Shown: positions 1 through 61,160, numbered from the stretch's first letter. The stretch: 61,160 bases of DNA from Aigarchaeota archaeon (GCA_025058515.1 JANXDW010000016.1:1-61160); one strand, 5' to 3'. Notes: generated from the sequence alone by a model not told the origin. A program made the numbers and translations.

Positions 1-694
1 TGGTGGAGAACAGCAGAGGGTGGCGTTAGGTAGAGCATTAGTCAGGAATCCGAAGGTTTGGCTTATGGATGAGCCTCTCAGCAACCTCGACGCTAAGCTC
101 AGAGTATACATGAGAGCAGAACTTAAGAAACTTCAAAAAGATTTGAAGATAACGACGATCTATGTTACACATGATCAAGCAGAAGCAATGGCCATGGCCG
201 ATAGAGTTGCAGTAATGAATAAAGGTAAGTTGTTACAATATGATTCACCTCATATAATTTATGAGAAACCTGCAGATGTGTTTGTCGGCGGATTTATAGG
301 TGCACCACCAATGAACTTTATAGAAGCGAATATTGTAGAAGATAATAGGCAAGTATTTCTCGATGCAGGAGTATTCAGATACCCGTTAACCTTTGAGTTG
401 GCTGAAATTGTTAAGAACAGTACTACTGGTGAGAAAGTAATCCTAGGTTTTAGACCTGAAGACGTTTCAATATTCATGGAAAGAAGACCTGAAGCATTAT
501 TCCAAGCAGACCTATACGTCATCGAGCCTATGGGTTCAAATATTATCGTAGACTTGAAAGTGGGAGAACTACTTCTTAAAGCAGTCTTACCGCCTACAGC
601 CCGTCTACCTCAACTTGGAGAGAAAGTGTGGATCTACTTCCCACCCGATAGATTCCATATATTCGATGCAAAGACTGAGAAAGCAATAATATAA
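1..694 (+). CDS. Sugar ABC transporter ATP-binding protein, 5'-truncated
   Basis: C-terminal part of a MalK/UgpC-type ATPase that powers carbohydrate import at the inner face of the membrane. The reading frame runs in from the window edge: the first codons give GGEQQRVALGRALV, the end of the ABC signature, so Walker A lies outside. Walker B follows (VWLMDEPLSNLDAK), then the switch histidine (YVTHDQAEAMAMADR). The last ~110 residues form the TOBE/OB substrate-regulation domain with the GFRPEDV motif of the MalK family. It is followed by an isomerase gene and, 3 kb on, by the matching solute-binding protein and two permeases, so it probably energises that importer. The family is clear; the substrate is not. 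Confidence 0.93.
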   Translation, partial: GGEQQRVALGRALVRNPKVWLMDEPLSNLDAKLRVYMRAELKKLQKDLKITTIYVTHDQAEAMAMADRVAVMNKGKLLQYDSPHIIYEKPADVFVGGFIGAPPMNFIEANIVEDNRQVFLDAGVFRYPLTFELAEIVKNSTTGEKVILGFRPEDVSIFMERRPEALFQADLYVIEPMGSNIIVDLKVGELLLKAVLPPTARLPQLGEKVWIYFPPDRFHIFDAKTEKAII

Positions 695-831
695 CATTGA
701 AATAATAAAAACAATATTTTTCTAAATAGAGATTAGAGAAAGGCTACTAAGCTAAAGTATTAATTTATCTTTTCCACTAAGACCTTCTTTTTTGAGAAAA
801 ACCTATATGTTTGTTACATGAAATTAATACT

Positions 832-2229
832 ATGAATAAAATTAGATTAGGTTTTGTCCCCTTACACAGATATCCTTTTGATGAAGAATGGGGTGTTGAA
901 TTAAAAAAGAGATTTATTCAAGAGATGTCTAAAATTCAATTTATTGATCTAGTATATCCAAGTGAAGATATCACTAAGAGAGGTTTAGTTTGGGATGATA
1001 ATGATGCAGAGAGAACTATTGAACTTTTTAAAGAAAAGAATGTTGAAGGAATATTAATAGGTACGATGACATTTGGAGATGAGCTTGCTGGAGCAAGAGT
1101 TGCAGAAGAATTTAAAGATTATCCGATAGCAGTCTTTGGAACAAAGGAACCGGAAATCCTACCAGGAGGCTTTAGGAGGTCAGACTCATTTTGCGGAACA
1201 CTCTCACTAACATCCGCCCTCTACCGTAGAGAGATACCTTTCATATTCCTTGGATTATTCTTCCCAGAAGAAGATTTTAGAAGAAGATTAGAGAATTTTA
1301 TAAAAGTTGTAGCTATAGTTAGTAACTTTTATGGTGCTAGAATAGGGCTTATCGGGCCACGTCCAGAGAGATTTGAAACAGTAACATTTAATGAAGCTCT
1401 ATTAGCTAGAAGATTTAAACAGAGAGTTATCCACAAATCATTGTTCGGAGTAGTTGAAGAAGCGAGGTTGTTGAAGGATGAAGATCTAGAAGTTGTCAAA
1501 GTTATTGAAGATATGAAATCTTCAAGCGACGTTTCACGAACTCCAAGAGAAACATTATTAAAGCTAGCTAAGCTTGAAGTTATTTTAAGGAGGATTGCTA
1601 AAGAATCTAATCTTTCAGGTATGGGTGTACGTTGTTGGACAGAGATACAGAGATATTATGGTGTAAGCCCATGTTACGCGATGGGTAGGATAACGCAAAC
1701 TGGAGTAATGTGCTCATGCGAAGTTGATATTTATGGTGCATTAACCATGATGATACAGTATTATGCTTCACTATGTACAACACCACCACATTTCATAGAC
1801 TGGACTATACAGCATCCTAAGGATCCAAATGTATTCCTCGCATGGCATTGTGGTAATGCTCCTCCAGCTTTAGCGTGCATCGGATGTCAACCATCAATAC
1901 TTTATCATAGTATATTGCATAGAGATGTAGGCGAAGAGCATTCCTACGGTACTGCTGAGTTTAGATTAAAGCCAGGGGTAGTTACAATATGTAGACTTGT
2001 AGAATATAAAGGAGAGTTCAAGATGTTGATTACGAAAGGTGAAGCATTACAAGAAGAAATGGGATTTAGAGGTAGCTGGGTATGGGTTAAAGTTGAAGAC
2101 TTAGATAAACTTTATCGAACATTGGTTGAAGAAGGTTTCGTTCATCACGCAAGCATGATTCATGGAGATTTTGTTGAACCAATAAGAGATGCATGTAAAA
2201 TACTAGGGATAAAGACTATCATAGTTTAA
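832..2229 (+). CDS. L-fucose/L-arabinose isomerase-like protein
   Basis: 465-residue protein of the FucI/AraA isomerase superfamily, expected to interconvert an aldose and ketose with a divalent metal. The N-terminal two thirds are the substrate-recognition domains; the C-terminal part keeps candidates for the metal/catalytic triad of the family: E in CWTEIQRYYG, D in CEVDIYGAL, and H in VHHASMIHGD. It is rich in cysteine (CSCEVD, CIGCQPS), unusual for a cytoplasmic isomerase. I chose ATG 832 over TTG 811 because the conserved start is MNKIRLGFVPLHRYPF; no Shine-Dalgarno is visible. Between the transporter ATPase and the solute-binding protein, it is probably the first step in catabolism of the imported sugar. 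Exact substrate unknown. Confidence 0.8.
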   Translation: MNKIRLGFVPLHRYPFDEEWGVELKKRFIQEMSKIQFIDLVYPSEDITKRGLVWDDNDAERTIELFKEKNVEGILIGTMTFGDELAGARVAEEFKDYPIAVFGTKEPEILPGGFRRSDSFCGTLSLTSALYRREIPFIFLGLFFPEEDFRRRLENFIKVVAIVSNFYGARIGLIGPRPERFETVTFNEALLARRFKQRVIHKSLFGVVEEARLLKDEDLEVVKVIEDMKSSSDVSRTPRETLLKLAKLEVILRRIAKESNLSGMGVRCWTEIQRYYGVSPCYAMGRITQTGVMCSCEVDIYGALTMMIQYYASLCTTPPHFIDWTIQHPKDPNVFLAWHCGNAPPALACIGCQPSILYHSILHRDVGEEHSYGTAEFRLKPGVVTICRLVEYKGEFKMLITKGEALQEEMGFRGSWVWVKVEDLDKLYRTLVEEGFVHHASMIHGDFVEPIRDACKILGIKTIIV

Positions 2230-2302
2230 TAAGTAAATTCTAGAACCGATTTTCTTCTAATAACTACAATAACTACAAAAAATAAGAGGGTGAGTGGAGG
2301 GT

Positions 2303-3805
2303 TCAGTAAGTTAATTTGAGGATCTGCTTCCACTCTTTAGTCATTTCTCTAGTCGCTGTCTCTGCATCTATTCTACCAGCTACATACTCAGTAACCCACT
2401 TAGCTATAGAATCTTCTAACAACGGATTTTCAGGAACAAAGTTTCTGAATCCTGCTCTAAGTAGAGATTCCAAGAATACCTCTTTGAATATCCCTGGATA
2501 CCCTGGAGCAAGCTCTTCGATCACACTTCTAGCTACAGGGAATGAAGAAGATACTTTCCACTGCTTTATCATAGATTCTCTCAGTACTAGGTACTGGCAG
2601 TAAAGCCATGCTTCTCTAGGATTCTTAGAATATTTGCTTACTCCAACCTGCCATGTACCATCAATCGGAACTCCTGGAGCTGGTGCACACGCTATCTTAC
2701 CAGCTACCTCTGGATATTCTTCAGGAGCTTTCTCAATAAAGTCTATGAATGTTGAAGCCCATGATCCAGCCCACATAGCTGCATGCCCTCTTCCAAGAAG
2801 TTCCATGCACTCAGACCATTCTGTCTGCATTGGATTTGGAACATATTCGCAAAATTCTTTAAACATCTTCATCACCTTTATACCCATATCTGTTATCTCA
2901 GGGTCGAATGCTATCTTTCCATCTTTAGTGAATAAGTCTCCCCAAGGCTCTACAGGCTCTCCACAGATTCTCATACCTTCGGGAGATCTTCTCCATTGAG
3001 CGAAGAGCCAACAATATTCCCAGTGTATCGTGTGGGTTCTCATAGCCATTATAGTGTTGCCTGCTTCTACTGGTGAATCTGGATTAAACTTCCTAGTAAA
3101 GAATCTTCCGATGGCATATACATCTTCAAGGACTTTTGGCACGACAAGTTCTGTTGGAATCTTATTCGGGTCCAATCCAATCTCTGGAGCTTTTGCTTTA
3201 AGATCACTAATATTCCTATCTATCCACTTCCTATACATATCTTGTATTTTTGGATCTTGCCAGAGGTCTTTCCTATAAAACATTGCCATAACATTTGAGC
3301 AAATAGTGTATCCTATTCTCTTTCCTCCCCAATAACAATATCTCTTATCAACTGTGGGGAGGAAATCTGCATAATTAGTAAAGATCTCTGCATCAGGATG
3401 CTTTGCTTTAAGATCTTCCACTGGATAGCAATGAGGAGCAAATGCTCCAGTATAAATACAGTCCCACATATAAACATCATATTCACCTGCTCTTGTAGAG
3501 AAGTCGTGTATCTGTCTATCTCTTCCAGTCTCCCAATCGAATAAGAGCGTCTCGACTTCGATATTAGGATACTTCTTCATAAAGTCTTCTTCAGCAACAG
3601 CCTTCATACCTGGAGCAGCGTGAGCAATAGCTACAACCTTTATATGAGCTTTCGGTCTATATAATGAAGTATATGCATAATACCCACCAGCACCTGCAAC
3701 TGCTGCTACAATAACAGCACCTATTGCAATCTTAGCGGTTTTAGAGATAGCTTCCCTACGAGATAGCTTAAATCTAGTTATATCCAACTTTTCTTCTTCG
3801 TACAT
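2303..3805 (-). CDS. ABC transporter extracellular sugar-binding protein
   Basis: 500-residue family 1-type solute-binding protein that captures sugar outside the cell and delivers it to the permeases encoded divergently next door. The N-terminus has SRREAISK followed by a ~20-residue hydrophobic stretch, resembling a twin-arginine export/anchor signal although the usual F/L after RRx is replaced by A. The mature part shows typical binding-protein features: DVYMWDCIYTGAF, a GxAAMWAGSW segment and a closing IAKWVTEYVAGRIDAETA helix. I start at ATG 3805; the longer frame would run into the permease gene. A TATA-like TTTAAATAT lies ~25-30 bp upstream, suggesting a leaderless mRNA. Orientation opposite to the permeases is unusual for such a set. 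Confidence 0.9.
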   Translation of the reverse strand: MYEEEKLDITRFKLSRREAISKTAKIAIGAVIVAAVAGAGGYYAYTSLYRPKAHIKVVAIAHAAPGMKAVAEEDFMKKYPNIEVETLLFDWETGRDRQIHDFSTRAGEYDVYMWDCIYTGAFAPHCYPVEDLKAKHPDAEIFTNYADFLPTVDKRYCYWGGKRIGYTICSNVMAMFYRKDLWQDPKIQDMYRKWIDRNISDLKAKAPEIGLDPNKIPTELVVPKVLEDVYAIGRFFTRKFNPDSPVEAGNTIMAMRTHTIHWEYCWLFAQWRRSPEGMRICGEPVEPWGDLFTKDGKIAFDPEITDMGIKVMKMFKEFCEYVPNPMQTEWSECMELLGRGHAAMWAGSWASTFIDFIEKAPEEYPEVAGKIACAPAPGVPIDGTWQVGVSKYSKNPREAWLYCQYLVLRESMIKQWKVSSSFPVARSVIEELAPGYPGIFKEVFLESLLRAGFRNFVPENPLLEDSIAKWVTEYVAGRIDAETATREMTKEWKQILKLTY

Positions 3806-3821
3806 ACAATAAATAATGTCT

Positions 3822-3857
3822 TTATGATATTTAAATTTTAGGATAACATATTTAAAA
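3822..3857. promoter_or_regulatory. Divergent promoter region between binding protein and permeases
   Basis: AT-rich stretch with two TATA-like blocks (atttaaattt near 3831-3841 and tatttaaaaag near 3849-3859). The first lies about 25-35 bp before the minus-strand start at 3805; the second could serve the plus-strand permease gene starting at 3909. Seen only as base composition and spacing. Confidence 0.4.
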
Positions 3858-3908
3858 AGGTAGTTCATTATATCTTTGAGGAAGTTTAGTGGAGGTTGAG
3901 AAGGGTCT

Positions 3909-4802
3909 GTGAAGAGGTCTACTTTCACTCTTATCTTGCCAACTTTGATCCTACTATTAATCTTGGTGATATATCCAACTATACACCTCTTCTATATGAT
4001 TTTCCAATCATTTAATCCATTGATAGATATTGCACCACGTTTTGCAGGTCTTAGAAACTTCTTCGTGTTCATAAGTGATAGTGAAGCACACTATGCTATA
4101 ATGATAATGCTATTATTAACAGCTATCACTACTCCTATACAGCTGGGTCTCGGGATACTGTTTGGGATTCTTTTATCCTCAAAGTATCTTCATGGTAAAT
4201 CGATCCTCACCTCTTTATTCATAATCCCAATGAGCATTCCTTCAGTTATAATAGGGTTAAATTGGAAGATGATCTTCTTTACTAAAGGTCCTCTAAACGC
4301 ATTTCTAGAATCCATTGGGATATCACCACAACCATGGTTAAGCACACCATTCGGCAACCCATTTAATACTATATTTAGTCTAGCTATTCTCGATATATGG
4401 CAGTGGACGCCTCTCATTGCTCTGGCAGTCGCGAGTGGTATTGAGAGTGCACCAACGGATGTAAGAGAATCAGCTTCTCTGGATGGTGCATCTGAAATAC
4501 AGATACTAAGGTACATTGTTTTACCAATGGTGAAGAGTATAATCATAATAATATTTATCCTTAGAATAATAGATTCATTGAAGATATTCGATATAATCTA
4601 TATGCTTACCTTTGGTGGTCCGGGAAACGTTACGACATCTCTTCCATTTTATATCTATAAAGTTGGCTTCACCTTGACGGCGGCTAACGCCGACTTAGGA
4701 TATGCATCTCTTCTAGCAGTAACCTTGTTGTTCATAGCATCTATGCTGATAGTCTTTACTTTAATGAGAGTATTTAATGTTAAAAAGGTGTTATGGGAGT
4801 GA
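3909..4802 (+). CDS. Sugar ABC transporter permease (MalF/UgpA-like)
   Basis: 297-residue inner-membrane permease with about six hydrophobic helices; the first is in residues 5-28. The coupling (EAA) loop that docks on the ATPase is visible as ESASLDGASEIQILRYIVLP around residue 195. The GTG start at 3909 is preceded by a GGAGG 13 bases upstream. It is followed after 4 bases by the second permease, so the two are co-transcribed and would form the heterodimeric channel. Family assignment is firm; substrate is inferred from neighbouring sugar enzymes. Confidence 0.92.
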   Translation: MKRSTFTLILPTLILLLILVIYPTIHLFYMIFQSFNPLIDIAPRFAGLRNFFVFISDSEAHYAIMIMLLLTAITTPIQLGLGILFGILLSSKYLHGKSILTSLFIIPMSIPSVIIGLNWKMIFFTKGPLNAFLESIGISPQPWLSTPFGNPFNTIFSLAILDIWQWTPLIALAVASGIESAPTDVRESASLDGASEIQILRYIVLPMVKSIIIIIFILRIIDSLKIFDIIYMLTFGGPGNVTTSLPFYIYKVGFTLTAANADLGYASLLAVTLLFIASMLIVFTLMRVFNVKKVLWE

Positions 4803-4806
4803 GAAT

Positions 4807-5655
4807 ATGAAGAGGGAATCTCTTCTAGCAATTATGATAACTACAGTTGGTTGGATTATTATTATGCTTTACCTACTCCCGTTCATATGGATGGTCGGGA
4901 CCTCTTTTAAACCAATAGGTGAATGGGGGGTGCCTATCCTTCTCTCACAAAATCCAACTTTAAGAAATTATGCTGAAGTCTTAATTACAGGTGGGATTTA
5001 TGGAGTACGAGGACACTTTCCTCCGATAATTAAATATCTGATTAATAGTCTTATAGTCTCTATATGTGTAGCGTTCCTTACTAGTTTTCTTGGTGCTATG
5101 ACTGGGTATGCTATACTGAGGCATAGGGTTGGAGGTACGGGTTTTGCAAACTGGATCCTTAGCTTGAGGATGATCCCGCCAGTAGTAGTCCTGTATCCTC
5201 TAGTTGTTATGACGAAGACGTTAGCCTTACACGATACGCTTGGAGGATTGATTCTAGTATATCCACTTATTACTATACCGATAGCAACATGGTTTATGAT
5301 AGGCGCATTTAAAAGTGTTCCAAAAGAAACCGAAGAAGCAGCATTGCTCGATGGTTGTAGCGAATTTCAAGTATTCTATAAGATTGCACTACCACAGGCT
5401 ACTACAGGTTTAGCAACGACATTTATCTTCACTTTTCTATTCAGCTGGTCTGAGTTCTTGATCCCTCTACTACTAGCACCAAGTGAGAGAGCAATGCCTT
5501 TAACAGTATTCGCAGCTTACTTCTCAAACCAGTATGGAATACTCTGGGGACCACTATCAGCTGCAGGAGTAATAATATCGATCCCGGTAATTATGTTGGC
5601 AGTCTTTATTAGAAAATTTATCGTCAGAGGCCTTACGATGGGATTTGTACGTTAA
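4807..5655 (+). CDS. Sugar ABC transporter permease (MalG/UgpE-like)
   Basis: 282-residue second membrane subunit of the importer. It starts with a helix ending in LPFIWMVGTSFKP, typical of MalG-type subunits, and has the EAA loop ETEEAALLDGCSEFQVFYKI near residue 180. Start at ATG 4807, preceded by GGAGTGA; an upstream TTG at 4777 would overlap the first permease and is less likely. It completes the importer with the plus-strand permease before it, the binding protein on the opposite strand, and probably the truncated ATPase at the window start. Confidence 0.92.
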   Translation: MKRESLLAIMITTVGWIIIMLYLLPFIWMVGTSFKPIGEWGVPILLSQNPTLRNYAEVLITGGIYGVRGHFPPIIKYLINSLIVSICVAFLTSFLGAMTGYAILRHRVGGTGFANWILSLRMIPPVVVLYPLVVMTKTLALHDTLGGLILVYPLITIPIATWFMIGAFKSVPKETEEAALLDGCSEFQVFYKIALPQATTGLATTFIFTFLFSWSEFLIPLLLAPSERAMPLTVFAAYFSNQYGILWGPLSAAGVIISIPVIMLAVFIRKFIVRGLTMGFVR

Positions 5656-5779
5656 TCTCCTCCAAAGAGCTAAGGTTAAGAAAATCGATAGTCTTACAGA
5701 TTCCTTAGATAATAGTAGGTTGTCTAAAAGATATATAACATATATATAACAGTGGCTGATTAATAATTGTTGATCTTTC

Positions 5780-7318
5780 ATGGAATATCCTGTCTTTCTG
5801 GGAACTGATATTGGAACATATGGAACAAAGAGTTGCTTAATTGATGCTTCTGGAAAGGTTATTGCTTCATCATTTCTTGAGACAGATATTCTTGTACCTA
5901 ATCCTGGATGGGCTGAGCAATGGCCTGATGTCTGGCTTAATGCATATGTTAAAAGTGTTAGAGAGGTTTTAAATATATCAAAAATAGATCCATCAAGTAT
6001 TGGTGGTCTCTCTATTAGCGGTTTATTTTCAGGTGCAGGTGTACCAGTAGATAGAGAGTTCAAGCCTATTCGACCTGCGATAATCTGGATGGATAGAAGA
6101 GCTGTAGAAGAAACAGAATGGATAAAGAAAGAAATAGGTGAAGATGAGATATTCAAGAAGACTGGTAATACAATAGATCCATATTATGGCTTTCCAAAGA
6201 TCCTTTGGATCAAAAGATGTGAACCTAAGAATTGGGATAGGATATACAAGTTAATGACAATATATGGTTACGTAATCTACAAGATTACAGGGGTAAATTG
6301 TATAGACCACTCGAGTGCAGGGAATATCGGGGGAATATACGATATACACAAAAGAGGTTGGAGCGATGAACTTATGGATGAACTCGGCATACCTAGAACA
6401 TTCTTTCCTGAGAAGATAAATCTTTCTAAGGACGTAATTGGAGAGATAACTGAAGAAGGAGAAAAGCTTACAGGTCTTAAGAAAGGCACACCTGTTGTTG
6501 CAGGAGGAATAGATGCTCCCGTCTCAGCTTTGAGCGTTACAGCTCTAAATGATGGAGACTTGACATCTATGATAGGGACATCTATGTGTAATGGTGTAAT
6601 ACAGGATAAACTTAGACTATCTAAGAAGATAGTAACGCTGCCTCATGTAGCATACGACCTAGACAAGGTATATTCTCATTCTGGAATTGCAACAGCAGGA
6701 GCAGTAGTCAGATGGTTTAGAGATATGTTATCCCAACATGAAAAGTTAGTTGCTGAAAATTCTAATGTTTCTGCATATATGCTACTTGATAAGATGGCTG
6801 AAAAGATAAAGCCTGGAGCTGATGGATTGGTATTTACACCTCATATGATAGTTGGTGAAAGAGCTCCATTTTGGAGTACGAATATGAGAAGCTGTCTCTT
6901 CGGATTAACTATATCGCATACTAAGGCTCATATATATAGAGCGTTCTTAGAATCGGTTGCATATGCTCTCAGACACAGCATCGATGTTGCAAAAGAAGCA
7001 GAAATACCGATAAAACGCATAATATTAGTTGATGGTGGAGCAAAATCTCCAACTTGGAGGAGGATCATGGCTGATGTGACAGGTCTAGATATATATTATG
7101 TTGAGGGCGCACCTGGGGCGCCACTGGGTGATGCGCTATTAGCCGGCGTGGGAACTGGGTATCTAAAATATGAAACAATTTACGATTGGGTGAAAGTAGA
7201 TCAAATTGTAAAACCTGATCTCAATAACGTGAAAATTTATGATAGATTTTATAGATTATATATAAAACTACATGATGTGCTTGAAGAATGCTATTCTCTT
7301 GCCTCACAACTATATTAG
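5780..7318 (+). CDS. FGGY-family carbohydrate kinase
   Basis: 512-residue ATP-dependent sugar kinase of the xylulokinase/fuculokinase/gluconokinase family. N-terminal phosphate-binding segment LGTDIGTYGTKSCLID, the family core ISGLFSGAGVPVDREF, catalytic-base region GGIDAPVSALS near residue 244, and a C-terminal adenosine-binding glycine-rich motif LVDGGAKSPTWRRIMADVTG near residue 415. Length is normal. TATA-like atatataac repeats lie 30-45 bp upstream of the ATG. Between the importer and the aldolase, it most likely phosphorylates the ketose made by the isomerase-like enzyme. FGGY members cannot be assigned to a substrate from motifs alone. Confidence 0.88.
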   Translation: MEYPVFLGTDIGTYGTKSCLIDASGKVIASSFLETDILVPNPGWAEQWPDVWLNAYVKSVREVLNISKIDPSSIGGLSISGLFSGAGVPVDREFKPIRPAIIWMDRRAVEETEWIKKEIGEDEIFKKTGNTIDPYYGFPKILWIKRCEPKNWDRIYKLMTIYGYVIYKITGVNCIDHSSAGNIGGIYDIHKRGWSDELMDELGIPRTFFPEKINLSKDVIGEITEEGEKLTGLKKGTPVVAGGIDAPVSALSVTALNDGDLTSMIGTSMCNGVIQDKLRLSKKIVTLPHVAYDLDKVYSHSGIATAGAVVRWFRDMLSQHEKLVAENSNVSAYMLLDKMAEKIKPGADGLVFTPHMIVGERAPFWSTNMRSCLFGLTISHTKAHIYRAFLESVAYALRHSIDVAKEAEIPIKRIILVDGGAKSPTWRRIMADVTGLDIYYVEGAPGAPLGDALLAGVGTGYLKYETIYDWVKVDQIVKPDLNNVKIYDRFYRLYIKLHDVLEECYSLASQLY

Positions 7319-7398
7319 AGATGAAATCATTAAAGTTATTTTTATTCTTCGTCAACATCTCTTTGCCAACGTATTTCCGCTCATCATATACAATTTTC

Positions 7399-8085
7399 CT
7401 ATGTCTTTCTCTGACCATATCTTTTTTTCTTAAATTCTTGAAGATATCTTATCTCTTCTTCAGTAAATTCTGTAGGCTCGCCAAGTAATAATGCGAAGAT
7501 TGCAGAGGTTGCGATATCTTCTACGACTATTGCATTATCTAGAGCTTCTTCAGCTGTTTCTCCATAAACGATTACACCATGTCTTGGAAGTAGTGCAGCT
7601 CTACTAATCCTTAATGCTTCTACTATACTTTCCAATTCTTCTATATTCGTAGTTCCTGGATATGAATACTTCTTAACTATAGGTATCTTTCCACCAAAGG
7701 TGAAAGCTTGTTCAGAAGCTATACAAGGGATATCTCTTTTAAGTATTGCGAAGACTGTCGCCATAGGTGAATGTGTGTGAACGACGCATCTTGCCTCTCT
7801 TATGTTTTTATGTATAAAGACATGCATAGGCGTCTCACTAGAAGGTCTTAGATTTCCAGACACAACTTTCCCATCAAGGTCGACTACTATGAGATTATCT
7901 TTTGAAATCCTCTCTTTCTTGAAACCGCTTGGAGTTATAACTACATAATCTGTGTCTGGAATGAGTTTACTGACAACTCCAAAAGTACTCTTAACAAGAC
8001 CTTCTTCAAAAAGAGCTTTAGAAACATATAAGACCTCGTCCATAACTTTATCGACCAATTCTCTTTCCAGATTTAGTAGATTCAT
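7399..8085 (-). CDS. Class II aldolase/epimerase (AraD/FucA family)
   Basis: 228-residue zinc enzyme of the family that includes L-fuculose-1-phosphate aldolase and ribulose-5-phosphate 4-epimerase. The zinc-site histidines are visible in CVVHTHSPMA and LLPRHGVIV, and the catalytic acidic residue in RPSSETPMH. C-terminal residues are very basic (KKKRYGQRKT). The gene is divergent from transketolase and converges on the kinase gene. Together with the isomerase-like enzyme and FGGY kinase it would complete a fucose- or rhamnose-type route ending in aldol cleavage, but a 4-epimerase or a role in methionine salvage cannot be excluded. Confidence 0.85.
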   Translation of the reverse strand: MNLLNLERELVDKVMDEVLYVSKALFEEGLVKSTFGVVSKLIPDTDYVVITPSGFKKERISKDNLIVVDLDGKVVSGNLRPSSETPMHVFIHKNIREARCVVHTHSPMATVFAILKRDIPCIASEQAFTFGGKIPIVKKYSYPGTTNIEELESIVEALRISRAALLPRHGVIVYGETAEEALDNAIVVEDIATSAIFALLLGEPTEFTEEEIRYLQEFKKKRYGQRKT

Positions 8086-8240
8086 ACTGTGAACTCAAAT
8101 TATCTCGCATTATTTAAACTCAAAAGCATCACTTATGCAGTAGATCTAAATCCCGCAGATGTAGTTATATGAGCCTAAATAATTTTATGTCCTCATGTTA
8201 GTTTAAAATATAAGGCTTATGCTATAAAAGAGGAGGAATA

Positions 8241-10247
8241 ATGAAAGAAAGAGATGAGTTAATCATAAATACAATAAGGTTTATTAGTGTAGACCAAGTA
8301 GAGGCTGCTAAGTCTGGTCATCCAGGCATGCCTCTTGGTGCAGCGCACATAGGTTACTTGATATTTGATAGATTCTTGAAGTTTAATCCAAAGAACCCGA
8401 TGTGGATTAACCGTGATAGGTTTATATTATCTGCTGGTCACGCAAGTGCACTACTCTATTCACTACTCTTCGTAAATGGTTATGATATAACTATTGAAGA
8501 TCTGAGAAGATTTAGACAGTTAGACAGTATAACCCCAGGTCATCCTGAGAATATACTTACTCCTGGAGTAGAGGTTACTTCTGGTCCACTAGGTCAAGGA
8601 TTCGGTAATAGTGTTGGAATGGCGATAGCTGAAAAGTATCTCTCTAGCTACTTCAATAAAGATGGATTCAACGTAATAGATCACTATACATATGTGTTAG
8701 CTAGTGATGGAGATTTAATGGAAGGTGTTTCTACTGAGAGTGCGGCGATTGCTGGACATTTTAAACTCCACAAGCTTATTGTTATCTGGGACAACAACAA
8801 GGTTACTATAGATGGACCTACATCTCTAGCATGGTCAGAGAATGTTTTAGAGAGGTTCGATGGATTAGGTTGGTATGTTCAAGACATAGAAGATGGCTAC
8901 GATCTATCTAAGATAGAAGCTGCTATAAAGAATGCTAGAGAGCAGAGTAATAAACCATCTTTCATAGCAGTTAGAACTCATATAGCATATGGAAGTAGAT
9001 TACAAGATGATAGCCGTGCACACGGTGCTCCGCTTGGAAAAGAAGTAGTTGAAGAAATGAAGAAGAGATTTCAATGGCCACTAGAAGAATTCTACGTCTC
9101 AGAAGAAGTGTGGAAATATAGAGAAGAGAAGATCCTTAAAGGAAAGAAGAGAGAAGAAGAATGGCTCAATCTATTCTCAAGATATAGGGAACGTTACCCT
9201 GATCTTGCAGAATTACTGGTTAGATGTTTTAACCGAGAGTGGGGAGAAGAGTATAGAAAGCATTTACCGATATTCAGCGAGGCCATGGCAACTCGTGCAG
9301 CAAGCGGTAAAGTCTTGAATGCTATAGCGAAGTACATTCCAACTATGATCGGTGGATCTGCAGATCTTTTTGAATCAACCAATACTTATCTACACGGTCT
9401 CGGAGATTTTCAAGCTGATAACCCGCTTGGGAGAAATATACATTATGGTGTTAGAGAACATGCCATGGGTGCCATTATGAATGGGATGGCTTATCATGGA
9501 GGCATACTGCCATATGGCGGAACATTCCTAGTATTCTCAGATTACATGAGACCAGCAATAAGATTAGCGGCCATGGCAAATCTCCAAGTAATATACGTTT
9601 TTAGTCATGACTCTGTATGGGTTGGTGAAGATGGTCCAACTCACCAACCAGTTGAACATTTATCTTCTCTCCGACTTATACCTAATTTATGGGTTATACG
9701 TCCATGCGACCCAAATGAAGTATCAATTGCATGGGAGATAGCTATCGAGAGGAAAAATGGTCCAACAGCAATAATATTAACAAGACAGAAAGTACCAATC
9801 TTAGATAGAAATAAGTATCCACCTGCTGAGAGTATTAAACGTGGTGCCTACATACTTGCAGATACAAATGGAGATCCAGATATCTTGATCATAGCATCCG
9901 GTTCAGAGGTACATATCGCATTGGAAGTAAAAGATCTTCTAGAGAAGAAAAATATAAAGACGCGGGTAGTTAATATGGCTTCATTCGAGCTTTTCGAGAT
10001 GCAGGATGAAGAGTATAAGAAGAAAGTTATTCCGAGATGTGTAAAGAAGATAGCATTAGAGGCGGGGAGAGGGCTCTGCTGGTATAAGTATGTAGGTGAA
10101 GATGGTCTAGTTATAGGAATAGAGAGATTCGGTAAATCCGCTCCATATCAAGAATTAATGAAAGATTTTGGATTCATAAAAGAGAAGATAATTGAAAAAA
10201 TACTAAAACATTATGAACTTCTACAAAAAGAGAAATATATAACTTAA
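8241..10247 (+). CDS. tkt: Transketolase, full-length single chain
   Basis: 668-residue thiamin-diphosphate enzyme moving two-carbon units between sugar phosphates. N-terminal TPP domain: KSGHPGMPLGAAHIGY, the TPP/Mg motif SDGDLMEG...DNNKVTIDG near residue 155-190; pyrimidine-binding central domain with GVREHAMGAIMNG and GEDGPTHQPVEHL near 405-470; C-terminal domain to the end. A strong AGAGGAGG precedes the ATG by 6 bases. Many archaea encode transketolase as two half-size subunits; here it is one chain of bacterial/eukaryotic length. The transaldolase gene follows 126 bp downstream on the same strand. Confidence 0.97.
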   Translation: MKERDELIINTIRFISVDQVEAAKSGHPGMPLGAAHIGYLIFDRFLKFNPKNPMWINRDRFILSAGHASALLYSLLFVNGYDITIEDLRRFRQLDSITPGHPENILTPGVEVTSGPLGQGFGNSVGMAIAEKYLSSYFNKDGFNVIDHYTYVLASDGDLMEGVSTESAAIAGHFKLHKLIVIWDNNKVTIDGPTSLAWSENVLERFDGLGWYVQDIEDGYDLSKIEAAIKNAREQSNKPSFIAVRTHIAYGSRLQDDSRAHGAPLGKEVVEEMKKRFQWPLEEFYVSEEVWKYREEKILKGKKREEEWLNLFSRYRERYPDLAELLVRCFNREWGEEYRKHLPIFSEAMATRAASGKVLNAIAKYIPTMIGGSADLFESTNTYLHGLGDFQADNPLGRNIHYGVREHAMGAIMNGMAYHGGILPYGGTFLVFSDYMRPAIRLAAMANLQVIYVFSHDSVWVGEDGPTHQPVEHLSSLRLIPNLWVIRPCDPNEVSIAWEIAIERKNGPTAIILTRQKVPILDRNKYPPAESIKRGAYILADTNGDPDILIIASGSEVHIALEVKDLLEKKNIKTRVVNMASFELFEMQDEEYKKKVIPRCVKKIALEAGRGLCWYKYVGEDGLVIGIERFGKSAPYQELMKDFGFIKEKIIEKILKHYELLQKEKYIT

Positions 10248-10373
10248 ATGGTAATTTTTCTTTTTCTATAACTTTAGCTCATTATATGAACGTTAGAGCA
10301 ATGCAGTAAAATTCTTCATACGAAGAGCTGTCGATGGTAGATCTTTAAATAAGAGTTTCAACTTTCTAACACC

Positions 10374-11282
10374 ATGAAGCTTTTCTTAGATACTGCTGAG
10401 ATAGATGAGATCGAGTTTGCCGTATCTCTAGGAGTTGTTGATGGTGTGACGACTAATCCTTCTTTGATAAAGCAGGCTGTAGAGAAGAGGAGGGGGTTGG
10501 TTGATATGGAAGATTATATTATAGATATATTGAAGGTGACTCCTGGTCCTGTTAGCCTTGAAGTTATCAGTATAAGTTATGAGAAGATGGTTGAAGAAGC
10601 GATTACTCTGTATGAGAGATTTAAGAAGTATGGTCATCCAGTTATCAAGATCCCTGTATGTTCAAGCTTAGATGGTGTAAATAATGTATACGATGGATTG
10701 AAGACTATTAGAGAACTGTCTAACCGAGGTATACCTATCAACGCTACTTTAGTTATGTCGCCTGAGCAAGCATTATTAGCAGCTAAGGCTGGTGCAGCAT
10801 ATGTTAGCCCATTCGCAGGTAGAATAGATGATTACTTAAGAGATAGATTAGGCATGAAGAGAGGCATAGACTATCAGAAATCTGATTACTATGATTTCAA
10901 TCTGATGAAGAATATTGAAGATAAACTTATAGATAGTGTAATTTCATTGAAGGATCTCAATGATCTGAGAGAAGTCTATATGGATGATGAAGTTAAGCGA
11001 GCTACCTCATTACTAAATGATAAAGGTCTTCATAGTGGAGTTGAACTTGTGAGATCTATTGTAACGATCTTTAAGAACTATGGTCTTAAATCTGAGATAA
11101 TTGCTTCAAGTATAAGGAACGCTAGACAAGTTAGAGAGATGGCGGAGATAGGTGTAGATATAGCTACAATACCTTTCTACGTCTTAAAGGAGATGCTGAT
11201 CCACCATAAGACGATAGAAGGGATAAATGATTTCGTTAAAGATGTTGTTGAACCGTATAAAAGAATCTTTCAATACAGATAG
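10374..11282 (+). CDS. tal: Transaldolase/TalC-like, with a large insertion
   Basis: 302-residue class I aldolase-fold enzyme transferring dihydroxyacetone units (or a fructose-6-phosphate aldolase). It follows the short TalC/MipB pattern: MKLFLDTAEIDEI, GVVDGVTTNPSLI, the Schiff-base lysine in HPVIKIPVCSS (K92), NATLVMSPEQALLAAKAG, YVSPFAGRIDD and SEIIASSIRNARQV. TalC proteins are ~215-220 residues; the surplus here is an insertion of ~65 residues (about 154-220) after GRIDD, containing DYYDFNLMKNIEDK and a charged helix. A TATA-like ttTAAATAag lies ~25-30 bp before the ATG, with no Shine-Dalgarno. With transketolase it makes a non-oxidative pentose phosphate module. Confidence 0.9.
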   Translation: MKLFLDTAEIDEIEFAVSLGVVDGVTTNPSLIKQAVEKRRGLVDMEDYIIDILKVTPGPVSLEVISISYEKMVEEAITLYERFKKYGHPVIKIPVCSSLDGVNNVYDGLKTIRELSNRGIPINATLVMSPEQALLAAKAGAAYVSPFAGRIDDYLRDRLGMKRGIDYQKSDYYDFNLMKNIEDKLIDSVISLKDLNDLREVYMDDEVKRATSLLNDKGLHSGVELVRSIVTIFKNYGLKSEIIASSIRNARQVREMAEIGVDIATIPFYVLKEMLIHHKTIEGINDFVKDVVEPYKRIFQYR

Positions 11283-11300
11283 GATAACGCTACTTAGAAC

Positions 11301-11308
11301 TTATATAT
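11301..11308 (+). promoter_or_regulatory. TATA box of RNase P RNA gene
   Basis: ttatatat centred ~24 bp upstream of the proposed RNA 5' end at 11329, the normal archaeal spacing. Confidence 0.55.
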
Positions 11309-11328
11309 GGAGTAGTAAAAATATCTAG

Positions 11329-11637
11329 TTGGAGGCGAGCGGTGGGGCGGGTCACGGGGAGCTCCCGAGGAAGTTCCTCTCCCCTGAAAGCCCGTGGCGT
11401 CGTGAGACGCTAGGGGAGACCCTAGGCAACACATCAGAAACGAGACCCCTCCATCTACTGTGAAGATGATGCGGTAGGTCTAAGCCGTTGATTAAAGTAG
11501 GTGGAGAGTGGTTGAAACGGGTGGCCCACGTGGGGAAAGGCTGGAAGCTGATGAACAGGCTTTCGTGAAGCTTCCAAGATCCGACTAGACGGATCCCGCC
11601 TAGATACAGAAGGAGGGCTACCGCCGCACGCCTCCAA
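11329..11637 (+). ncRNA. rnpB: RNase P RNA
   Basis: A GC-rich, gene-free stretch in an AT-rich genome that matches archaeal RNase P RNA. The ends form a perfect 9-bp P1 helix: TTGGAGGCG (11329-11337) with CGCCTCCAA (11629-11637). The conserved P4 halves are recognisable: GAGGAAGTTCCTC from 11367 (CR-I) and ACAGAAGGAGGGCT from 11606 (CR-V); internal GAAACG-type conserved purine-rich elements also appear (near 11437 and 11514). Length 309 nt is normal. A TATA box (ttatatat, 11301-11308) lies 21-28 bp upstream. Its product cuts the 5' leader from pre-tRNAs. Reading frames on the opposite strand here are accidental. Confidence 0.85.
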
Positions 11638-11759
11638 CACATTTCTCAAATATCTACATTACTATAGATCGTAATGTTTACTTTTCATTATTGAAATACT
11701 TATGAAAAGAGTCTTATGGATTCGAGAGCTCTCATGATGATCGGAGCTATATCCAGTTC

Positions 11760-12335
11760 TTAGTAGTTTAGTAATCTTTTCCAATCTTCTTCGATAATTC
11801 TTCTAAGAGATGGGTTTCTCAATCCAGCTGCTGGGTGATACATTATCGTTATCTTGACTTCTCTAGAAACTGTAGATATCTTAAGCGTTGCTCCATGCAT
11901 CTTCTCTATAGAGGTGAACTGGAATCCATACTTTTCTGAGAGATATTCTACTGCGATACTTCCTAATCCAATAATATGTTCTGGGTCTATTATCTCTATT
12001 TGCTTATCTAGGTAAGGTGTACACATTCTAATCACTTCATCTGATGCTTTATTCTCTGGAAGATAACATTTGACAATATTCGTTATATAGACTTCATCTC
12101 TTCTAATCTTAGATAATTCAAGCAACTTGTTTAAGAATTTCCCAGCTGAACCTACAAATGGGCGACCCTCTTTATCTTCATGATAACCTGGGCCGAGTCC
12201 TATCAACATAATTCTAGCATTAGGTGGTCCTTCACCAAATACGGGTTTACTCCTACTCTTCCATAAAGGACACTTCCTACAATTCTCAACATTCTTCTTT
12301 AACTGTTCTAGCTCTAAGCTCAACCGTTTTACCAT
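11760..12335 (-). CDS. Family 4 uracil-DNA glycosylase
   Basis: 191-residue Fe-S uracil-DNA glycosylase that removes uracil arising from cytosine deamination, important at high temperature. Motif A region is GLGPGYHEDKEGRPFVG near residue 47-63 and motif B is MYHPAAGLRNP near residue 162. Four cysteines expected to bind a [4Fe-4S] cluster are present: CRKC at the N-terminus, C in NIVKCYLP and C in MCTPYLD. Motif A reads GLGPG where GEAPG is typical of the family, so the usual Glu is Leu; activity is still likely. It stands alone, divergent from the TetR operon. Confidence 0.92.
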   Translation of the reverse strand: MVKRLSLELEQLKKNVENCRKCPLWKSRSKPVFGEGPPNARIMLIGLGPGYHEDKEGRPFVGSAGKFLNKLLELSKIRRDEVYITNIVKCYLPENKASDEVIRMCTPYLDKQIEIIDPEHIIGLGSIAVEYLSEKYGFQFTSIEKMHGATLKISTVSREVKITIMYHPAAGLRNPSLRRIIEEDWKRLLNY

Positions 12336-12423
12336 CTTGAGCTGTATAATTTAAGCCTCACCTCGTAGAGTAATCTTTTCCTCTGAATCTTCTAATTGTA
12401 TATCGGATAAGTATATTAAGAAG

Positions 12424-12437
12424 ACCGACCAGTCGGT
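12424..12437. promoter_or_regulatory. Palindromic TetR-type operator
   Basis: ACCGAC-CA-GTCGGT, a perfect 6-bp inverted repeat with a 2-bp centre. It lies between a TATA-like aagtatattaag (12409-12419) and the ATG of the TetR gene at 12445, so it covers the expected transcription start. TetR-family proteins bind such short palindromes, and position implies autorepression of this operon. Binding is inferred. Confidence 0.7.
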
Positions 12438-12444
12438 ATGTAGA

Positions 12445-13005
12445 ATGTTAACAACGAGAGAGAATATCATAAAAGCGGCCATAGAGTTATTCTCTACACG
12501 TTCATACTCAGATGTATCGATTGATGATATCGCTTCTAGAGCAAAGGTCTCTAAAGGAGCTGTCTTCCACTATTTTAGCTCAAAGATAGATCTTGCAGAA
12601 GCTGTGATGAAGCATATTCTTAAAACTATTGAGAACCGTCTAGAAGAAATTTTTTCTTCAAACCTAGATAATCGAGAGAAACTTGGAAAATTTATAGATC
12701 TAGCTCTTGACTTTGTCGAGTTGAAAAAGAATAGCTTAAAATCTCTAGACTTCGTATCTGAGATATGTAAAAAACTTGTAGAGAATAATAGATATGGGTT
12801 CGTTGAGGATTTTTACATAAAGATCGAGTCAAGGATCTCGAACATCTTGAAAGAAACCGATGTTATGAAGACCAATGTAAGAGCTGCATTGTTTATGATA
12901 ATTCTAAATGGATTGATACATTATACTTTCTTTTATCCGAAACCACTTAGAAGAGAATTTGTAGAAGAATTAAAGAATGAAGTAGTCGAGGTGATGTTGA
13001 AATGA
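12445..13005 (+). CDS. TetR family transcriptional regulator
   Basis: 186-residue repressor-type protein. N-terminal helix-turn-helix: ENIIKAAIELFSTRSYSDVS then IDDIASRAKVSKGAVFHYF, matching the TetR domain in residues 5-50; the rest is a helical ligand-binding domain without recognisable ligand motifs. It is the first gene of a four-gene operon encoding an ABC system and overlaps the next gene by 4 bases (ATGA), so it probably senses a compound handled by that system and represses the operon through the palindrome just upstream. Confidence 0.92.
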   Translation: MLTTRENIIKAAIELFSTRSYSDVSIDDIASRAKVSKGAVFHYFSSKIDLAEAVMKHILKTIENRLEEIFSSNLDNREKLGKFIDLALDFVELKKNSLKSLDFVSEICKKLVENNRYGFVEDFYIKIESRISNILKETDVMKTNVRAALFMIILNGLIHYTFFYPKPLRREFVEELKNEVVEVMLK

Positions 13006-13697
13006 GTCTTGAAAGACCAGTAATAGAATTAATAGAATTAAAGAAGATCTACTATTCAAACAGTATCCCAACAGCAGCTCTTAGAGGGATAAATCTAAAG
13101 ATATTGAATGGAGAGTTTGTATCGATAGTTGGACCATCTGGTAGTGGTAAATCAACATTACTAAATATGATAGGAGCGTTGGATAGACCTACGGGAGGTA
13201 AAGTATTGATAGATGGCGTAGATATATCTAAGCTCTCAGACGATGAGTTAGCAGAGCTCAGAAATAAGAAGATAGGCTTCATATTCCAAGTATACAACTT
13301 GTTGACAAGAATCTCTGTTATAAGAAATGTAGAGTTACCATTGATAGTTAGAGGTGTAGCTCCTAATGAGAGGAGGATAAGAGCTTTGAAAGCTCTTGAT
13401 GAAGTTGGGCTTAGAGATAAAGCATTCAATAAGCCTAATCAGTTGAGTGGAGGAGAACAGCAACGTGTAGCTATAGCGAGAGCTTTGGTTACAGATCCAA
13501 AGATACTTTTAGCAGATGAGCCTACTGGGAACCTCGACTCAGCAAATGCTAAAATAGTTGCAGAGATATTTAGAAAACTCAACGAGAAAGGTAGGACGAT
13601 AATAATGGTGACCCATAATATGGAGATGGCCTCATACGCAAAGAGGATAATATATCTAAGAGATGGATTGATAGCGAAGGAGGAGATTAATGCATGA
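13002..13697 (+). CDS. ABC transporter ATPase (LolD/MacB type)
   Basis: 231-residue ATPase driving a MacB/FtsX-type membrane protein. Walker A GPSGSGKST near residue 45, signature LSGGEQQRVAIARA, Walker B ILLADEPTGNLD, H-loop VTHNMEMA. The Q-loop FQVYNLL and the LLADEPTGNLDS pattern are those of the MacB/LolD subfamily. It overlaps the TetR gene and the following gene by 4 bases each, so translation is coupled. The partner permease is two genes downstream. Confidence 0.95.
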   Translation: MSLERPVIELIELKKIYYSNSIPTAALRGINLKILNGEFVSIVGPSGSGKSTLLNMIGALDRPTGGKVLIDGVDISKLSDDELAELRNKKIGFIFQVYNLLTRISVIRNVELPLIVRGVAPNERRIRALKALDEVGLRDKAFNKPNQLSGGEQQRVAIARALVTDPKILLADEPTGNLDSANAKIVAEIFRKLNEKGRTIIMVTHNMEMASYAKRIIYLRDGLIAKEEINA

Positions 13698-15712
13698 ACA
13701 AGAAGAATACGATACTCATAATATCAATGCTCTTCATCTCATTATTCTATCCTCTAGCCAACCTTTTAACCTCAGTAAATGCTGATCAAAATAGTATAGA
13801 GATACTTGATTACTATTGGGGATATGGTGGAGAAGAATGGGCTGCGATGCCTGGAGATAAAGATGTCAAACTTACATTAATCATACAGAATAGAGAGGAT
13901 ACTATGATATGCGGTCTTAAGGCTGTAATATACGATGATGGTACAGGAAAACTTTTCCCATTTAGAAATAAGGATGGAGGATTGCACATATCAAGCTACT
14001 ATGATGGCTACATCCGCGTAGGAGAAGCGAGGAGCATCGAGTTTGATATTACGATCATCCCTGAAGCTAAACCGGGATACTATGATGTGCCTATATATTT
14101 TGAGTATCTAGACTGTGAAGATCCAGACTACCCGTTACTCTCAACGCTTAGCAAGATTAAATTAAAGGTGTGGGATTATCCAGAGATCAAGATATTAAAT
14201 TCAAAATGGGTTGAGCAAGATGGTTCTCCAACCTATGCTGGTCCAGGGAGCTATACAAAGTTTCTTACATTAACCTTCTATGTTCCAAGATACTATTCTG
14301 TATCGAATGTTAGAGCAGTCCTACACCTATCAAGTTACTTTACGAACCTCACAGGTGGAAGAGTAATTGAAGAGTTTTATCCAGAGAGAGTTGTAGGAGG
14401 ACAAGTTTTCATTATGCGTTTTGGAATGAATGTAAAAGAAGATACGCTGATAGGAGTTCACATGCTTAAACTATCTCTAAAATACTATGATAGATGGCTC
14501 AATGAGGTAGAGCAAGAAATTGCGGTGCCTGTAAAAGTTAGTGGATTGGGTGATCTAGATATCCAGCTTCAAGGAATGCTTATACCTGCAGGGTCATCGA
14601 AGAATGCTGAGATAATTCTCGAGAATAAAGGTACTGCACCAATATACTCTATCAGCTCTAGAGTTGTAGCGGAAGCCGGGTTAATAATCTTGTCTGAAAT
14701 TACGAAGGAGGTAGATATGCTTATGCCAGGTGAATCAGTAATTCTTAGACCATTGATATTCGCTCCTCCAACGCTCCCTGAAGGATCTTACATGCTAACG
14801 CTTACAGTCAATTATATCGAGTCGTCAGGAGTGAAGAAGACTGAGACTAGAGGTATAGGAGTATATGTTCGGTCATCTCCAGAAGTAGGTTTAACAGCAT
14901 ACATTAGAGGAGAACCTTTGACAGCTTCAAGAACAAGTAGAGTAAAGATTGTTTTAAAGAATCTATATGATGCTCCTGTTACCGAGGTAAAGACTCTTCT
15001 CTCATTAAAAGGTCTCCCAATAGTGATTACTGGAGGAGAGCAGAATGCATACTTCTCTAAGATAGAGTCTGGAAAAGAAGTAGAGATACCTGTAGAACTA
15101 CTTGTATCACCTAGAGCTGAAGAGACAGTCTATGAAGGTAGCTTAACAGTCTCTTACCGTGACCCATCTGGACAACCTAGAGCAGATACACTATCTATAC
15201 CATTTATTATCAAGGGATTGATCAAGCTAACCTTCCGACAACTTCAGATAGGTTCATCTACAGTATATCCTGGATCAACTGTAGATATTCTTGGAGAGAT
15301 CTTGAATAGTGGGACGATTACAGCTAGATTATCTGAGGTTAGACTAGTCTTAGAAGATCCATTGATCCCATCGGACTACTCAACCTACTATATAGGAGAC
15401 ATCTCTCCATACTCAACCTCATCATTCACGTTATCATTTAAGGTATCAGGAGATGCGAACCCTGGGACTTATAAGTTCAAGATAGTAGCTGAATGCGAGA
15501 ATACTTATGGAGATAAAATAGAGGTATCAAATGTTCTCGAAGTTACTGTAAGCGAGAAGCCTCTGGAAAAGCCTTCCTCCCCTCAGCAAAATCAATCAAC
15601 TTTCTACTTAACAAATCAACAACTATTGATAATAACCATCTTCATAGTTGTACTGATCGCACTAGTCTTCTATGTATTATCGAAGAGGAGGAAGAAGGTT
15701 GAGATTACTTGA
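13694..15712 (+). CDS. Exported, membrane-anchored CARDB-like repeat protein
   Basis: 672-residue extracellular protein of unknown specific role. N-terminal signal/anchor (KKNTILIISMLFISLFYPLANLL), long beta-rich ectodomain with repeated immunoglobulin-like modules of the CARDB/NEW3 type (segments such as AEIILENKGTAPIYSISSRV, VKIVLKNLYDAPVTEVKTLL, VDILGEILNSGTITARLSEV), and a C-terminal transmembrane helix (residues ~642-662) followed by KRRKK. Such proteins are common in archaeal MacB-like operons, where they may act as periplasm-equivalent adaptors to the cell surface. Placement between ATPase and permease supports an adaptor role. Confidence 0.8.
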   Translation: MNKKNTILIISMLFISLFYPLANLLTSVNADQNSIEILDYYWGYGGEEWAAMPGDKDVKLTLIIQNREDTMICGLKAVIYDDGTGKLFPFRNKDGGLHISSYYDGYIRVGEARSIEFDITIIPEAKPGYYDVPIYFEYLDCEDPDYPLLSTLSKIKLKVWDYPEIKILNSKWVEQDGSPTYAGPGSYTKFLTLTFYVPRYYSVSNVRAVLHLSSYFTNLTGGRVIEEFYPERVVGGQVFIMRFGMNVKEDTLIGVHMLKLSLKYYDRWLNEVEQEIAVPVKVSGLGDLDIQLQGMLIPAGSSKNAEIILENKGTAPIYSISSRVVAEAGLIILSEITKEVDMLMPGESVILRPLIFAPPTLPEGSYMLTLTVNYIESSGVKKTETRGIGVYVRSSPEVGLTAYIRGEPLTASRTSRVKIVLKNLYDAPVTEVKTLLSLKGLPIVITGGEQNAYFSKIESGKEVEIPVELLVSPRAEETVYEGSLTVSYRDPSGQPRADTLSIPFIIKGLIKLTFRQLQIGSSTVYPGSTVDILGEILNSGTITARLSEVRLVLEDPLIPSDYSTYYIGDISPYSTSSFTLSFKVSGDANPGTYKFKIVAECENTYGDKIEVSNVLEVTVSEKPLEKPSSPQQNQSTFYLTNQQLLIITIFIVVLIALVFYVLSKRRKKVEIT

Positions 15713-16964
15713 TATAATTCTCTTAGCTTTCTCTGCTCTAAAAGATAGGAAGCTTAGAACGATACTTACAATACTTGGGATGGTTGTAGGTCCAGCAGCA
15801 TATGTTGCAGTCATATCTTCAACAGAAGGGATGAGCGAATCGATAATCGATAGTCTTAGAGGTCTAGGAGCGGAAAAGATATTCGTTTGGAGGAGTGCGA
15901 GAGGGACGCTCGATATTACGGATAAGATGGTTCAAGATATATCTAGGATAGAAGGTGTAAAATACGCTATACCATTCTATACTTTAAGTGCAGGTCAAGC
16001 AAGAGCTAGGGGGATGACAATTGATCTCAATCCCGCTGAGACATATTCTGTCTTAGCGATGGATTTCAAAGATATTGATAAGATATTTCCAAATGTAAGA
16101 TTGAGGGAAGGAACTATTCCGCTAACAGGAGATAGTGTCGCTTTAATCGGCTCAAAAGTCTCTGAACCAGATTCTAGCGATCTACCGAGAATAAATTTAG
16201 GAGATACAATAACAATAATTAGGTATGATCCTTATGGTCATACAAAAACACATTCAACCATAGTAGTAGGGATCCTAGATTACTATGGGCAATCATTCTT
16301 CTATAATCCTGATATGTTGATATTTGTTTCAAGAGATGTTGGGAGAAAACTCTTAGGTGAAAGAAGCTACACGGGAATATTCGTAATCTCTGAAGATCCA
16401 TCTATGGTGGAATATGTTGAGAACAAGATCAAAGAAAGATTCGGAGGAGATGTAATATTGATCTCTACTAAAGCTATTCTACAGACAGTTCAATCTGTAG
16501 CAAGCCTACTCTCCTTCTTTCTAGCATCTATATCTTCTATGTCGCTGATAGTAGCTTTCTTAGCAATAATGGCCACGATGTTTACAGCTGTAACGGAGAG
16601 GATAAGAGAGATAGGCTTACTTAAGGCTTTAGGATTTAAGACTAAACACGTTCTCTTTATGTTCTTGATGGAGGCTGCGTTGATAGGGTTGATAGGTGGG
16701 GCGATAGGAGTTGCTGTAGGATCTGTTGGAGCTTACATACTTGCTCAACCCTCGCCAACTGAAGAAGCCTCTGAAGCTGGGATAACACATGTAAGAGGTC
16801 AGCTAGGATTCTCACCTCTAGGGATAACCTATATACCTAAGATAACGCTAGAGCTAGTTTTAACAGCCATATTGATAGCATTCATAGTAGGTATATTAGC
16901 AGGTCTCCTACCAGCTTGGAGAGCAGCAAAATACACACCAGTAGAAGCTTTAAGAAGAGAGTAA
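15699..16964 (+). CDS. ABC transporter permease (MacB/FtsX family)
   Basis: 421-residue membrane protein with an N-terminal helix (LDIILLAFSALKDRKLRTILTILG region), a large extracellular MacB-like core domain (~residues 50-265) and three C-terminal helices carrying the FtsX domain (TAVTERIREIGLLKALGFK). I start at TTG 15699, 8 bases after GAGGAGG; a further ATG at 15672 would deepen the overlap with the preceding gene. FtsX/MacB proteins are mechanotransmitting rather than classic channel permeases; this set may extrude a lipid, peptide or toxic compound sensed by the TetR regulator. Confidence 0.9.
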   Translation: MRLLDIILLAFSALKDRKLRTILTILGMVVGPAAYVAVISSTEGMSESIIDSLRGLGAEKIFVWRSARGTLDITDKMVQDISRIEGVKYAIPFYTLSAGQARARGMTIDLNPAETYSVLAMDFKDIDKIFPNVRLREGTIPLTGDSVALIGSKVSEPDSSDLPRINLGDTITIIRYDPYGHTKTHSTIVVGILDYYGQSFFYNPDMLIFVSRDVGRKLLGERSYTGIFVISEDPSMVEYVENKIKERFGGDVILISTKAILQTVQSVASLLSFFLASISSMSLIVAFLAIMATMFTAVTERIREIGLLKALGFKTKHVLFMFLMEAALIGLIGGAIGVAVGSVGAYILAQPSPTEEASEAGITHVRGQLGFSPLGITYIPKITLELVLTAILIAFIVGILAGLLPAWRAAKYTPVEALRRE

Positions 16965-17136
16965 AAATCAATCTAGTTCTCAGATAAATCTCGTATCTTC
17001 ATTTAAACACTTAGGTAAAGTTTACGCAAATTATTAGGAGAGATATCTTCTCCAAATAGAGATAAGTGTATCTCCGAGATGATGATTTTAACTTAAATCT
17101 GAGGAGAGAAGATCATAATAGTAGAGTTGAACTAAG

Positions 17137-17886
17137 TTGAACTTAGTCTTTGTAGGTACTGCTGGATGCGGTAAGTCCTCCCTAACATACAGATTTGGAA
17201 AATGGTTAGAAGAAGAGCTTGCTGTAAAAGTCTCCTACATAAACTTAGATCCAGGTGCGTATAACCCTCAATACAAACCTTCATACGATATACGTGAGAT
17301 AATTACTGTAGAAGAACTAATACGTGAAGGGCTTGGACCGAATGGTGCCATGATAAGAGCTGCTGAGATTATTGAAGAGAGAATAAATGAAGTCTCTAGA
17401 GAGATCTTATCTCTTCAATCGGATTTCAAGCTAATCGATACACCAGGTCAGATGGAGCTCTTCTTGTTCAGGTCTATGGGTCCAAGATTTGTAGAAGAGA
17501 TCGGAAAACAGTCGATAACGATTACGATCTACATAATGGATCCTGTTCTCGCATCTTCTCCAAGTGGTCTCGCAGTCTCTCTAATGCTTTCACTAATAAC
17601 TAGATTTAGACTAAAGGTTCCAGTGATCTCTATTGTAAATAAATCAGATTTAAGGGAGATTGAGTACATGGAGAAGTATGTAGCAGATCTCGATTATCTA
17701 AAGAGTGATCTAGTCTTTGGTGATTCTGGGATCATGGTTGACTTAGCAATGAGATATGTAGAGATAGTTGATGAATTCTCTAAGAATTTTAGGATAGTAA
17801 AGGTATCTGCAAAAACGGGATATGGGATGAGCGACCTCTACACAATGATACATGAAGCTATCTGTGAATGTGGAGATATGACATAA
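17137..17886 (+). CDS. GPN-loop GTPase
   Basis: 249-residue archaeal homologue of the eukaryotic GPN1-3 GTPases, which assist RNA polymerase II assembly; the archaeal role is not well defined. G1: VGTAGCGKSSL at residues 6-16; the family-defining Gly-Pro-Asn loop in EGLGPNGAMIRA near 67; G3 DTPGQMELF; G4 NKSD near 168. TTG start at 17137. The gene converges on the radical SAM gene with only 7 bp between stops. Confidence 0.95.
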   Translation: MNLVFVGTAGCGKSSLTYRFGKWLEEELAVKVSYINLDPGAYNPQYKPSYDIREIITVEELIREGLGPNGAMIRAAEIIEERINEVSREILSLQSDFKLIDTPGQMELFLFRSMGPRFVEEIGKQSITITIYIMDPVLASSPSGLAVSLMLSLITRFRLKVPVISIVNKSDLREIEYMEKYVADLDYLKSDLVFGDSGIMVDLAMRYVEIVDEFSKNFRIVKVSAKTGYGMSDLYTMIHEAICECGDMT

Positions 17887-17893
17887 CCCTATC

Positions 17894-19111
17894 TCAATAG
17901 GTTCTAGACTCCTTGACAGGTCCAAAATGACCTATGCTTGTCTGCACTATTACTGTTCTTAAACCTCTATCCTCAAGAATCCTTTTTAAATTAAGCATCT
18001 CTTCTACAGATGGTCTACTGAGAGTTCTCCTCCTAAATGATGGGAAGTAATCTAAGACTGTAACTTGAAGCTCTCTATCTATCGATGCAACTTTATCACC
18101 GATCTCTTCAACTTCATCTAAGGTCATCCATTCTCTATTATATGCAAAGCCAACCCCTAGGTAGACCCTCTCACTATATCTATCTAAAATATACTTTATA
18201 ATATTCCAAGAGTTTTCATGATAGCTTCTCGCAAGTTCCCTATCTCCAATCCCAGTGATCTTCATGTAAGTTTCTAGTCTAGATGCTTTAGGTTCTATAC
18301 CAATATTATTACACCCAGCTTCTACCAGCTCGTCTACATACTCCTCTGTAATTATAGTCCCATTACTATCAAGATGTAGCCTCTTATCTGGATTCAGCTT
18401 CTTAGCTTCTTCAAAGAATTTTATAAGCCATCTTCTATTAAGCGTAGGTTCCCCTCCACTAATAGCTATACCCCTTGTATCATATCTCCTAGAGCATAAT
18501 GTGATTATCCTTGCTGCTTCTTTAGGAGTTACCGGATCTGTAACGTTATCATAAGTTACATGATAATTCTGGCATTGTGGACATCTGAGATTACATCCAG
18601 CAACCCATATAGCTGCTTCAACATATCCAATTCCAACCTCCCACCACGGGGTTCCCTTTCCTCCAACTCTATGAGGTTGAGGACCGTGAACTATTCTTAA
18701 AGGTTCAGCCTCCTCTACATCGAGCTTTAACGATAATCCTTCTCTTACAGGTGTTACACATGTCCTCTCAAGCTTCCCATCTACGATAACGCTACAAGCC
18801 CAGCATCCTCCTAGATTACATGGTGAAGATAGTTTATATGAACCGGGTTTACTGAATACTATCCCAACACTCTCTAAGGCTTGTTTAAGAGTTGATGGAT
18901 ATGGTACAAGATACTTAACACCATTTATCCAGATATTTACATGCTTTTCTTTAACTTCTCTCAATCTGATCTTTCTAGCAGTATGTGGGCAACTCCAGTA
19001 ACATGAGAGGCATCCAATACATTGAGTTGAACTCATACATCTATTAACATCTATGCAGAATCTACAGCTTCTACAAGACTCTGCATCTACCTCAACAACA
19101 GTTCTATACAT
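17894..19111 (-). CDS. Radical SAM protein fused to two ferredoxin modules
   Basis: 405 residues with three iron-sulfur modules in line. Residues 13-41 hold a cysteine-rich 4Fe-4S-type segment (C13, C16, C19, C25, C31, C34, C37, C41); residues 57-120 form a plant-type [2Fe-2S] domain with C98, C103, C106 and C118 (SPCNLGGCWACSV); then the radical SAM core with CNLRCPQC (C173, C177, C180) and SGGEPTLNR. The core resembles pyruvate formate-lyase activating enzymes and relatives. The fused modules suggest built-in electron delivery to the SAM cluster. Substrate unknown. The Mth938-like gene lies 19 bp upstream on the same strand. Confidence 0.85.
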   Translation of the reverse strand: MYRTVVEVDAESCRSCRFCIDVNRCMSSTQCIGCLSCYWSCPHTARKIRLREVKEKHVNIWINGVKYLVPYPSTLKQALESVGIVFSKPGSYKLSSPCNLGGCWACSVIVDGKLERTCVTPVREGLSLKLDVEEAEPLRIVHGPQPHRVGGKGTPWWEVGIGYVEAAIWVAGCNLRCPQCQNYHVTYDNVTDPVTPKEAARIITLCSRRYDTRGIAISGGEPTLNRRWLIKFFEEAKKLNPDKRLHLDSNGTIITEEYVDELVEAGCNNIGIEPKASRLETYMKITGIGDRELARSYHENSWNIIKYILDRYSERVYLGVGFAYNREWMTLDEVEEIGDKVASIDRELQVTVLDYFPSFRRRTLSRPSVEEMLNLKRILEDRGLRTVIVQTSIGHFGPVKESRTY

Positions 19112-19130
19112 CTCAAAGCCCAGCTCTCCA

Positions 19131-19481
19131 TCAGCATGTTAGATGGAATGCTCCACAAACTCTAAATCCTTTCTCAACAAGCTCATTATATCTTCTCCAA
19201 GCATTCCTCGTATCTTCAACAACTACCTCAACATTCTTCTTTTTAAAAACCTCGAGAACCTCTCTAGAAACTTCAACACGTCCAGAGTACCCAGTTCCTA
19301 TCACCACATAATCTACATCGACTTCTAGGACTTCTGCTAGATCTGACAGCTCAATTCTATGCCCCTCTTTACGCCACCAATTTGTTATCAATCTCTCAGG
19401 AAGTATTATCAAGTCTCTTGAGTAGGTTACTCCATTTACTACGATGTATCCGAAACCGTATTCTTCAATTTTAAACTCCAT
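19131..19481 (-). CDS. Mth938/NDUFAF3-like domain protein
   Basis: 116-residue single-domain protein of the Mth938-like fold (DUF498), recognised from the pattern VDYVVIGTGYSGRVEVSRE and the closing EKGFRVCGAFHLTC. The eukaryotic relative NDUFAF3 helps assemble respiratory complex I; the archaeal function is unknown. It is followed 19 bp later by the radical SAM gene and probably shares its transcript, hinting at a link to iron-sulfur or redox chemistry. Confidence 0.85.
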   Translation of the reverse strand: MEFKIEEYGFGYIVVNGVTYSRDLIILPERLITNWWRKEGHRIELSDLAEVLEVDVDYVVIGTGYSGRVEVSREVLEVFKKKNVEVVVEDTRNAWRRYNELVEKGFRVCGAFHLTC

Positions 19482-19586
19482 CTCTATACGTGAGATACGT
19501 TGAAGAATATTTATAGTTAAAGATATTGAGGTAGTAGAGAAAGTTATGATACTTAAGGGAGGATTTATCTGAACCTATAGATATAT

Positions 19587-20033
19587 TCACAAGTTTTTAC
19601 ATGCTTCATAGGCATCTCTTCCAAGCCCATAGTAATTCTTTATTCTCTTAACGATCTTGTATCCTCTCTTGAGATATAGGTTTAGAGCTGGAAGATTGTT
19701 TACCTCTACTTGTAATATTACTAATTCAACATTTCTTTTTATCGCTTCTCTCTCAAAAGCCTCTAATAGCATAGACCCTATATTTCTCCTTCTATATGCT
19801 TTACGTACATCGATAGTGTATAGGTGGCATCTCCTTCTAGAGCAGATTCCCACAATAAATCCAACTATTAAGTTATTCGTAGAAGCTTTCAAGAAGATAG
19901 AATTAGAATTCTCTAGAAGATATCTGAAGACCCATCTCGGGTAAGCATCTTCTCCAAAGCATTCTATCTCAATCTGATAAACTTCATCTAGATCATTTTC
20001 AGAGATAAAAGCTATCTCTACTTCTTCTAGCAA
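19587..20033 (-). CDS. GNAT N-acetyltransferase (RimI-like)
   Basis: 148-residue acetyl-CoA-dependent acetyltransferase. The acetyl-CoA pyrophosphate loop is seen in YRRRNIGSMLLEAFERE, followed by LQVEVNNLPALNLYLKRGYKIV, typical of RimI/Ard1 protein N-terminal acetyltransferases. An N-terminal acetylation role in the cytoplasm is the best guess, but substrate cannot be read from the sequence. Monocistronic, divergent from the flavin reductase gene. Confidence 0.88.
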   Translation of the reverse strand: MLEEVEIAFISENDLDEVYQIEIECFGEDAYPRWVFRYLLENSNSIFLKASTNNLIVGFIVGICSRRRCHLYTIDVRKAYRRRNIGSMLLEAFEREAIKRNVELVILQVEVNNLPALNLYLKRGYKIVKRIKNYYGLGRDAYEACKNL

Positions 20034-20161
20034 TCTCTATCAACGTTATTATACAAAATGTTTAATAAAGCTATTTCAAAACAATCTTCATAAAACATTA
20101 TTGAGATTTTTACTATAAAAGATTATTCAAGAAGTTTGATATCCATCTATAGGTGGTAGGT

Positions 20162-20713
20162 ATGGGTTTTATAGAGGTTAAGCCTAGGTCGTTTGTATAT
20201 CTTCTACAGCCTAAACCTGTAGCGATAATAGTCTCAGTTGACGTTAACGGTAAGTCTAACGGTATGTCGGCAGCATGGCTTACCCCAACTTCAAGAGATC
20301 CTCCACTATTGGCTGTAGCCATATCTCCCAAAAGATATACATATGAATTGATTAAACAATCTAGAGATTTCACTGTGAATATTCTGGACTCAAGTATGGT
20401 GGATGAAGCTGAACTATTCGGCAGTCTCTCAGGTAGAGATGTAGATAAATTTAAGAAATCAAAACTTACACTAGTTAAATCTAATGTAGTTAAATCTCCA
20501 CATATTGCAGAAGCTTTAACAGCTATTGAGTGCACATTGTATAATGAGTACTCTGCAGGAGATCACCAGTTAATTATAGGGAGAGTTGAGAAAGTGTATG
20601 TAAGAGAAGGAGTACTAGAAGAAGATGTATATGATATAAGTAAAGCTAAGGTACTCCTATATCTTGGTGGTGGAAGTTATACTACAACTATCGATAGAAC
20701 ATTAACACGTTGA
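20162..20713 (+). CDS. Flavin reductase-like (DIM6/NTAB family) protein
   Basis: 183-residue FMN-binding split-barrel protein. The N-terminal half carries the family pattern PKPVAIIVSVDVNGKSNGMS, AWLTPTSRDPPLLAVAIS and YTYELIKQSRDFTVNI. Members reduce free flavin or bind FMN as oxidoreductases. Start taken at ATG 20162, preceded by a GGTGG; GTG 20153 is an alternative. Monocistronic. Confidence 0.88.
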   Translation: MGFIEVKPRSFVYLLQPKPVAIIVSVDVNGKSNGMSAAWLTPTSRDPPLLAVAISPKRYTYELIKQSRDFTVNILDSSMVDEAELFGSLSGRDVDKFKKSKLTLVKSNVVKSPHIAEALTAIECTLYNEYSAGDHQLIIGRVEKVYVREGVLEEDVYDISKAKVLLYLGGGSYTTTIDRTLTR

Positions 20714-20760
20714 TAGATACTTAGAATACTCTTAAATAATCGGTTTAGCAAATTTCTCAG

Positions 20761-21543
20761 ATGATCATAGATCTATTTACATGGGTTACCAATGGAGATA
20801 TAGTCTCCATGGGTCTACTTGGAGGAATAATAGCAGCATTACTAAATCTAGCTGGAGCTACACCAGTTCTTTTTACAAGATCTTATCATAAATCTTTCCT
20901 TAACGTTGGACTAGGCTTTGCAGCAGGAGTAATGTTAGCCGCCAGTTTCACTAGCTTGATCTTTCCAGGTATAGAGTATGGGGGGGTTCTACCAGTAATG
21001 GTTGGAATAGTTTTAGGAGCCTTCGCGATCTCTCTTATAGATAGATTAGTACCTCACCTCCATTTTATTAAAGGTAGAGAAGGACCATTATCTATGAGGC
21101 TTAAAGCAATATGGTTATTCGTGATAGCGATCACAATACACAATATGCCTGAAGGTTTAACTGTTGGAGTAGGCTTCGGCTCAGGAGACATAATATCAGG
21201 CATCACTTTAATGTTCGCGATCGGGTTTCAAAATATTCCAGAAGGTCTCTCCGTCGGCTTCTCACTAATATCTACTGGAGATTATAGTAGGAGGAGAGCT
21301 TTCCTAGTATCTATGCTATCAGGATTTGTTGAGCCTCCGCTAGCTTTCCTAGGAGCATACCTGACACACGTATTCAAACAAATCTTACCATATTTTATGG
21401 GGTTTGCAGCAGGAGCAATGTTATTCGTCGTGAGTGATGAGATCATACCAGAAACACATAGAGAAGGGAAAGAAAGAATATCTACATACGGCTTGATAAC
21501 TGGATTGATAATCATGCTTCTACTAGATGTGCTACTCCACTAG
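20761..21543 (+). CDS. ZIP family metal transporter
   Basis: 260-residue membrane protein with about eight helices. Metal-binding helices IV and V are clear: HNMPEGLTVGVGFG and QNIPEGLSVGFSL, the duplicated (H/Q)NxPEG motif of ZIP permeases for zinc and other divalent metals. A short His-containing loop (LVPHLHFIKG) sits between helices III and IV. The ATG stands at 20761 without an obvious Shine-Dalgarno. Converges on the dephospho-CoA kinase gene with 12 bp between. Confidence 0.95.
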   Translation: MIIDLFTWVTNGDIVSMGLLGGIIAALLNLAGATPVLFTRSYHKSFLNVGLGFAAGVMLAASFTSLIFPGIEYGGVLPVMVGIVLGAFAISLIDRLVPHLHFIKGREGPLSMRLKAIWLFVIAITIHNMPEGLTVGVGFGSGDIISGITLMFAIGFQNIPEGLSVGFSLISTGDYSRRRAFLVSMLSGFVEPPLAFLGAYLTHVFKQILPYFMGFAAGAMLFVVSDEIIPETHREGKERISTYGLITGLIIMLLLDVLLH

Positions 21544-21555
21544 AGAAGATGATTC

Positions 21556-22107
21556 TTATCTAGAAACGCTTTCTCCAATTATCTCGATAATCTTCTTCTT
21601 AACATCGTCACTTACTCTTACTAATACCGCTCCTTTCTTAGGCTGTCCATAAACTACTATCGCATTTTTAGGAGAAGAAAGTATAGCAGCTAATCCAAGC
21701 AAGTCTTCTTCTCCATCTATCTTTAGTATTATAGGCCAATCTTCAGGAGAATGTATCAAGCTATGTAGTTTCTCTGCAGATTGAGGCGATATCGTTCCAG
21801 CATCATTTACGGTCTCGACAACCTTCATTAAACCTACTATTTCCGATGTCTTCTCAACTCTCTCTATCTTACCATCGATAACATATACATCGACTCTTAT
21901 CTTATGCTGATATAATTTACTAGAGATATAATCTCCAACAGCTACTACAATTGGAGGATTGTATTCTTTGATGAGTTTACCTAACTTGAGAGTAACTTCA
22001 TCTGGGTCTTCACCTCTAATTAGTTCTCCAATAGGTTCTCTAACCTTCTCCTTCATCTCTTCAGTGAAGACTATCTTAACTCTAGGAGGCCAGAGGAGAT
22101 GATTCAC
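21556..22107 (-). CDS. GTP-dependent dephospho-CoA kinase
   Basis: 183-residue archaeal enzyme (DUF359 family) catalysing the last step of coenzyme A synthesis with GTP. Family features: PPIVVAVGDYISSKLYQ, VDVYVIDGKIER, VETVNDAGTISPQSAEKL and DGEEDLLGLAAIL. It is the third gene of the Rpo7-Spt4-kinase cluster that is widely conserved in archaea; eS24, often next, is absent here. Confidence 0.92.
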   Translation of the reverse strand: MNHLLWPPRVKIVFTEEMKEKVREPIGELIRGEDPDEVTLKLGKLIKEYNPPIVVAVGDYISSKLYQHKIRVDVYVIDGKIERVEKTSEIVGLMKVVETVNDAGTISPQSAEKLHSLIHSPEDWPIILKIDGEEDLLGLAAILSSPKNAIVVYGQPKKGAVLVRVSDDVKKKIIEIIGESVSR

Positions 22108-22200
22108 GAAAACTCACTCATCAGATGAGGTTTAAAGTTTACTATGATATAATCGTTAGCCATCTAGGTAACCTATACTAAAGTTGATAATCAGCTTACT

Positions 22201-22392
22201 TTAAATCTTCGTCGCATAGGCTCCAGCTTTCTTTAATCCAAGCTCTTTTGCTATCTCAGATTTTTCTGGGTCTACTACTATTATCAATCCTGAAGAACGT
22301 ATTGTTAAATTTGTTGAGCCACAGTTATCACATTCATTTCCTACAACTATTCTCTTACATACTCTACATACTTTCTCTTTCGCTCCAGGCAA
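22201..22392 (-). CDS. spt4: Transcription elongation factor Spt4
   Basis: 63-residue zinc-ribbon protein, partner of Spt5 in processive transcription (also called RpoE''). Cysteines C9, C12, C21 and C24 (CRVC...CDNC) make the zinc site, followed by SSGLIIVVDPEKSEIAKELG. The gene lies 1 bp downstream of rpo7, so the two are cotranscribed. Confidence 0.95.
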   Translation of the reverse strand: MPGAKEKVCRVCKRIVVGNECDNCGSTNLTIRSSGLIIVVDPEKSEIAKELGLKKAGAYATKI

Positions 22393-22393
22393 C

Positions 22394-22966
22394 TCAGCTC
22401 TCCTCCGCTAAAGGTTTCGCTCCAAGCTTTTCAAGATCTTCTCTAATCCACTCAATCTTTCCAAGATATGGTTGACGAGTTGTAATACTGATCTTACCGA
22501 CTGTTCCAGGGGAAATAGATACTGCGACTACCCTAAATCTAACATTATCACCAACCTCTAGTTTCTTTCCAGTCTTCTTACCAAGAAGTATTGAATGTTT
22601 CTCATCGTATGATAGGTAGTCGTCCATCACTTGAGATATGTGGAGTAGAGCATCCATTGGACCAATTCTTATAAATGCTCCGAACTCTGTGATCTCTACT
22701 ATCTCTCCTTCTCCAACTTCTTGTATTCTTGGAGAGAAGATTAGTAGTTTTGCTCTAGTTTTATGGTATACTGATCCATCTCTCGGTAATATTATCCCTA
22801 CAGGCTCAACGTCGACATCGACCACCATTACCACGTATCCTACACCTTCAATAACAGTCCCTTCATAAAGAGTCTTCAACCTCTCGAAAGCTGCTTCTTT
22901 AAGTGGTTTATTAAAATCTCTAGGAAGAATGCCTATGACCTCTTCTAATTCAATGAGTGTAAACAT
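22394..22966 (-). CDS. rpo7: DNA-directed RNA polymerase subunit Rpo7 (E')
   Basis: 190-residue stalk subunit of archaeal RNA polymerase, counterpart of eukaryotic Rpb7. N-terminal RNP-like domain (residues 1-80, with GVGYVVMVVDVD) and C-terminal S1/OB RNA-binding domain (VEITEFGAFIRIGPMDALLH). Normal length. First gene of the Rpo7-Spt4-kinase cluster; a TATA-like aaattatattaag is seen ~30-45 bp upstream and GGGGAG just before the ATG. Confidence 0.96.
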   Translation of the reverse strand: MFTLIELEEVIGILPRDFNKPLKEAAFERLKTLYEGTVIEGVGYVVMVVDVDVEPVGIILPRDGSVYHKTRAKLLIFSPRIQEVGEGEIVEITEFGAFIRIGPMDALLHISQVMDDYLSYDEKHSILLGKKTGKKLEVGDNVRFRVVAVSISPGTVGKISITTRQPYLGKIEWIREDLEKLGAKPLAEES

Positions 22967-23276
22967 CTCCCCACACTCAGATGCCTTAATCCCGTTATCT
23001 TAATATAATTTATCCTTTCTCTATCTGTAGAAAGTTATTTATATACCTATTATTTAGGCATTCACTTTTAGTTCAAAGCAAAGGTAAGGTTAAGATGGAA
23101 AAGATCTAATCTGTATGCTATCCTTGTTTTTTATTCTTTAGAAAATTAGAATAGAAGAATGAAGATATGTAGCATATTTAGGTCTAGAATTTAGGTTTAT
23201 CCTTAATTACCTTAAGAGATACCTATAGAAAAAATTCAAATTGTTCAGCATGTAGATATGATGTGGTAGATATTCT
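22967..23276. other. AT-rich divergent intergenic region
   Basis: 310 bp between rpo7 (minus) and the glutamate synthase-like gene (plus). It contains the rpo7 promoter near 22995-23010 and a plus-strand TATA-like tatttatatacc near 23034-23046. If the latter serves the plus-strand gene, its leader would be ~200 nt. I see no further gene, RNA or repeat. Confidence 0.5.
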
Positions 23277-24866
23277 TTGTCAAAGGTTCAATTATCTAAA
23301 TTGGGAAGTATTCTTAACAGTGATGAATACAGTAAGGTCTCTGAGATCCTTAAAGAAATTGGGTTCAAGATAGATGAAGATTTAATGAAGATGGATGATA
23401 GAGTACTTGAAGCGTTTATCAGAACGTTAGTAGATAGAGAATCATCAAAAGATAAAAGGATAAAGATAGTAAATGCTTTAAGAGAATTATTGTTAGAGGC
23501 TGGAAGCCCATTAGCTAATAAATTCAGTAAGAGAACTATAATGAATACTCTTCAACCAGAATTTAGAAAGAATAATTTTGAAGAAGTTTATAGAGGATAT
23601 AGTATAGAAGAAGGAGTTAGAGAAGCTCAGAGATGTTTAGTATGTAAAGATCCAAGATGTGTTAAAGCGTGCCCGATACATTTTGGAGTACCCGCAGCCT
23701 TTAAATTGTTATCTCAAGGTAATATCGATGCAGCATATAGGTTATCTTTAACATATTATCCATGTTTAGGAACAACAGGTAGAATATGTGTAAGATTCTG
23801 TGAGAATGCGTGTATAATGAATGAGATAGGTTTAGATCCTTTGGCCATAAGAGCATCTCATAGAGTTATAGCAGATTATGCTGATAAGAAGCAAGTAAAA
23901 CTTGCTTCTAAGCCTTCTACGGGAAGAAAAGTGGCCGTGATAGGTTCAGGCCCATCTGGATTAAACGTAGCATACCATTTAGCATTAATGGGTCATTCTG
24001 TAACAATATATGAAGCAGCGGATAAAATTGGAGGAGTCCTTAGATTATATATTCCAGAATTTAGACTTCCAGGAGAGATCGTAGAAGATGAATTTAGTAT
24101 CTTGGAGAAGCTTGGAGTTAAGATTGAGCTTGGTAAGATGGTGGGTCGAGATATATCACTATCAGAACTTGCTGAACAATATGATGCTGTATACATATCT
24201 ATTGGAGCAGGTAAACCTAAGAAAATGAATATCCCAGGTGAAGACTTGCAAGGAGTAGTTCAAGCATTACCCTTCCTATATAAGGTGAAGAGTGGAGAGA
24301 TCAAGAAGCTCTCTGGAAAAGTATGGGTTATTGGTGGAGGAGATGTTGCTATGGATGCTGCACGATCTGCATTAAGGCTAGGTGCATCAGAGGTAAAGAT
24401 AATGTATAGGAGAAGTAGAGCTGAAATGCCTGCAGACCTAGAGCAGATACATGATGCAGAAGCAGAAGGAATAGAGATAATAATCTTGGCCACACCAATA
24501 GAGTTCATAGGAGAGAATGGAGTAGTAAAGAAGATGAGATGTATAAAGATGAGATTAGGTGAACCAGGTCCAGATGGGAGGAGGAAGCCTGAACCAATAC
24601 CAGGCTCAGAGTTTGAAGTAGATGCAGACTATGTAATCTTAGCGATAGGTCAAGACCCTGGGATTGATTTCTTGAGACCAGAAGATGGGATAGAGCTTAC
24701 GAAATGGGGAACGATTAAGGTTGATGAGAATCTGTCTACATCTAGAAGAGGCTTCTACGCAGGTGGAGATGCTGTAAGAGGTCCTGCAACAGCTATAGAA
24801 GCATTTGCAGATGGTAAGAAAGCTGCAGAATCTATTCACGCATACTTGCAATCTCTATCAAGATAA
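23277..24866 (+). CDS. gltA: Glutamate synthase small-subunit-like NAD(P)H oxidoreductase
   Basis: 529-residue FAD/Fe-S protein related to the GltD/GltA subunit and NADH-dependent ferredoxin-NADP oxidoreductase. Residues 1-95 are an extra charged helical extension without recognised domain. Two cysteine clusters for low-potential [4Fe-4S] centres follow (CLVCKDPRCVKACP and CLGTTGRICVRFCENAC), then the FAD-binding GSGPSGL, NAD(P)-binding GGGDVAMDAAR and the C-terminal GGDAVRGPATAIEA. TTG start at 23277. No large glutamate synthase subunit is nearby, so it may work alone or with a ferredoxin as electron-transfer enzyme. Confidence 0.88.
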   Translation: MSKVQLSKLGSILNSDEYSKVSEILKEIGFKIDEDLMKMDDRVLEAFIRTLVDRESSKDKRIKIVNALRELLLEAGSPLANKFSKRTIMNTLQPEFRKNNFEEVYRGYSIEEGVREAQRCLVCKDPRCVKACPIHFGVPAAFKLLSQGNIDAAYRLSLTYYPCLGTTGRICVRFCENACIMNEIGLDPLAIRASHRVIADYADKKQVKLASKPSTGRKVAVIGSGPSGLNVAYHLALMGHSVTIYEAADKIGGVLRLYIPEFRLPGEIVEDEFSILEKLGVKIELGKMVGRDISLSELAEQYDAVYISIGAGKPKKMNIPGEDLQGVVQALPFLYKVKSGEIKKLSGKVWVIGGGDVAMDAARSALRLGASEVKIMYRRSRAEMPADLEQIHDAEAEGIEIIILATPIEFIGENGVVKKMRCIKMRLGEPGPDGRRKPEPIPGSEFEVDADYVILAIGQDPGIDFLRPEDGIELTKWGTIKVDENLSTSRRGFYAGGDAVRGPATAIEAFADGKKAAESIHAYLQSLSR

Positions 24867-24913
24867 TCCTCTAATTATTCAAGTAAATCATCTCTAAATC
24901 TATTATTTTTATC

Positions 24914-25603
24914 TTAATATTCTACAATTACGAGAACGTGGTCTTTTTCATATGGTTCCAGATTAACTATCTCAAGTATTTTAAATGAGTTGTCTTCCAA
25001 GACTTTAGCTTCTTTCTTAAAGATGATCTCTGGATCTTCTACACTATCAATACTTCTTGCTTTTATGGCTATTATTCCATGACCTCCATTCTTTAACATT
25101 AGCTTAGAGTTTTCTACAAGTATCTTCGCTTGCTCAGGTTGAGCAACATCACAGTATATTACATCCACTTTTCCAACAATAGAACTGTAATCTCTAGGTT
25201 TACGTGCATCAGCATATATAGGTATAACGTTCTTTCTATACTGAACGACATTCTGCTTAAATTGTATCATAACTCTAGGAGCAAAATCTACACCATAGAG
25301 TATACCTTTCTCATCTATAATATCTGAGACGTGGCTTGCGGTAGTTCCAGTAGCTGTACCTAGATAGAGAACACTACAACCAGGTTTAATATAGATCTCT
25401 TTAACCTTATTCCATATAGCTGCTGAGAGCTTACTCCTATAAGGGCTCCAAGCTCTAAACTCTTCTCCACCTATTCTGAATAGTCTCTCTCCATACACTT
25501 GTACTCTAGGAGCAAGGTTCTTCGTTGCGAGAAATTTTTCACCTTCATCTGAGGTTACCCAGTATACGTTGGGAAATTTTTCATGAAGTTTGACTGTAGC
25601 CAT
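24914..25603 (-). CDS. flpA: Fibrillarin-like rRNA/tRNA 2'-O-methyltransferase
   Basis: 229-residue catalytic subunit of archaeal C/D box RNPs, which 2'-O-methylate rRNA and tRNA under guide-RNA direction. SAM-binding fold: VLYLGTATGTTASHVSDI, YGVDFAPRVM, IYADARKP and DVIYCDVAQPEQAKI; the catalytic lysine is in GIIAIKARSID. Normal length. It is usually encoded next to Nop5; here three ECF transporter genes separate the two. Confidence 0.96.
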   Translation of the reverse strand: MATVKLHEKFPNVYWVTSDEGEKFLATKNLAPRVQVYGERLFRIGGEEFRAWSPYRSKLSAAIWNKVKEIYIKPGCSVLYLGTATGTTASHVSDIIDEKGILYGVDFAPRVMIQFKQNVVQYRKNVIPIYADARKPRDYSSIVGKVDVIYCDVAQPEQAKILVENSKLMLKNGGHGIIAIKARSIDSVEDPEIIFKKEAKVLEDNSFKILEIVNLEPYEKDHVLVIVEY

Positions 25604-25836
25604 ACACTTCTCAATATCTTGAGCTCAGAATAAAAAGTTTCACGTTTTCTGAAGTTTATAAAAGTTGGAAGATATAAGCGTTCTGGTAAGGTAGTCGTAA
25701 TTCACGGTATGAGATTCTATTTCATTATCTCTAATATCTCCTCTAAGATGTGGATAAGTGAATGAATGTGGGTGGAAGCACTTGGAGATAAGGGAGAACA
25801 AGATGACCGTTCATTGCTCTAGAGCTGGTTTTCAGC

Positions 25837-26562
25837 CTATAGTATGAACATCGTTATAATTATTGTCATGGATACAGCTAGAAGAGTTACTAGATCTCTT
25901 AATCTGATTTTTATCTTCTTCCTCTCTCTCCTCTTCTCTGGATCGAAAGATCTTGACTCTAAAACAATCTCCATATCTTCAGCCCTCTTATACGCAGCAT
26001 ACAGAAGAACGTAGAATATCTTGTCTAACTTAATTAGATAGTCTAACCAGTTTTTTATAACTCTCTTTGAACGGAGTGAATCTAAACCTTCTTTAAGATC
26101 TTTTAACATCTTCTGATACATCGAGAAAGCTACTCCGATTGTGTACGCAAAAGTCTTCGGGAATTTTAGATAGCTTGCTAATGATCCAGCTAATTCCCAT
26201 GGATCTACACAGTAGTATAGCATGGTAGATATAGAGATTAGTGCTCCGACCTTCATCCACATGATTACTATTGATTCAATCAAGCTTCTCCCACTGATGA
26301 AGCTGTAGAATAGTCCTAGCCCGATACTGAAAGGTGTAAAGAAGAGCATAAACCTAAGCGTGCCCATGAGTTTTCTTGAAAATATCAAAGATACAGTAAG
26401 AGATGTAATCAGTATTGTAAATAGTTTTAATAGATTAGACTCACTACTGATGGCTGTTAGAACGATGAGAGCGATTGCTTGAGCTACTATCGGGTTAATC
26501 TTAGAGCTTGATTCTAAGAATAGTCTAACTTGATCAGATGTTTCATGCTTTAGATGCCTCAA
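25837..26562 (-). CDS. ECF transporter transmembrane protein (CbiQ/YkoC-like)
   Basis: 241-residue T-component of an energy-coupling factor vitamin importer. Several hydrophobic helices lie between residues 30 and 130, followed by the cytoplasmic coupling helices with paired motifs of the family (DSLRSKRVIKNW and YAAYKRAEDMEIVLESRSFD), and a final helix. I start at TTG 26562 because GGGAGGAG precedes it by 6 bases; ATG 26625 would overlap the ATPase by 83 bases. Third gene of the set after the substrate-binding component and ATPase. Confidence 0.88.
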   Translation of the reverse strand: MRHLKHETSDQVRLFLESSSKINPIVAQAIALIVLTAISSESNLLKLFTILITSLTVSLIFSRKLMGTLRFMLFFTPFSIGLGLFYSFISGRSLIESIVIMWMKVGALISISTMLYYCVDPWELAGSLASYLKFPKTFAYTIGVAFSMYQKMLKDLKEGLDSLRSKRVIKNWLDYLIKLDKIFYVLLYAAYKRAEDMEIVLESRSFDPEKRRERKKIKIRLRDLVTLLAVSMTIIITMFIL

Positions 26563-27829
26563 GGATAACTCCTCCCTCGAGTATGAGCATCCGATCGGAG
26601 AAAGTCTCGGCGAACGCTCTATCATGAGTGGCCATGATCACTCCTACATTTTTAGAAGATGCCTTCTGAACAAGTTCTCCAACGAGGCCTCTAAGATAAT
26701 AGTCTAAACCTACAGTCGGCTCATCTAATGCTATTAGAGGAGAGCGGTAACTCAGTGTTGAGAGCAGTGAGATGAGACGTTTCTCACCTAAGCTCAAGCT
26801 ATGTATAGGCTTATCAAGTAGATATCCAAATCCAAGTTCTTCAACAATCTTCCATGCTTCACTCTCTCCCACGTATCTAAACTCTTCTCTCGGAGTCTTG
26901 CCGATAAGTAATCCAGACGGATTCTGAGAAACATATATGCATAGGCCTGGCCGAGCTTCTCTACCATCTATCAGAACCTTGCCTGACCGAGGTTTAAGTA
27001 ATCCAGAGATAATCTTAAGAAGTGTAGTTTTCCCAACTCCATTCCTACCTAAAAGTGTAAGCACTTCTTTTCTAAAAGCTGTAAATGAGATACCTCTTAG
27101 AACATCAGACCCATCCACATATCTAAACCAAACATCTCTTACATCGAGTAAAACACTTCTTTCAAGGTCTTTCTTCAGAGGCTCTCTACTACTGTATGAT
27201 CCTCGTAGTTCTCCTAAATAAGCTATGTGATCAGGTTTAGGCATGTCTTTGAGTATAGAATATCCTGTATAGACTACTATTCTATTCTCTTCTAACAATT
27301 TCACAACTATCCTTGAGAGCTCTCTTCTCATATTCCAATCTATACTCGAGAAGGGATTATCTAGTAGAATTATAGTTGGTGAGGTACTTAATGCGGAAGC
27401 TATAACAAGTCTCTGTCTCTCCCCTCCACTAAGAGTCCAGACCTCTCTACTCCATAGATTGAGTAGGTGAGTCGTTTCAAGAGTTCTCAAGATTTTTTCA
27501 GCAACTTCTTCTGGAGCATAACCTTGGTTCTCTAAGTTAAATGCGATCTCATCTACAACCCTACTAGTGATAATGTAAGAATCATATTCATCTGGGACAA
27601 AAGCCATTCTAGATCTGAGCTCTCTCTTATCAGCTTTCTTGACTTCTTCACCATTAAATGTTATTGAGCCTTCATAATCTAGTAAACCTATTGCTGAAAG
27701 CAGTATGCTGGTTTTACCTGAGCCGCTAGACCCGATTATCGCTGCTAACTCGCCACTCCTCACCTCAAGATCTATTGGAGGACTAGTCCAACCAACTCTC
27801 TTAGCTCTTGCTCTATGAAGTCTCAGCAA
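26543..27829 (-). CDS. ECF transporter duplicated ATPase (YkoD-like)
   Basis: 428-residue protein containing two ABC ATPase domains in one chain, powering the vitamin importer. Domain 1: Walker A GSSGSGKTS (~33), signature LSGGERQRL, Walker B IILLDNPFSSID. Domain 2: Walker A GRNGVGKTT (~250), signature-like LSLGEKRLI, Walker B LIALDEPTVGLDY. In domain 1 the Walker B glutamate is N (LLDNP), so that half may be catalytically weak. The second signature lacks the canonical SGG. Overlaps the upstream S-component gene by 17 bases. Confidence 0.92.
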   Translation of the reverse strand: MLRLHRARAKRVGWTSPPIDLEVRSGELAAIIGSSGSGKTSILLSAIGLLDYEGSITFNGEEVKKADKRELRSRMAFVPDEYDSYIITSRVVDEIAFNLENQGYAPEEVAEKILRTLETTHLLNLWSREVWTLSGGERQRLVIASALSTSPTIILLDNPFSSIDWNMRRELSRIVVKLLEENRIVVYTGYSILKDMPKPDHIAYLGELRGSYSSREPLKKDLERSVLLDVRDVWFRYVDGSDVLRGISFTAFRKEVLTLLGRNGVGKTTLLKIISGLLKPRSGKVLIDGREARPGLCIYVSQNPSGLLIGKTPREEFRYVGESEAWKIVEELGFGYLLDKPIHSLSLGEKRLISLLSTLSYRSPLIALDEPTVGLDYYLRGLVGELVQKASSKNVGVIMATHDRAFAETFSDRMLILEGGVILEASKA

Positions 27830-28412
27830 TAGGCCAACCCCTCAAAGCTCCTGCTTTAACCAATCTATCCACAACCGATTTAACTAAAACTCCTGAGAAT
27901 AGTGCTCCACTTATGAGCATCGTGGTAATTATAGTGATATGTAGTGTTATCGGGTATCCTGGATCTCTACATGCAGGATAGAATGGGCTAACTAGGCAGT
28001 CGAAGGGGTAGGCGGCTAGGACGGGGAGCATGCCTGCTAGGATCATGGTGCCGTAACCCCATGATCTATATCTTCTAAGCCAGAAAACTAGCTCGCTCAT
28101 TATCCCTTGTGCTGGACCATAGTAGTAGAGTAAGACTGAGTAGGGGCTGACCAGTAGAAGCTCGATGATTGCAGCTATAGTCTCTCCAAGAAATGCTGTT
28201 CCACGTTCTCTCATTATGTATGCTGGTAAAGTTCCTCCAAGAAACCATAGACCATAGACTGATGCGATACCTAGATGCCCACCGAACATGAACATTATCG
28301 GAGCTACTACGTGGCTCACAGCAGCGAATAGTAGACCTGCCACTATCGAGAAGGATGCGAGACCAACTATCTTCTTAGTGATCGTGATACTAGTCTCGGA
28401 TACTTTAGACAT
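27813..28412 (-). CDS. ykoE: ECF substrate-binding component (YkoE-like, thiamin precursor)
   Basis: 199-residue membrane protein with about six helices, resembling YkoE, the S-component for hydroxymethylpyrimidine/thiamin in ykoEDC systems. Recognised from VSHVVAPIMFMFGGHLGI, RERGTAFLGETIAAIIELLL and MLPVLAAYPFDCLVSPFYP, and from the dual ATPase and T-component downstream. Expected to capture a thiamin precursor, relevant to the TPP-dependent transketolase elsewhere in the window. No TPP riboswitch motif is visible upstream; a 10-bp inverted repeat is. Confidence 0.78.
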   Translation of the reverse strand: MSKVSETSITITKKIVGLASFSIVAGLLFAAVSHVVAPIMFMFGGHLGIASVYGLWFLGGTLPAYIMRERGTAFLGETIAAIIELLLVSPYSVLLYYYGPAQGIMSELVFWLRRYRSWGYGTMILAGMLPVLAAYPFDCLVSPFYPACRDPGYPITLHITIITTMLISGALFSGVLVKSVVDRLVKAGALRGWPIAETS

Positions 28413-28448
28413 ATATCGTTCTCAACCACCCTCTCTTATGCGAGAAAA

Positions 28449-28477
28449 ATATAAGCAGTTGTATAAGCTGCTTATAT
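28449..28477. promoter_or_regulatory. Inverted repeat upstream of ECF transporter operon
   Basis: ATATAAGCAG, nine-base centre ttgtataag, CTGCTTATAT: a perfect 10-bp inverted repeat 37-65 bp before the ykoE-like start at 28412. TATA-like sequence is embedded in both arms and the centre, so it may be an operator covering the promoter. No binding protein can be named. Confidence 0.5.
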
Positions 28478-28625
28478 CAAAGCTCTTATTAACTTAAATC
28501 CTCATAAAACAATACTTCACATCGACGCTTAAGCTCTTCCCAATATCAATAATAATGTCTAAACACCTCTCGATAATTTTGACTAGAGTTATATGGAGCA
28601 CAGTATCTAGAAAGAGTCACAATGT

Positions 28626-29855
28626 TTAACGTTCTCTATGTCTCTTACGTCTATCTTTCTTCCGGCGAGGTGTCATCTCTTTCCTCACTTCTAGAGGTCT
28701 CTCGAGTTTGACCTTCTTTGAAGGTGGTTGATGATATTTTTTCTTTATCTCAGCCAACCTCTCTTCAAGAACCTTCCTCAACTCACTACTCCTATCTTCT
28801 CTTGAGAAGTAGTCTATCTTTGCAGCTATAGCTATCTTAGTTGCTAGTAATCTCGCAATCTTCCCCCTCTGCCATTTAGGAGAACTATGGATGTAAAGAT
28901 GCTGGAATATTATTCCATGTTTTGGAGCACCTTTACCTGTTCTAAAGAATCGGAAGAGCGCCTTCTCTGCTCCTAGAACTTGTATAGTGCTTGCTGGAAG
29001 CTTCGCCAGCTTCTCTAAACCACCTGCAAGAGATATTAGTTTCGCTCCAAGGATCTCTCCTGCAACCGCTGAGAGATTCGGAGCTTCAGAATTCATCAAG
29101 TCTCTAATATACGCTTCCTGCTGATTTTTCATCTCTATCAATCTCAACCCTTGTCTAGCGATCTTCTTCAACTGCTCCTCATCCTCCACACCTAGATCTG
29201 CTCCAATAGATTTAGAACTCTTCTCAATGATCTCTCTCGCCTTCTTCTCTCCAACTATCTTTAACAACCTTTCTAGATCGATTTTATTCTTAGACCCAAT
29301 TTCAGCGATTACCCTCATATATTGCTCAGGTTCTTCCAAGATTTCCGCAAGCTCGGGAAAGTGTAACCCATACCATTCTCTACACCTTGTATAGAACATG
29401 TTTATCTGCTTATCCAGGTCTTCTAGAACATGCACAGCATGAACTATCATCATATCTCTTCTAGCCACAGCTTCTTTCAACTCGATCGATAGTAGGGCAT
29501 CTGATACCTCTCTCAACCTCTCTCTATACTTCTCAATACTTTCTACTAACTTATTTTCTACGAATAAGTTCTCAAGCTCTATTGAGGTGGATAGCTCTGA
29601 GAACTTGCATTCAGGATGTAGAGAAGAGAGGGCACTTAATAGTTGAGGTGGATCTACTTCAAACTCTCTGAAACCTTTAGAAGATAGTTCTCGAATAAGT
29701 TCTTCTAAATCTTCTATAATCTCACCCTTCACTACCTTAGAGTATTTTGAGACTGCATCTTCTACATCTTTAAATAATCTATAAGCAATTATCTTTCCAT
29801 CATCGCTCAGTGAAACTAATCCTAATGGGGTCACTAAAACTCTATTAGACGACAT
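28626..29855 (-). CDS. nop5: Nop5/Nop56-Nop58 C/D box RNP protein
   Basis: 409-residue scaffold protein that bridges L7Ae-bound guide RNA and fibrillarin. N-terminal fibrillarin-binding domain (residues 1-~130), a coiled coil, then the conserved Nop domain with GAKLISLAGGLEKLAKLPASTI and VLGAEKALFRF...GKGAPKHGIIFQH, and a lysine/arginine-rich tail. I start at ATG 29855 (MSSNRVLVTPLG), where the family homology begins; an in-frame start further upstream would add 54 unconserved residues. Separated from flpA by the ECF operon. Confidence 0.95.
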   Translation of the reverse strand: MSSNRVLVTPLGLVSLSDDGKIIAYRLFKDVEDAVSKYSKVVKGEIIEDLEELIRELSSKGFREFEVDPPQLLSALSSLHPECKFSELSTSIELENLFVENKLVESIEKYRERLREVSDALLSIELKEAVARRDMMIVHAVHVLEDLDKQINMFYTRCREWYGLHFPELAEILEEPEQYMRVIAEIGSKNKIDLERLLKIVGEKKAREIIEKSSKSIGADLGVEDEEQLKKIARQGLRLIEMKNQQEAYIRDLMNSEAPNLSAVAGEILGAKLISLAGGLEKLAKLPASTIQVLGAEKALFRFFRTGKGAPKHGIIFQHLYIHSSPKWQRGKIARLLATKIAIAAKIDYFSREDRSSELRKVLEERLAEIKKKYHQPPSKKVKLERPLEVRKEMTPRRKKDRRKRHRER

Positions 29856-30005
29856 ATCCTGATATAATATAAGACTAGAGCGATTTATAAGGTTGGTTAG
29901 AGAAGGATGGAAACTAGTAGAATTAAATAATAGAGAGGGTCTACCTATTTCTAGAGGCTTCAGATAAGAATACTTATATTCTAATATTGTGATGTTGTTA
30001 ATGGT

Positions 30006-30167
30006 ATGCCGAGTCACGGATCGATAACTAAAGCTGGAAAAGTTAGGTCTCAGACACCTAAGATAGAAGCAAAACCAAAGAAGAGTATAATACCTAGGAT
30101 AAGAAATAGATACAATTTCATTAAGAGAGTTATAGAAGGGTCTTCTCAGACCTCTGAAAAAATCTAG
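30006..30167 (+). CDS. rps30e: Small ribosomal subunit protein eS30
   Basis: 53-residue basic protein starting [20 protein letters not shown], the typical start of archaeal eS30, followed by the arginine/lysine-rich segment [19 protein letters not shown] and an SSQTSEKI tail. ATG at 30006, stop at 30165-30167. The gene is shorter than common gene-finding cut-offs and lies alone between nop5 (divergent) and the ornithine carbamoyltransferase gene (convergent). Confidence 0.93.
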
Positions 30168-30184
30168 GAGAATCTTCCATTATA

Positions 30185-31141
30185 TTAGAGTAGTAAGTAG
30201 AGTAGAGCTTTACTAGTATGTAGTCTATTCTCCGCTTGATCCCATACGAGTGAGTAGCTAGAATCGATTACTTCATCTGTAACCTCTTCACCTCTATGAG
30301 CTGGAAGCGGATGCATGAAAACTACTCCAGACTTTGCCTTAGAAACTAGCTCACTATTGACTTGATACTTAGGATAGAACACCGATAACCTCTTCTCTCT
30401 TTCTTCTTCTTGACCCATGCTGACGAAGACATCAGTCATAATTACATCAGCATCAACCACTGCTTCTTCAGGTTCATGCATTATCTTGATGCTTGAATTT
30501 GATTGACGAGCATTTACCTCTGCCCACTCAATATACTTTGGATGAGGTTCATATCCCGGGGGAGTTGCAACGTTCACGTTTACTCCAAGCTTAGATGCTC
30601 CTATGAGTAAGGAGTTGCATACATTGCTTCCATCTCCTACCCATGCGATAGTTAAGCCTCTAAGCTTCTTGAACTTCTCCCATATAGTGTATAAGTCTGC
30701 TAGAGTTTGTAGAGGATGATTTATATCGGATAGACCGTTTACAACTGGAATAGTAGCGTATCTTGCCAATTCTTCTAATGTCTCATATTTGTATACTCTG
30801 GCCATGATTAAATGAACGTAGCGTGAGAGAACTCTAGCAGTATCTGCTATTGTCTCTCCTCTTCCAAGCTGGAGCTCGCTTCTAGTTAAGTAGATAGCCT
30901 TACCGCCAAGTTCTTCTACCGCTACTTCGAAAGAGACTCTAGTTCTTGTAGATGGCTTCTCAAAGATCATGGCCACACTCTTTCCTCTAAGCTTCCTCAC
31001 CTTTACCCTCCTCTTCTTCAAGATGCTAGTAGTCTTCAATATCTTCCATATCTCTTCAGCTGAGAAATCTTGAAGCTCTAAGAAATCCCTACCCTTAAAG
31101 TTGAACTTCTTCTTAGAGATGTAGCCAATCTCAAAGCTCAT
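30185..31141 (-). CDS. argF: Ornithine carbamoyltransferase-like
   Basis: 318-residue carbamoyltransferase joining carbamoyl phosphate and ornithine to citrulline in arginine synthesis. Carbamoyl-phosphate site: FEKPSTRTRVSFE; HPLQTLAD; ornithine loop DVFVSMGQEEE. Odd point: the nearly invariant HCLP catalytic motif reads HPLPAHRGEE here, so Pro278 replaces the cysteine, as in aspartate carbamoyltransferases. The SMG loop still argues for ornithine or a related amino acid. Normal length; other arginine genes are not nearby. Confidence 0.9.
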   Translation of the reverse strand: MSFEIGYISKKKFNFKGRDFLELQDFSAEEIWKILKTTSILKKRRVKVRKLRGKSVAMIFEKPSTRTRVSFEVAVEELGGKAIYLTRSELQLGRGETIADTARVLSRYVHLIMARVYKYETLEELARYATIPVVNGLSDINHPLQTLADLYTIWEKFKKLRGLTIAWVGDGSNVCNSLLIGASKLGVNVNVATPPGYEPHPKYIEWAEVNARQSNSSIKIMHEPEEAVVDADVIMTDVFVSMGQEEEREKRLSVFYPKYQVNSELVSKAKSGVVFMHPLPAHRGEEVTDEVIDSSYSLVWDQAENRLHTSKALLYLLL

Positions 31142-31172
31142 GGATATAGAAGAATCATACTTAGATTTTAGC

Positions 31173-31901
31173 TTAATCTGGTTGAGAGAGGATCTTATCA
31201 GTGATCTTGATGGGAAGGTCTACGTCATCTAAGACTATAGAGCCGTCTGCTTCTAGATGCATCTTAATAGACTTGATCAAAACATTTAACTGGAGAGAGC
31301 GGTTGAAGACTTCTATCAACCTCGGATCTACTTCAAAGTTTGGTCTAAAGTATGTTGCAGATGGGTGTGCAGCGATAAAAACTATCCCAGTAGACTTCCC
31401 CATAGACTTTGCCTTATTCAGTATCTCGATATGTCTTAGACCACGTATCGAGATGGTATCAGGATACATGGCTGCACCATCACTTGAGAGATATACAGCT
31501 GATTTAAGTTCGAGGATCATTTCTTCTAGACCATCCTCCAACAAGTAATCGAATCTCGATCCACATACTGCAACCTCCTTCTTCTTTATCCTAAACTGCT
31601 TTAACCATGGGATCAGTCTTCTATCTAATGCTATCTCAAACATCTTTGCTTGAAGGATTGTATCTATTAGTGCGGCAGCCTTTCCCAACCATACACCTAC
31701 TACTCTACCTACCACCTTCCGACTGCTTAAACTAGTATAAAGTATCTTAGCCCCAGGATATATAAGATCGTTTAATCTTCCAGTATTTGTTAAGTGGAGT
31801 CTAATTATATCTCCATCGATTTTAGCTAAAACAGTTACCCTACTATCTCTCCTCACTATTTCCGCCCATTGGACTTCTAGATGTGTTAAGACTTCCACCA
31901 A
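31173..31901 (-). CDS. sfsA: SfsA family protein
   Basis: 242-residue homologue of sugar fermentation stimulation protein A: an N-terminal OB-like domain (LHLTNTGRLNDLIYPGAKIL) and a C-terminal nuclease-like fold with GSRFDYLLEDG, ILELKSAVY and MYPDTISIRGLRHI, and FIAAHPSATYFRPN. Residues D, E and K in that fold match the PD-(D/E)XK pattern. Biochemical role unsettled; DNA binding is reported for the bacterial namesake. Follows the 254-residue hypothetical gene after 3 bp, so they form an operon. Confidence 0.92.
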   Translation of the reverse strand: MVEVLTHLEVQWAEIVRRDSRVTVLAKIDGDIIRLHLTNTGRLNDLIYPGAKILYTSLSSRKVVGRVVGVWLGKAAALIDTILQAKMFEIALDRRLIPWLKQFRIKKKEVAVCGSRFDYLLEDGLEEMILELKSAVYLSSDGAAMYPDTISIRGLRHIEILNKAKSMGKSTGIVFIAAHPSATYFRPNFEVDPRLIEVFNRSLQLNVLIKSIKMHLEADGSIVLDDVDLPIKITDKILSQPD

Positions 31902-31904
31902 TAC

Positions 31905-32669
31905 TTAGACCATCCTCTTAGCTGGAAGCCAGTATAGCTTCTTCTTCACCCATTTCTCTACAGCATCCATGTAGGACATCTTGTAAACATATTCTCTCAA
32001 GAATTTCAGATGCTCTCTGACAAGCTTCTTCAATATTTCTTCATCTATCTTACTCATCATAATATGTCTCTTAAGTATCTCTATCGGTGTAAAATGGTAT
32101 GGTTGACCAAGATACTTTATCCATGAGTTTACTCCTAACTCAGTCAACCGCTTCTTGATGTATCTTGCCTCGAAACCAGAGATGCACAATGTCCTCTCAT
32201 AATCTCTAGCTAACTTGATTATTTTATTGATCTCTCTATCCCATCTTTCAGATTCTCCCTCCCTAGATCTTTCTAAGACCTTGACCCAGTCCGCTACATC
32301 GATCTCTTCTCTAATAGCTTCTCTAAGCGTTAGAAGAGCTATCTCTATAGATGTATTAGCCATTTCTCTAAATGATTCATGATCAAGATAACAGTATACG
32401 TCTGTCATCTCACCAATGTTTGATAGATCTCTCAATAATACTTCAAACTCTTTCAACCATGCGCCTTTAGGCTCTGGGAGAAGCTCATAAGCTTCATTTA
32501 AAAACTCATCATAATCAATCTCACTTCTACTAAGACTAATTATGATGTCTTCAAGATCTTCTGGTAGATTTAATAAGAGTGCCTGGGGGCGGAGCCTCCT
32601 CACATTCTCTAAAGCTTCTTCAACAGCTCTTCTAGTTGGAGGCTTAACTAGAAGCCCAGCCTCAACCAT
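31905..32669 (-). CDS. Uncharacterised protein upstream of sfsA
   Basis: 254-residue protein, acidic and helical, not recognised. No transmembrane helix or cysteine cluster. Its start (GLLVKPPTRRAVEEALENVR RLRPQALLLNLPED, split here) is faintly like the opening strand-helix of TraB/ChaN-type (TIKI superfamily) proteins, but I would not assign it. Several arginine/tryptophan-rich segments lie near the C-terminus (VEKWVKKKLYWLPAKRMV). It ends 3 bp before sfsA on the same strand, so the two are probably cotranscribed and functionally linked. Confidence 0.7.
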   Translation of the reverse strand: MVEAGLLVKPPTRRAVEEALENVRRLRPQALLLNLPEDLEDIIISLSRSEIDYDEFLNEAYELLPEPKGAWLKEFEVLLRDLSNIGEMTDVYCYLDHESFREMANTSIEIALLTLREAIREEIDVADWVKVLERSREGESERWDREINKIIKLARDYERTLCISGFEARYIKKRLTELGVNSWIKYLGQPYHFTPIEILKRHIMMSKIDEEILKKLVREHLKFLREYVYKMSYMDAVEKWVKKKLYWLPAKRMV

Positions 32670-32839
32670 CTCCTAAACTTGAAAATACTTAAGAATAATT
32701 TAAGGAATAATCCACTACTATCATTAATAAACATGATATCCGTGAATACTTCATCACTCTATTTCTAAATTAAAGGAAGATTAAAATTCAAGGATATGAG
32801 ATAAGTGGTCGAAGACCTTGATGGTGGAGGATGTAGCGT

Positions 32840-33211
32840 ATGAGTAGCCCATCGTCAAAACCTAGAAAACAGAGAAGACGCTTCTATAATACTCCTTATC
32901 ATAAACTCCCTAAACTATTGTCAGCTCACCTCTCTCCAAAATTGAGAGAGAAGTATAAGAGGAGGTCATTTTCTGTAAGAGTAGGCGATACAGTGAAGAT
33001 TCTTAGAGGAGAGTATAAAGGAGTAGAAGGTAAGGTGACCCGTGTAGATAGAAAGAAGCAGTACGTTTATGTTGAGAATGTAACTATGAAGAAGGCAGAT
33101 GGATCAACTAGACCTAGACCAATCCACGTCTCAAATGTTATGATAATAGATTTAAAGCTAGATGATAAGTATAGAACTTCTGCTTTAATGAGAGGTAAAG
33201 AGGTAGGATAG
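32840..33211 (+). CDS. rpl24: Large ribosomal subunit protein uL24
   Basis: 123-residue assembly-initiating ribosomal protein. Archaeal start KPRKQRRRFYNTPYHKLPKLL and the KOW motif VRVGDTVKILRGEYKGVEGKV near residue 45-65. ATG 32840 with GTGGAGG 9 bases upstream. Followed after 3 bp by eS4, as in the archaeal spc-type cluster, but uL14 is not upstream. Confidence 0.97.
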   Translation: MSSPSSKPRKQRRRFYNTPYHKLPKLLSAHLSPKLREKYKRRSFSVRVGDTVKILRGEYKGVEGKVTRVDRKKQYVYVENVTMKKADGSTRPRPIHVSNVMIIDLKLDDKYRTSALMRGKEVG

Positions 33212-33214
33212 AGC

Positions 33215-33946
33215 ATGCCCCATCTAAAGAGACTTGCAACACCACCTCATCTAAAGATAAAAGTTAAAGAACATGTATTCACTGTAGCTCCAAGTCCTGG
33301 TCCTCATCCAAAAGATGAATGTATTCCTTTACTCTTGATACTGAGAGATTATCTAGGATATGCAGAGAGGTCTGAAGAAGCAAAGAAGATAATAAAGATG
33401 GGCAAGATATACGTAGATGGAAGAATTGTAAGAGATTACAAATATCCTGTAGGGCTCATGGATGTAGTATCAATTCCAGAGACTGGAGAGAACTATCGCA
33501 TCCTCCCAATCTATAGGAGAGGTCTATCCTTAGTTAAGATCTCTCAAGAAGAATCTGGGATAAAACTTGGAAAAGTGATTAGAAAGATGCACATTCATAT
33601 GGGAGGACTTCAGATAACCCTACACGATGGTAGAAACATAACCTTTAAAGAAGTAACAGAAGATGTACGTAGAATTAATACAAAAGATACCTTAAAGATC
33701 TCTATCCCTAGTCAAACTATACTAGACCATATAGAATTAAATGAAGGTTTTCATGGATTGATCGTAAAAGGACCTAAACAAGGATTGTATGGTGTAATCT
33801 CCGAGATTAAACGTGATATACCGTATCCTTCAAAGCCTACTGTCAAGCTTTCAGAAACCCAGATAGGAGAAGTATCAACTATACTAGACTACTTAATGGT
33901 TATAGGTAGAGATAAACCAGAGATAACCTTACCCAGATCCAGTTAA
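33215..33946 (+). CDS. rps4e: Small ribosomal subunit protein eS4
   Basis: 243-residue ribosomal protein with S4 RNA-binding domain (AERSEEAKKIIKMGKIYVDGR, residues ~50-80), the central eS4 domain and a KOW-like C-terminus. N-terminus MPHLKRLATPPHLKI is typical of archaeal eS4. Co-transcribed with uL24 (3-bp gap). The following uL5 gene is 208 bp away with its own promoter. Confidence 0.97.
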   Translation: MPHLKRLATPPHLKIKVKEHVFTVAPSPGPHPKDECIPLLLILRDYLGYAERSEEAKKIIKMGKIYVDGRIVRDYKYPVGLMDVVSIPETGENYRILPIYRRGLSLVKISQEESGIKLGKVIRKMHIHMGGLQITLHDGRNITFKEVTEDVRRINTKDTLKISIPSQTILDHIELNEGFHGLIVKGPKQGLYGVISEIKRDIPYPSKPTVKLSETQIGEVSTILDYLMVIGRDKPEITLPRSS

Positions 33947-34113
33947 CCAAAGCCTCTATCATAAACATCCAATATACTAGAGACCCTCTAAACCAAGTGG
34001 AGTACGAAATAATTAAGTTAAGCTTCTACATCACCCATTATATTCATGAAGATTCATCCATTGACCAAAATAATAGGATAGTAACTTATTTTAGAAGAAA
34101 AACCTAGAACATA

Positions 34114-34125
34114 AAAATATATAAG
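34114..34125 (+). promoter_or_regulatory. TATA box for uL5
   Basis: aaaaatatataa, ending 29 bp before the uL5 ATG at 34155, fitting a very short leader. Its presence shows that uL5 is transcribed separately from the uL24-eS4 pair. Confidence 0.55.
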
Positions 34126-34154
34126 TAGTAGAATATTTAGTTAATAAATTAAGT

Positions 34155-34676
34155 ATGCTAGAATTAGAGAATCCTATGAGAAAGATTAGGATAGAGAAGG
34201 TTGTAGTCAATTCTTCTATTGGTAAGAGTGGTCCAGTCCTTGAGAGAGCGGTAAAGATACTAGAATCTCTCACAGGTCAGAAACCAATAGTGAGAAAAGC
34301 GAAGAAGACCATAAAAGGCTTCGGGATACATCGTGGAGAACCAATAGCAGTAATGGTAACTCTAAGAAGAGATAAAGCTAGAGCCTTCTTAGCGAAAGCT
34401 CTAGCAGCCATAGGGTATAAGGTTAGAGAAGAAAGCTTCGATCAGCATGGAAATCTATCATTCGGTATTAAAGAACATCTAGATATTCCTGGAACAAAGT
34501 ACAATCCTGAACTTGGAGTGATCGGTATGGATGTCATCGTTCACGTATCGAGACCTGGGAGAAGAGTTATGCTTAGAAGGAGAGCTAAGTCAAAAGTAGG
34601 TAAGAAGCACCTAGTGACTAGAGAAGAATCTATGAAGTTCTTCCAAGAAGAATTCGGATTAAAGATTATCGAATGA
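34155..34676 (+). CDS. rpl5: Large ribosomal subunit protein uL5
   Basis: 173-residue ribosomal protein contacting 5S rRNA in the central protuberance. Archaeal features: MRKIRIEKVVVNSSIGKSG, LTGQKPIVRKAKKTIKGFGI and VSRPGRRVMLRRRAKSKVG. Normal length. In most archaea it is followed by uS14, uS8 and uL6; here it is last, and the next genes are convergent fumarase subunits. Confidence 0.97.
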   Translation: MLELENPMRKIRIEKVVVNSSIGKSGPVLERAVKILESLTGQKPIVRKAKKTIKGFGIHRGEPIAVMVTLRRDKARAFLAKALAAIGYKVREESFDQHGNLSFGIKEHLDIPGTKYNPELGVIGMDVIVHVSRPGRRVMLRRRAKSKVGKKHLVTREESMKFFQEEFGLKIIE

Positions 34677-34717
34677 TCTTTAAGATAAAATTTATAGAAG
34701 ATGGGTTGTTTATTCTT

Positions 34718-35314
34718 CTAGACTTCAGAGATACGTTCAATCTTGAAAGGTAAAGTTATCTCTCTATACTTCTTTACACCTTCTTCAAATATGTCTCCAC
34801 CGTAAATATCGTTTGCAACAATAACTGGGAAATCTTCTACTTGGAGCTCCATCACAGCTTCAGGACCGAGATCTTCATATGCTACTACTTTTGCACTCTT
34901 AATCTTCTTTGAGAGTAATGCTCCTACACCTCCAGTAGCTATAAAGTAGACTGCTTTATACTTCTTCAAAAGCTCGACTACACTCCAGCTTCTATACCCT
35001 TTACCGATAGTACCTTTCAGACCAATCTTTAGTAAAGGCTCCATGTAACTATCCATTCTTATAGATGTAGTTGGTCCAGCTGAGCCTATAACATATCCAG
35101 GCTTCGCAGGAGTTGGTCCAACATAATATATTACTTGACCTCTTAAATCTACTGGAAGCTTCTCACCTTTATTGATAGCCTCGACAAATCTTTTATGTGC
35201 TGCATCTCTCGCTGTATAGATCTTCCCACTAATTAGTACCTTATCACCTATCTTTAGCTCACTAAGTATTTCATCGCTTAGTGGTGGAGATATCTTCTTT
35301 GTCATAGTTCCCAC
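34718..35314 (-). CDS. fumB: Fumarate hydratase beta subunit (class I, Fe-S)
   Basis: 198-residue C-terminal-type subunit of the two-subunit class I fumarase/tartrate dehydratase, which hydrates fumarate to malate. Motifs: GKIYTARDAAHKRFVEAI, YYVGPTPAKPGYVIGSAGPTTS and the conserved lysine segment GKGYRSWSVVELLKKY. The start overlaps the alpha-subunit gene by 13 bases, so the two are translationally coupled. Confidence 0.93.
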   Translation of the reverse strand: MGTMTKKISPPLSDEILSELKIGDKVLISGKIYTARDAAHKRFVEAINKGEKLPVDLRGQVIYYVGPTPAKPGYVIGSAGPTTSIRMDSYMEPLLKIGLKGTIGKGYRSWSVVELLKKYKAVYFIATGGVGALLSKKIKSAKVVAYEDLGPEAVMELQVEDFPVIVANDIYGGDIFEEGVKKYREITLPFKIERISEV

Positions 35315-36147
35315 CTCCCTACTCTATGTGCATGGCAGTCTAGGTTTACTGCTAGTGGAAGTGCTCCTATATGGCATGGAGCAGTCTCGATCCTAACATC
35401 TAAAGCTGTTACACGACCTCCGAGACCTTGAGGACCTACACCAAGCTTATTTATCTCTTCAAGAAGCTCGAGCTCGAGTTTTGCATAGTTGGGGTCGGGA
35501 TGCCTAGAGCCCATCTTACGCATTAAAGCTTTCTTAGCAAGCCATCCAACAGTATCAAATGTTCCACCTATTCCAACTCCTACAACTATCGGTGGACAAG
35601 GGTTAGGTCCAGCTTCCACCACAGTCTTTAAAACAAATTCTTTTACACCTTTTACCCCTGCAGCAGGTGTAAGCATAGCTAACCTAGACATATTCTCTGC
35701 TCCAGTTCCCTTCGCCATGAAGGTTATCCTAAAGACGTCTCCAGGAACAAGCTCTACATGTATCATGGCCGGTGTATTATCTCCCGTATTAACTCGATTG
35801 AATAGAGGGTCTCTTACAACAGATTTCCTCAAGTATCCTTCTTTATAACCTCTTGAGACCCCCCTATTTATTGCATCGTACAAGCTTCCACCCTCGATCT
35901 TAACATCTTGCCCTATCTCTACATATACTATAGAGACTCCTGTATCTTGACAGATTGGAAGCTGTTCACGAGCAGCTAACTCAACGTTCTCGATAATCTG
36001 GTTTAAAACCTCTTTACCACTATCTGAAACCTCTCTCGATAAAGCATTCTTATAATACTCTTTCAAATCTTCATTTATAAAGTAGTTCACATTCATCGAG
36101 AGCCTTCTAATAGCTTCTTCAACATCTTCAACTCTAACGATCTTCAA
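35302..36147 (-). CDS. fumA: Fumarate hydratase alpha subunit (class I, Fe-S)
   Basis: 281-residue Fe-S subunit of class I fumarase. Cluster cysteines are seen in LPICQDTGVSIV, GPNPCPPIVVGVGIGG and ETAPCHIGALPLAV. The length is normal for the archaeal split form. First gene of the pair with the beta subunit; no Shine-Dalgarno is obvious before ATG 36147. A tartrate dehydratase activity cannot be excluded from sequence. Confidence 0.94.
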   Translation of the reverse strand: MKIVRVEDVEEAIRRLSMNVNYFINEDLKEYYKNALSREVSDSGKEVLNQIIENVELAAREQLPICQDTGVSIVYVEIGQDVKIEGGSLYDAINRGVSRGYKEGYLRKSVVRDPLFNRVNTGDNTPAMIHVELVPGDVFRITFMAKGTGAENMSRLAMLTPAAGVKGVKEFVLKTVVEAGPNPCPPIVVGVGIGGTFDTVGWLAKKALMRKMGSRHPDPNYAKLELELLEEINKLGVGPQGLGGRVTALDVRIETAPCHIGALPLAVNLDCHAHRVGRWEL

Positions 36148-36252
36148 GAAAACTCACAAATCTATAAGATAATCACTAATTGAAAAGTATTTCTCTATTT
36201 CTTCTATTTTTCAAATAGATTGTTCAATTATGTGATGTAATGAGATGAAGTA

Positions 36253-37476
36253 TTAGAGGGAAGAAAGTAGGATTGGCTCAGGATTAAAATCTTTTAGTGA
36301 AGAGATCTTCTTCAACTTCTCTACTACGTTCTTCCTTATCTCAGTGTAAGGTTTAACCTCTCTAACTAGTTTACCATTAATAATTAATGGTTTCAAGAGA
36401 GGTTCAACAGCCTCTCCACATGATGGGCATTTATCCAAATACTTGTTGGACGGTGTTATAGTATCGTGGAACTCTGGACATCTATATACTTGCTTTCTAC
36501 CTGGAAGCTTTCCTCTCTTCGATATCTGCCTCCCCATAACTTCTACTATATCAAGTGCTAAATCTATTGAAGGTGGGAATGTTATCGATGTACCAACTCC
36601 AAACCCATCTACAACATCTCTAAGCTCTTCTACTTCCTCCTCATCCAACCCTCCACTAACATAGATCTTAACATTTTTATAACCTGAGATATCTAAAGCC
36701 CACCTAGATTCAAGTACTATCCTCCTCATATCTCCTCTCCTCGAACCAGGTGTATCGAACCTAACACCTTGTAATCTATCTCCCAATGCTTCAGCAGCTT
36801 TCAATGCTTCAAACCTCTCATCAGAGAATGTATCGCATAAAGCTATCCTCGGAACATCTTCAGGCATATATTTATCGAATGATTTCCATGCTGTAACTTG
36901 GTCTCCAGCAGTCAAGATTAAAGCGTGCGGCATAGTTCCAGTTGGAGGTACTCCTAGAATCTTTGCACCTATCACTCCTGAGACAGCGTCGCATCCACCT
37001 AGATATGCGTACTTATCAACCATGGGGGAGATAGCGGGATGGACGCATCTTATCCCAAAAAATAGAACTCTCTTATCTCCAGCCTTAATCTTTATTCTAG
37101 CTGCTTTAGTTGAGATACTAGATGCATGTCTTACTATACCTAGTAAGCTGGATTCATATACTCCGAACTCAGTGTATCTACCTTCTATCGCCATAACCGG
37201 TTCGTAAACTCTGAAAACCTCCCCCTCATCCATACTGTAGACGTTAACATTCCTACCTTCAAGTAATGTAGCGGACTCTAATATCCCTGTTACGATAGCC
37301 CATTGATATCCTCTCGGTAGAGAGTAAGCATGTACTTCAGCGTAGACTTCTTTATCCATCCCAGTCTTCTCAATAACCTCTCTACTTCTTACAAAGTAAA
37401 TATCGGTTGATTCTCCTCTAAGGATCTCTTCTTCACTAGCAATAGAGAGACGTCTCGTATAAACACCCCCAACCAC
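36253..37476 (-). CDS. pncB: Nicotinate phosphoribosyltransferase
   Basis: 407-residue enzyme converting nicotinate and PRPP to nicotinate mononucleotide in NAD salvage. Family features: the phosphoribosyl-site strands RGDMRRIVL, IYVSGGLDEEEVEEL and GVGTSITFPPS. The C-terminal ~80 residues include a zinc-ribbon-like CPEFHD...CPSCGEAVEP, as in archaeal relatives. The nicotinamidase gene lies 67 bp upstream on the same strand, giving a complete nicotinamide-to-NaMN pair. Confidence 0.92.
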   Translation of the reverse strand: MVGGVYTRRLSIASEEEILRGESTDIYFVRSREVIEKTGMDKEVYAEVHAYSLPRGYQWAIVTGILESATLLEGRNVNVYSMDEGEVFRVYEPVMAIEGRYTEFGVYESSLLGIVRHASSISTKAARIKIKAGDKRVLFFGIRCVHPAISPMVDKYAYLGGCDAVSGVIGAKILGVPPTGTMPHALILTAGDQVTAWKSFDKYMPEDVPRIALCDTFSDERFEALKAAEALGDRLQGVRFDTPGSRRGDMRRIVLESRWALDISGYKNVKIYVSGGLDEEEVEELRDVVDGFGVGTSITFPPSIDLALDIVEVMGRQISKRGKLPGRKQVYRCPEFHDTITPSNKYLDKCPSCGEAVEPLLKPLIINGKLVREVKPYTEIRKNVVEKLKKISSLKDFNPEPILLSSL

Positions 37477-37543
37477 TCATACGCTATCTAGTGATTATTC
37501 AACTTTTTGGAGAATAAAATCAGACTTATATGGAAACCTAATA

Positions 37544-38158
37544 CTAGATGAAGTTTACAAGATCTGAGGTAGTCAACACCCCTCTATAGAGAAATGTTAC
37601 TTGTCTTAGTGTAGAAATGTAGTCGAATTCATTTAGAGCAGAGATACAGTCTATGGGGATAAATATCTTATATCCTCTTAGAGCTGCGCTCCCAGCCGTG
37701 TGGAGGACGCAGATATTAGCTACAGTACCAGATACTACTAAATTCTCTACCTTCTTTCTTCTAAGAACATCATCTAAAAAAGTTCCGTAAAACCCATCGT
37801 ATCCTAACTTCTTGATCAGTATCTCATCTCCTCTAGGTTTAAGCTCGTCTATTATTTCCGCCTCCCATGTGCCTGCGACAGCGTGCTTCCCCCATATACT
37901 GAACTCTGGATCATCTTCTGGATGCCAATCTTGAGTATAGAGGACTAGAACTCTTCTTGAACGAGCTTTCTCTAATAGATTCTTCACTGAGTTTATCGTC
38001 TTCCTAGATTCTGGAACAAATAGGCTTCCCTTCTCATGTGCGAAAGCATTCTGCATATCTACGATTATCAGAGCAGACTTAGAAGAATCTAGATCCACTG
38101 GTTTAACCTCAAACTTCTCAGGGATCTTTACAATTTCAGGAAATAATTTGCTCATCAT
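37544..38158 (-). CDS. pncA: Nicotinamidase/isochorismatase family hydrolase
   Basis: 204-residue cysteine hydrolase. Catalytic triad candidates: Asp in LIIVDMQNAF, Lys in ILIKKLGYDGFYGT, Cys in GTVANICVLHTA; metal-site residues in DWHPEDD and H of GKHAVAGTWEAEI. These match nicotinamidase, which makes nicotinate, the substrate of the downstream pncB product. Two adjacent ATGs (38158 and 38155) are possible starts. Confidence 0.88.
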   Translation of the reverse strand: MMSKLFPEIVKIPEKFEVKPVDLDSSKSALIIVDMQNAFAHEKGSLFVPESRKTINSVKNLLEKARSRRVLVLYTQDWHPEDDPEFSIWGKHAVAGTWEAEIIDELKPRGDEILIKKLGYDGFYGTFLDDVLRRKKVENLVVSGTVANICVLHTAGSAALRGYKIFIPIDCISALNEFDYISTLRQVTFLYRGVLTTSDLVNFI

Positions 38159-38272
38159 AAGATAGATAAAATAAACTAAATTTTTAAAGTTTTGCCTAAT
38201 ACATAGATTTTATAGAGTCCTTAGTTCTTTTCTCTGTTAAACAAGATTATTAGAGAAGATTATATCTATTCT

Positions 38273-39415
38273 TTACATTATCGCTCTCACGAGTTTTACT
38301 GCGAATATTGGATGTGAAGCTAGTTTTCTAGCTACTCTCATTACGTCTAGACCATTGGCTAAATCTAGTATATCTTGATCACTTAACACATCTGCAAGTA
38401 TATTCAGTTCATCATCACTCATCTTCTCTAGAGCTCTCATAACCTTCAAGCTCTTATTTATCCTATCTATCCACGGCTTATACAAATTATAGAACTCGCT
38501 CAATCTCTCTCTAGAAGTATCTCCTTCTTGAGATGCTTCTCCTAAAACTTTACCTGCTAAGAGCCCAGCAGCTATAGATGAGTGTATCCCTGCACCTGTT
38601 AAGGGAATAACTGTTCCTGCAGCATCCCCTATAATTATCACTTTATCTCTTACTAGTTCAGAGATCAATCCGCCTACTGGAACGGGTGCACCTCTATAAT
38701 CTATTATCTGAGCTTTACCAAATTCATTGCTAAATCTTTTAATGAACATATCTAGATACTCTTTTGCAGATGCTCCTCTAACACCTATACCTACCTCGGC
38801 AACCCTCTCACTGTATGGAAAGATCCATGCATACCCTCTCGGAGCTACTTTATTTCCAAGAAAGAATCTTACAGCATCTGGATACTCTACGTTACAGTTA
38901 ACCAGTACGTATTGGATAGTTGGAATAGGTTCAGACTTCTCAATTATCCCTAAGCTTCTAGCAGTAGTTGAGTTGTAACCATCTGCTCCAACGATAGTTA
39001 AGGCATGGTACTCTCCCCTATTCGTCTTAACCTTAACATGGTCTCCCTCGATCTTAACGTCTAGAACTTCTTCCCTAACATGTATCTCTGCTCCATACTC
39101 TGCAGCCTGTGCAGCTATAGCTTGTATAAGCTTAGACTTATCTATAAGAAATCCTATCCTATCTATCTTCACATATCTTAGATTTGGAGCATATACTAGT
39201 GCATAAGCTCGATTTAGGACTATGCTTGGATCAGGCTTGACCTCAGCTGTCTGTAGAGTCTCTTGACTACAAGCTTGACCGCAAGGTTTATTCGCCATAA
39301 TAGTGGGAGCCCTCTCTAATAGAAGTGTCTTTGCACCCGTCTTAGCCGATCCTTTAGCAGCTGAAACACCTGCAGGCCCACCGCCAACAATGATTACATC
39401 GTACCTACCGAGCAT
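38273..39415 (-). CDS. Geranylgeranyl reductase family flavoprotein
   Basis: 380-residue FAD protein likely to saturate the isoprenoid chains of archaeal membrane lipids. FAD-binding VGGGPAGVSAAKGSAKTGAKT at residue 11, the family signature GYAWIFPYSERVAEVGIGV near 195, and the second FAD motif VIIIGDAAGTVIPLTGAGIHSS near 265. PCGQACSQETLQ near 44 resembles the redox-active cysteine region of these reductases. Normal length; monocistronic. Confidence 0.92.
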   Translation of the reverse strand: MLGRYDVIIVGGGPAGVSAAKGSAKTGAKTLLLERAPTIMANKPCGQACSQETLQTAEVKPDPSIVLNRAYALVYAPNLRYVKIDRIGFLIDKSKLIQAIAAQAAEYGAEIHVREEVLDVKIEGDHVKVKTNRGEYHALTIVGADGYNSTTARSLGIIEKSEPIPTIQYVLVNCNVEYPDAVRFFLGNKVAPRGYAWIFPYSERVAEVGIGVRGASAKEYLDMFIKRFSNEFGKAQIIDYRGAPVPVGGLISELVRDKVIIIGDAAGTVIPLTGAGIHSSIAAGLLAGKVLGEASQEGDTSRERLSEFYNLYKPWIDRINKSLKVMRALEKMSDDELNILADVLSDQDILDLANGLDVMRVARKLASHPIFAVKLVRAIM

Positions 39416-39559
39416 GATCTATTACTGAAATGATCTAGTTATAAGTATTCCCCAATTTTTACGTTGTGGAAAAGTGATGGATATTATGGAAACTATACTC
39501 GTTCTCACTAAACTCTAGAAAATATACATAAGTTATATTTTCAATACTTCAGTTTAAGA

Positions 39560-40441
39560 TCACTCTTTAATGGATACTACTTGATTTCTTATTGCACCTA
39601 TCTTCTCTATCCATACCTCTACCACATCCCCTTCTTTTAGTAATCCGCCCTCTCTCCAGTATCCTACACCTGCAGGCGTTCCAGTAGATATTATATCTCC
39701 TGGCTCAAGAGTCATTATCTGACTTATACGTGAAATTATCTCAGGGATCTTGAAGATCATGTTAGATGTACTCGAGTTCTGCCTAATCTCTTTATCGACT
39801 CTAGTAATTATCCTTAAGTTATGTGGGTCTTCTATCTCTTCTCTTCCAACTATCCATGGGCCTGAAGGTGCAAATGTATCAAAACATTTACTCATCATCC
39901 AACCATGCCATAAACCATTTCTATACTGCATATCTCTAGCTGTAACATCATTGAATACAGTATATCCGAAGATATAGTACATGGCCTCTGAAGGCTCGAT
40001 ATTCTTAGCTCTTTCACCAATGATTACAGCAAGCTCTCCTTCATAATCCAGTTTCTCAACAATCTTTGGTTTAACTATGGAGTCGAATGGTCCTACCAAT
40101 GCTGTCGGCGGCTTCAAGAAGAAGACTATTTCTTCAGGAGTTTTTAAACCAACCTCTTCAACATGGTCTATGTAGTTTAATGCAATACATATAATCTTTC
40201 TAGCATCTTTGATAGGAGGTTCAATATGTACAGAAGATATAGATACTCTCTCTAGGTTTACACTAGTTAAAGATGCATTGATGAGCTCTCTCAACTCCAT
40301 ATCAGGTAAAAGTTTCTTGATATCTCTAGGTATCTTCTCTCTAAGAACTTCTTCAACAAAATACCTTGGAACAAATTCACGTTTATTAACCATGAATCCA
40401 TAGTCGGTTTCTTCTTCAACACTGTAATTTATTATCCTCAT
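39560..40441 (-). CDS. Fumarylacetoacetate hydrolase family protein
   Basis: 293-residue FAH-superfamily enzyme, acting as hydrolase, decarboxylase or isomerase on acyl-pyruvate-type substrates. N-terminal cap domain (~80 residues) followed by the catalytic domain: metal ligands in LDYEGELAVIIGERAKNI and FGYTVFNDVTARDMQ, then GIxSTGTPAGVGY-like DIISTGTPAGVGYWREGG. Substrate not predictable. Next to no pathway genes. Confidence 0.92.
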   Translation of the reverse strand: MRIINYSVEEETDYGFMVNKREFVPRYFVEEVLREKIPRDIKKLLPDMELRELINASLTSVNLERVSISSVHIEPPIKDARKIICIALNYIDHVEEVGLKTPEEIVFFLKPPTALVGPFDSIVKPKIVEKLDYEGELAVIIGERAKNIEPSEAMYYIFGYTVFNDVTARDMQYRNGLWHGWMMSKCFDTFAPSGPWIVGREEIEDPHNLRIITRVDKEIRQNSSTSNMIFKIPEIISRISQIMTLEPGDIISTGTPAGVGYWREGGLLKEGDVVEVWIEKIGAIRNQVVSIKE

Positions 40442-40510
40442 CCCCTTTCTCCTTCACACAGACAACGTTAATCTATATTTTCTTCAAATATATTTACCTT
40501 AACGGGAAAT

Positions 40511-41641
40511 ATGTTATCTGAAATATTCATTTTTTTAGATGTGATCTCTATTGGAGTTCTATCTTATTGGATAATCATCCATCACCTCGAGTTTAAGAGA
40601 TTACCAAAATTAATGGTTGACAGCTCTTTCTCAACTGAGAAGATCTCCATAATAATACCAACTAGGAATGAAGCTAAGAATGTAAGAAGCTGTCTTGATA
40701 GTATAGTTAAGCAGAAGGGTGTTTCTTCTCAAATAATAGTCGTGGATGATTCATCAATAGATGAAACGAGAAGTATTGTTAAGCAGTACGCAGAAAAGTA
40801 TGGAGTTGAGTTATTGGAGTCGGATAGTCTTAATTCAAAGATGGGTGGTAAGAGCTGGTTATGCTACCAGGGATCTATTCGAGCGGTTAATGATGTTATG
40901 CTATTTTTAGATGCTGATACGGTCTTGATGAAAGAAGATGTCCTAAAGAGAAGTATTAAAACTCTCAAATCTCAAGATCTAGATTTCTTATCCATATTTC
41001 CAAGATTCGATATGAGGAGTGTATGGACTCGGTTAATCTATCCTCTCTACATCAACACCATAGTCTTGCTAGAGCCTTTCAGTAAAGTGAATAGAGAACA
41101 CTCCAAGAAGTGTTTCTTGGTAGGAGCATTCGCATTATTTAGAAAGAATGTATACGAGAGAGTAGGTGGTCACATGATCGTAGTAAATGAGATCCTTGAA
41201 GATAAGATACTCGGAGAAAAAGTTAGAGAAAAGAATTATAGGTTTAAGCTGTTTAATGGAGATGATTTGGTAGCGACTAGAATAGAAGATGGTATTAGAG
41301 ATTTGTGGAATGCTACGATTAGATTCATAGCTGGATTAAATCATAGAGTTATCGTAACAATCTTCCTCCTCATCTTCTATTTACTGGTCTTCTTGATACC
41401 GATTGCCTCACTGATATTCTTACCAAGCTCTCTCAAAGCATTTGCATTAATTCCTATAACTCTCAGCATAATGTTGAATGCTTTAGAGATGAGTAGAAAT
41501 AAAGTCAACCCAGTATTTGCTTTAGGATATATCATAGCTGTAGTGATTCTAGTCAGTATACTGCTTTACATTATGGTGTGCTTTCTCAAGAGGAGATTGA
41601 TCTTTAGGTGGAAGGGTAGAGAATATATTGTTAAGTTTTAG
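40511..41641 (+). CDS. Membrane glycosyltransferase family 2
   Basis: 376-residue protein with one N-terminal helix, a cytoplasmic GT-A domain and three or four C-terminal helices. GT-A features: ISIIIPTRNEAKNVRSCLDS, VVDDSSIDETR, and the DXD motif FLDADTVL; acceptor-site EDKILGEKVREKNY. Similar in layout to CrtQ-type and dolichyl-phosphate sugar transferases. Its end overlaps the convergent methyltransferase gene by 11 bases. Likely role in cell-surface glycan or lipid glycosylation. Confidence 0.88.
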   Translation: MLSEIFIFLDVISIGVLSYWIIIHHLEFKRLPKLMVDSSFSTEKISIIIPTRNEAKNVRSCLDSIVKQKGVSSQIIVVDDSSIDETRSIVKQYAEKYGVELLESDSLNSKMGGKSWLCYQGSIRAVNDVMLFLDADTVLMKEDVLKRSIKTLKSQDLDFLSIFPRFDMRSVWTRLIYPLYINTIVLLEPFSKVNREHSKKCFLVGAFALFRKNVYERVGGHMIVVNEILEDKILGEKVREKNYRFKLFNGDDLVATRIEDGIRDLWNATIRFIAGLNHRVIVTIFLLIFYLLVFLIPIASLIFLPSSLKAFALIPITLSIMLNALEMSRNKVNPVFALGYIIAVVILVSILLYIMVCFLKRRLIFRWKGREYIVKF

Positions 41642-42788
41642 ATAAGATTATTATGCTCTCCCGTGCTTCACCGATCTTTATCACTCTCTTCACTGTTGCA
41701 ACTCTCTTATTTACTGCGATTATTCTATCTACTCTAAATCCTACTCTCTCAGCGAGATCTGCAAGTAATATATCTGATTCAACTATTCTATCTGGGAAGA
41801 CCCCGCCTGCAACAACTATTACAGCTTTCCCCTTCTTCTTTAACACTCGATAAATCTCTTCAAGTACAAGCTTCATATCGTAGAAATATGCTTTAGCAGC
41901 TTCAGGAAGATTCAGTTCTGGAAACTGGTCGATTATATTTTTAGGGTTTAACCCAATATATGATCTAACTGGGTCAACTTTAACATCTCCGAAGAATAGT
42001 TCATACTCTATTGCATATACTTTGGTGTACTCTATCTTATTCAGGTATGGTGGAGAAGTTATCACTGCATTAAATGATTCATCTTCTAAAAAGTGCATCT
42101 TTCTAGCATCTCCAAGATATACCTCTACAGTGCATGGCTTGAGATCTATCTTCTTCAAGTCTCTAATCATCTTCTTAACTACTCTCTTGAAGAATCTTCT
42201 AAAAGGTGGAACATGCTTCTTTACTACTTTCAATACTGCTCCATCTTTGTAAGCATAAGAAACTTTCATAGCAGAATTCATCAATGCTAAGGTAAAGAAG
42301 TTTCTAATTACCGGGTCTTCTATTTTTCTAATCTCTTCTCTAAAGAAGATTATATCTTCTAGTGAAGGTTTTGAGAAGAATTTTTTAGTAAATTTACTTA
42401 CTTGGCTTAAGTTAGGTTTCTCGAATTTTTTCTCAAAAACCTCTCGAGCAGTGTCTTTCAGTTTTTGTATATCGTAGTCTGCTGTTTTCACTTGAGAGAC
42501 GAAGACCGCGAGTGGTGCAGCATCTATACCTACAGAGGGTATTCCTACTTCTTTACATGTGAGTAGAGTTGTCCCAGAACCTACAAATGGGTCTAAAACT
42601 CTACAATTAGTTTTGAGCTTGAGTAGATTGATCATTGAGTAGACGAAGTCTCTTGAGAAGCCTTCTTTGAAGTAGAACCAAGAGTGTACTGGTAGATTCT
42701 TATTTGGGATAAATGTAACTAGTTTACTCCAATCCCACCGTTCTTCAATTACCCACTTCTTAGTAATATGCGTCTTCACCGTATTCAC
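41631..42788 (-). CDS. Orphan DNA methyltransferase (beta-class, SPPY)
   Basis: 385-residue SAM-dependent methyltransferase. SAM-binding motif RVLDPFVGSGTTLLTCKEV near residue 85 is followed far downstream by catalytic TSPPYLNKIEYTKVY near 245. The SPPY tetrapeptide is usual for N4-cytosine or some N6-adenine DNA methyltransferases. The DPF-type motif before SPPY may be the archaeal solitary arrangement or part of a permuted order. No restriction endonuclease gene is adjacent, so it is probably solitary. An RNA substrate is an alternative. Follows the Lrp gene with 17 bp between. Confidence 0.82.
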   Translation of the reverse strand: MNTVKTHITKKWVIEERWDWSKLVTFIPNKNLPVHSWFYFKEGFSRDFVYSMINLLKLKTNCRVLDPFVGSGTTLLTCKEVGIPSVGIDAAPLAVFVSQVKTADYDIQKLKDTAREVFEKKFEKPNLSQVSKFTKKFFSKPSLEDIIFFREEIRKIEDPVIRNFFTLALMNSAMKVSYAYKDGAVLKVVKKHVPPFRRFFKRVVKKMIRDLKKIDLKPCTVEVYLGDARKMHFLEDESFNAVITSPPYLNKIEYTKVYAIEYELFFGDVKVDPVRSYIGLNPKNIIDQFPELNLPEAAKAYFYDMKLVLEEIYRVLKKKGKAVIVVAGGVFPDRIVESDILLADLAERVGFRVDRIIAVNKRVATVKRVIKIGEARESIIILSKT

Positions 42789-42805
42789 TTCAGTCTCAAA
42801 TTTTT

Positions 42806-43288
42806 CTACTTAATTCTTCTAAGAATTACAGCGGTCTCAGTAGCGCTTACCCCTTCAATTCTTCTTATCTCATCTATACACTTATTCAGTTCAGATATAT
42901 TTTTAGCAGAGATCAATGCTACTGCATCTATCCTTCCAGTTAATTCATATACTGTATCGACGGATTCTATTTCAGCTATTTTTTGTGGTATGTCTCTTGT
43001 ATGTCCACTCTTCTCAAAAAATATGAATGAGATCGCATTAACTACGAAATCTTTATTTATCTCAACTGTAAACTTCTTTATTATCCCTTTTTCTTGCATT
43101 AGTTTAACTCTTCTTCTTACAGCTCCTTCAGACAATCCTAAAGCTTTACCGATCTCAACAAATGGTTTTCTCCCATCTTTCTTCAAGATCTCTAAAATCT
43201 TTAAATCAATAGAATCCAGTGTTCCCCATTTCGGCAACATTCTATATTTAAAGATGCTTAGATGATTAAAAACTTTACGAATATTCAT
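42806..43288 (-). CDS. Lrp/AsnC family transcriptional regulator
   Basis: 160-residue DNA-binding regulator. Winged HTH: LDSIDLKILEILKKDGRKPFV then EIGKALGLSEGAVRRRVKLM, followed by the ligand-sensing RAM domain (ESVDTVYELTGRIDAVALIS). Translation may begin at ATG 43288 or at the internal ATG 43240 (MLPKWGTLDS), which fits the family better. Upstream of the methyltransferase gene on the same strand, possibly cotranscribed. Ligand unknown. Confidence 0.92.
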   Translation of the reverse strand: MNIRKVFNHLSIFKYRMLPKWGTLDSIDLKILEILKKDGRKPFVEIGKALGLSEGAVRRRVKLMQEKGIIKKFTVEINKDFVVNAISFIFFEKSGHTRDIPQKIAEIESVDTVYELTGRIDAVALISAKNISELNKCIDEIRRIEGVSATETAVILRRIK

Positions 43289-43393
43289 CTATACTATACG
43301 AAGAGCGAATATAATATATAAGGAGAGGGCTTAAAAATACTTACTAAAAATTTAAAATGAAAATATAATTGGAGAATGTTATTTAGGAGATCC

Positions 43394-43741
<348 letters not shown>

Positions 43742-43750
43742 TTATTAAAC

Positions 43751-43760
43751 GGTATATATG
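43751..43760 (-). promoter_or_regulatory. TATA box of zinc ferredoxin gene
   Basis: catatatacc on the minus strand, 25-34 bp before the GTG start at 43726, consistent with leaderless transcription. Confidence 0.6.
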
Positions 43761-43960
43761 GTTATCTCTTCTAATCATAATTAGAAAAGTTATGAAGTTA
43801 TTTTAAAGTAAAGTTCTCTAAAATCATCTTCTTAGCAAAAGAGTAAAAGATCATCTAAGGTTGTTAAGGCTTTCATCTAGTTTTTATATCTTCTCATTTT
43901 ATACAGATACCTAAGAGCTTTATAGCGGATCAAAGTCTCTATAGAAAGGGGTGTATATTA

Positions 43961-45181
43961 TTGAAGAGGGTTATGGTCGTAGGTGTTGGTGGGGTAGGGC
44001 ATGTAATTGTAGCAGTTCTAAAACCAGATAAGTTAATAGATGAGGTTCTCGCTGTAGATATATCTGAGAAGAATCTAAAGCATTTACAAGAGAAGATAGG
44101 TGGAGAGAAGCTCTCACTCCATAAAGTAGATGCTAAGAATATAGACCAGTTAAGTAGATTAATGAGAGATATAGATGTCGTGGTTAATTCTGCTCACTAC
44201 CTACTGAATCTCAGCCTCATCGATGCAAGTTTAAGAAGTGGATGTAACTTCATCAGCTTAACTGGTGGAGAAGAACTATGGGTAGAAGGCGGGTCGAGAT
44301 TTAAGGAGATGCTTAGAAAGCATTTAGAAAAAGATTCTGAGTGGAGAAAGAATCAACTTCTAGGGGTCTTAGGTCTAGGTGAAGACCCTGGTCTATCCAA
44401 TATTTTTGCAAGATATCTAGTTGAGCAGATAGATGATGTAGATGAAGTAGCGATTAGAGATGCCGATACAATCTTAGACGATAAGTATGTTATAGCTCCA
44501 CTATGGAGTAGAGAAGAACTACTCTTATCTAGCATCGCACCTGCAGTATATTATGAAGATGGAGAATTCAAGAAAGCTGAACCATTAAGTATTTATAGAA
44601 ACCACCTATTCCTTGAACCTATCGGCTCTAAGAAGATATACTTAAAAGAACATCCAGAAGTCTGGACTCTTTCAGAGCTCTTACCTAAAAAAGCTAAGAA
44701 GATAACCTTCTGGTATAATTATGATGGTATATCTGCAGATATTATCAAAGCTCTCTGGAAGATGAAATTGCTATCTAGAGAGAAGATAAATGTTAAAGGA
44801 GTAGAGGTCTCGCCATTCGATGTTGTTGTAGAAGTTCTACCCCAACCGATTGATTTAGTAAACGTATCTGGATATGCTGGGATAGAAGTTGAAGTTACTG
44901 GAAAGATAGATAACAAGATTATCTCGAAGAAGATTTTCACCTATATCTCCCATACTGAAGCCTATAACAAGTATGGCGTAAACGGTACCTCCTACCTAGT
45001 CGGTCTACCTGCAGCTATAGGCGTATCACTAATAATTAGAGGTGAAGTAAAAGAGAGAGGTCTACTCTTCCCAGAACAACTTAATCCCAAGCCTTTTATC
45101 GAGCAACTACCATTACATGGTCTACCCTTGATATTTGAAGAAAAGATTATTGAAGAAGTAAGACCATACAAAAAATCTTAG
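43961..45181 (+). CDS. Saccharopine dehydrogenase-like oxidoreductase
   Basis: 406-residue NAD(P)-dependent protein. N-terminal Rossmann fold RVMVVGVGGVGHVIVAVL with the following EVLAVDISEKNL and DVVVNSAHYLLN; the C-terminal part is the saccharopine-dehydrogenase catalytic-like domain (LGLGEDPGLSNIFARYLVEQ). Homologues include carboxynorspermidine synthase and lysine-pathway enzymes, so the substrate is open. TTG start at 43961 with GAAAGGGGTG upstream. Monocistronic. Confidence 0.85.
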   Translation: MKRVMVVGVGGVGHVIVAVLKPDKLIDEVLAVDISEKNLKHLQEKIGGEKLSLHKVDAKNIDQLSRLMRDIDVVVNSAHYLLNLSLIDASLRSGCNFISLTGGEELWVEGGSRFKEMLRKHLEKDSEWRKNQLLGVLGLGEDPGLSNIFARYLVEQIDDVDEVAIRDADTILDDKYVIAPLWSREELLLSSIAPAVYYEDGEFKKAEPLSIYRNHLFLEPIGSKKIYLKEHPEVWTLSELLPKKAKKITFWYNYDGISADIIKALWKMKLLSREKINVKGVEVSPFDVVVEVLPQPIDLVNVSGYAGIEVEVTGKIDNKIISKKIFTYISHTEAYNKYGVNGTSYLVGLPAAIGVSLIIRGEVKERGLLFPEQLNPKPFIEQLPLHGLPLIFEEKIIEEVRPYKKS

Positions 45182-45276
45182 AATCTTGGAGATCCCACTA
45201 TCTCATAGATCATAATTCATAGAGATAGTTCACGATATTTTTAATAATTTCTTTCAACTTATTCTCAGCAAGAGTT

Positions 45277-46686
45277 ATGTGGAGAAGATTGCTAGTATTG
45301 ATAGCGCTGTTCACGTTCCCCCTTTCTATCAGGATCTCCTTCTGGATACTCAACTTTTCACAGCAAGTAAACTTAGCAATCTACGACCTTGAATATTATG
45401 TAGATAATAGCATACTATTAACAACATCAATATCTTCAGGCAATTTAGATATAGTTAAGCAATTGTTATTCCATCCTTTGCTAGGATTCTATACAACTAG
45501 TGTTTCTTCATTGGTCTTCGGAAACCTTCTAGATAAATATCATGCAGGACTCTTATCTCCTATCATCTTCTCATCACTAATTTGTTTGATTGTTTATCTT
45601 ATCGGTGAAAAGATAGGTGGATTTAAGGTTGGTATAGCTGCATGGCTTCTGGCAACGCTCGATCCATACTCTATCCAGTTTTCAACAACTTTTCTAGATA
45701 TGCCGGCAACTTTCTTCTCAACACTATTCTTCTACCTATTATTAGAAGGTCATTATACAAAGAGTCTAAAGAAGCTGATACTCTTAGGTATAGTAGCAGG
45801 TCTCGCATTCTCCTCTAAACATATTGTAATACCTTCAATTGGACTTCTTATACTATTATTGATGAGAAGCTACAGAAGAATTGTGATGATCGCTTTAACA
45901 GCTGTCTTGACTTACCTCTTTTTAAACATCTTTAAGTTTACCTCATTAGAGTACGTGACTCTGATGGTTACGTTGAATATAAGTGGTGGAGCAATCGGCA
46001 TCCCTGCAATAATATACGGACCAATAGAGATAGGTAAACCATACACTTACCCATGGTATGTTCTGACATATCTTGGCTTAGGATACACTGGATTCAGGGT
46101 TGCGCCATTCGTGGTCCCATTATTATGTCTCATCTTTTATGCTAAGTTTAAGGTTAAAGAGAGAGCAGACTTTAACAATAGTGAATACACTTTGCTAGTT
46201 TATTGGGTAGCTACTTCTCTCATCCCTCTAATTCTTCTTCCTAGAAATTACTGGACAGTGGAAGTCCTATATTTTGCAGGAAAAGCTGTACAGAGTGATG
46301 TATTCATGAAATTTTTCTATCCTTATTATCACATCGTAACTGTACCTTCACTATCGGTTTTAACATCATATTTCATTTTAAGGTCAAACCGTTCTTCTAT
46401 TAGATGTTGCAGTTACAGTGATTTGGTCTTAACAAAAGGCAGCATCTTTGCTAGACGAATATTTGAAGTACTGATAACAATCTTTTTAATATTGTCTCCT
46501 TTAGCTTTTCTCTCAAATACAGTTTTCCCATTCTGGGATTTCCTCTTCGTACTCACAATAAACATAGAGAACTACAAGGAGCCCGTGCTTATGGATATGG
46601 GTCTTCACTCATTAATAGTATTAACAGCACTAATGGTGACAACACTCTTAATATCCATAATTCTAAACTGGAGAAAACATTTCTAA
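45277..46686 (+). CDS. GT-C type membrane glycosyltransferase
   Basis: 469-residue polytopic protein with about 11-12 hydrophobic helices. The first extracellular loop begins YDLEYYVDNSILL, an acidic pair placed like the catalytic Asp/Glu of GT39/PMT and ArnT-type transferases that use lipid-linked sugars. LLEGHYTKSLKKLILLGIVAGLAFSSKH is also typical of that fold. It may glycosylate surface proteins, which fits the threonine-rich proteins 11 kb downstream, but that link is inference. Confidence 0.75.
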   Translation: MWRRLLVLIALFTFPLSIRISFWILNFSQQVNLAIYDLEYYVDNSILLTTSISSGNLDIVKQLLFHPLLGFYTTSVSSLVFGNLLDKYHAGLLSPIIFSSLICLIVYLIGEKIGGFKVGIAAWLLATLDPYSIQFSTTFLDMPATFFSTLFFYLLLEGHYTKSLKKLILLGIVAGLAFSSKHIVIPSIGLLILLLMRSYRRIVMIALTAVLTYLFLNIFKFTSLEYVTLMVTLNISGGAIGIPAIIYGPIEIGKPYTYPWYVLTYLGLGYTGFRVAPFVVPLLCLIFYAKFKVKERADFNNSEYTLLVYWVATSLIPLILLPRNYWTVEVLYFAGKAVQSDVFMKFFYPYYHIVTVPSLSVLTSYFILRSNRSSIRCCSYSDLVLTKGSIFARRIFEVLITIFLILSPLAFLSNTVFPFWDFLFVLTINIENYKEPVLMDMGLHSLIVLTALMVTTLLISIILNWRKHF

Positions 46687-46845
46687 CCTAGAATCACTTA
46701 CAGGAAATAACATTCAATATCATCTATTGATGGAGAACCTTAAGACTTGTTATTAATAACATGAGAAGTACTCAAAACCACTGCTTTACTATAAAAATAA
46801 AAAAGTAATTAGGAGGGTCATAACGTATCCATAGAAACTCCGCTA

Positions 46846-47298
46846 CTATTGACAACTAACTGTAGCCGTGGTCGGCGCATATGGAGCGGTTCCAGTTCCT
46901 AACGTTGCTAGTACCGCTGTTGGATAAGTCTTCCCACCTGCACTATGAAATGCTAACTCCACGGTGACACCAGGTGGAGGTGAGGTAACATCCACTGTAC
47001 AAGTGACTGCTTGTCCAACTCCTACCGTTTTAGCAGGGCTCAGTATTCCTACTGCTCTACCTTGAACTACTACTTGTATTATTGCTGTATCAGCTGAGCC
47101 TGTATTTCTTATTATTACTTGGAATGTGTCTGGAGCCGTCATTATTGCTGAGACTATTTCTAGTTTCTCGAATCTTGTGAATACTCCTACTAGTCCAGAT
47201 GCCCAGAATGCTACTGCGATCGCTATAACTATCGCTACAGCTACTAGGATAACAGTTGCAACTACAGGGCTTATACCAGATTTACCCTTACCCTTCAT
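46846..47298 (-). CDS. Archaeal type IV pilin
   Basis: 150-residue major-type pilin candidate. Class III signal peptide: basic MKGKGKSG then ISPVVATVILVAVAIVIAIAVAFW, with prepilin-peptidase cleavage expected after G8. The rest is a small beta-rich head with Gly/Thr/Ala-rich sequence and one C-terminal cysteine (TATVSCQ) plus one at TCTVDV, possibly a disulfide. Base composition is more GC-rich than neighbours. It would polymerise into the filament built by the ATPase and TadC-like proteins nearby. ATG 47298 has no clear Shine-Dalgarno. Confidence 0.88.
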   Translation of the reverse strand: MKGKGKSGISPVVATVILVAVAIVIAIAVAFWASGLVGVFTRFEKLEIVSAIMTAPDTFQVIIRNTGSADTAIIQVVVQGRAVGILSPAKTVGVGQAVTCTVDVTSPPPGVTVELAFHSAGGKTYPTAVLATLGTGTAPYAPTTATVSCQ

Positions 47299-47517
47299 TA
47301 TGTTTAATATTTACAATCTTTCTAATAAATCTTTAGAAAAAATGTCTACATAATTGTACATACTTAAGATAAGCTCATATCGCATAAATATTCGGAACGT
47401 CGTATCTGGCCATACAAAATACTGTAAATCTCGAAGAGAATAATCATGAAGTTGAAGACTTTAATATGAGAAAACTTTAATTAACAAGACATCAAATAGA
47501 TTAGAGGAAAAGGGTCT

Positions 47518-48210
47518 TTGAGCTTAAAAGAAGAGATCCTAGATCTTCTACAGAAAGATAGAGAGTTTAGATATGCTGTAGCTGGATTAATCGGACTAGA
47601 AGAGATATTGAGAAGACACGATAGACATGAAGAAGAACTCGTTAAGCTTAGACAAGAAACAATAAAGATTCTAGAAGAACAAGCTAAATTAAGAGAAGAA
47701 CAAACTAGACTAGGAGAAGAACAAGTCAAGCTGAGAGAAGAACAAGTCAGACTAAGAGAAGAACAGATAAGGTTGAGAGAAGAACAGATAAGACTAAGAG
47801 AAGATATGAATAGAGGTTTTATGCTCATTGAGAGGCATATCACAGCTCTAGGAGCTAGATGGGGGGTAATGAGTGAAGAAGCATTTAGAGAAGGGATCAA
47901 AGGGCTCATAGAGAAAGAGTTTGGATTTAAGGTTGAGAAACTCATCCTCTATGATAAGGATGGCTCTGTCTATGGTCATCCAAGCCAAGTAGATATAGAC
48001 ATTGCAGTACACGATGAAAAGATAATACTAATCGAGGTTAAATCTTATGCTAGACCATCTGATGTCTCAATATTCATGAAGAAGGCTCAGCTCTATAAAG
48101 AGCTAGAGAGAAAAGAACCATCAAAACTCATCATAGTAACACCATACGCTGAAGATAAAGCATTAGAAGTAGCTAGAAATCTTGGAATAGAGATATACAC
48201 TAAACTCTAG
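47518..48210 (+). CDS. Coiled-coil PD-(D/E)XK nuclease-like protein
   Basis: 230 residues: an N-terminal helical segment, a long coiled coil of repeated RLREEQI heptads (about residues 50-98), then an alpha/beta domain whose VDIDIAVHDEKIILIEVKSYA fits the D-(x)n-E-x-K active site of PD-(D/E)XK nucleases. Such DUF3782-like proteins are common in thermophilic archaea; function unknown, possibly DNA cleavage or binding. TTG start at 47518. Convergent with the TadC-like gene. Confidence 0.8.
   Translation: MSLKEEILDLLQKDREFRYAVAGLIGLEEILRRHDRHEEELVKLRQETIKILEEQAKLREEQTRLGEEQVKLREEQVRLREEQIRLREEQIRLREDMNRGFMLIERHITALGARWGVMSEEAFREGIKGLIEKEFGFKVEKLILYDKDGSVYGHPSQVDIDIAVHDEKIILIEVKSYARPSDVSIFMKKAQLYKELERKEPSKLIIVTPYAEDKALEVARNLGIEIYTKL
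47674..47799 (+). repeat. 21-bp tandem repeat encoding coiled-coil heptads
   Basis: Six units, each starting GAAGAACAR at 47674, 47695, 47716, 47737, 47758 and 47779, with a degenerate seventh at 47800. One unit encodes seven residues (EEQxxLR). Units at 47758-47799 are nearly identical, so copy number may vary between strains. Confidence 0.9.
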
Positions 48211-48294
48211 AATATGTTTAAAGAAGAGATAGTTTGGAAGCCATAATCAACCATGGTGTTAAAGTAGATTATTGGAATCATCTCACCTTGTATA

Positions 48295-50073
48295 TTATGT
48301 CATCGTGGGTGTTGAGAATATTTGTATCGAGAGTGTACCAGATAACCATACAGCTATAAATGATACAACCGATAATATGAATGCATGCTTGAACCCTGCA
48401 GCTATAACTCCTGAGGAGACTTTTCCTGCTACGAGCCCGCTTATAACAGCTACAAGTATTACTGGTGGAAGGAAGAAGTGGATGAACTCTGCGAGAGAGA
48501 TGTAGATCTTAGCTATCTGGAGGAGGTTACGCATAAAGCTTACAAGTATGACCACTACTACAACTAACATTATAGCCGCCATGTACGGTATTATCATTAA
48601 GGGTAGGAGAGTAGACCTCTTCTGCTTCTCAACCTCTTCAAGATTCTCCATAAACGTAGATAAGACATCGAAGGTTTCAGGAGCTCCCCCTCCAACATCT
48701 ATAGCATCTATCAAGATGTAGAGGCTTGCTCTACTCATCCATCCATGAACACGTTTGACGAAGTCTTGATAGACTTTTCTAAGAGACTCACCCCAACCAA
48801 TCTGCCTAGCGATAACCTTGAGATGCTTGCTGAAGCCACCGTAGGGTCTATCCTTAAGAGTAATGATACATTTCTCAGGGCTCATACCAGTCTTTCTAGC
48901 TTCTGTAAGATCTCTCAAGAACAAGGTCATACCGTGAAGAATACTCATACTCTCTTTACCATACTTCTCGTAAAACACCATCCCCGGAGCGAATAAGATC
49001 ATAAAGAATATACTTAAAGCAATAGAAGATTCATAACCTTGAACTAGGCCCATAATTTTCCTCAGCTCGACTATGAGAGAACTAGTAAGATCGAATGGTG
49101 GAATATATCTTAAAAAGTCTAGGAAGAATGGAGCGACAAACAATATCAAGAATATAGATGAGAAAGGTATAGTCATATAGAATACTCTATAAGGTCTAAC
49201 ATCGGTCATCGGGTACTTTGGTTGAGTAATATCCGCTAGATAGAGGAAGACCAGAGCTAATAGAGGCATGATAAAGTATGCGAAGATAACGAACTGTTCA
49301 GATGGCAGTACAAGAAACTCGCTCGGCATAGCTCTAGAAACAATATAGATTATGTAGATAACAAGTGAGAGCACCATGGTTATAGCTGCATAAGCTTCCA
49401 TAAGCATGCCCATCCTCTCTCCTATAATCCTCATCTTACCCATCCTAGCATCAAATATCTGCTCAGTCTTCCTTATCAAGAAGTGTACAACATCTCCACC
49501 ACTCCTCAAAGTTGAAGCATAACCCATGATCAAGTCTCTGTATTCCTTAGAAGGCACACCCTTAGCCATATCCTCCATAGCAGATACAGGGTCAACTCCA
49601 CCAATCTTTACTCTTATCTCAGCATTTTTAGCAGCTTTAGCAATATTTGGCATAAGCTCTCCTTTAGCAATTCGGCTAAGGCTAGTGTATGGAGCGATAC
49701 CTCCAGTAGCCATAACCGCTAGATATGTTGCAGCATATGGAACCTCACTCTCAAGTACAGAAGATACTGAAGAAGCTTCACCATAAGGATAGAGAACACC
49801 CATCATGAAAGCTAGAGCTGGAATAATAAAAACTATCAAAGAAATTAATAGATTACCTGTTAAAAGAAGAAGAATAACTGATAAGATAGATGTAAATATT
49901 AAGCTGATAACTGTTATCCCAGCTACTATAGAAGCATATGCTTCGGGATGAATACGTTTACCTGAACTCTCAAGTTTAGCAGAGATACCTGGAAACATCT
50001 TAAGAATGTATATACCTAAACCTCTAAAGTTAGCGTAAGAGAAACCACTGAAACTCTCTAAAAACCCCATCAA
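48295..50073 (-). CDS. Type IV pilus/Tad assembly membrane protein (TadC/FlaJ-like)
   Basis: 592-residue platform protein with two GspF-type domains, as in archaeal FlaJ/PilC. N-terminal helices (ITVISLIFTSILSVILLLLTG), first cytoplasmic domain (VPYAATYLAVMATGGIAPYTS...LRSGGDVVHFLIRKTEQ), central helices, second domain (FLRDLTEARKTGMSPEKCII...DAIDVGGGAPETFDVLS), and C-terminal helices. It docks the secretion ATPase and extrudes pilins. The cognate ATPase is at 52321 on the other strand. Confidence 0.9.
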   Translation of the reverse strand: MMGFLESFSGFSYANFRGLGIYILKMFPGISAKLESSGKRIHPEAYASIVAGITVISLIFTSILSVILLLLTGNLLISLIVFIIPALAFMMGVLYPYGEASSVSSVLESEVPYAATYLAVMATGGIAPYTSLSRIAKGELMPNIAKAAKNAEIRVKIGGVDPVSAMEDMAKGVPSKEYRDLIMGYASTLRSGGDVVHFLIRKTEQIFDARMGKMRIIGERMGMLMEAYAAITMVLSLVIYIIYIVSRAMPSEFLVLPSEQFVIFAYFIMPLLALVFLYLADITQPKYPMTDVRPYRVFYMTIPFSSIFLILFVAPFFLDFLRYIPPFDLTSSLIVELRKIMGLVQGYESSIALSIFFMILFAPGMVFYEKYGKESMSILHGMTLFLRDLTEARKTGMSPEKCIITLKDRPYGGFSKHLKVIARQIGWGESLRKVYQDFVKRVHGWMSRASLYILIDAIDVGGGAPETFDVLSTFMENLEEVEKQKRSTLLPLMIIPYMAAIMLVVVVVILVSFMRNLLQIAKIYISLAEFIHFFLPPVILVAVISGLVAGKVSSGVIAAGFKHAFILSVVSFIAVWLSGTLSIQIFSTPTMT

Positions 50074-50325
50074 TATATGGAACCCGCTCCCTGTATATAA
50101 AATTTTTTTGATAAACGTTCAAACCTCATAGTAAAAACTGTATCTCTATTTTAGATGAACGATCGAGAAGGTATAGTTGGAAGCATCTTGAAATCCATGA
50201 GAATCTTTCATGTAATCTCTAGAGATAAGAGAGATGTCTAATGAAACGATATACTTCTAAGAGGAGAATTAGAGAGATTATCAAGATAGAGGTAGAGGAT
50301 GGGTTATATGATGTTTTTAGATTTT

Positions 50326-50859
50326 TTATTTAATCTGAACAGCTACCTTACTCTTGACTAGATTTATCAAACATATCAACAATCTATTTACACTTTCTTT
50401 ATCATAAGCTATTGTTGGATATATAGGAGTATCTTCAGAAGCTTTAAGAGCTCTTCTAATAGCATCTAAACTCAACTTATTCTCTTTATCGTATTTATTT
50501 GCAGAAATTACATGAGGTTTTTTAGGATGCATCGATCTAAAGAACATATACATATGTAAGGCATCATTCAAGCTTGTTGGATCACTACTATCTACCATGA
50601 AGATATATCCATCCATACCTATGGACAGGGCACGCCACATAAAGTGGAATCTACTTTGCCCAGGTGTACCGAATAATCTAATCATAGTTCCCTCAATATT
50701 CACTAATCCGAAGTCAAGTGCTACAGTTGTAGTCGATTTAACTAATTCATCAGATAGAACTCGTTTATCTGTTGTGAGAGCATTACTACATAAAGTCTTG
50801 ATTAGAGTAGTCTTTCCAGCATTATATGGTCCTGTAATAAGTATCTTGAGTATCTTCAT
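50326..50859 (-). CDS. Small Ras-like GTPase (MglA/CvnD type)
   Basis: 177-residue single-domain GTPase. G1 GPYNAGKTTL at residue 10, DFG segment TTVALDFGLVNIEG for G2, G3 FGTPGQSRFHFMW, G4 ANKYD. The DFG/FGTPGQ pattern is that of the COG2229-type GTPases associated with roadblock proteins, as in Streptomyces conservons and MglA/MglB. Overlaps the roadblock gene before it by 4 bases (ATGA), so the two are coupled. Expected to cycle between GTP and GDP with the roadblock protein as GAP or scaffold. No lipidation signal visible. Confidence 0.9.
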   Translation of the reverse strand: MKILKILITGPYNAGKTTLIKTLCSNALTTDKRVLSDELVKSTTTVALDFGLVNIEGTMIRLFGTPGQSRFHFMWRALSIGMDGYIFMVDSSDPTSLNDALHMYMFFRSMHPKKPHVISANKYDKENKLSLDAIRRALKASEDTPIYPTIAYDKESVNRLLICLINLVKSKVAVQIK

Positions 50860-51218
50860 GATTTACCCGATAAGAAGGCTTCAAGTATTAAGTTCACGAA
50901 TCCGAGGTTTGGGTTCGGCTTTGTAATACAGATGATATAATACTCTTTATAGTTTTTAATTAATAGATGTCTCTTATCTTTCAACTGAACATCTATTTTA
51001 TCGAAACCCTTAGAGTTCAGTAGATCGACTACAGCTGATGTCGCACCAGCTATAGCTGCGGTTGTAGCGGCAATGTAGTCTGGATTAAAATCGACGTTAG
51101 CATTGTACGATAGGGGGGTTCCATCTTGAGAGATTATCGCTACAGCCTCCACCCAACCCTTACTACTAACCATTATGCTTTCTACAAGTACGTTTAAAGA
51201 TTCATACGCTGTAGCCAT
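50856..51218 (-). CDS. Roadblock/LC7 protein (MglB-like)
   Basis: 120-residue roadblock domain: VEAVAIISQDGTPLSYNA, a central helix and IDVQLKDKRHLLIKNY, ending KPNPNLGFVNLILEAF. Roadblock dimers bind small GTPases and membranes. It sits between the membrane-anchored roadblock and the GTPase, overlapping the GTPase gene by 4 bases and following the upstream gene by 2 bases. It is a paralogue of the protein at 60246-60686 (shared KPN..GFV.LILE tail). Confidence 0.88.
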   Translation of the reverse strand: MATAYESLNVLVESIMVSSKGWVEAVAIISQDGTPLSYNANVDFNPDYIAATTAAIAGATSAVVDLLNSKGFDKIDVQLKDKRHLLIKNYKEYYIICITKPNPNLGFVNLILEAFLSGKS

Positions 51219-51220
51219 GG

Positions 51221-51847
51221 CTACTCACCTCTTCTCTTAACTATTGATGAGACATAGTTCCTTAAGAGTTCTCTGGCCTCCTCAACATCTACTGAAACCT
51301 CCGGTCCACTTAGAAGGAGAGCGTATACCTCCATATCACCAACTTGCGAGACAGATAGTATAAGACCTTGAACCCCATCTTTAATAGTTATAGCATCTGT
51401 TGGAAACCCCGACTTCTTTAAAGTTGCAACTATATCTGCTAAAGCAGCGGCTAGCATCTCTTCTTCTTTAACGTTATACGATTCTATCGACATACCTGTT
51501 AGATTAAAGAGGAAGATAGAGTTAACTGTTAAAGCACTAGAGATCTCTTCTAGAGTCTCTAATCCACTTGTAATCTTGATGAAATTTGTGGTCTTAGAGA
51601 TCGGTTGAGAGATAGAGACTCGAGATGGGGGTGGATGCGAGGCTGGTGGTGGAGTAGAGGTAGTAGTAGGAGGAGATGTATGAGCTGCCCTAGATGTAAT
51701 GGATGTAATCATAGTAGATAATCTTCTAGCTACTAAAAGTGTAGTGACAACTGCTATAATCGATAATGCAACTGCAATTAAAATGAATGTGAACAACAGT
51801 AATGGACTCGATAATAAGTTATACAAAGCTTCAAGAAACCCATCCAT
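51221..51847 (-). CDS. Membrane-anchored roadblock/LC7 protein
   Basis: 208 residues: one N-terminal transmembrane helix (LLLFTFILIAVALSIIAVVTTLL, residues ~16-39), a Thr/Pro/Ser-rich linker (~55-80, with TSPPTTTSTPPPASHPPP), then a C-terminal roadblock-like domain (LEEISSALTVNSIFLFNLTG ... VSQVGDMEVYALLLSGP). It could tether the GTPase/roadblock pair to the cell membrane near the pilus base. First gene of the three-gene operon running to 50326. Confidence 0.8.
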   Translation of the reverse strand: MDGFLEALYNLLSSPLLLFTFILIAVALSIIAVVTTLLVARRLSTMITSITSRAAHTSPPTTTSTPPPASHPPPSRVSISQPISKTTNFIKITSGLETLEEISSALTVNSIFLFNLTGMSIESYNVKEEEMLAAALADIVATLKKSGFPTDAITIKDGVQGLILSVSQVGDMEVYALLLSGPEVSVDVEEARELLRNYVSSIVKRRGE

Positions 51848-52320
51848 CTTAAAGTAATATCCACCATTCTTCCTTAAAACATTTTCGCAATCGTTTTATG
51901 GAAGGTTATTCAACATCATAGACCTAGGTTCTACGACTTTTTACAATAATTAGCAAACTATAATTTTTTAAGATCTAAGAAAGTCAAGTTCCTAAGCTAG
52001 AGTAGTTTACACCTTGAATTGTTGATTCTTCTCCTTCTACATCTTCTGGCCAGATAGACTTAACTAGTAGAAAGAATGCTCTAAGTTTTAGACATCTCAA
52101 GGATTATTGAGAAATGAATACAAAGATGAGATTGGCCAATATAAATACATAGTAAAGCTAAAAGAACAATAAACTACCCTCATCGATAATTCATAAACTA
52201 AGAATTCTTCCTCGCTCCAAAGATTAAGATACGTCTTTAACTCTTCTTATTTTCAACCTTACTTCAGAGGAAGAATTTAAGAATTATTTAGTAATATATT
52301 TAGTGAGAGGAGAGGGGTGG
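51848..52320. other. Long divergent intergenic region
   Basis: 473 bp between the roadblock operon (minus) and the secretion ATPase gene (plus). AT-rich, with a TATA-like tagtaatatatttag at 52289-52303 near the plus-strand start and a GGAGAGGGGTGG block just before ATG 52321. No further gene, tRNA or repeat was found. Confidence 0.5.
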
Positions 52321-54129
52321 ATGCAGTTATTCAAAAAGAAGGAAGAAGTGAAGATGAAGACCGATACAGGTGTTAGAGTCGATCCAGTACCACCAGACTA
52401 TGAAATTCTTCAACGATATCCTATAAGAGAAGATTTAGCTGAAGTGGTGATTGCTGCAAAACCAGGTATAATACTTGAGCCAATATACTTTGTAAGAGAA
52501 GTAGAGTTGACAGAAGCTGAAGCAAATACATTAAAGCGGTTGAAAGATTTTCTATCTAAAGAGCTTGAACCTCCTACTATTGGAGAAGAAGCAGAGGTTA
52601 GGAAAGTTCTATTAGATTCAGCTGACAAGTTAATTAAGAAATATGGTAAAGGTATAGGTGTTGTTGATGAAAACTCGAAGAGGAAGATCTTCTACCATCT
52701 TGAGAGAGATATGCTGGGCTTCGGTCTACTGAACGTGATAATGGAAGACTATAGAATAGAAGACATCTCATGCGATGGAGTAAACGTACCGATATACGTC
52801 TGGCATAGAGATTACGAGAGCATGCCTACAAACATAATGTTTACAGATAGAGCAGTCCTAGACGATTTTATAATCCAGTTAGCGCATAAAGCTGGGAAGC
52901 ATATCTCTTCAGCATTCCCAATGCTTGATGCTATGATATATGGTAAACATAGGCTTGCAGCAACATTTAGAGAAGAGATCTCACCTAGAGGGTCGACATT
53001 CACTATTAGGAAGTTTAGAGAGAAGCCTTTCAGTATAGTTGAATTATTGCGGAGTAATGTCATGAGTACTGAGCTCGCAGCCTACTTCTGGATACTCTTA
53101 GAGAATAAAGCGAACATAATGGTTGCCGGAGCAACTGGCAGCGGGAAGACAACGCTCTTAAACGCTCTCTCCTGTTTCATAAAGCCTAGGATGAAGATCA
53201 TAACATGTGAAGAGACAGCTGAATTAAATATGCCTACAGAGAACTGGGTAAGATTCGTAACTCGTGAAAGTTATGGTATTGGGGCAAAGATAGGTCAGAT
53301 AACATTATTCGACTTAGTTAGAATGAGTTTAAGGTATCGTCCAGACTACTTAATAGTTGGAGAGATAAGAGGTGAAGAAGCATTCGTCTTATTCCAAGCA
53401 ATCGCTACTGGTCATGGCGGGCTATCAACTGTACACGCAGAGAGCATAGAGACCGCTGTCAAGAGATTGGTAAGCCCACCTATGAACATACCTCCAAGCC
53501 ATATACCTCTTCTAGATGTTCTCTGCCTAGTTGAGAGAACAATACTTCCCAGACCATTTAAGGGGATGACATTTGGTAGAAGGATGAGGTATATATGGGA
53601 GATAACAGATTACGAAAAATATGAACTAATAGGAGAATGGGATCCATTAACTGATACCTTTAAAACAGACTTCGATAAGAGCCTTATCCTTGAACAAATA
53701 GCTTTGAGATGGGGAAAGAAGAAGATAGATTTAATTAGAGAATTACTTAGGAGGAAAGCCATACTAGAATGGATGGTGAGCAAAGGTTTTGAAGGAGTGA
53801 GTGAAGTTGCTAAAGTCATCTACTCATATTACACTGATCCTGATAGGTTCATTAAAGAGATGGGAATAAAGGTGGAAGAAGCACTTGTTCCCATCTCTAT
53901 CCCTATAACCAAACCGAGAGAGATATCATTAGAGAAAATCAAAACCGCAGCAAACTACATTATAGAATTATTGAGAGCAAATAATGGTGTTGCACCTTAC
54001 TATCAAGTATTCGTTAAGATACCTCAACCGAAAGACGTCCTCGTCGAAGCCTTGAAACAGTTAAGAGAAGATGGAATAATATACATCGATGCTATGAATA
54101 TTAAACTCAAAGAGATAGTTGGAAGATAG
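52321..54129 (+). CDS. Type IV pilus/secretion ATPase (TadA/FlaI/VirB11-like)
   Basis: 602-residue hexameric ATPase for pilin extrusion. N-terminal domain (~220 residues), then Walker A AGATGSGKTTLLNAL (~residue 270), Asp box region, Walker B YLIVGEIRGEEAFVL and His box ATGHGGLSTVHAES. The C-terminal ~120 residues end with a winged-helix-like segment (VLVEALKQLREDGIIYI). Start at ATG 52321 after GGAGAGGGGTGG; GTG 52303 is possible. Partner of the TadC-like protein 2 kb upstream on the other strand. Confidence 0.93.
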   Translation: MQLFKKKEEVKMKTDTGVRVDPVPPDYEILQRYPIREDLAEVVIAAKPGIILEPIYFVREVELTEAEANTLKRLKDFLSKELEPPTIGEEAEVRKVLLDSADKLIKKYGKGIGVVDENSKRKIFYHLERDMLGFGLLNVIMEDYRIEDISCDGVNVPIYVWHRDYESMPTNIMFTDRAVLDDFIIQLAHKAGKHISSAFPMLDAMIYGKHRLAATFREEISPRGSTFTIRKFREKPFSIVELLRSNVMSTELAAYFWILLENKANIMVAGATGSGKTTLLNALSCFIKPRMKIITCEETAELNMPTENWVRFVTRESYGIGAKIGQITLFDLVRMSLRYRPDYLIVGEIRGEEAFVLFQAIATGHGGLSTVHAESIETAVKRLVSPPMNIPPSHIPLLDVLCLVERTILPRPFKGMTFGRRMRYIWEITDYEKYELIGEWDPLTDTFKTDFDKSLILEQIALRWGKKKIDLIRELLRRKAILEWMVSKGFEGVSEVAKVIYSYYTDPDRFIKEMGIKVEEALVPISIPITKPREISLEKIKTAANYIIELLRANNGVAPYYQVFVKIPQPKDVLVEALKQLREDGIIYIDAMNIKLKEIVGR

Positions 54130-54183
54130 TAATGTAGATTGCGCTAGGTAAAATTTAAAAATGTCTAATAACATTATTTAGTT

Positions 54184-54774
54184 ATGCCTTACAAAATAAT
54201 CTTCTATACGTCTGGAGATGAATTATCAAACAAGGTACTGAAAATTCTTAATGGATTAATTAGAGAAGTTAGAAATAGGTCTAAGTTATCTTCGAGAGAT
54301 GTTTGGCCAGCTCACGCAGTTACTACAGTGAAGGTGTCTCTTCCTTCAACCCTGGGGAAGAGTGAAGAGCTTGAACTCGAGATCTGGACAACTTTAAAAA
54401 ACTATGAAGAAGATATGAAGACGAAGTTTGGATTAAGTGGTATTCCATCTGTCAAGATAGGTGACAAGATTCTCTCAAGTTTACAGGTTCTAGATATAGC
54501 TTCAGATATTCATGCATTATTAACTAGTAATACGTATACTACGGCTGAGCAGATATTTTATCATCTAGCGACTACTGCTCAGAGCCTATCTGAGAAAGAA
54601 TTGAAGAGAGCAGTTGAAGCTGAAGAGGTCTTCTCATCCAATATCTTCAGAGCAACAATAAGTGAGAAAATGGCCAATCTAGATAAATTGTTAAAGGAGA
54701 AGAAGATAGATGAAGAAACTTATAAGAAGATGAAGCGAGTATATGAAGAACTTTTAGGGAAGAGTTCTGATTAA
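54184..54774 (+). CDS. Thioredoxin-fold-like hypothetical protein in pilus cluster
   Basis: 196-residue soluble protein, not recognised. The first ~100 residues look like a thioredoxin-type fold without CxxC: KIIFYTSGDELSNKVLKILN, then GLSGIPSVKIGDKIL with a cis-proline-like IPS. The second half is helical with a charged C-terminal coiled coil (ANLDKLLKEKKIDEETYKKM). TATA-like sequence precedes the ATG. Between the ATPase and a roadblock gene, it may be a chaperone or regulator of the pilus machine. Confidence 0.6.
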   Translation: MPYKIIFYTSGDELSNKVLKILNGLIREVRNRSKLSSRDVWPAHAVTTVKVSLPSTLGKSEELELEIWTTLKNYEEDMKTKFGLSGIPSVKIGDKILSSLQVLDIASDIHALLTSNTYTTAEQIFYHLATTAQSLSEKELKRAVEAEEVFSSNIFRATISEKMANLDKLLKEKKIDEETYKKMKRVYEELLGKSSD

Positions 54775-54851
54775 CTATAAGACATCTGGAAAAATTATAC
54801 CAACAAGCATATATAATGATATAAAGTAGATATTATCTTAGGTGGTAAGGT

Positions 54852-55220
54852 GTGGCTACCCGTGCGGAAAAATTACAAACTGTAATAAGTGAGCTTACAA
54901 GAGGTAACCCAGACATAATTGGAACAGCAGTTATAAGTGCAGATGGGTTAATGATCTTTAGTAGGTTACCTGCTGGGATAGATGAAGAAAGGGCTTCAGC
55001 AGCTATCTCCGCACTCCAGAGCATAGTTGAGAGGGTATCAGAACAGGTGGCTTTAGGTAAGCTTAACTATCTTATACTCTTAACAGATAAAGGTGGATCT
55101 ATTCTTTACGCAGGAAAGAAAGCATCACTAGTAGTTCTCATGAGCCCTAAAGCTAAGATAGGATTACTAATAATGGATGTTAAAGATGCAGTAGATAAGC
55201 TTAAAGACCTACTAGATTAA
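54852..55220 (+). CDS. Roadblock/LC7 domain protein
   Basis: 122-residue soluble roadblock domain: NPDIIGTAVISADGLMIFSR, the helix ASAAISALQSIVERVSEQV and LNYLILLTDKGGSILYAGKKASLVVL. GTG start at 54852 with TAGGTGG upstream. A different subfamily from the roadblock proteins at 50856 and 60246 (classic IxxADGLxI pattern). Lies between the thioredoxin-like gene and the prepilin-like genes. Confidence 0.92.
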   Translation: MATRAEKLQTVISELTRGNPDIIGTAVISADGLMIFSRLPAGIDEERASAAISALQSIVERVSEQVALGKLNYLILLTDKGGSILYAGKKASLVVLMSPKAKIGLLIMDVKDAVDKLKDLLD

Positions 55221-55360
55221 TGGTCTCTGACAGGATTACAATATGATTAATACTTCGCCTCTATGGTCTTGTATTCTTAGTCTATCATTATTACCACTGC
55301 AGTTTTAAAATAAATATTAACGAAAATTTTATATAGCATGAGAAATAAATAATAAACATA

Positions 55361-56524
55361 ATGGGAATTATAAAAAGGAAAACTCAATCTATGAAGAAGA
55401 AAGGTTTAACAGTCGTAGAAGTAGCTGTAATAGCATCACTTACACTTATTTTGGGATTATTCTTAATGGGGATATCTGCTGGATTATTTTTCAATACCAC
55501 ATTAGATTTAACGGAAGAAACCGATAGAAATATACAATTACTTAGAGGCATACTCTTCATAGAAAATGTAAAATATAGTGAAATTAATGGAGAAGAGTAT
55601 GCATATCTCTACCTCAGAAATATTGCTAAACAGTATATTGACTTAACTGTCGTTCGGGTAGAGCTAATAATCTCAAGAAACAATACATTATATGATTCAA
55701 TACCAGATACTCCAACTGGGTTTGGAAACTTAACGAAATTAAAAACAGGCGAAAAGAAGATAATAGAGTCCCCGATCTGCCCTTCATGTATGAAGGGTGA
55801 AGTACTGATTTATAGAGTCTGGTATATTTCATCAGACATGTATAATGTTGAAAATCCTTTAATGTCTATTAACGATATGTTGTATGTAGAAGCTAAGATA
55901 GCTAAGCCGATAGGCGCTGAGATGTCGTTAAAATGTCCTCTACCTAGAGACAATTGGGTAATAGTAGATTACGTAGACCCCGTTACGGGAGCAATGTTTG
56001 GACGTATTAGCAGTCTAGACCCTGTTATTAGCATCAGACCATCTTTAGCATCCACTCAGGCTAATGACGTTTCTTTTACGATCACTGTTAGAGAAATTGA
56101 AGGAGCTGGTTCTGGTTCAGGGTCTGCAACGCTTAATATACCTACAATTCGCCTTGAACGTATACGAGGAGTTTACGGTGGTCTTCAAACACCAATGAAG
56201 ATATTTGTATATTCTGACTGGAATATAATTCAAAAAGAATGGGTGCTAGGTGGCATCCCTGAAAAAATACATGTAAGTAGTGTATTTCTACAATGGTCTA
56301 GAGTTGATAGGACTCTTGAAGGGATTATGCTTGAACTTGGATATGGAGAGGTGGGAAGCTATACAGTAACAATAATTTTAAAAGATTGTGAACAAGATGT
56401 TATCCAAACCTTTTCGCTTCCTATTTCCGTTGATAAGATTAACGAATTTGAAGTAAAGTTTATTCCTGTTTCAACTCAAATAAGAATTGACCAAGTGTAT
56501 TTTGTAGAGACTATAGTAGTCTAG
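55361..56524 (+). CDS. Prepilin-like surface protein A (paralogue pair)
   Basis: 387 residues with a prepilin-like start: basic KRKTQSMKKKG then LTVVEVAVIASLTLILGLFLMG, where cleavage after G15 leaves Glu at mature position 5, as in bacterial type IV pilins. A large beta-rich ectodomain follows, with a CPSC pair near residue 141 and CPLPRDNWVIVDYVDP near 205. It aligns with the next protein along its length (CPSC/CPRC, YVDPVTG/YVNPEESG, IQKEWVLGG/IQNRWILKR), so the two arose by duplication. Probably a minor pilin or tip protein. Confidence 0.75.
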   Translation: MGIIKRKTQSMKKKGLTVVEVAVIASLTLILGLFLMGISAGLFFNTTLDLTEETDRNIQLLRGILFIENVKYSEINGEEYAYLYLRNIAKQYIDLTVVRVELIISRNNTLYDSIPDTPTGFGNLTKLKTGEKKIIESPICPSCMKGEVLIYRVWYISSDMYNVENPLMSINDMLYVEAKIAKPIGAEMSLKCPLPRDNWVIVDYVDPVTGAMFGRISSLDPVISIRPSLASTQANDVSFTITVREIEGAGSGSGSATLNIPTIRLERIRGVYGGLQTPMKIFVYSDWNIIQKEWVLGGIPEKIHVSSVFLQWSRVDRTLEGIMLELGYGEVGSYTVTIILKDCEQDVIQTFSLPISVDKINEFEVKFIPVSTQIRIDQVYFVETIVV

Positions 56525-56537
56525 AGAGGATGAGAAG

Positions 56538-58286
56538 ATGATGAGACGTGGTCAGAGCAACCTTGTCATAGTAACTATCGTTACAGCATTAGTAATAGGC
56601 ATCGGCCTCTTTCTATGGAGCATGATCTCCGGATATGCTATAGTTTATCGAGCAAAGGCGTTAGAAGAATTTAATGCTGAAGTTCTCGTCCTTCGGTCTC
56701 TAATCTCTGCAGACTATGTTATCTATCCTGGGGGAGAGGCATATATAAGAAATATTGGTAAAGAGCCTATTGTGATATTTAGGCTGATTACTCTACGGAA
56801 TGGAGAAGTTGTTTGGGATTCTTATCAAGTTCACGGAGTGAGAGAGATCTCATTGATAGATGTAGGAAAAATGGAGAAAATATATTTTGAGTGCCCTAGA
56901 TGTGACCGGGATGACTTAGTAGTTCTACAAGTGCATTACATGCCAGTTAAGCTTTATGACCCATCGAATCCTGAATTGATCAATCCAACATCAGATGTTT
57001 TATTGTTTAGAGTCGCCTCATTTAAAGCGGAGGAACTCAAAGTTGCTCCTGGAATGATATGTCCGATAAGTGATAAATGGGCTTGGGTGGACTATGTCAA
57101 CCCCGAGGAATCTGGCCAGACTATCAGAAACATCTTAAGAGTTAAATTCTCTAGAGCTTCTGAGCTAGAGAACGTTTTACTATATGCAAGATTGGTTGAC
57201 CGTGATGGCGACGTTGCTGAAGGTGAAAAGATGGTTCCAAGCATATCCAGCGGGGAGGAAACAATAGAACTAACTTCTCAATCTAGCCTAGAATATCCTG
57301 CTGAAATAGCTCTTAGTATAGAGACCCCAAACTGGACGCTTATCCAGAATCGTTGGATTTTAAAGAGAGATGTTACAGCATATGTTGACAAAGTCATGCT
57401 TACCTGGAGCCCTTACACTTTTAGGTTAACCGGCGCATTCATTACAATCAATTACAATGATGATGGACAGTATAAAATAGTAGTCAGAGTATATGATTGT
57501 AATAATGCATTAATTGCAGAAGGAAAAATTCATGATTATAATGTTAATCTAGGAAGCTTCCGGGAATTATATGTTGACTATGGGTTAGAACTAGATCGAA
57601 ACCCCCTCATGAGTGATGTCTACACGGTCGAAGTCTACGTTGTTGATATTTCTCCACCAGTGACCGTAACTTATACGATAACAGAAACAACAACTACTAC
57701 GACTACTTCAACGACTACTACTTTCAGAACAGTTCCCGAGAAGACGGTAACCAATACACAGACAAGGACTCTAACAAGCACCACAACGAGGACTACTACC
57801 TCTTACACTACTCAAACTTTGACGACGCCCTCGACAACGACGACTACGACAGTAACGTCAACTCGGACTTCAACTATTACATCATACATCACTACCATTA
57901 CTGCGACTACGATTAGGACAACTACATCAACCATATGGACATCGTTGACAACGACCCGAACGACAACGACAGCAGTTCCTGGTGTTACTCGTACTACTAC
58001 ACAAATTGTTACTACAACTGTTCCAACCACAGTTTCAACGCAAACTATGACAATACCTATTACATCTTATACTACTGTAACTACTAATACGATAACGTCA
58101 ACTACAACTCTATACACTACGATAACTTACACTAGGACCACAACAGTGACCACTAAGATGTCGACATGTCCATCGGGATTCTTTGTCCAGACTTCTGATA
58201 GAGTTGCATATTTTCTCTCTTTCAGCGTTTTCCTTCCTGCATTATGTGTATTCGCCTTAAGTAGGAGGTGGAGAAATGCCTCATAA
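56538..58286 (+). CDS. Prepilin-like surface protein B with threonine-rich stalk
   Basis: 582 residues. Prepilin-like start (MMRRGQ then SNLVIVTIVTALVIGIGLFLW), beta-rich ectodomain homologous to the preceding protein (CPRC at ~120, CPISDKWAWVDYVNP ~185), then ~170 residues (372-543) almost entirely Thr with Ser, Val, Ile and Arg, and a C-terminal hydrophobic helix (VAYFLSFSVFLPALCVFAL) with SRRWRNAS tail. The stalk is likely heavily O-glycosylated. Overlaps the next gene by 11 bases; 13 bp after the preceding gene. Confidence 0.75.
   Translation: MMRRGQSNLVIVTIVTALVIGIGLFLWSMISGYAIVYRAKALEEFNAEVLVLRSLISADYVIYPGGEAYIRNIGKEPIVIFRLITLRNGEVVWDSYQVHGVREISLIDVGKMEKIYFECPRCDRDDLVVLQVHYMPVKLYDPSNPELINPTSDVLLFRVASFKAEELKVAPGMICPISDKWAWVDYVNPEESGQTIRNILRVKFSRASELENVLLYARLVDRDGDVAEGEKMVPSISSGEETIELTSQSSLEYPAEIALSIETPNWTLIQNRWILKRDVTAYVDKVMLTWSPYTFRLTGAFITINYNDDGQYKIVVRVYDCNNALIAEGKIHDYNVNLGSFRELYVDYGLELDRNPLMSDVYTVEVYVVDISPPVTVTYTITETTTTTTTSTTTTFRTVPEKTVTNTQTRTLTSTTTRTTTSYTTQTLTTPSTTTTTTVTSTRTSTITSYITTITATTIRTTTSTIWTSLTTTRTTTTAVPGVTRTTTQIVTTTVPTTVSTQTMTIPITSYTTVTTNTITSTTTLYTTITYTRTTTVTTKMSTCPSGFFVQTSDRVAYFLSFSVFLPALCVFALSRRWRNAS
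57675..58160 (+). repeat. Threonine-codon low-complexity tract 1
   Basis: Low-complexity ACN-codon run encoding the mucin-like stalk of the protein at 56538-58286. All four Thr codons are mixed, so selection acts on the protein rather than on DNA slippage. Confidence 0.9.
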
Positions 58287-58890
58287 TTTGAATGAAGCTA
58301 AAACAGTGTTTGTGATGATTGTTCTTGCGATAGCTTTACTAGGCGTATTTGCTAGTTTAATTCCAGAATCATATTCGGGGAGGACTGAAACCATCACCAC
58401 CAGAGTCACAACAACTATAACAGTTACAAGTACAACTACAGAGACAGGCACCGTATCTTCTGGAACAGTAACAGAGGAAACTACAACTACTATAACAACA
58501 GGAACTACTACGACAACTACTCAGATCTCAACGATGACTACTACTTTGAGGACAGGAACTACTACGACGACTATAACAAGAACTACTACTACCACTACGA
58601 GGACATCTGCTACCCAAATTATAACAACAACTACTACCACTATAAGGATGACAACAGTGACAACTTGGACTACTCTCTGGATTACGTCAACCATCACTTC
58701 CGGGACAACGATCGTTAGCTTGACTAGTACCCAGACAGTTGCGCAGCCTGTCACGGTTACAACCACGACTTATCGAACAACCATTATTCCTACATCAATA
58801 ACAAGCACTGTCACCATTACTAAATCTGCTACTACTTCAACTACAAGAACCCAAACCGTTACGACGACAATTTGTGAAGCAGGTGGATGA
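58276..58890 (+). CDS. Membrane-anchored threonine-rich mucin-like protein
   Basis: 204 residues: short N-terminus, one transmembrane helix (TVFVMIVLAIALLGVFASLI, residues ~10-29) and ~165 residues of Thr/Ser-rich stalk ending TVTTTICEAGG with a terminal cysteine. No folded domain. It overlaps the end of the preceding stalk-bearing gene and is followed after 1 bp by the next, so it is part of the same operon. Probably an O-glycosylated surface spacer. Confidence 0.75.
   Translation: MPHNLNEAKTVFVMIVLAIALLGVFASLIPESYSGRTETITTRVTTTITVTSTTTETGTVSSGTVTEETTTTITTGTTTTTTQISTMTTTLRTGTTTTTITRTTTTTTRTSATQIITTTTTTIRMTTVTTWTTLWITSTITSGTTIVSLTSTQTVAQPVTVTTTTYRTTIIPTSITSTVTITKSATTSTTRTQTVTTTICEAGG
58395..58880 (+). 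repeat. Threonine-codon low-complexity tract 2
   Basis: Second ACN-codon run, encoding the stalk of the 58276-58890 protein. Similar in composition to tract 1, separated from it by the C-terminal helix and N-terminal helix of the two proteins. Confidence 0.88.
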
Positions 58891-58891
58891 A

Positions 58892-60145
58892 ATGAAGATA
58901 AATAAGAGAGCTATCTCTGCAATAATTGGGACTACAATAGCTTTGACAATTGTCTTTGCGATTATCATACCTTTATTCATTTACATGCAAAGTCTACAGA
59001 GCCTGTTCATGCAAGAAGCAAATAGGCGACTTCAATATGAGTTAGAAAGACTTAATGAGAGATTAGAAGTGTATACTACAATATGTGGAGGTTGGGGTAC
59101 ATCTGAGCTAAATATATGCATAGTAATATGTAATCCTGGGATGCTTTCAGTGGCAGTCCCAACAATTTATGGTGAAAGCTATAGATATGGGTTGATAAGA
59201 GAAGAGAAAAACTTACTGATCGTGCCGGGCGAGAAGAAGGTGGTCCAACTTGAGAAAATAGCATTCAACCCTAACTTGAATGATACTATCAATGTTAAAC
59301 TGATAACATTGAGAGGCAATAGCTTCGTTTCAAAAAACATAATTGGGCCGAGAAATCTACCCTACATACTTGTAGTCACGTTAGGTAAAATGTCTATTGG
59401 ATACAAATACGAAGTTAAAGTTGAGATGGTTGGAGAACATGGATGCGTATCTAGTGAGTCGGGGCAAGCATGTCAAGCTTATGCAAGCCAGGAGTTTATT
59501 CCACAGAGTTCTCTGGATAGGAATACGGTAGCAGCATTCATGATAGCGCCTGGAAACTATACTGTGTCTCTGAGCGTCTACAATTTTGCTACTAGAGAGA
59601 TCGAGACACTTTCTCAACAGTTTATAGAGCTATTTGATGATACAGTAATTAGGCTTAATGCAACAGTCCGAGGCCCCTCGCTGGAAACTATACCACTTAG
59701 AATTCGTACATCTCTATCTGATGGAACCGTGATACTCATGCAAGGTGACGAAACAATAATAACTATGCCATATGTTGTCTCTCTAGGAAACCAATCTGAG
59801 CCGCTAAGAAACGTGAAGATAACTATTGAAGTAAACTCCGTTGGAGTCAGTAGCACTTTGATCTCTCCTGGATCCAAGATGATAAGTAGATTGTCTCCGG
59901 GAGAATCATATTATGATTATTTCATGATTCAAGTGAAAGACGATGATGGAGCTCCTTCAAAGTTTGGAGGTTATCTGGAATACAATATTATGGTCAAAGA
60001 AGCAACAGGAGAATTTACTGGAAAACAATATCAAGAATCTTCAATAGAGTTGCCTTCTTTAGTCAACAAAATAATCTTGTGCAGATTATACAAAGAAGTA
60101 AAGGAAACGGAGAAGCTTAATGTTTTGGTATGCGAAGCTTCCTGA
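58892..60145 (+). CDS. Prepilin-like surface protein C
   Basis: 417 residues with N-terminal pilin-like segment (KINKRAISAIIGTTIALTIVFAIIIPLFIYM), a charged helical stretch (RRLQYELERLNERLEVY) and a beta-rich ectodomain with several Ig-like pieces (DTVIRLNATVRGPSLETIPL; SLGNQSEPLRNVKITIEV). ATG 58892 is preceded by AGGTGG. Last gene of the plus-strand operon that starts with the paralogous surface proteins. Possible minor pilin or S-layer-associated protein. Confidence 0.72.
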   Translation: MKINKRAISAIIGTTIALTIVFAIIIPLFIYMQSLQSLFMQEANRRLQYELERLNERLEVYTTICGGWGTSELNICIVICNPGMLSVAVPTIYGESYRYGLIREEKNLLIVPGEKKVVQLEKIAFNPNLNDTINVKLITLRGNSFVSKNIIGPRNLPYILVVTLGKMSIGYKYEVKVEMVGEHGCVSSESGQACQAYASQEFIPQSSLDRNTVAAFMIAPGNYTVSLSVYNFATREIETLSQQFIELFDDTVIRLNATVRGPSLETIPLRIRTSLSDGTVILMQGDETIITMPYVVSLGNQSEPLRNVKITIEVNSVGVSSTLISPGSKMISRLSPGESYYDYFMIQVKDDDGAPSKFGGYLEYNIMVKEATGEFTGKQYQESSIELPSLVNKIILCRLYKEVKETEKLNVLVCEAS

Positions 60146-60245
60146 TATGGATAATTAATTCTAAACAGATCCTCTCACCTTATGCATCCACCTTGAATAA
60201 TGCTATAATAGTTGATTTCTCTTTTGGTGAGATTTTAATTATGCC

Positions 60246-60686
60246 CTAAATGCTTTCATAAGTAACTTGTTCTGTAATAATTTGTTTATGGGTGGGAGTT
60301 TCCGAGGTTGCTGATCGGTAATATTCTAAAATGAGTTCCACGAACCCTATCCTCACATTTGGTTTAGTTAAGCAGACTATGAAATAATCCATATAAGGCT
60401 CTACTATCAGAGATCTTTTATTATTAAATTGTATCCTAATTTTTCCAGGAACACCAAAATCAATGCTTCTTAAAATATTGAAGAAGCTCATAGTGATCCC
60501 GCTTGCAGCCTCAAAGTTCTCTAAGTAAGTATCCTCTTCTTCATCAATTCTTATGGCGAGAATGGATAAATCTCTAGAAATCAATGCTGCTACTTCAAGT
60601 AATTTTCTACTAGACGTCATTATATTTTCTACTAGACTATCAAAAGCTTCATAAACACTATAACCATTTTGAAAAGCTTTAACCAC
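60246..60686 (-). CDS. Roadblock/LC7 protein, paralogue of the MglB-like protein
   Basis: 146-residue roadblock domain, clearly related to the 50856-51218 protein: SLVENIMTSSRKLLEVAALIS versus VLVESIMVSSKGWVEAVAIIS, and CLTKPNVRIGFVELILEYY versus CITKPNPNLGFVNLILEAF. A ~20-residue C-terminal tail is extra. Monocistronic on the minus strand, convergent with the surface-protein operon. Presumably another partner for the GTPase. Confidence 0.85.
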   Translation of the reverse strand: MVKAFQNGYSVYEAFDSLVENIMTSSRKLLEVAALISRDLSILAIRIDEEEDTYLENFEAASGITMSFFNILRSIDFGVPGKIRIQFNNKRSLIVEPYMDYFIVCLTKPNVRIGFVELILEYYRSATSETPTHKQIITEQVTYESI

Positions 60687-60858
60687 AGAAACAAAACATG
60701 ATCTACTTGCTTAATAAATTAAACCTCCATGATATTGAATTTATGAACAAAGAAAATATTTAGAGAAATACGCAGAGAATTGATAGCACTTCATCATTAA
60801 CGATGCAAACTGTATTTGACTAAGATGTGAAATGATCAGGATTTTTAAATGTGTAGTA

Positions 60859-60876
60859 CGCGGCGGGAGGGATTTG
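60859..60876 (-). other. tRNA 3'-end-like fragment (candidate att site)
   Basis: On the minus strand: CAAAT-CCCTC-CCGCCGC-G, i.e. the last five T-loop bases, the 3' T-stem strand, the 3' acceptor strand and a discriminator G, in the exact lengths of a tRNA. The rest of the tRNA is missing upstream (no matching GCGGCGG 5' acceptor strand). Integrating archaeal elements leave such 3' fragments at their far end, so this may be an att site. Inference from ~18 nt. Confidence 0.45.
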
Positions 60877-60974
60877 CTCCCATGGCCTTATCATGTAAAA
60901 TTTGCATGATTTATAGTTTGGTAATACCATGGCCCCAAAAATAAAATTATAGGGCCATGACCTGCAGGTCATGG
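60865..60974. repeat. Cluster of palindromes / hairpins
   Basis: In 110 bp: GGGAG/CTCCC hairpin (60865-60881); ATCATG/CATGAT (60890-60910); CATGGCCC/GGGCCATG with a 16-base AT loop (60928-60959); and a perfect 20-bp palindrome (60955-60974) that overlaps the stop codon of the ribbon-helix-helix gene. Recurring CATGGCC/GGCCATG words. Could be terminators, a structured RNA or an element-end recognition region. Confidence 0.7.
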
Positions 60975-61130
60975 TTTATTGTGTTCTGATTGGATGAAAT
61001 CTCTTATCGCCATTCTTATGGCCTCAGACCTATTAGGGTATATCCGATTCTTTACAAGCTCATCTATCGCTTCAACATGAATTTTAGGAATATGAATCGT
61101 AACAATCACCATATTCTTTCTTCCTTTCAT
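60969..61130 (-). CDS. Ribbon-helix-helix (CopG-like) regulator
   Basis: 53-residue DNA-binding protein: beta strand MVIVTIHIP, then HVEAIDELVKNRIYPNRSEAIRMAIRDFIQSE, the classic ribbon-helix-helix with NRSEAIR turn. Start at ATG 61130 (MKGRKN) or ATG 61112 (MVIVTI), the latter preceded by GGAAG. RHH regulators are common in archaeal chromosomes and especially on plasmids and viruses. It lies on the side of the tRNA-like fragment where an integrated element would be. Confidence 0.88.
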   Translation of the reverse strand: MKGRKNMVIVTIHIPKIHVEAIDELVKNRIYPNRSEAIRMAIRDFIQSEHNKP

Positions 61131-61160
61131 GCTTAAATAACATAAACTCATGGCCATATA

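Follow-up and report, generated by a model that had tools for sequence, protein, structure and literature searches.

A small GTPase and roadblock proteins at the type IV pilus locus of an Aigarchaeota archaeon

Why are the genes of a type IV pilus (T4P) interleaved, in one archaeon, with those of a small GTPase and four roadblock proteins, and do these proteins act on the pilus? The window, which is the whole stretch of DNA analysed (JANXDW010000016.1:1-61160 of GCA_025058515.1, Aigarchaeota archaeon; 61,160 nucleotides), carries the cluster in question at positions 46846-60686. A first-pass annotation had suggested that a GTP-switched, membrane-tethered module may place, start or stop the pilus, and all the genes which it named are indeed open reading frames. 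We compared the cluster with 44 genomes of the class and 398 genomes of the phylum.

The locus and its pilus genes

The host genome is a 1.47-Mb draft in 53 contigs (95% complete), of which the window is contig C51. As the locus has named relatives in Candidatus Geocrenenecus, Wolframiiraptor and Benthortus, the host is a Geocrenenecus-like member of the Wolframiiraptoraceae (Caldarchaeales, Aigarchaeota). It is a heat-loving archaeon.

The pilin, the TadA/FlaI-type ATPase and the double-domain TadC of the first-pass annotation are borne out by family models. The major pilin (46846..47298, minus strand), conserved beside TadC, is an archaeal class III prepilin above the TIGR02537 cut-off. The TadC/FlaJ-type membrane platform (48295..50073, minus strand) has two T2SSF domains (PF00482) and is the only T2SSF protein found by a genome-wide protein search. 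The assembly ATPase (52303..54129, plus strand) matches PF00437 (T2SSE) with an E-value of 8.5e-34 and is the only strong T2SSE protein of the genome, where two other matches reach only about 1e-7. A single prepilin peptidase is encoded on a different contig and, with the T2SSE ATPase, the TadC protein and the class III prepilin, completes the gene set expected of an archaeal type IV pilus. The cluster is the only detectable T4P machine of the host: since TadC and a strong T4P ATPase each occur once in the genome, no second pilus or archaellum was seen that the module could serve. A role as archaellum regulator was rejected, as the genome has only one TadC.

The machine resembles Ups and Bas pili and the archaellum in that its pilin, TadC and ATPase match the UpsA (E 1.8e-8), UpsF and FlaI/BasE models of NCBIfam, respectively, which are their best matches there. 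It differs in that none of the equivalog cut-offs is reached, and in having the GTPase module and additional prepilin-like and stalk proteins. These surface proteins follow one another on the plus strand: PP1 (55361..56524; a KKKG-hydrophobic N-terminus, conserved in relatives), PP2 (56538..58286; a threonine-rich stalk and a C-terminal transmembrane helix), PP3 (58276..58890; a threonine-rich membrane protein with an N-terminal transmembrane helix) and PP4 (58874..60145). The locus thus carries two threonine-rich stretches beside three prepilin-like proteins, and similar-sized open reading frames occupy the position of PP3 in L066 and L067. That PP1, PP2 and PP4 are prepilin-like, as first annotated, agrees with their N-terminal sequences but receives little help from family models, as none matches PP1 or PP2, and the UpsA/UpsB matches of PP4 are weak.

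A PMT-type glycosyltransferase (45277..46686, plus strand; PF13231) is a probable accessory, perhaps for glycosylation of the pilin or the stalk; a homologue with 51% identity adjoins pilus genes in L066, and others lie in the Calditenuaceae pilus loci L098, L100-L103 and L111. This gene was absent from the first-pass annotation, as were the thioredoxin-like gene at 54184, the threonine-rich PP3 gene at 58276 and a DUF3782/PDDEXK gene at 47518 on the opposite strand.

The GTPase and the roadblock proteins

The small GTPase (50326..50859, minus strand; Pfam small GTPase) is the last gene of an operon in the order RBm-RBa-GTPase, with a gap of 2 nt followed by an overlap of 4 nt between the GTPase start and the stop of the RBa gene at 50856-51218. 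MglA/MglB pairs are recognised by a roadblock gene at most 4 genes from that of the GTPase; here, the two genes overlap. A profile search of the PDB returned Thermus MglA (3t12) as the second match (E 4.7e-16). The P-loop and the catalytic Gln68 are retained. In the alignment, G64, P66, G67 and Q68 of the G3 motif GTPGQ are invariant and T65 is nearly so; T44-T45 is likewise invariant, a threonine replacing the G2 arginine finger, and the G4 motif NKxD is intact (N121, K122 and D124 invariant). GTPGQ in G3 and a threonine in place of the G2 arginine characterise MglA Groups 2-5, and an intact NKxD separates Groups 1, 4 and 5 from Groups 2 and 3 (Wuichet and Sogaard-Andersen 2014). By its motifs, the GTPase belongs to Groups 2-5 and, because NKxD is intact, lies outside Groups 2 and 3. 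Its K16-T44 spacing of 28 residues is clearly longer than that of KaiC-fused paralogues, with which it was compared, and so may be more Group 5-like, the criterion for Group 4 being the lack of a long G1-G2 insertion in archaeal members.

All four roadblock proteins of the first-pass annotation held up, on differing grounds. RBa (50856..51218, minus strand) and RBc (54852..55220, plus strand) exceed the PF03259 cut-off. RBa is MglB-like, and in both proteins there is an Asp-Gly pair (conserved in RBa as D32-G33) like that reported in MglB proteins of Groups 2-5; the nearest solved structures of RBc are Asgard roadblock proteins. RBd (60246..60686, minus strand) lacks the pair and has no Pfam roadblock match, and was assigned as a diverged paralogue of RBa (38% identity over 121 columns, E 4e-23); RBd-like copies stand apart from the pilus locus in Wolframiiraptor genomes.

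RBm (51221..51847, minus strand) is the membrane-anchored roadblock protein, as had been proposed. Pfam and PDB sequence searches gave no match that would identify it as a roadblock protein, and its identity comes from the predicted structure, which consists of a long N-terminal hydrophobic helix, a disordered proline-rich linker and a roadblock fold (pLDDT 88-97 in this block). The best structural matches in the PDB are to MglB of M. xanthus (E 5e-6, probability 1.00); further matches of the model are to roadblock-type domains of Rag complexes. Every copy of RBm that we examined has the N-terminal hydrophobic segment, which is predicted to form a single transmembrane helix; the Asp of the Asp-Gly pair is not conserved.

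On the ATPase side, RBc has a conserved neighbour (54184..54774, plus strand) with a predicted thioredoxin-like topology and no CxxC motif, a label drawn from predicted secondary structure and sequence. A PDB sequence search with this protein gave nothing credible, the top match being a TAL effector with no stretch that passed on its own. In Wolframiiraptor gerlachensis, the TRX-like protein also occurs naturally fused to an RBc-type roadblock domain (L122:5289-6131), which supports a physical partnership of the two proteins. In the model of the fusion, a thioredoxin-like topology of the beta-alpha-beta type precedes a roadblock fold, and roadblock matches dominate in a fold search.

Among known systems, MglA/MglB of Myxococcus xanthus and Thermus is similar in having a Ras-like GTPase adjacent to a roadblock gene, and MglB is the closest fold to RBm. 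It differs in that the MglA system is Group 1, whereas the present GTPase is of the Groups 2-5 type (GTPGQ, no G2 arginine), and in that the operon described here encodes two different roadblock proteins, one of them anchored by a transmembrane helix, and lies inside a pilus locus. A search for receiver domains (PF00072) found none in the host genome while 12 of 14 control genomes were positive, so that no RomR-type partner was found, and a response-regulator input of the Myxococcus type was rejected. The actinobacterial conservon (CvnA-D) also combines a roadblock gene with a GTPGQ-type GTPase, of Group 2, in one operon; here, however, NKxD is intact, unlike in Group 2, and pilus genes take the place of the histidine kinase and CvnC. 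With neither a CvnA histidine kinase nor a CvnC gene in the neighbourhood, a conservon was likewise rejected. Ragulator-Rag offers the concept of a membrane-anchored roadblock platform that holds a Ras-like GTPase, but as an analogy only, as the present system has no lipid anchor and no Rag-type GTPase.

Linkage in the family and beyond

Across the Wolframiiraptoraceae the cluster is conserved, which places the grouping above chance. In all 14 GTPase-bearing genomes of the family, host included, pilus genes lie on the same contig despite local rearrangement (Benthortus L075 being counted as linked by its pilin and prepilins only); W. gerlachensis, for which a culture has been reported (PMC9246946), has the linked cluster on L122. 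A chance neighbourhood or an assembly artefact might be suspected in a draft of 53 contigs, but the same arrangement occurs in many independent genomes of the family; its conservation refutes this reading, to which we assign a negligible probability.

Of the 22 family genomes, the 18 that encode the orthologous pilus ATPase all have RBa, and the 4 that lack this ATPase (G027, G030, G031, G034) have no RBa (Fisher p 1.4e-4, with kinship ignored). Since the genes are linked, each absence is possibly a single deletion, and this tempers the argument for a pilus function: in G027, as in three genomes of g4, one deletion of the linked block may in each case account for the co-absence.

The roadblock pair and the GTPase do not always travel together. 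In genus f1-g4 there is no GTPase anywhere in three genomes (95-98% complete), though RBm-RBa-TadC-pilin and the ATPase are present, so that the GTPase is dispensable there. Wolframiiraptor genomes often have two RBm-RBa pairs, one beside the GTPase and the other beside TadC. An RBa2 clade (97% SH-aLRT, 8 rows; g4 and g5) is always next to RBm and TadC and never next to the GTPase, and by these copies the pilus operon of two genera, g4 and g5, includes a GTPase-free roadblock pair. One may ask, then, whether the pair itself is the part that acts on the pilus, RBm-RBa serving as a membrane scaffold for TadC and the ATPase, with the GTPase an optional input that was lost in some lineages. The GTPase-free g4 genomes and the RBa2 clade speak for such a scaffold, as do roadblock genes in varied archaeal T4P loci (PMC4858521). 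However, the pair directly precedes the GTPase in most genera, and modules that stand alone retain the GTPase with the pair, and we regard it as quite improbable that the pair is the acting part.

Such stand-alone modules are found outside the family. The Calditenuaceae have a complete RBm-RBa-GTPase among unrelated genes (proteasome subunit, GSDH, tRNA endonuclease), with the pilus elsewhere and without the module. The same module occurs without pilus genes nearby in family f24 and most of f29, which we take to be Pyrobaculum-like and Thermofilum-like, respectively. Conversely, G004 of the sister family f2 (L110) has a close relative of the pilus (identities of 59% for the ATPase, 63% for TadC and 66% for the pilin) but no RBa. 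Because of the stand-alone copies in other families and the f2 pilus that lacks the module, we conclude that the module is portable, being plugged into pili, and that it has other uses in relatives. The comparison of neighbourhoods suggested by the first-pass annotation therefore cuts both ways: linkage is complete in the GTPase-bearing Wolframiiraptoraceae, yet the operon occurs in relatives (Calditenuaceae, Thermofilum-like, Pyrobaculum-like) away from pilus genes, which is one half of what the annotation had named as evidence against its own proposal.

Linkage of GTPase and pilus genes also recurs in at least three further archaeal lineages, represented by f66 (L231), f29-g91 (L237, L247) and, by a prepilin-like neighbour only, Thermoprotei archaeon B20_G17 (L235). 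Four of nine lineages are linked, for which P is 6e-4 if a chance proximity of 5% per lineage is assumed, a value that is our own estimate. In a tree of the GTPase, a single group with weak support (87) contains all linked archaeal rows together with unlinked rows of f29, so that one old archaeal link with later unlinking is possible.

A comparable arrangement exists in bacteria. In Coriobacteriia and related Actinomycetota, a close GTPase (about 40-44% identity) is encoded between two PilB genes, in an operon that also has a roadblock gene, a DUF4388 gene, a small transmembrane protein, PilT, PilC and a pilin. The 22 Coriobacteriia-type rows whose flanking DNA is long enough are all pilus-linked and form one clade (97%), among the best 80 matches, which are not an unbiased sample; the relatives in Mariprofundales and Chloroflexota are not pilus-linked. 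These T4aP operons (L180 and others) are similar to the archaeal locus in placing a GTPase of the same family, a roadblock gene and a small transmembrane protein inside a T4P operon. They differ in their bacterial PilB/PilT/PilC, in the DUF4388 protein and in that no roadblock domain was detected in their transmembrane protein.

The proposal of a GTPase and membrane-tethered roadblock module tied to the pilus thus gains from the conserved linkage, the co-absence and the recurrence of the association, bacteria included, but the module is not a dedicated pilus part everywhere. It might instead be a general membrane device for signalling or polarity (surface sensing, division, envelope), sharing no more than an expression unit with the pilus in the Wolframiiraptoraceae and not acting on the pilus machine. 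The stand-alone copies in Calditenuaceae, f24 and f29 would fit such a device, and so would genome G009, where the GTPase is present alongside only distant pilus ATPases. What a general device leaves unaccounted for is the repeated linkage in separate lineages of two domains of life, the exact co-absence of RBa with the pilus ATPase in the Wolframiiraptoraceae, and the persistence of the roadblock pair in the TadC operon of genomes that no longer have the GTPase. We therefore consider a general device rather unlikely.

A candidate switch for pilus assembly

We favour, at somewhat better than even odds, a model in which a membrane-tethered switch of the MglA/MglB type controls a type IV pilus of the Ups/archaellum-like kind. 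RBm, with its one transmembrane helix, and RBa, encoded in the same operon as the GTPase, would most likely pair as a roadblock heterodimer. This heterodimer would keep the GTPase next to TadC at the membrane and change its nucleotide state, as by a GAP or GEF activity. Once GTP-bound, the GTPase would act on the assembly ATPase, recruiting or activating it, perhaps via the pair of RBc and the TRX-like protein, or else would act on TadC, and the switch would thereby set the site or the time of pilus assembly. The proposed action on the ATPase or TadC follows the example of Myxococcus, where MglA-GTP is reported to stimulate assembly of the T4P machinery (PMC9481161), and where SofG positions PilB/PilT (PMC4316618).

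The first-pass annotation knew of no described archaeal system of this composition, a claim that is too strong, as one sentence in Makarova et al. 2016 (PMC4858521) already places roadblock proteins (arCOG02603) in a variety of archaeal T4P loci; the main text of that study has no Ras-like GTPase, membrane-anchored roadblock protein or mechanism for these loci. Neighbourhoods of MglA Groups 4 and 5 have been described as variable or without conserved partners (Wuichet and Sogaard-Andersen 2014). In a literature search that was thin on subscription journals, we found nothing on a GTPase with a membrane-anchored roadblock protein at T4P loci, on Ras-like GTPases in archaeal T4P loci, or on MglA in T4P loci of Coriobacteriia. 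Roadblock genes in archaeal T4P loci were thus known before, and what appears to be new is the presence of a GTPase and a membrane-anchored roadblock protein at such a locus.

A broader and more tentative idea, possible but on balance doubtful, is that the anchored roadblock protein, the second roadblock protein and the MglA-family GTPase form a portable cassette, a Ragulator-like platform that was joined to type IV pili independently in archaea and in bacteria; in some archaea, its roadblock half would then have been taken into the pilus platform itself, without the GTPase. The recurrence of the pairing in other archaea and in some bacteria suggests a common means of controlling when or where pili form.

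What is known about the control of archaeal pili mostly concerns gene expression. If the favoured model is correct, pili in archaea would also be controlled post-translationally, in a manner like the control of polarity in Myxococcus, and MglA/MglB-type control of type IV pili would extend over two domains of life. The genus that has the roadblock pair and lacks the GTPase represents a natural experiment.

Inteins in the pilus ATPase

Among the loci of relatives compared with the window (L-numbers), two pilus ATPase genes, L068:1242-4499 (-) and L071:4086-7364 (+), are interrupted by inteins with an Intein_splicing domain, to which that of L068 adds LAGLIDADG. The insertion point lies at about residue 368, within a GEIRG stretch; the window's own copy (52303..54129, +) is without an intein. 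The long, distant ATPases of Calditenuaceae, a family outside Wolframiiraptoraceae, likewise carry inteins.

Additional genes at the pilus loci and in the genome

A DUF3782/PDDEXK nuclease-like gene (47518-48210, +) lies on the opposite strand between the window's pilin and TadC genes, and is absent from the corresponding position in the relatives' loci L066 and L067. In Calditenuaceae and the genera g2 and g5, a protein of about 507 aa, for which Pfam gives no match, adjoins the pilus ATPase (L070, L073, L074, L098-L103), and in g2 it neighbours an ABC-transporter ATPase. Outside the pilus locus, a partial roadblock-like match in the window's own genome (G000:C44:23735-23911) is possibly a gene fragment.

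GTPase and roadblock arrangements in other genomes

A KaiC/RecA-like ATPase domain followed by an MglA-like GTPase domain forms one fused protein in L084:8931-10136, L085:10181-11386 and L254-L257, in several cases with an adjoining roadblock gene. In Wolframiiraptor gerlachensis (L122:5289-6131, -) a single fused ORF combines a roadblock domain and a thioredoxin-like protein. Genomes of the probably Thermofilum-like family f29 (L237, L247, L249, L250) carry two different GTPases together with the roadblock proteins RBa and RBc, with pilus genes adjoining in L237 and L247. The Coriobacteriia-type T4aP operon (L180:5581-15667; many of L137-L189 are alike) comprises PilB, roadblock, DUF4388, GTPase, a small TM protein, a second PilB, PilT, PilC and pilin.
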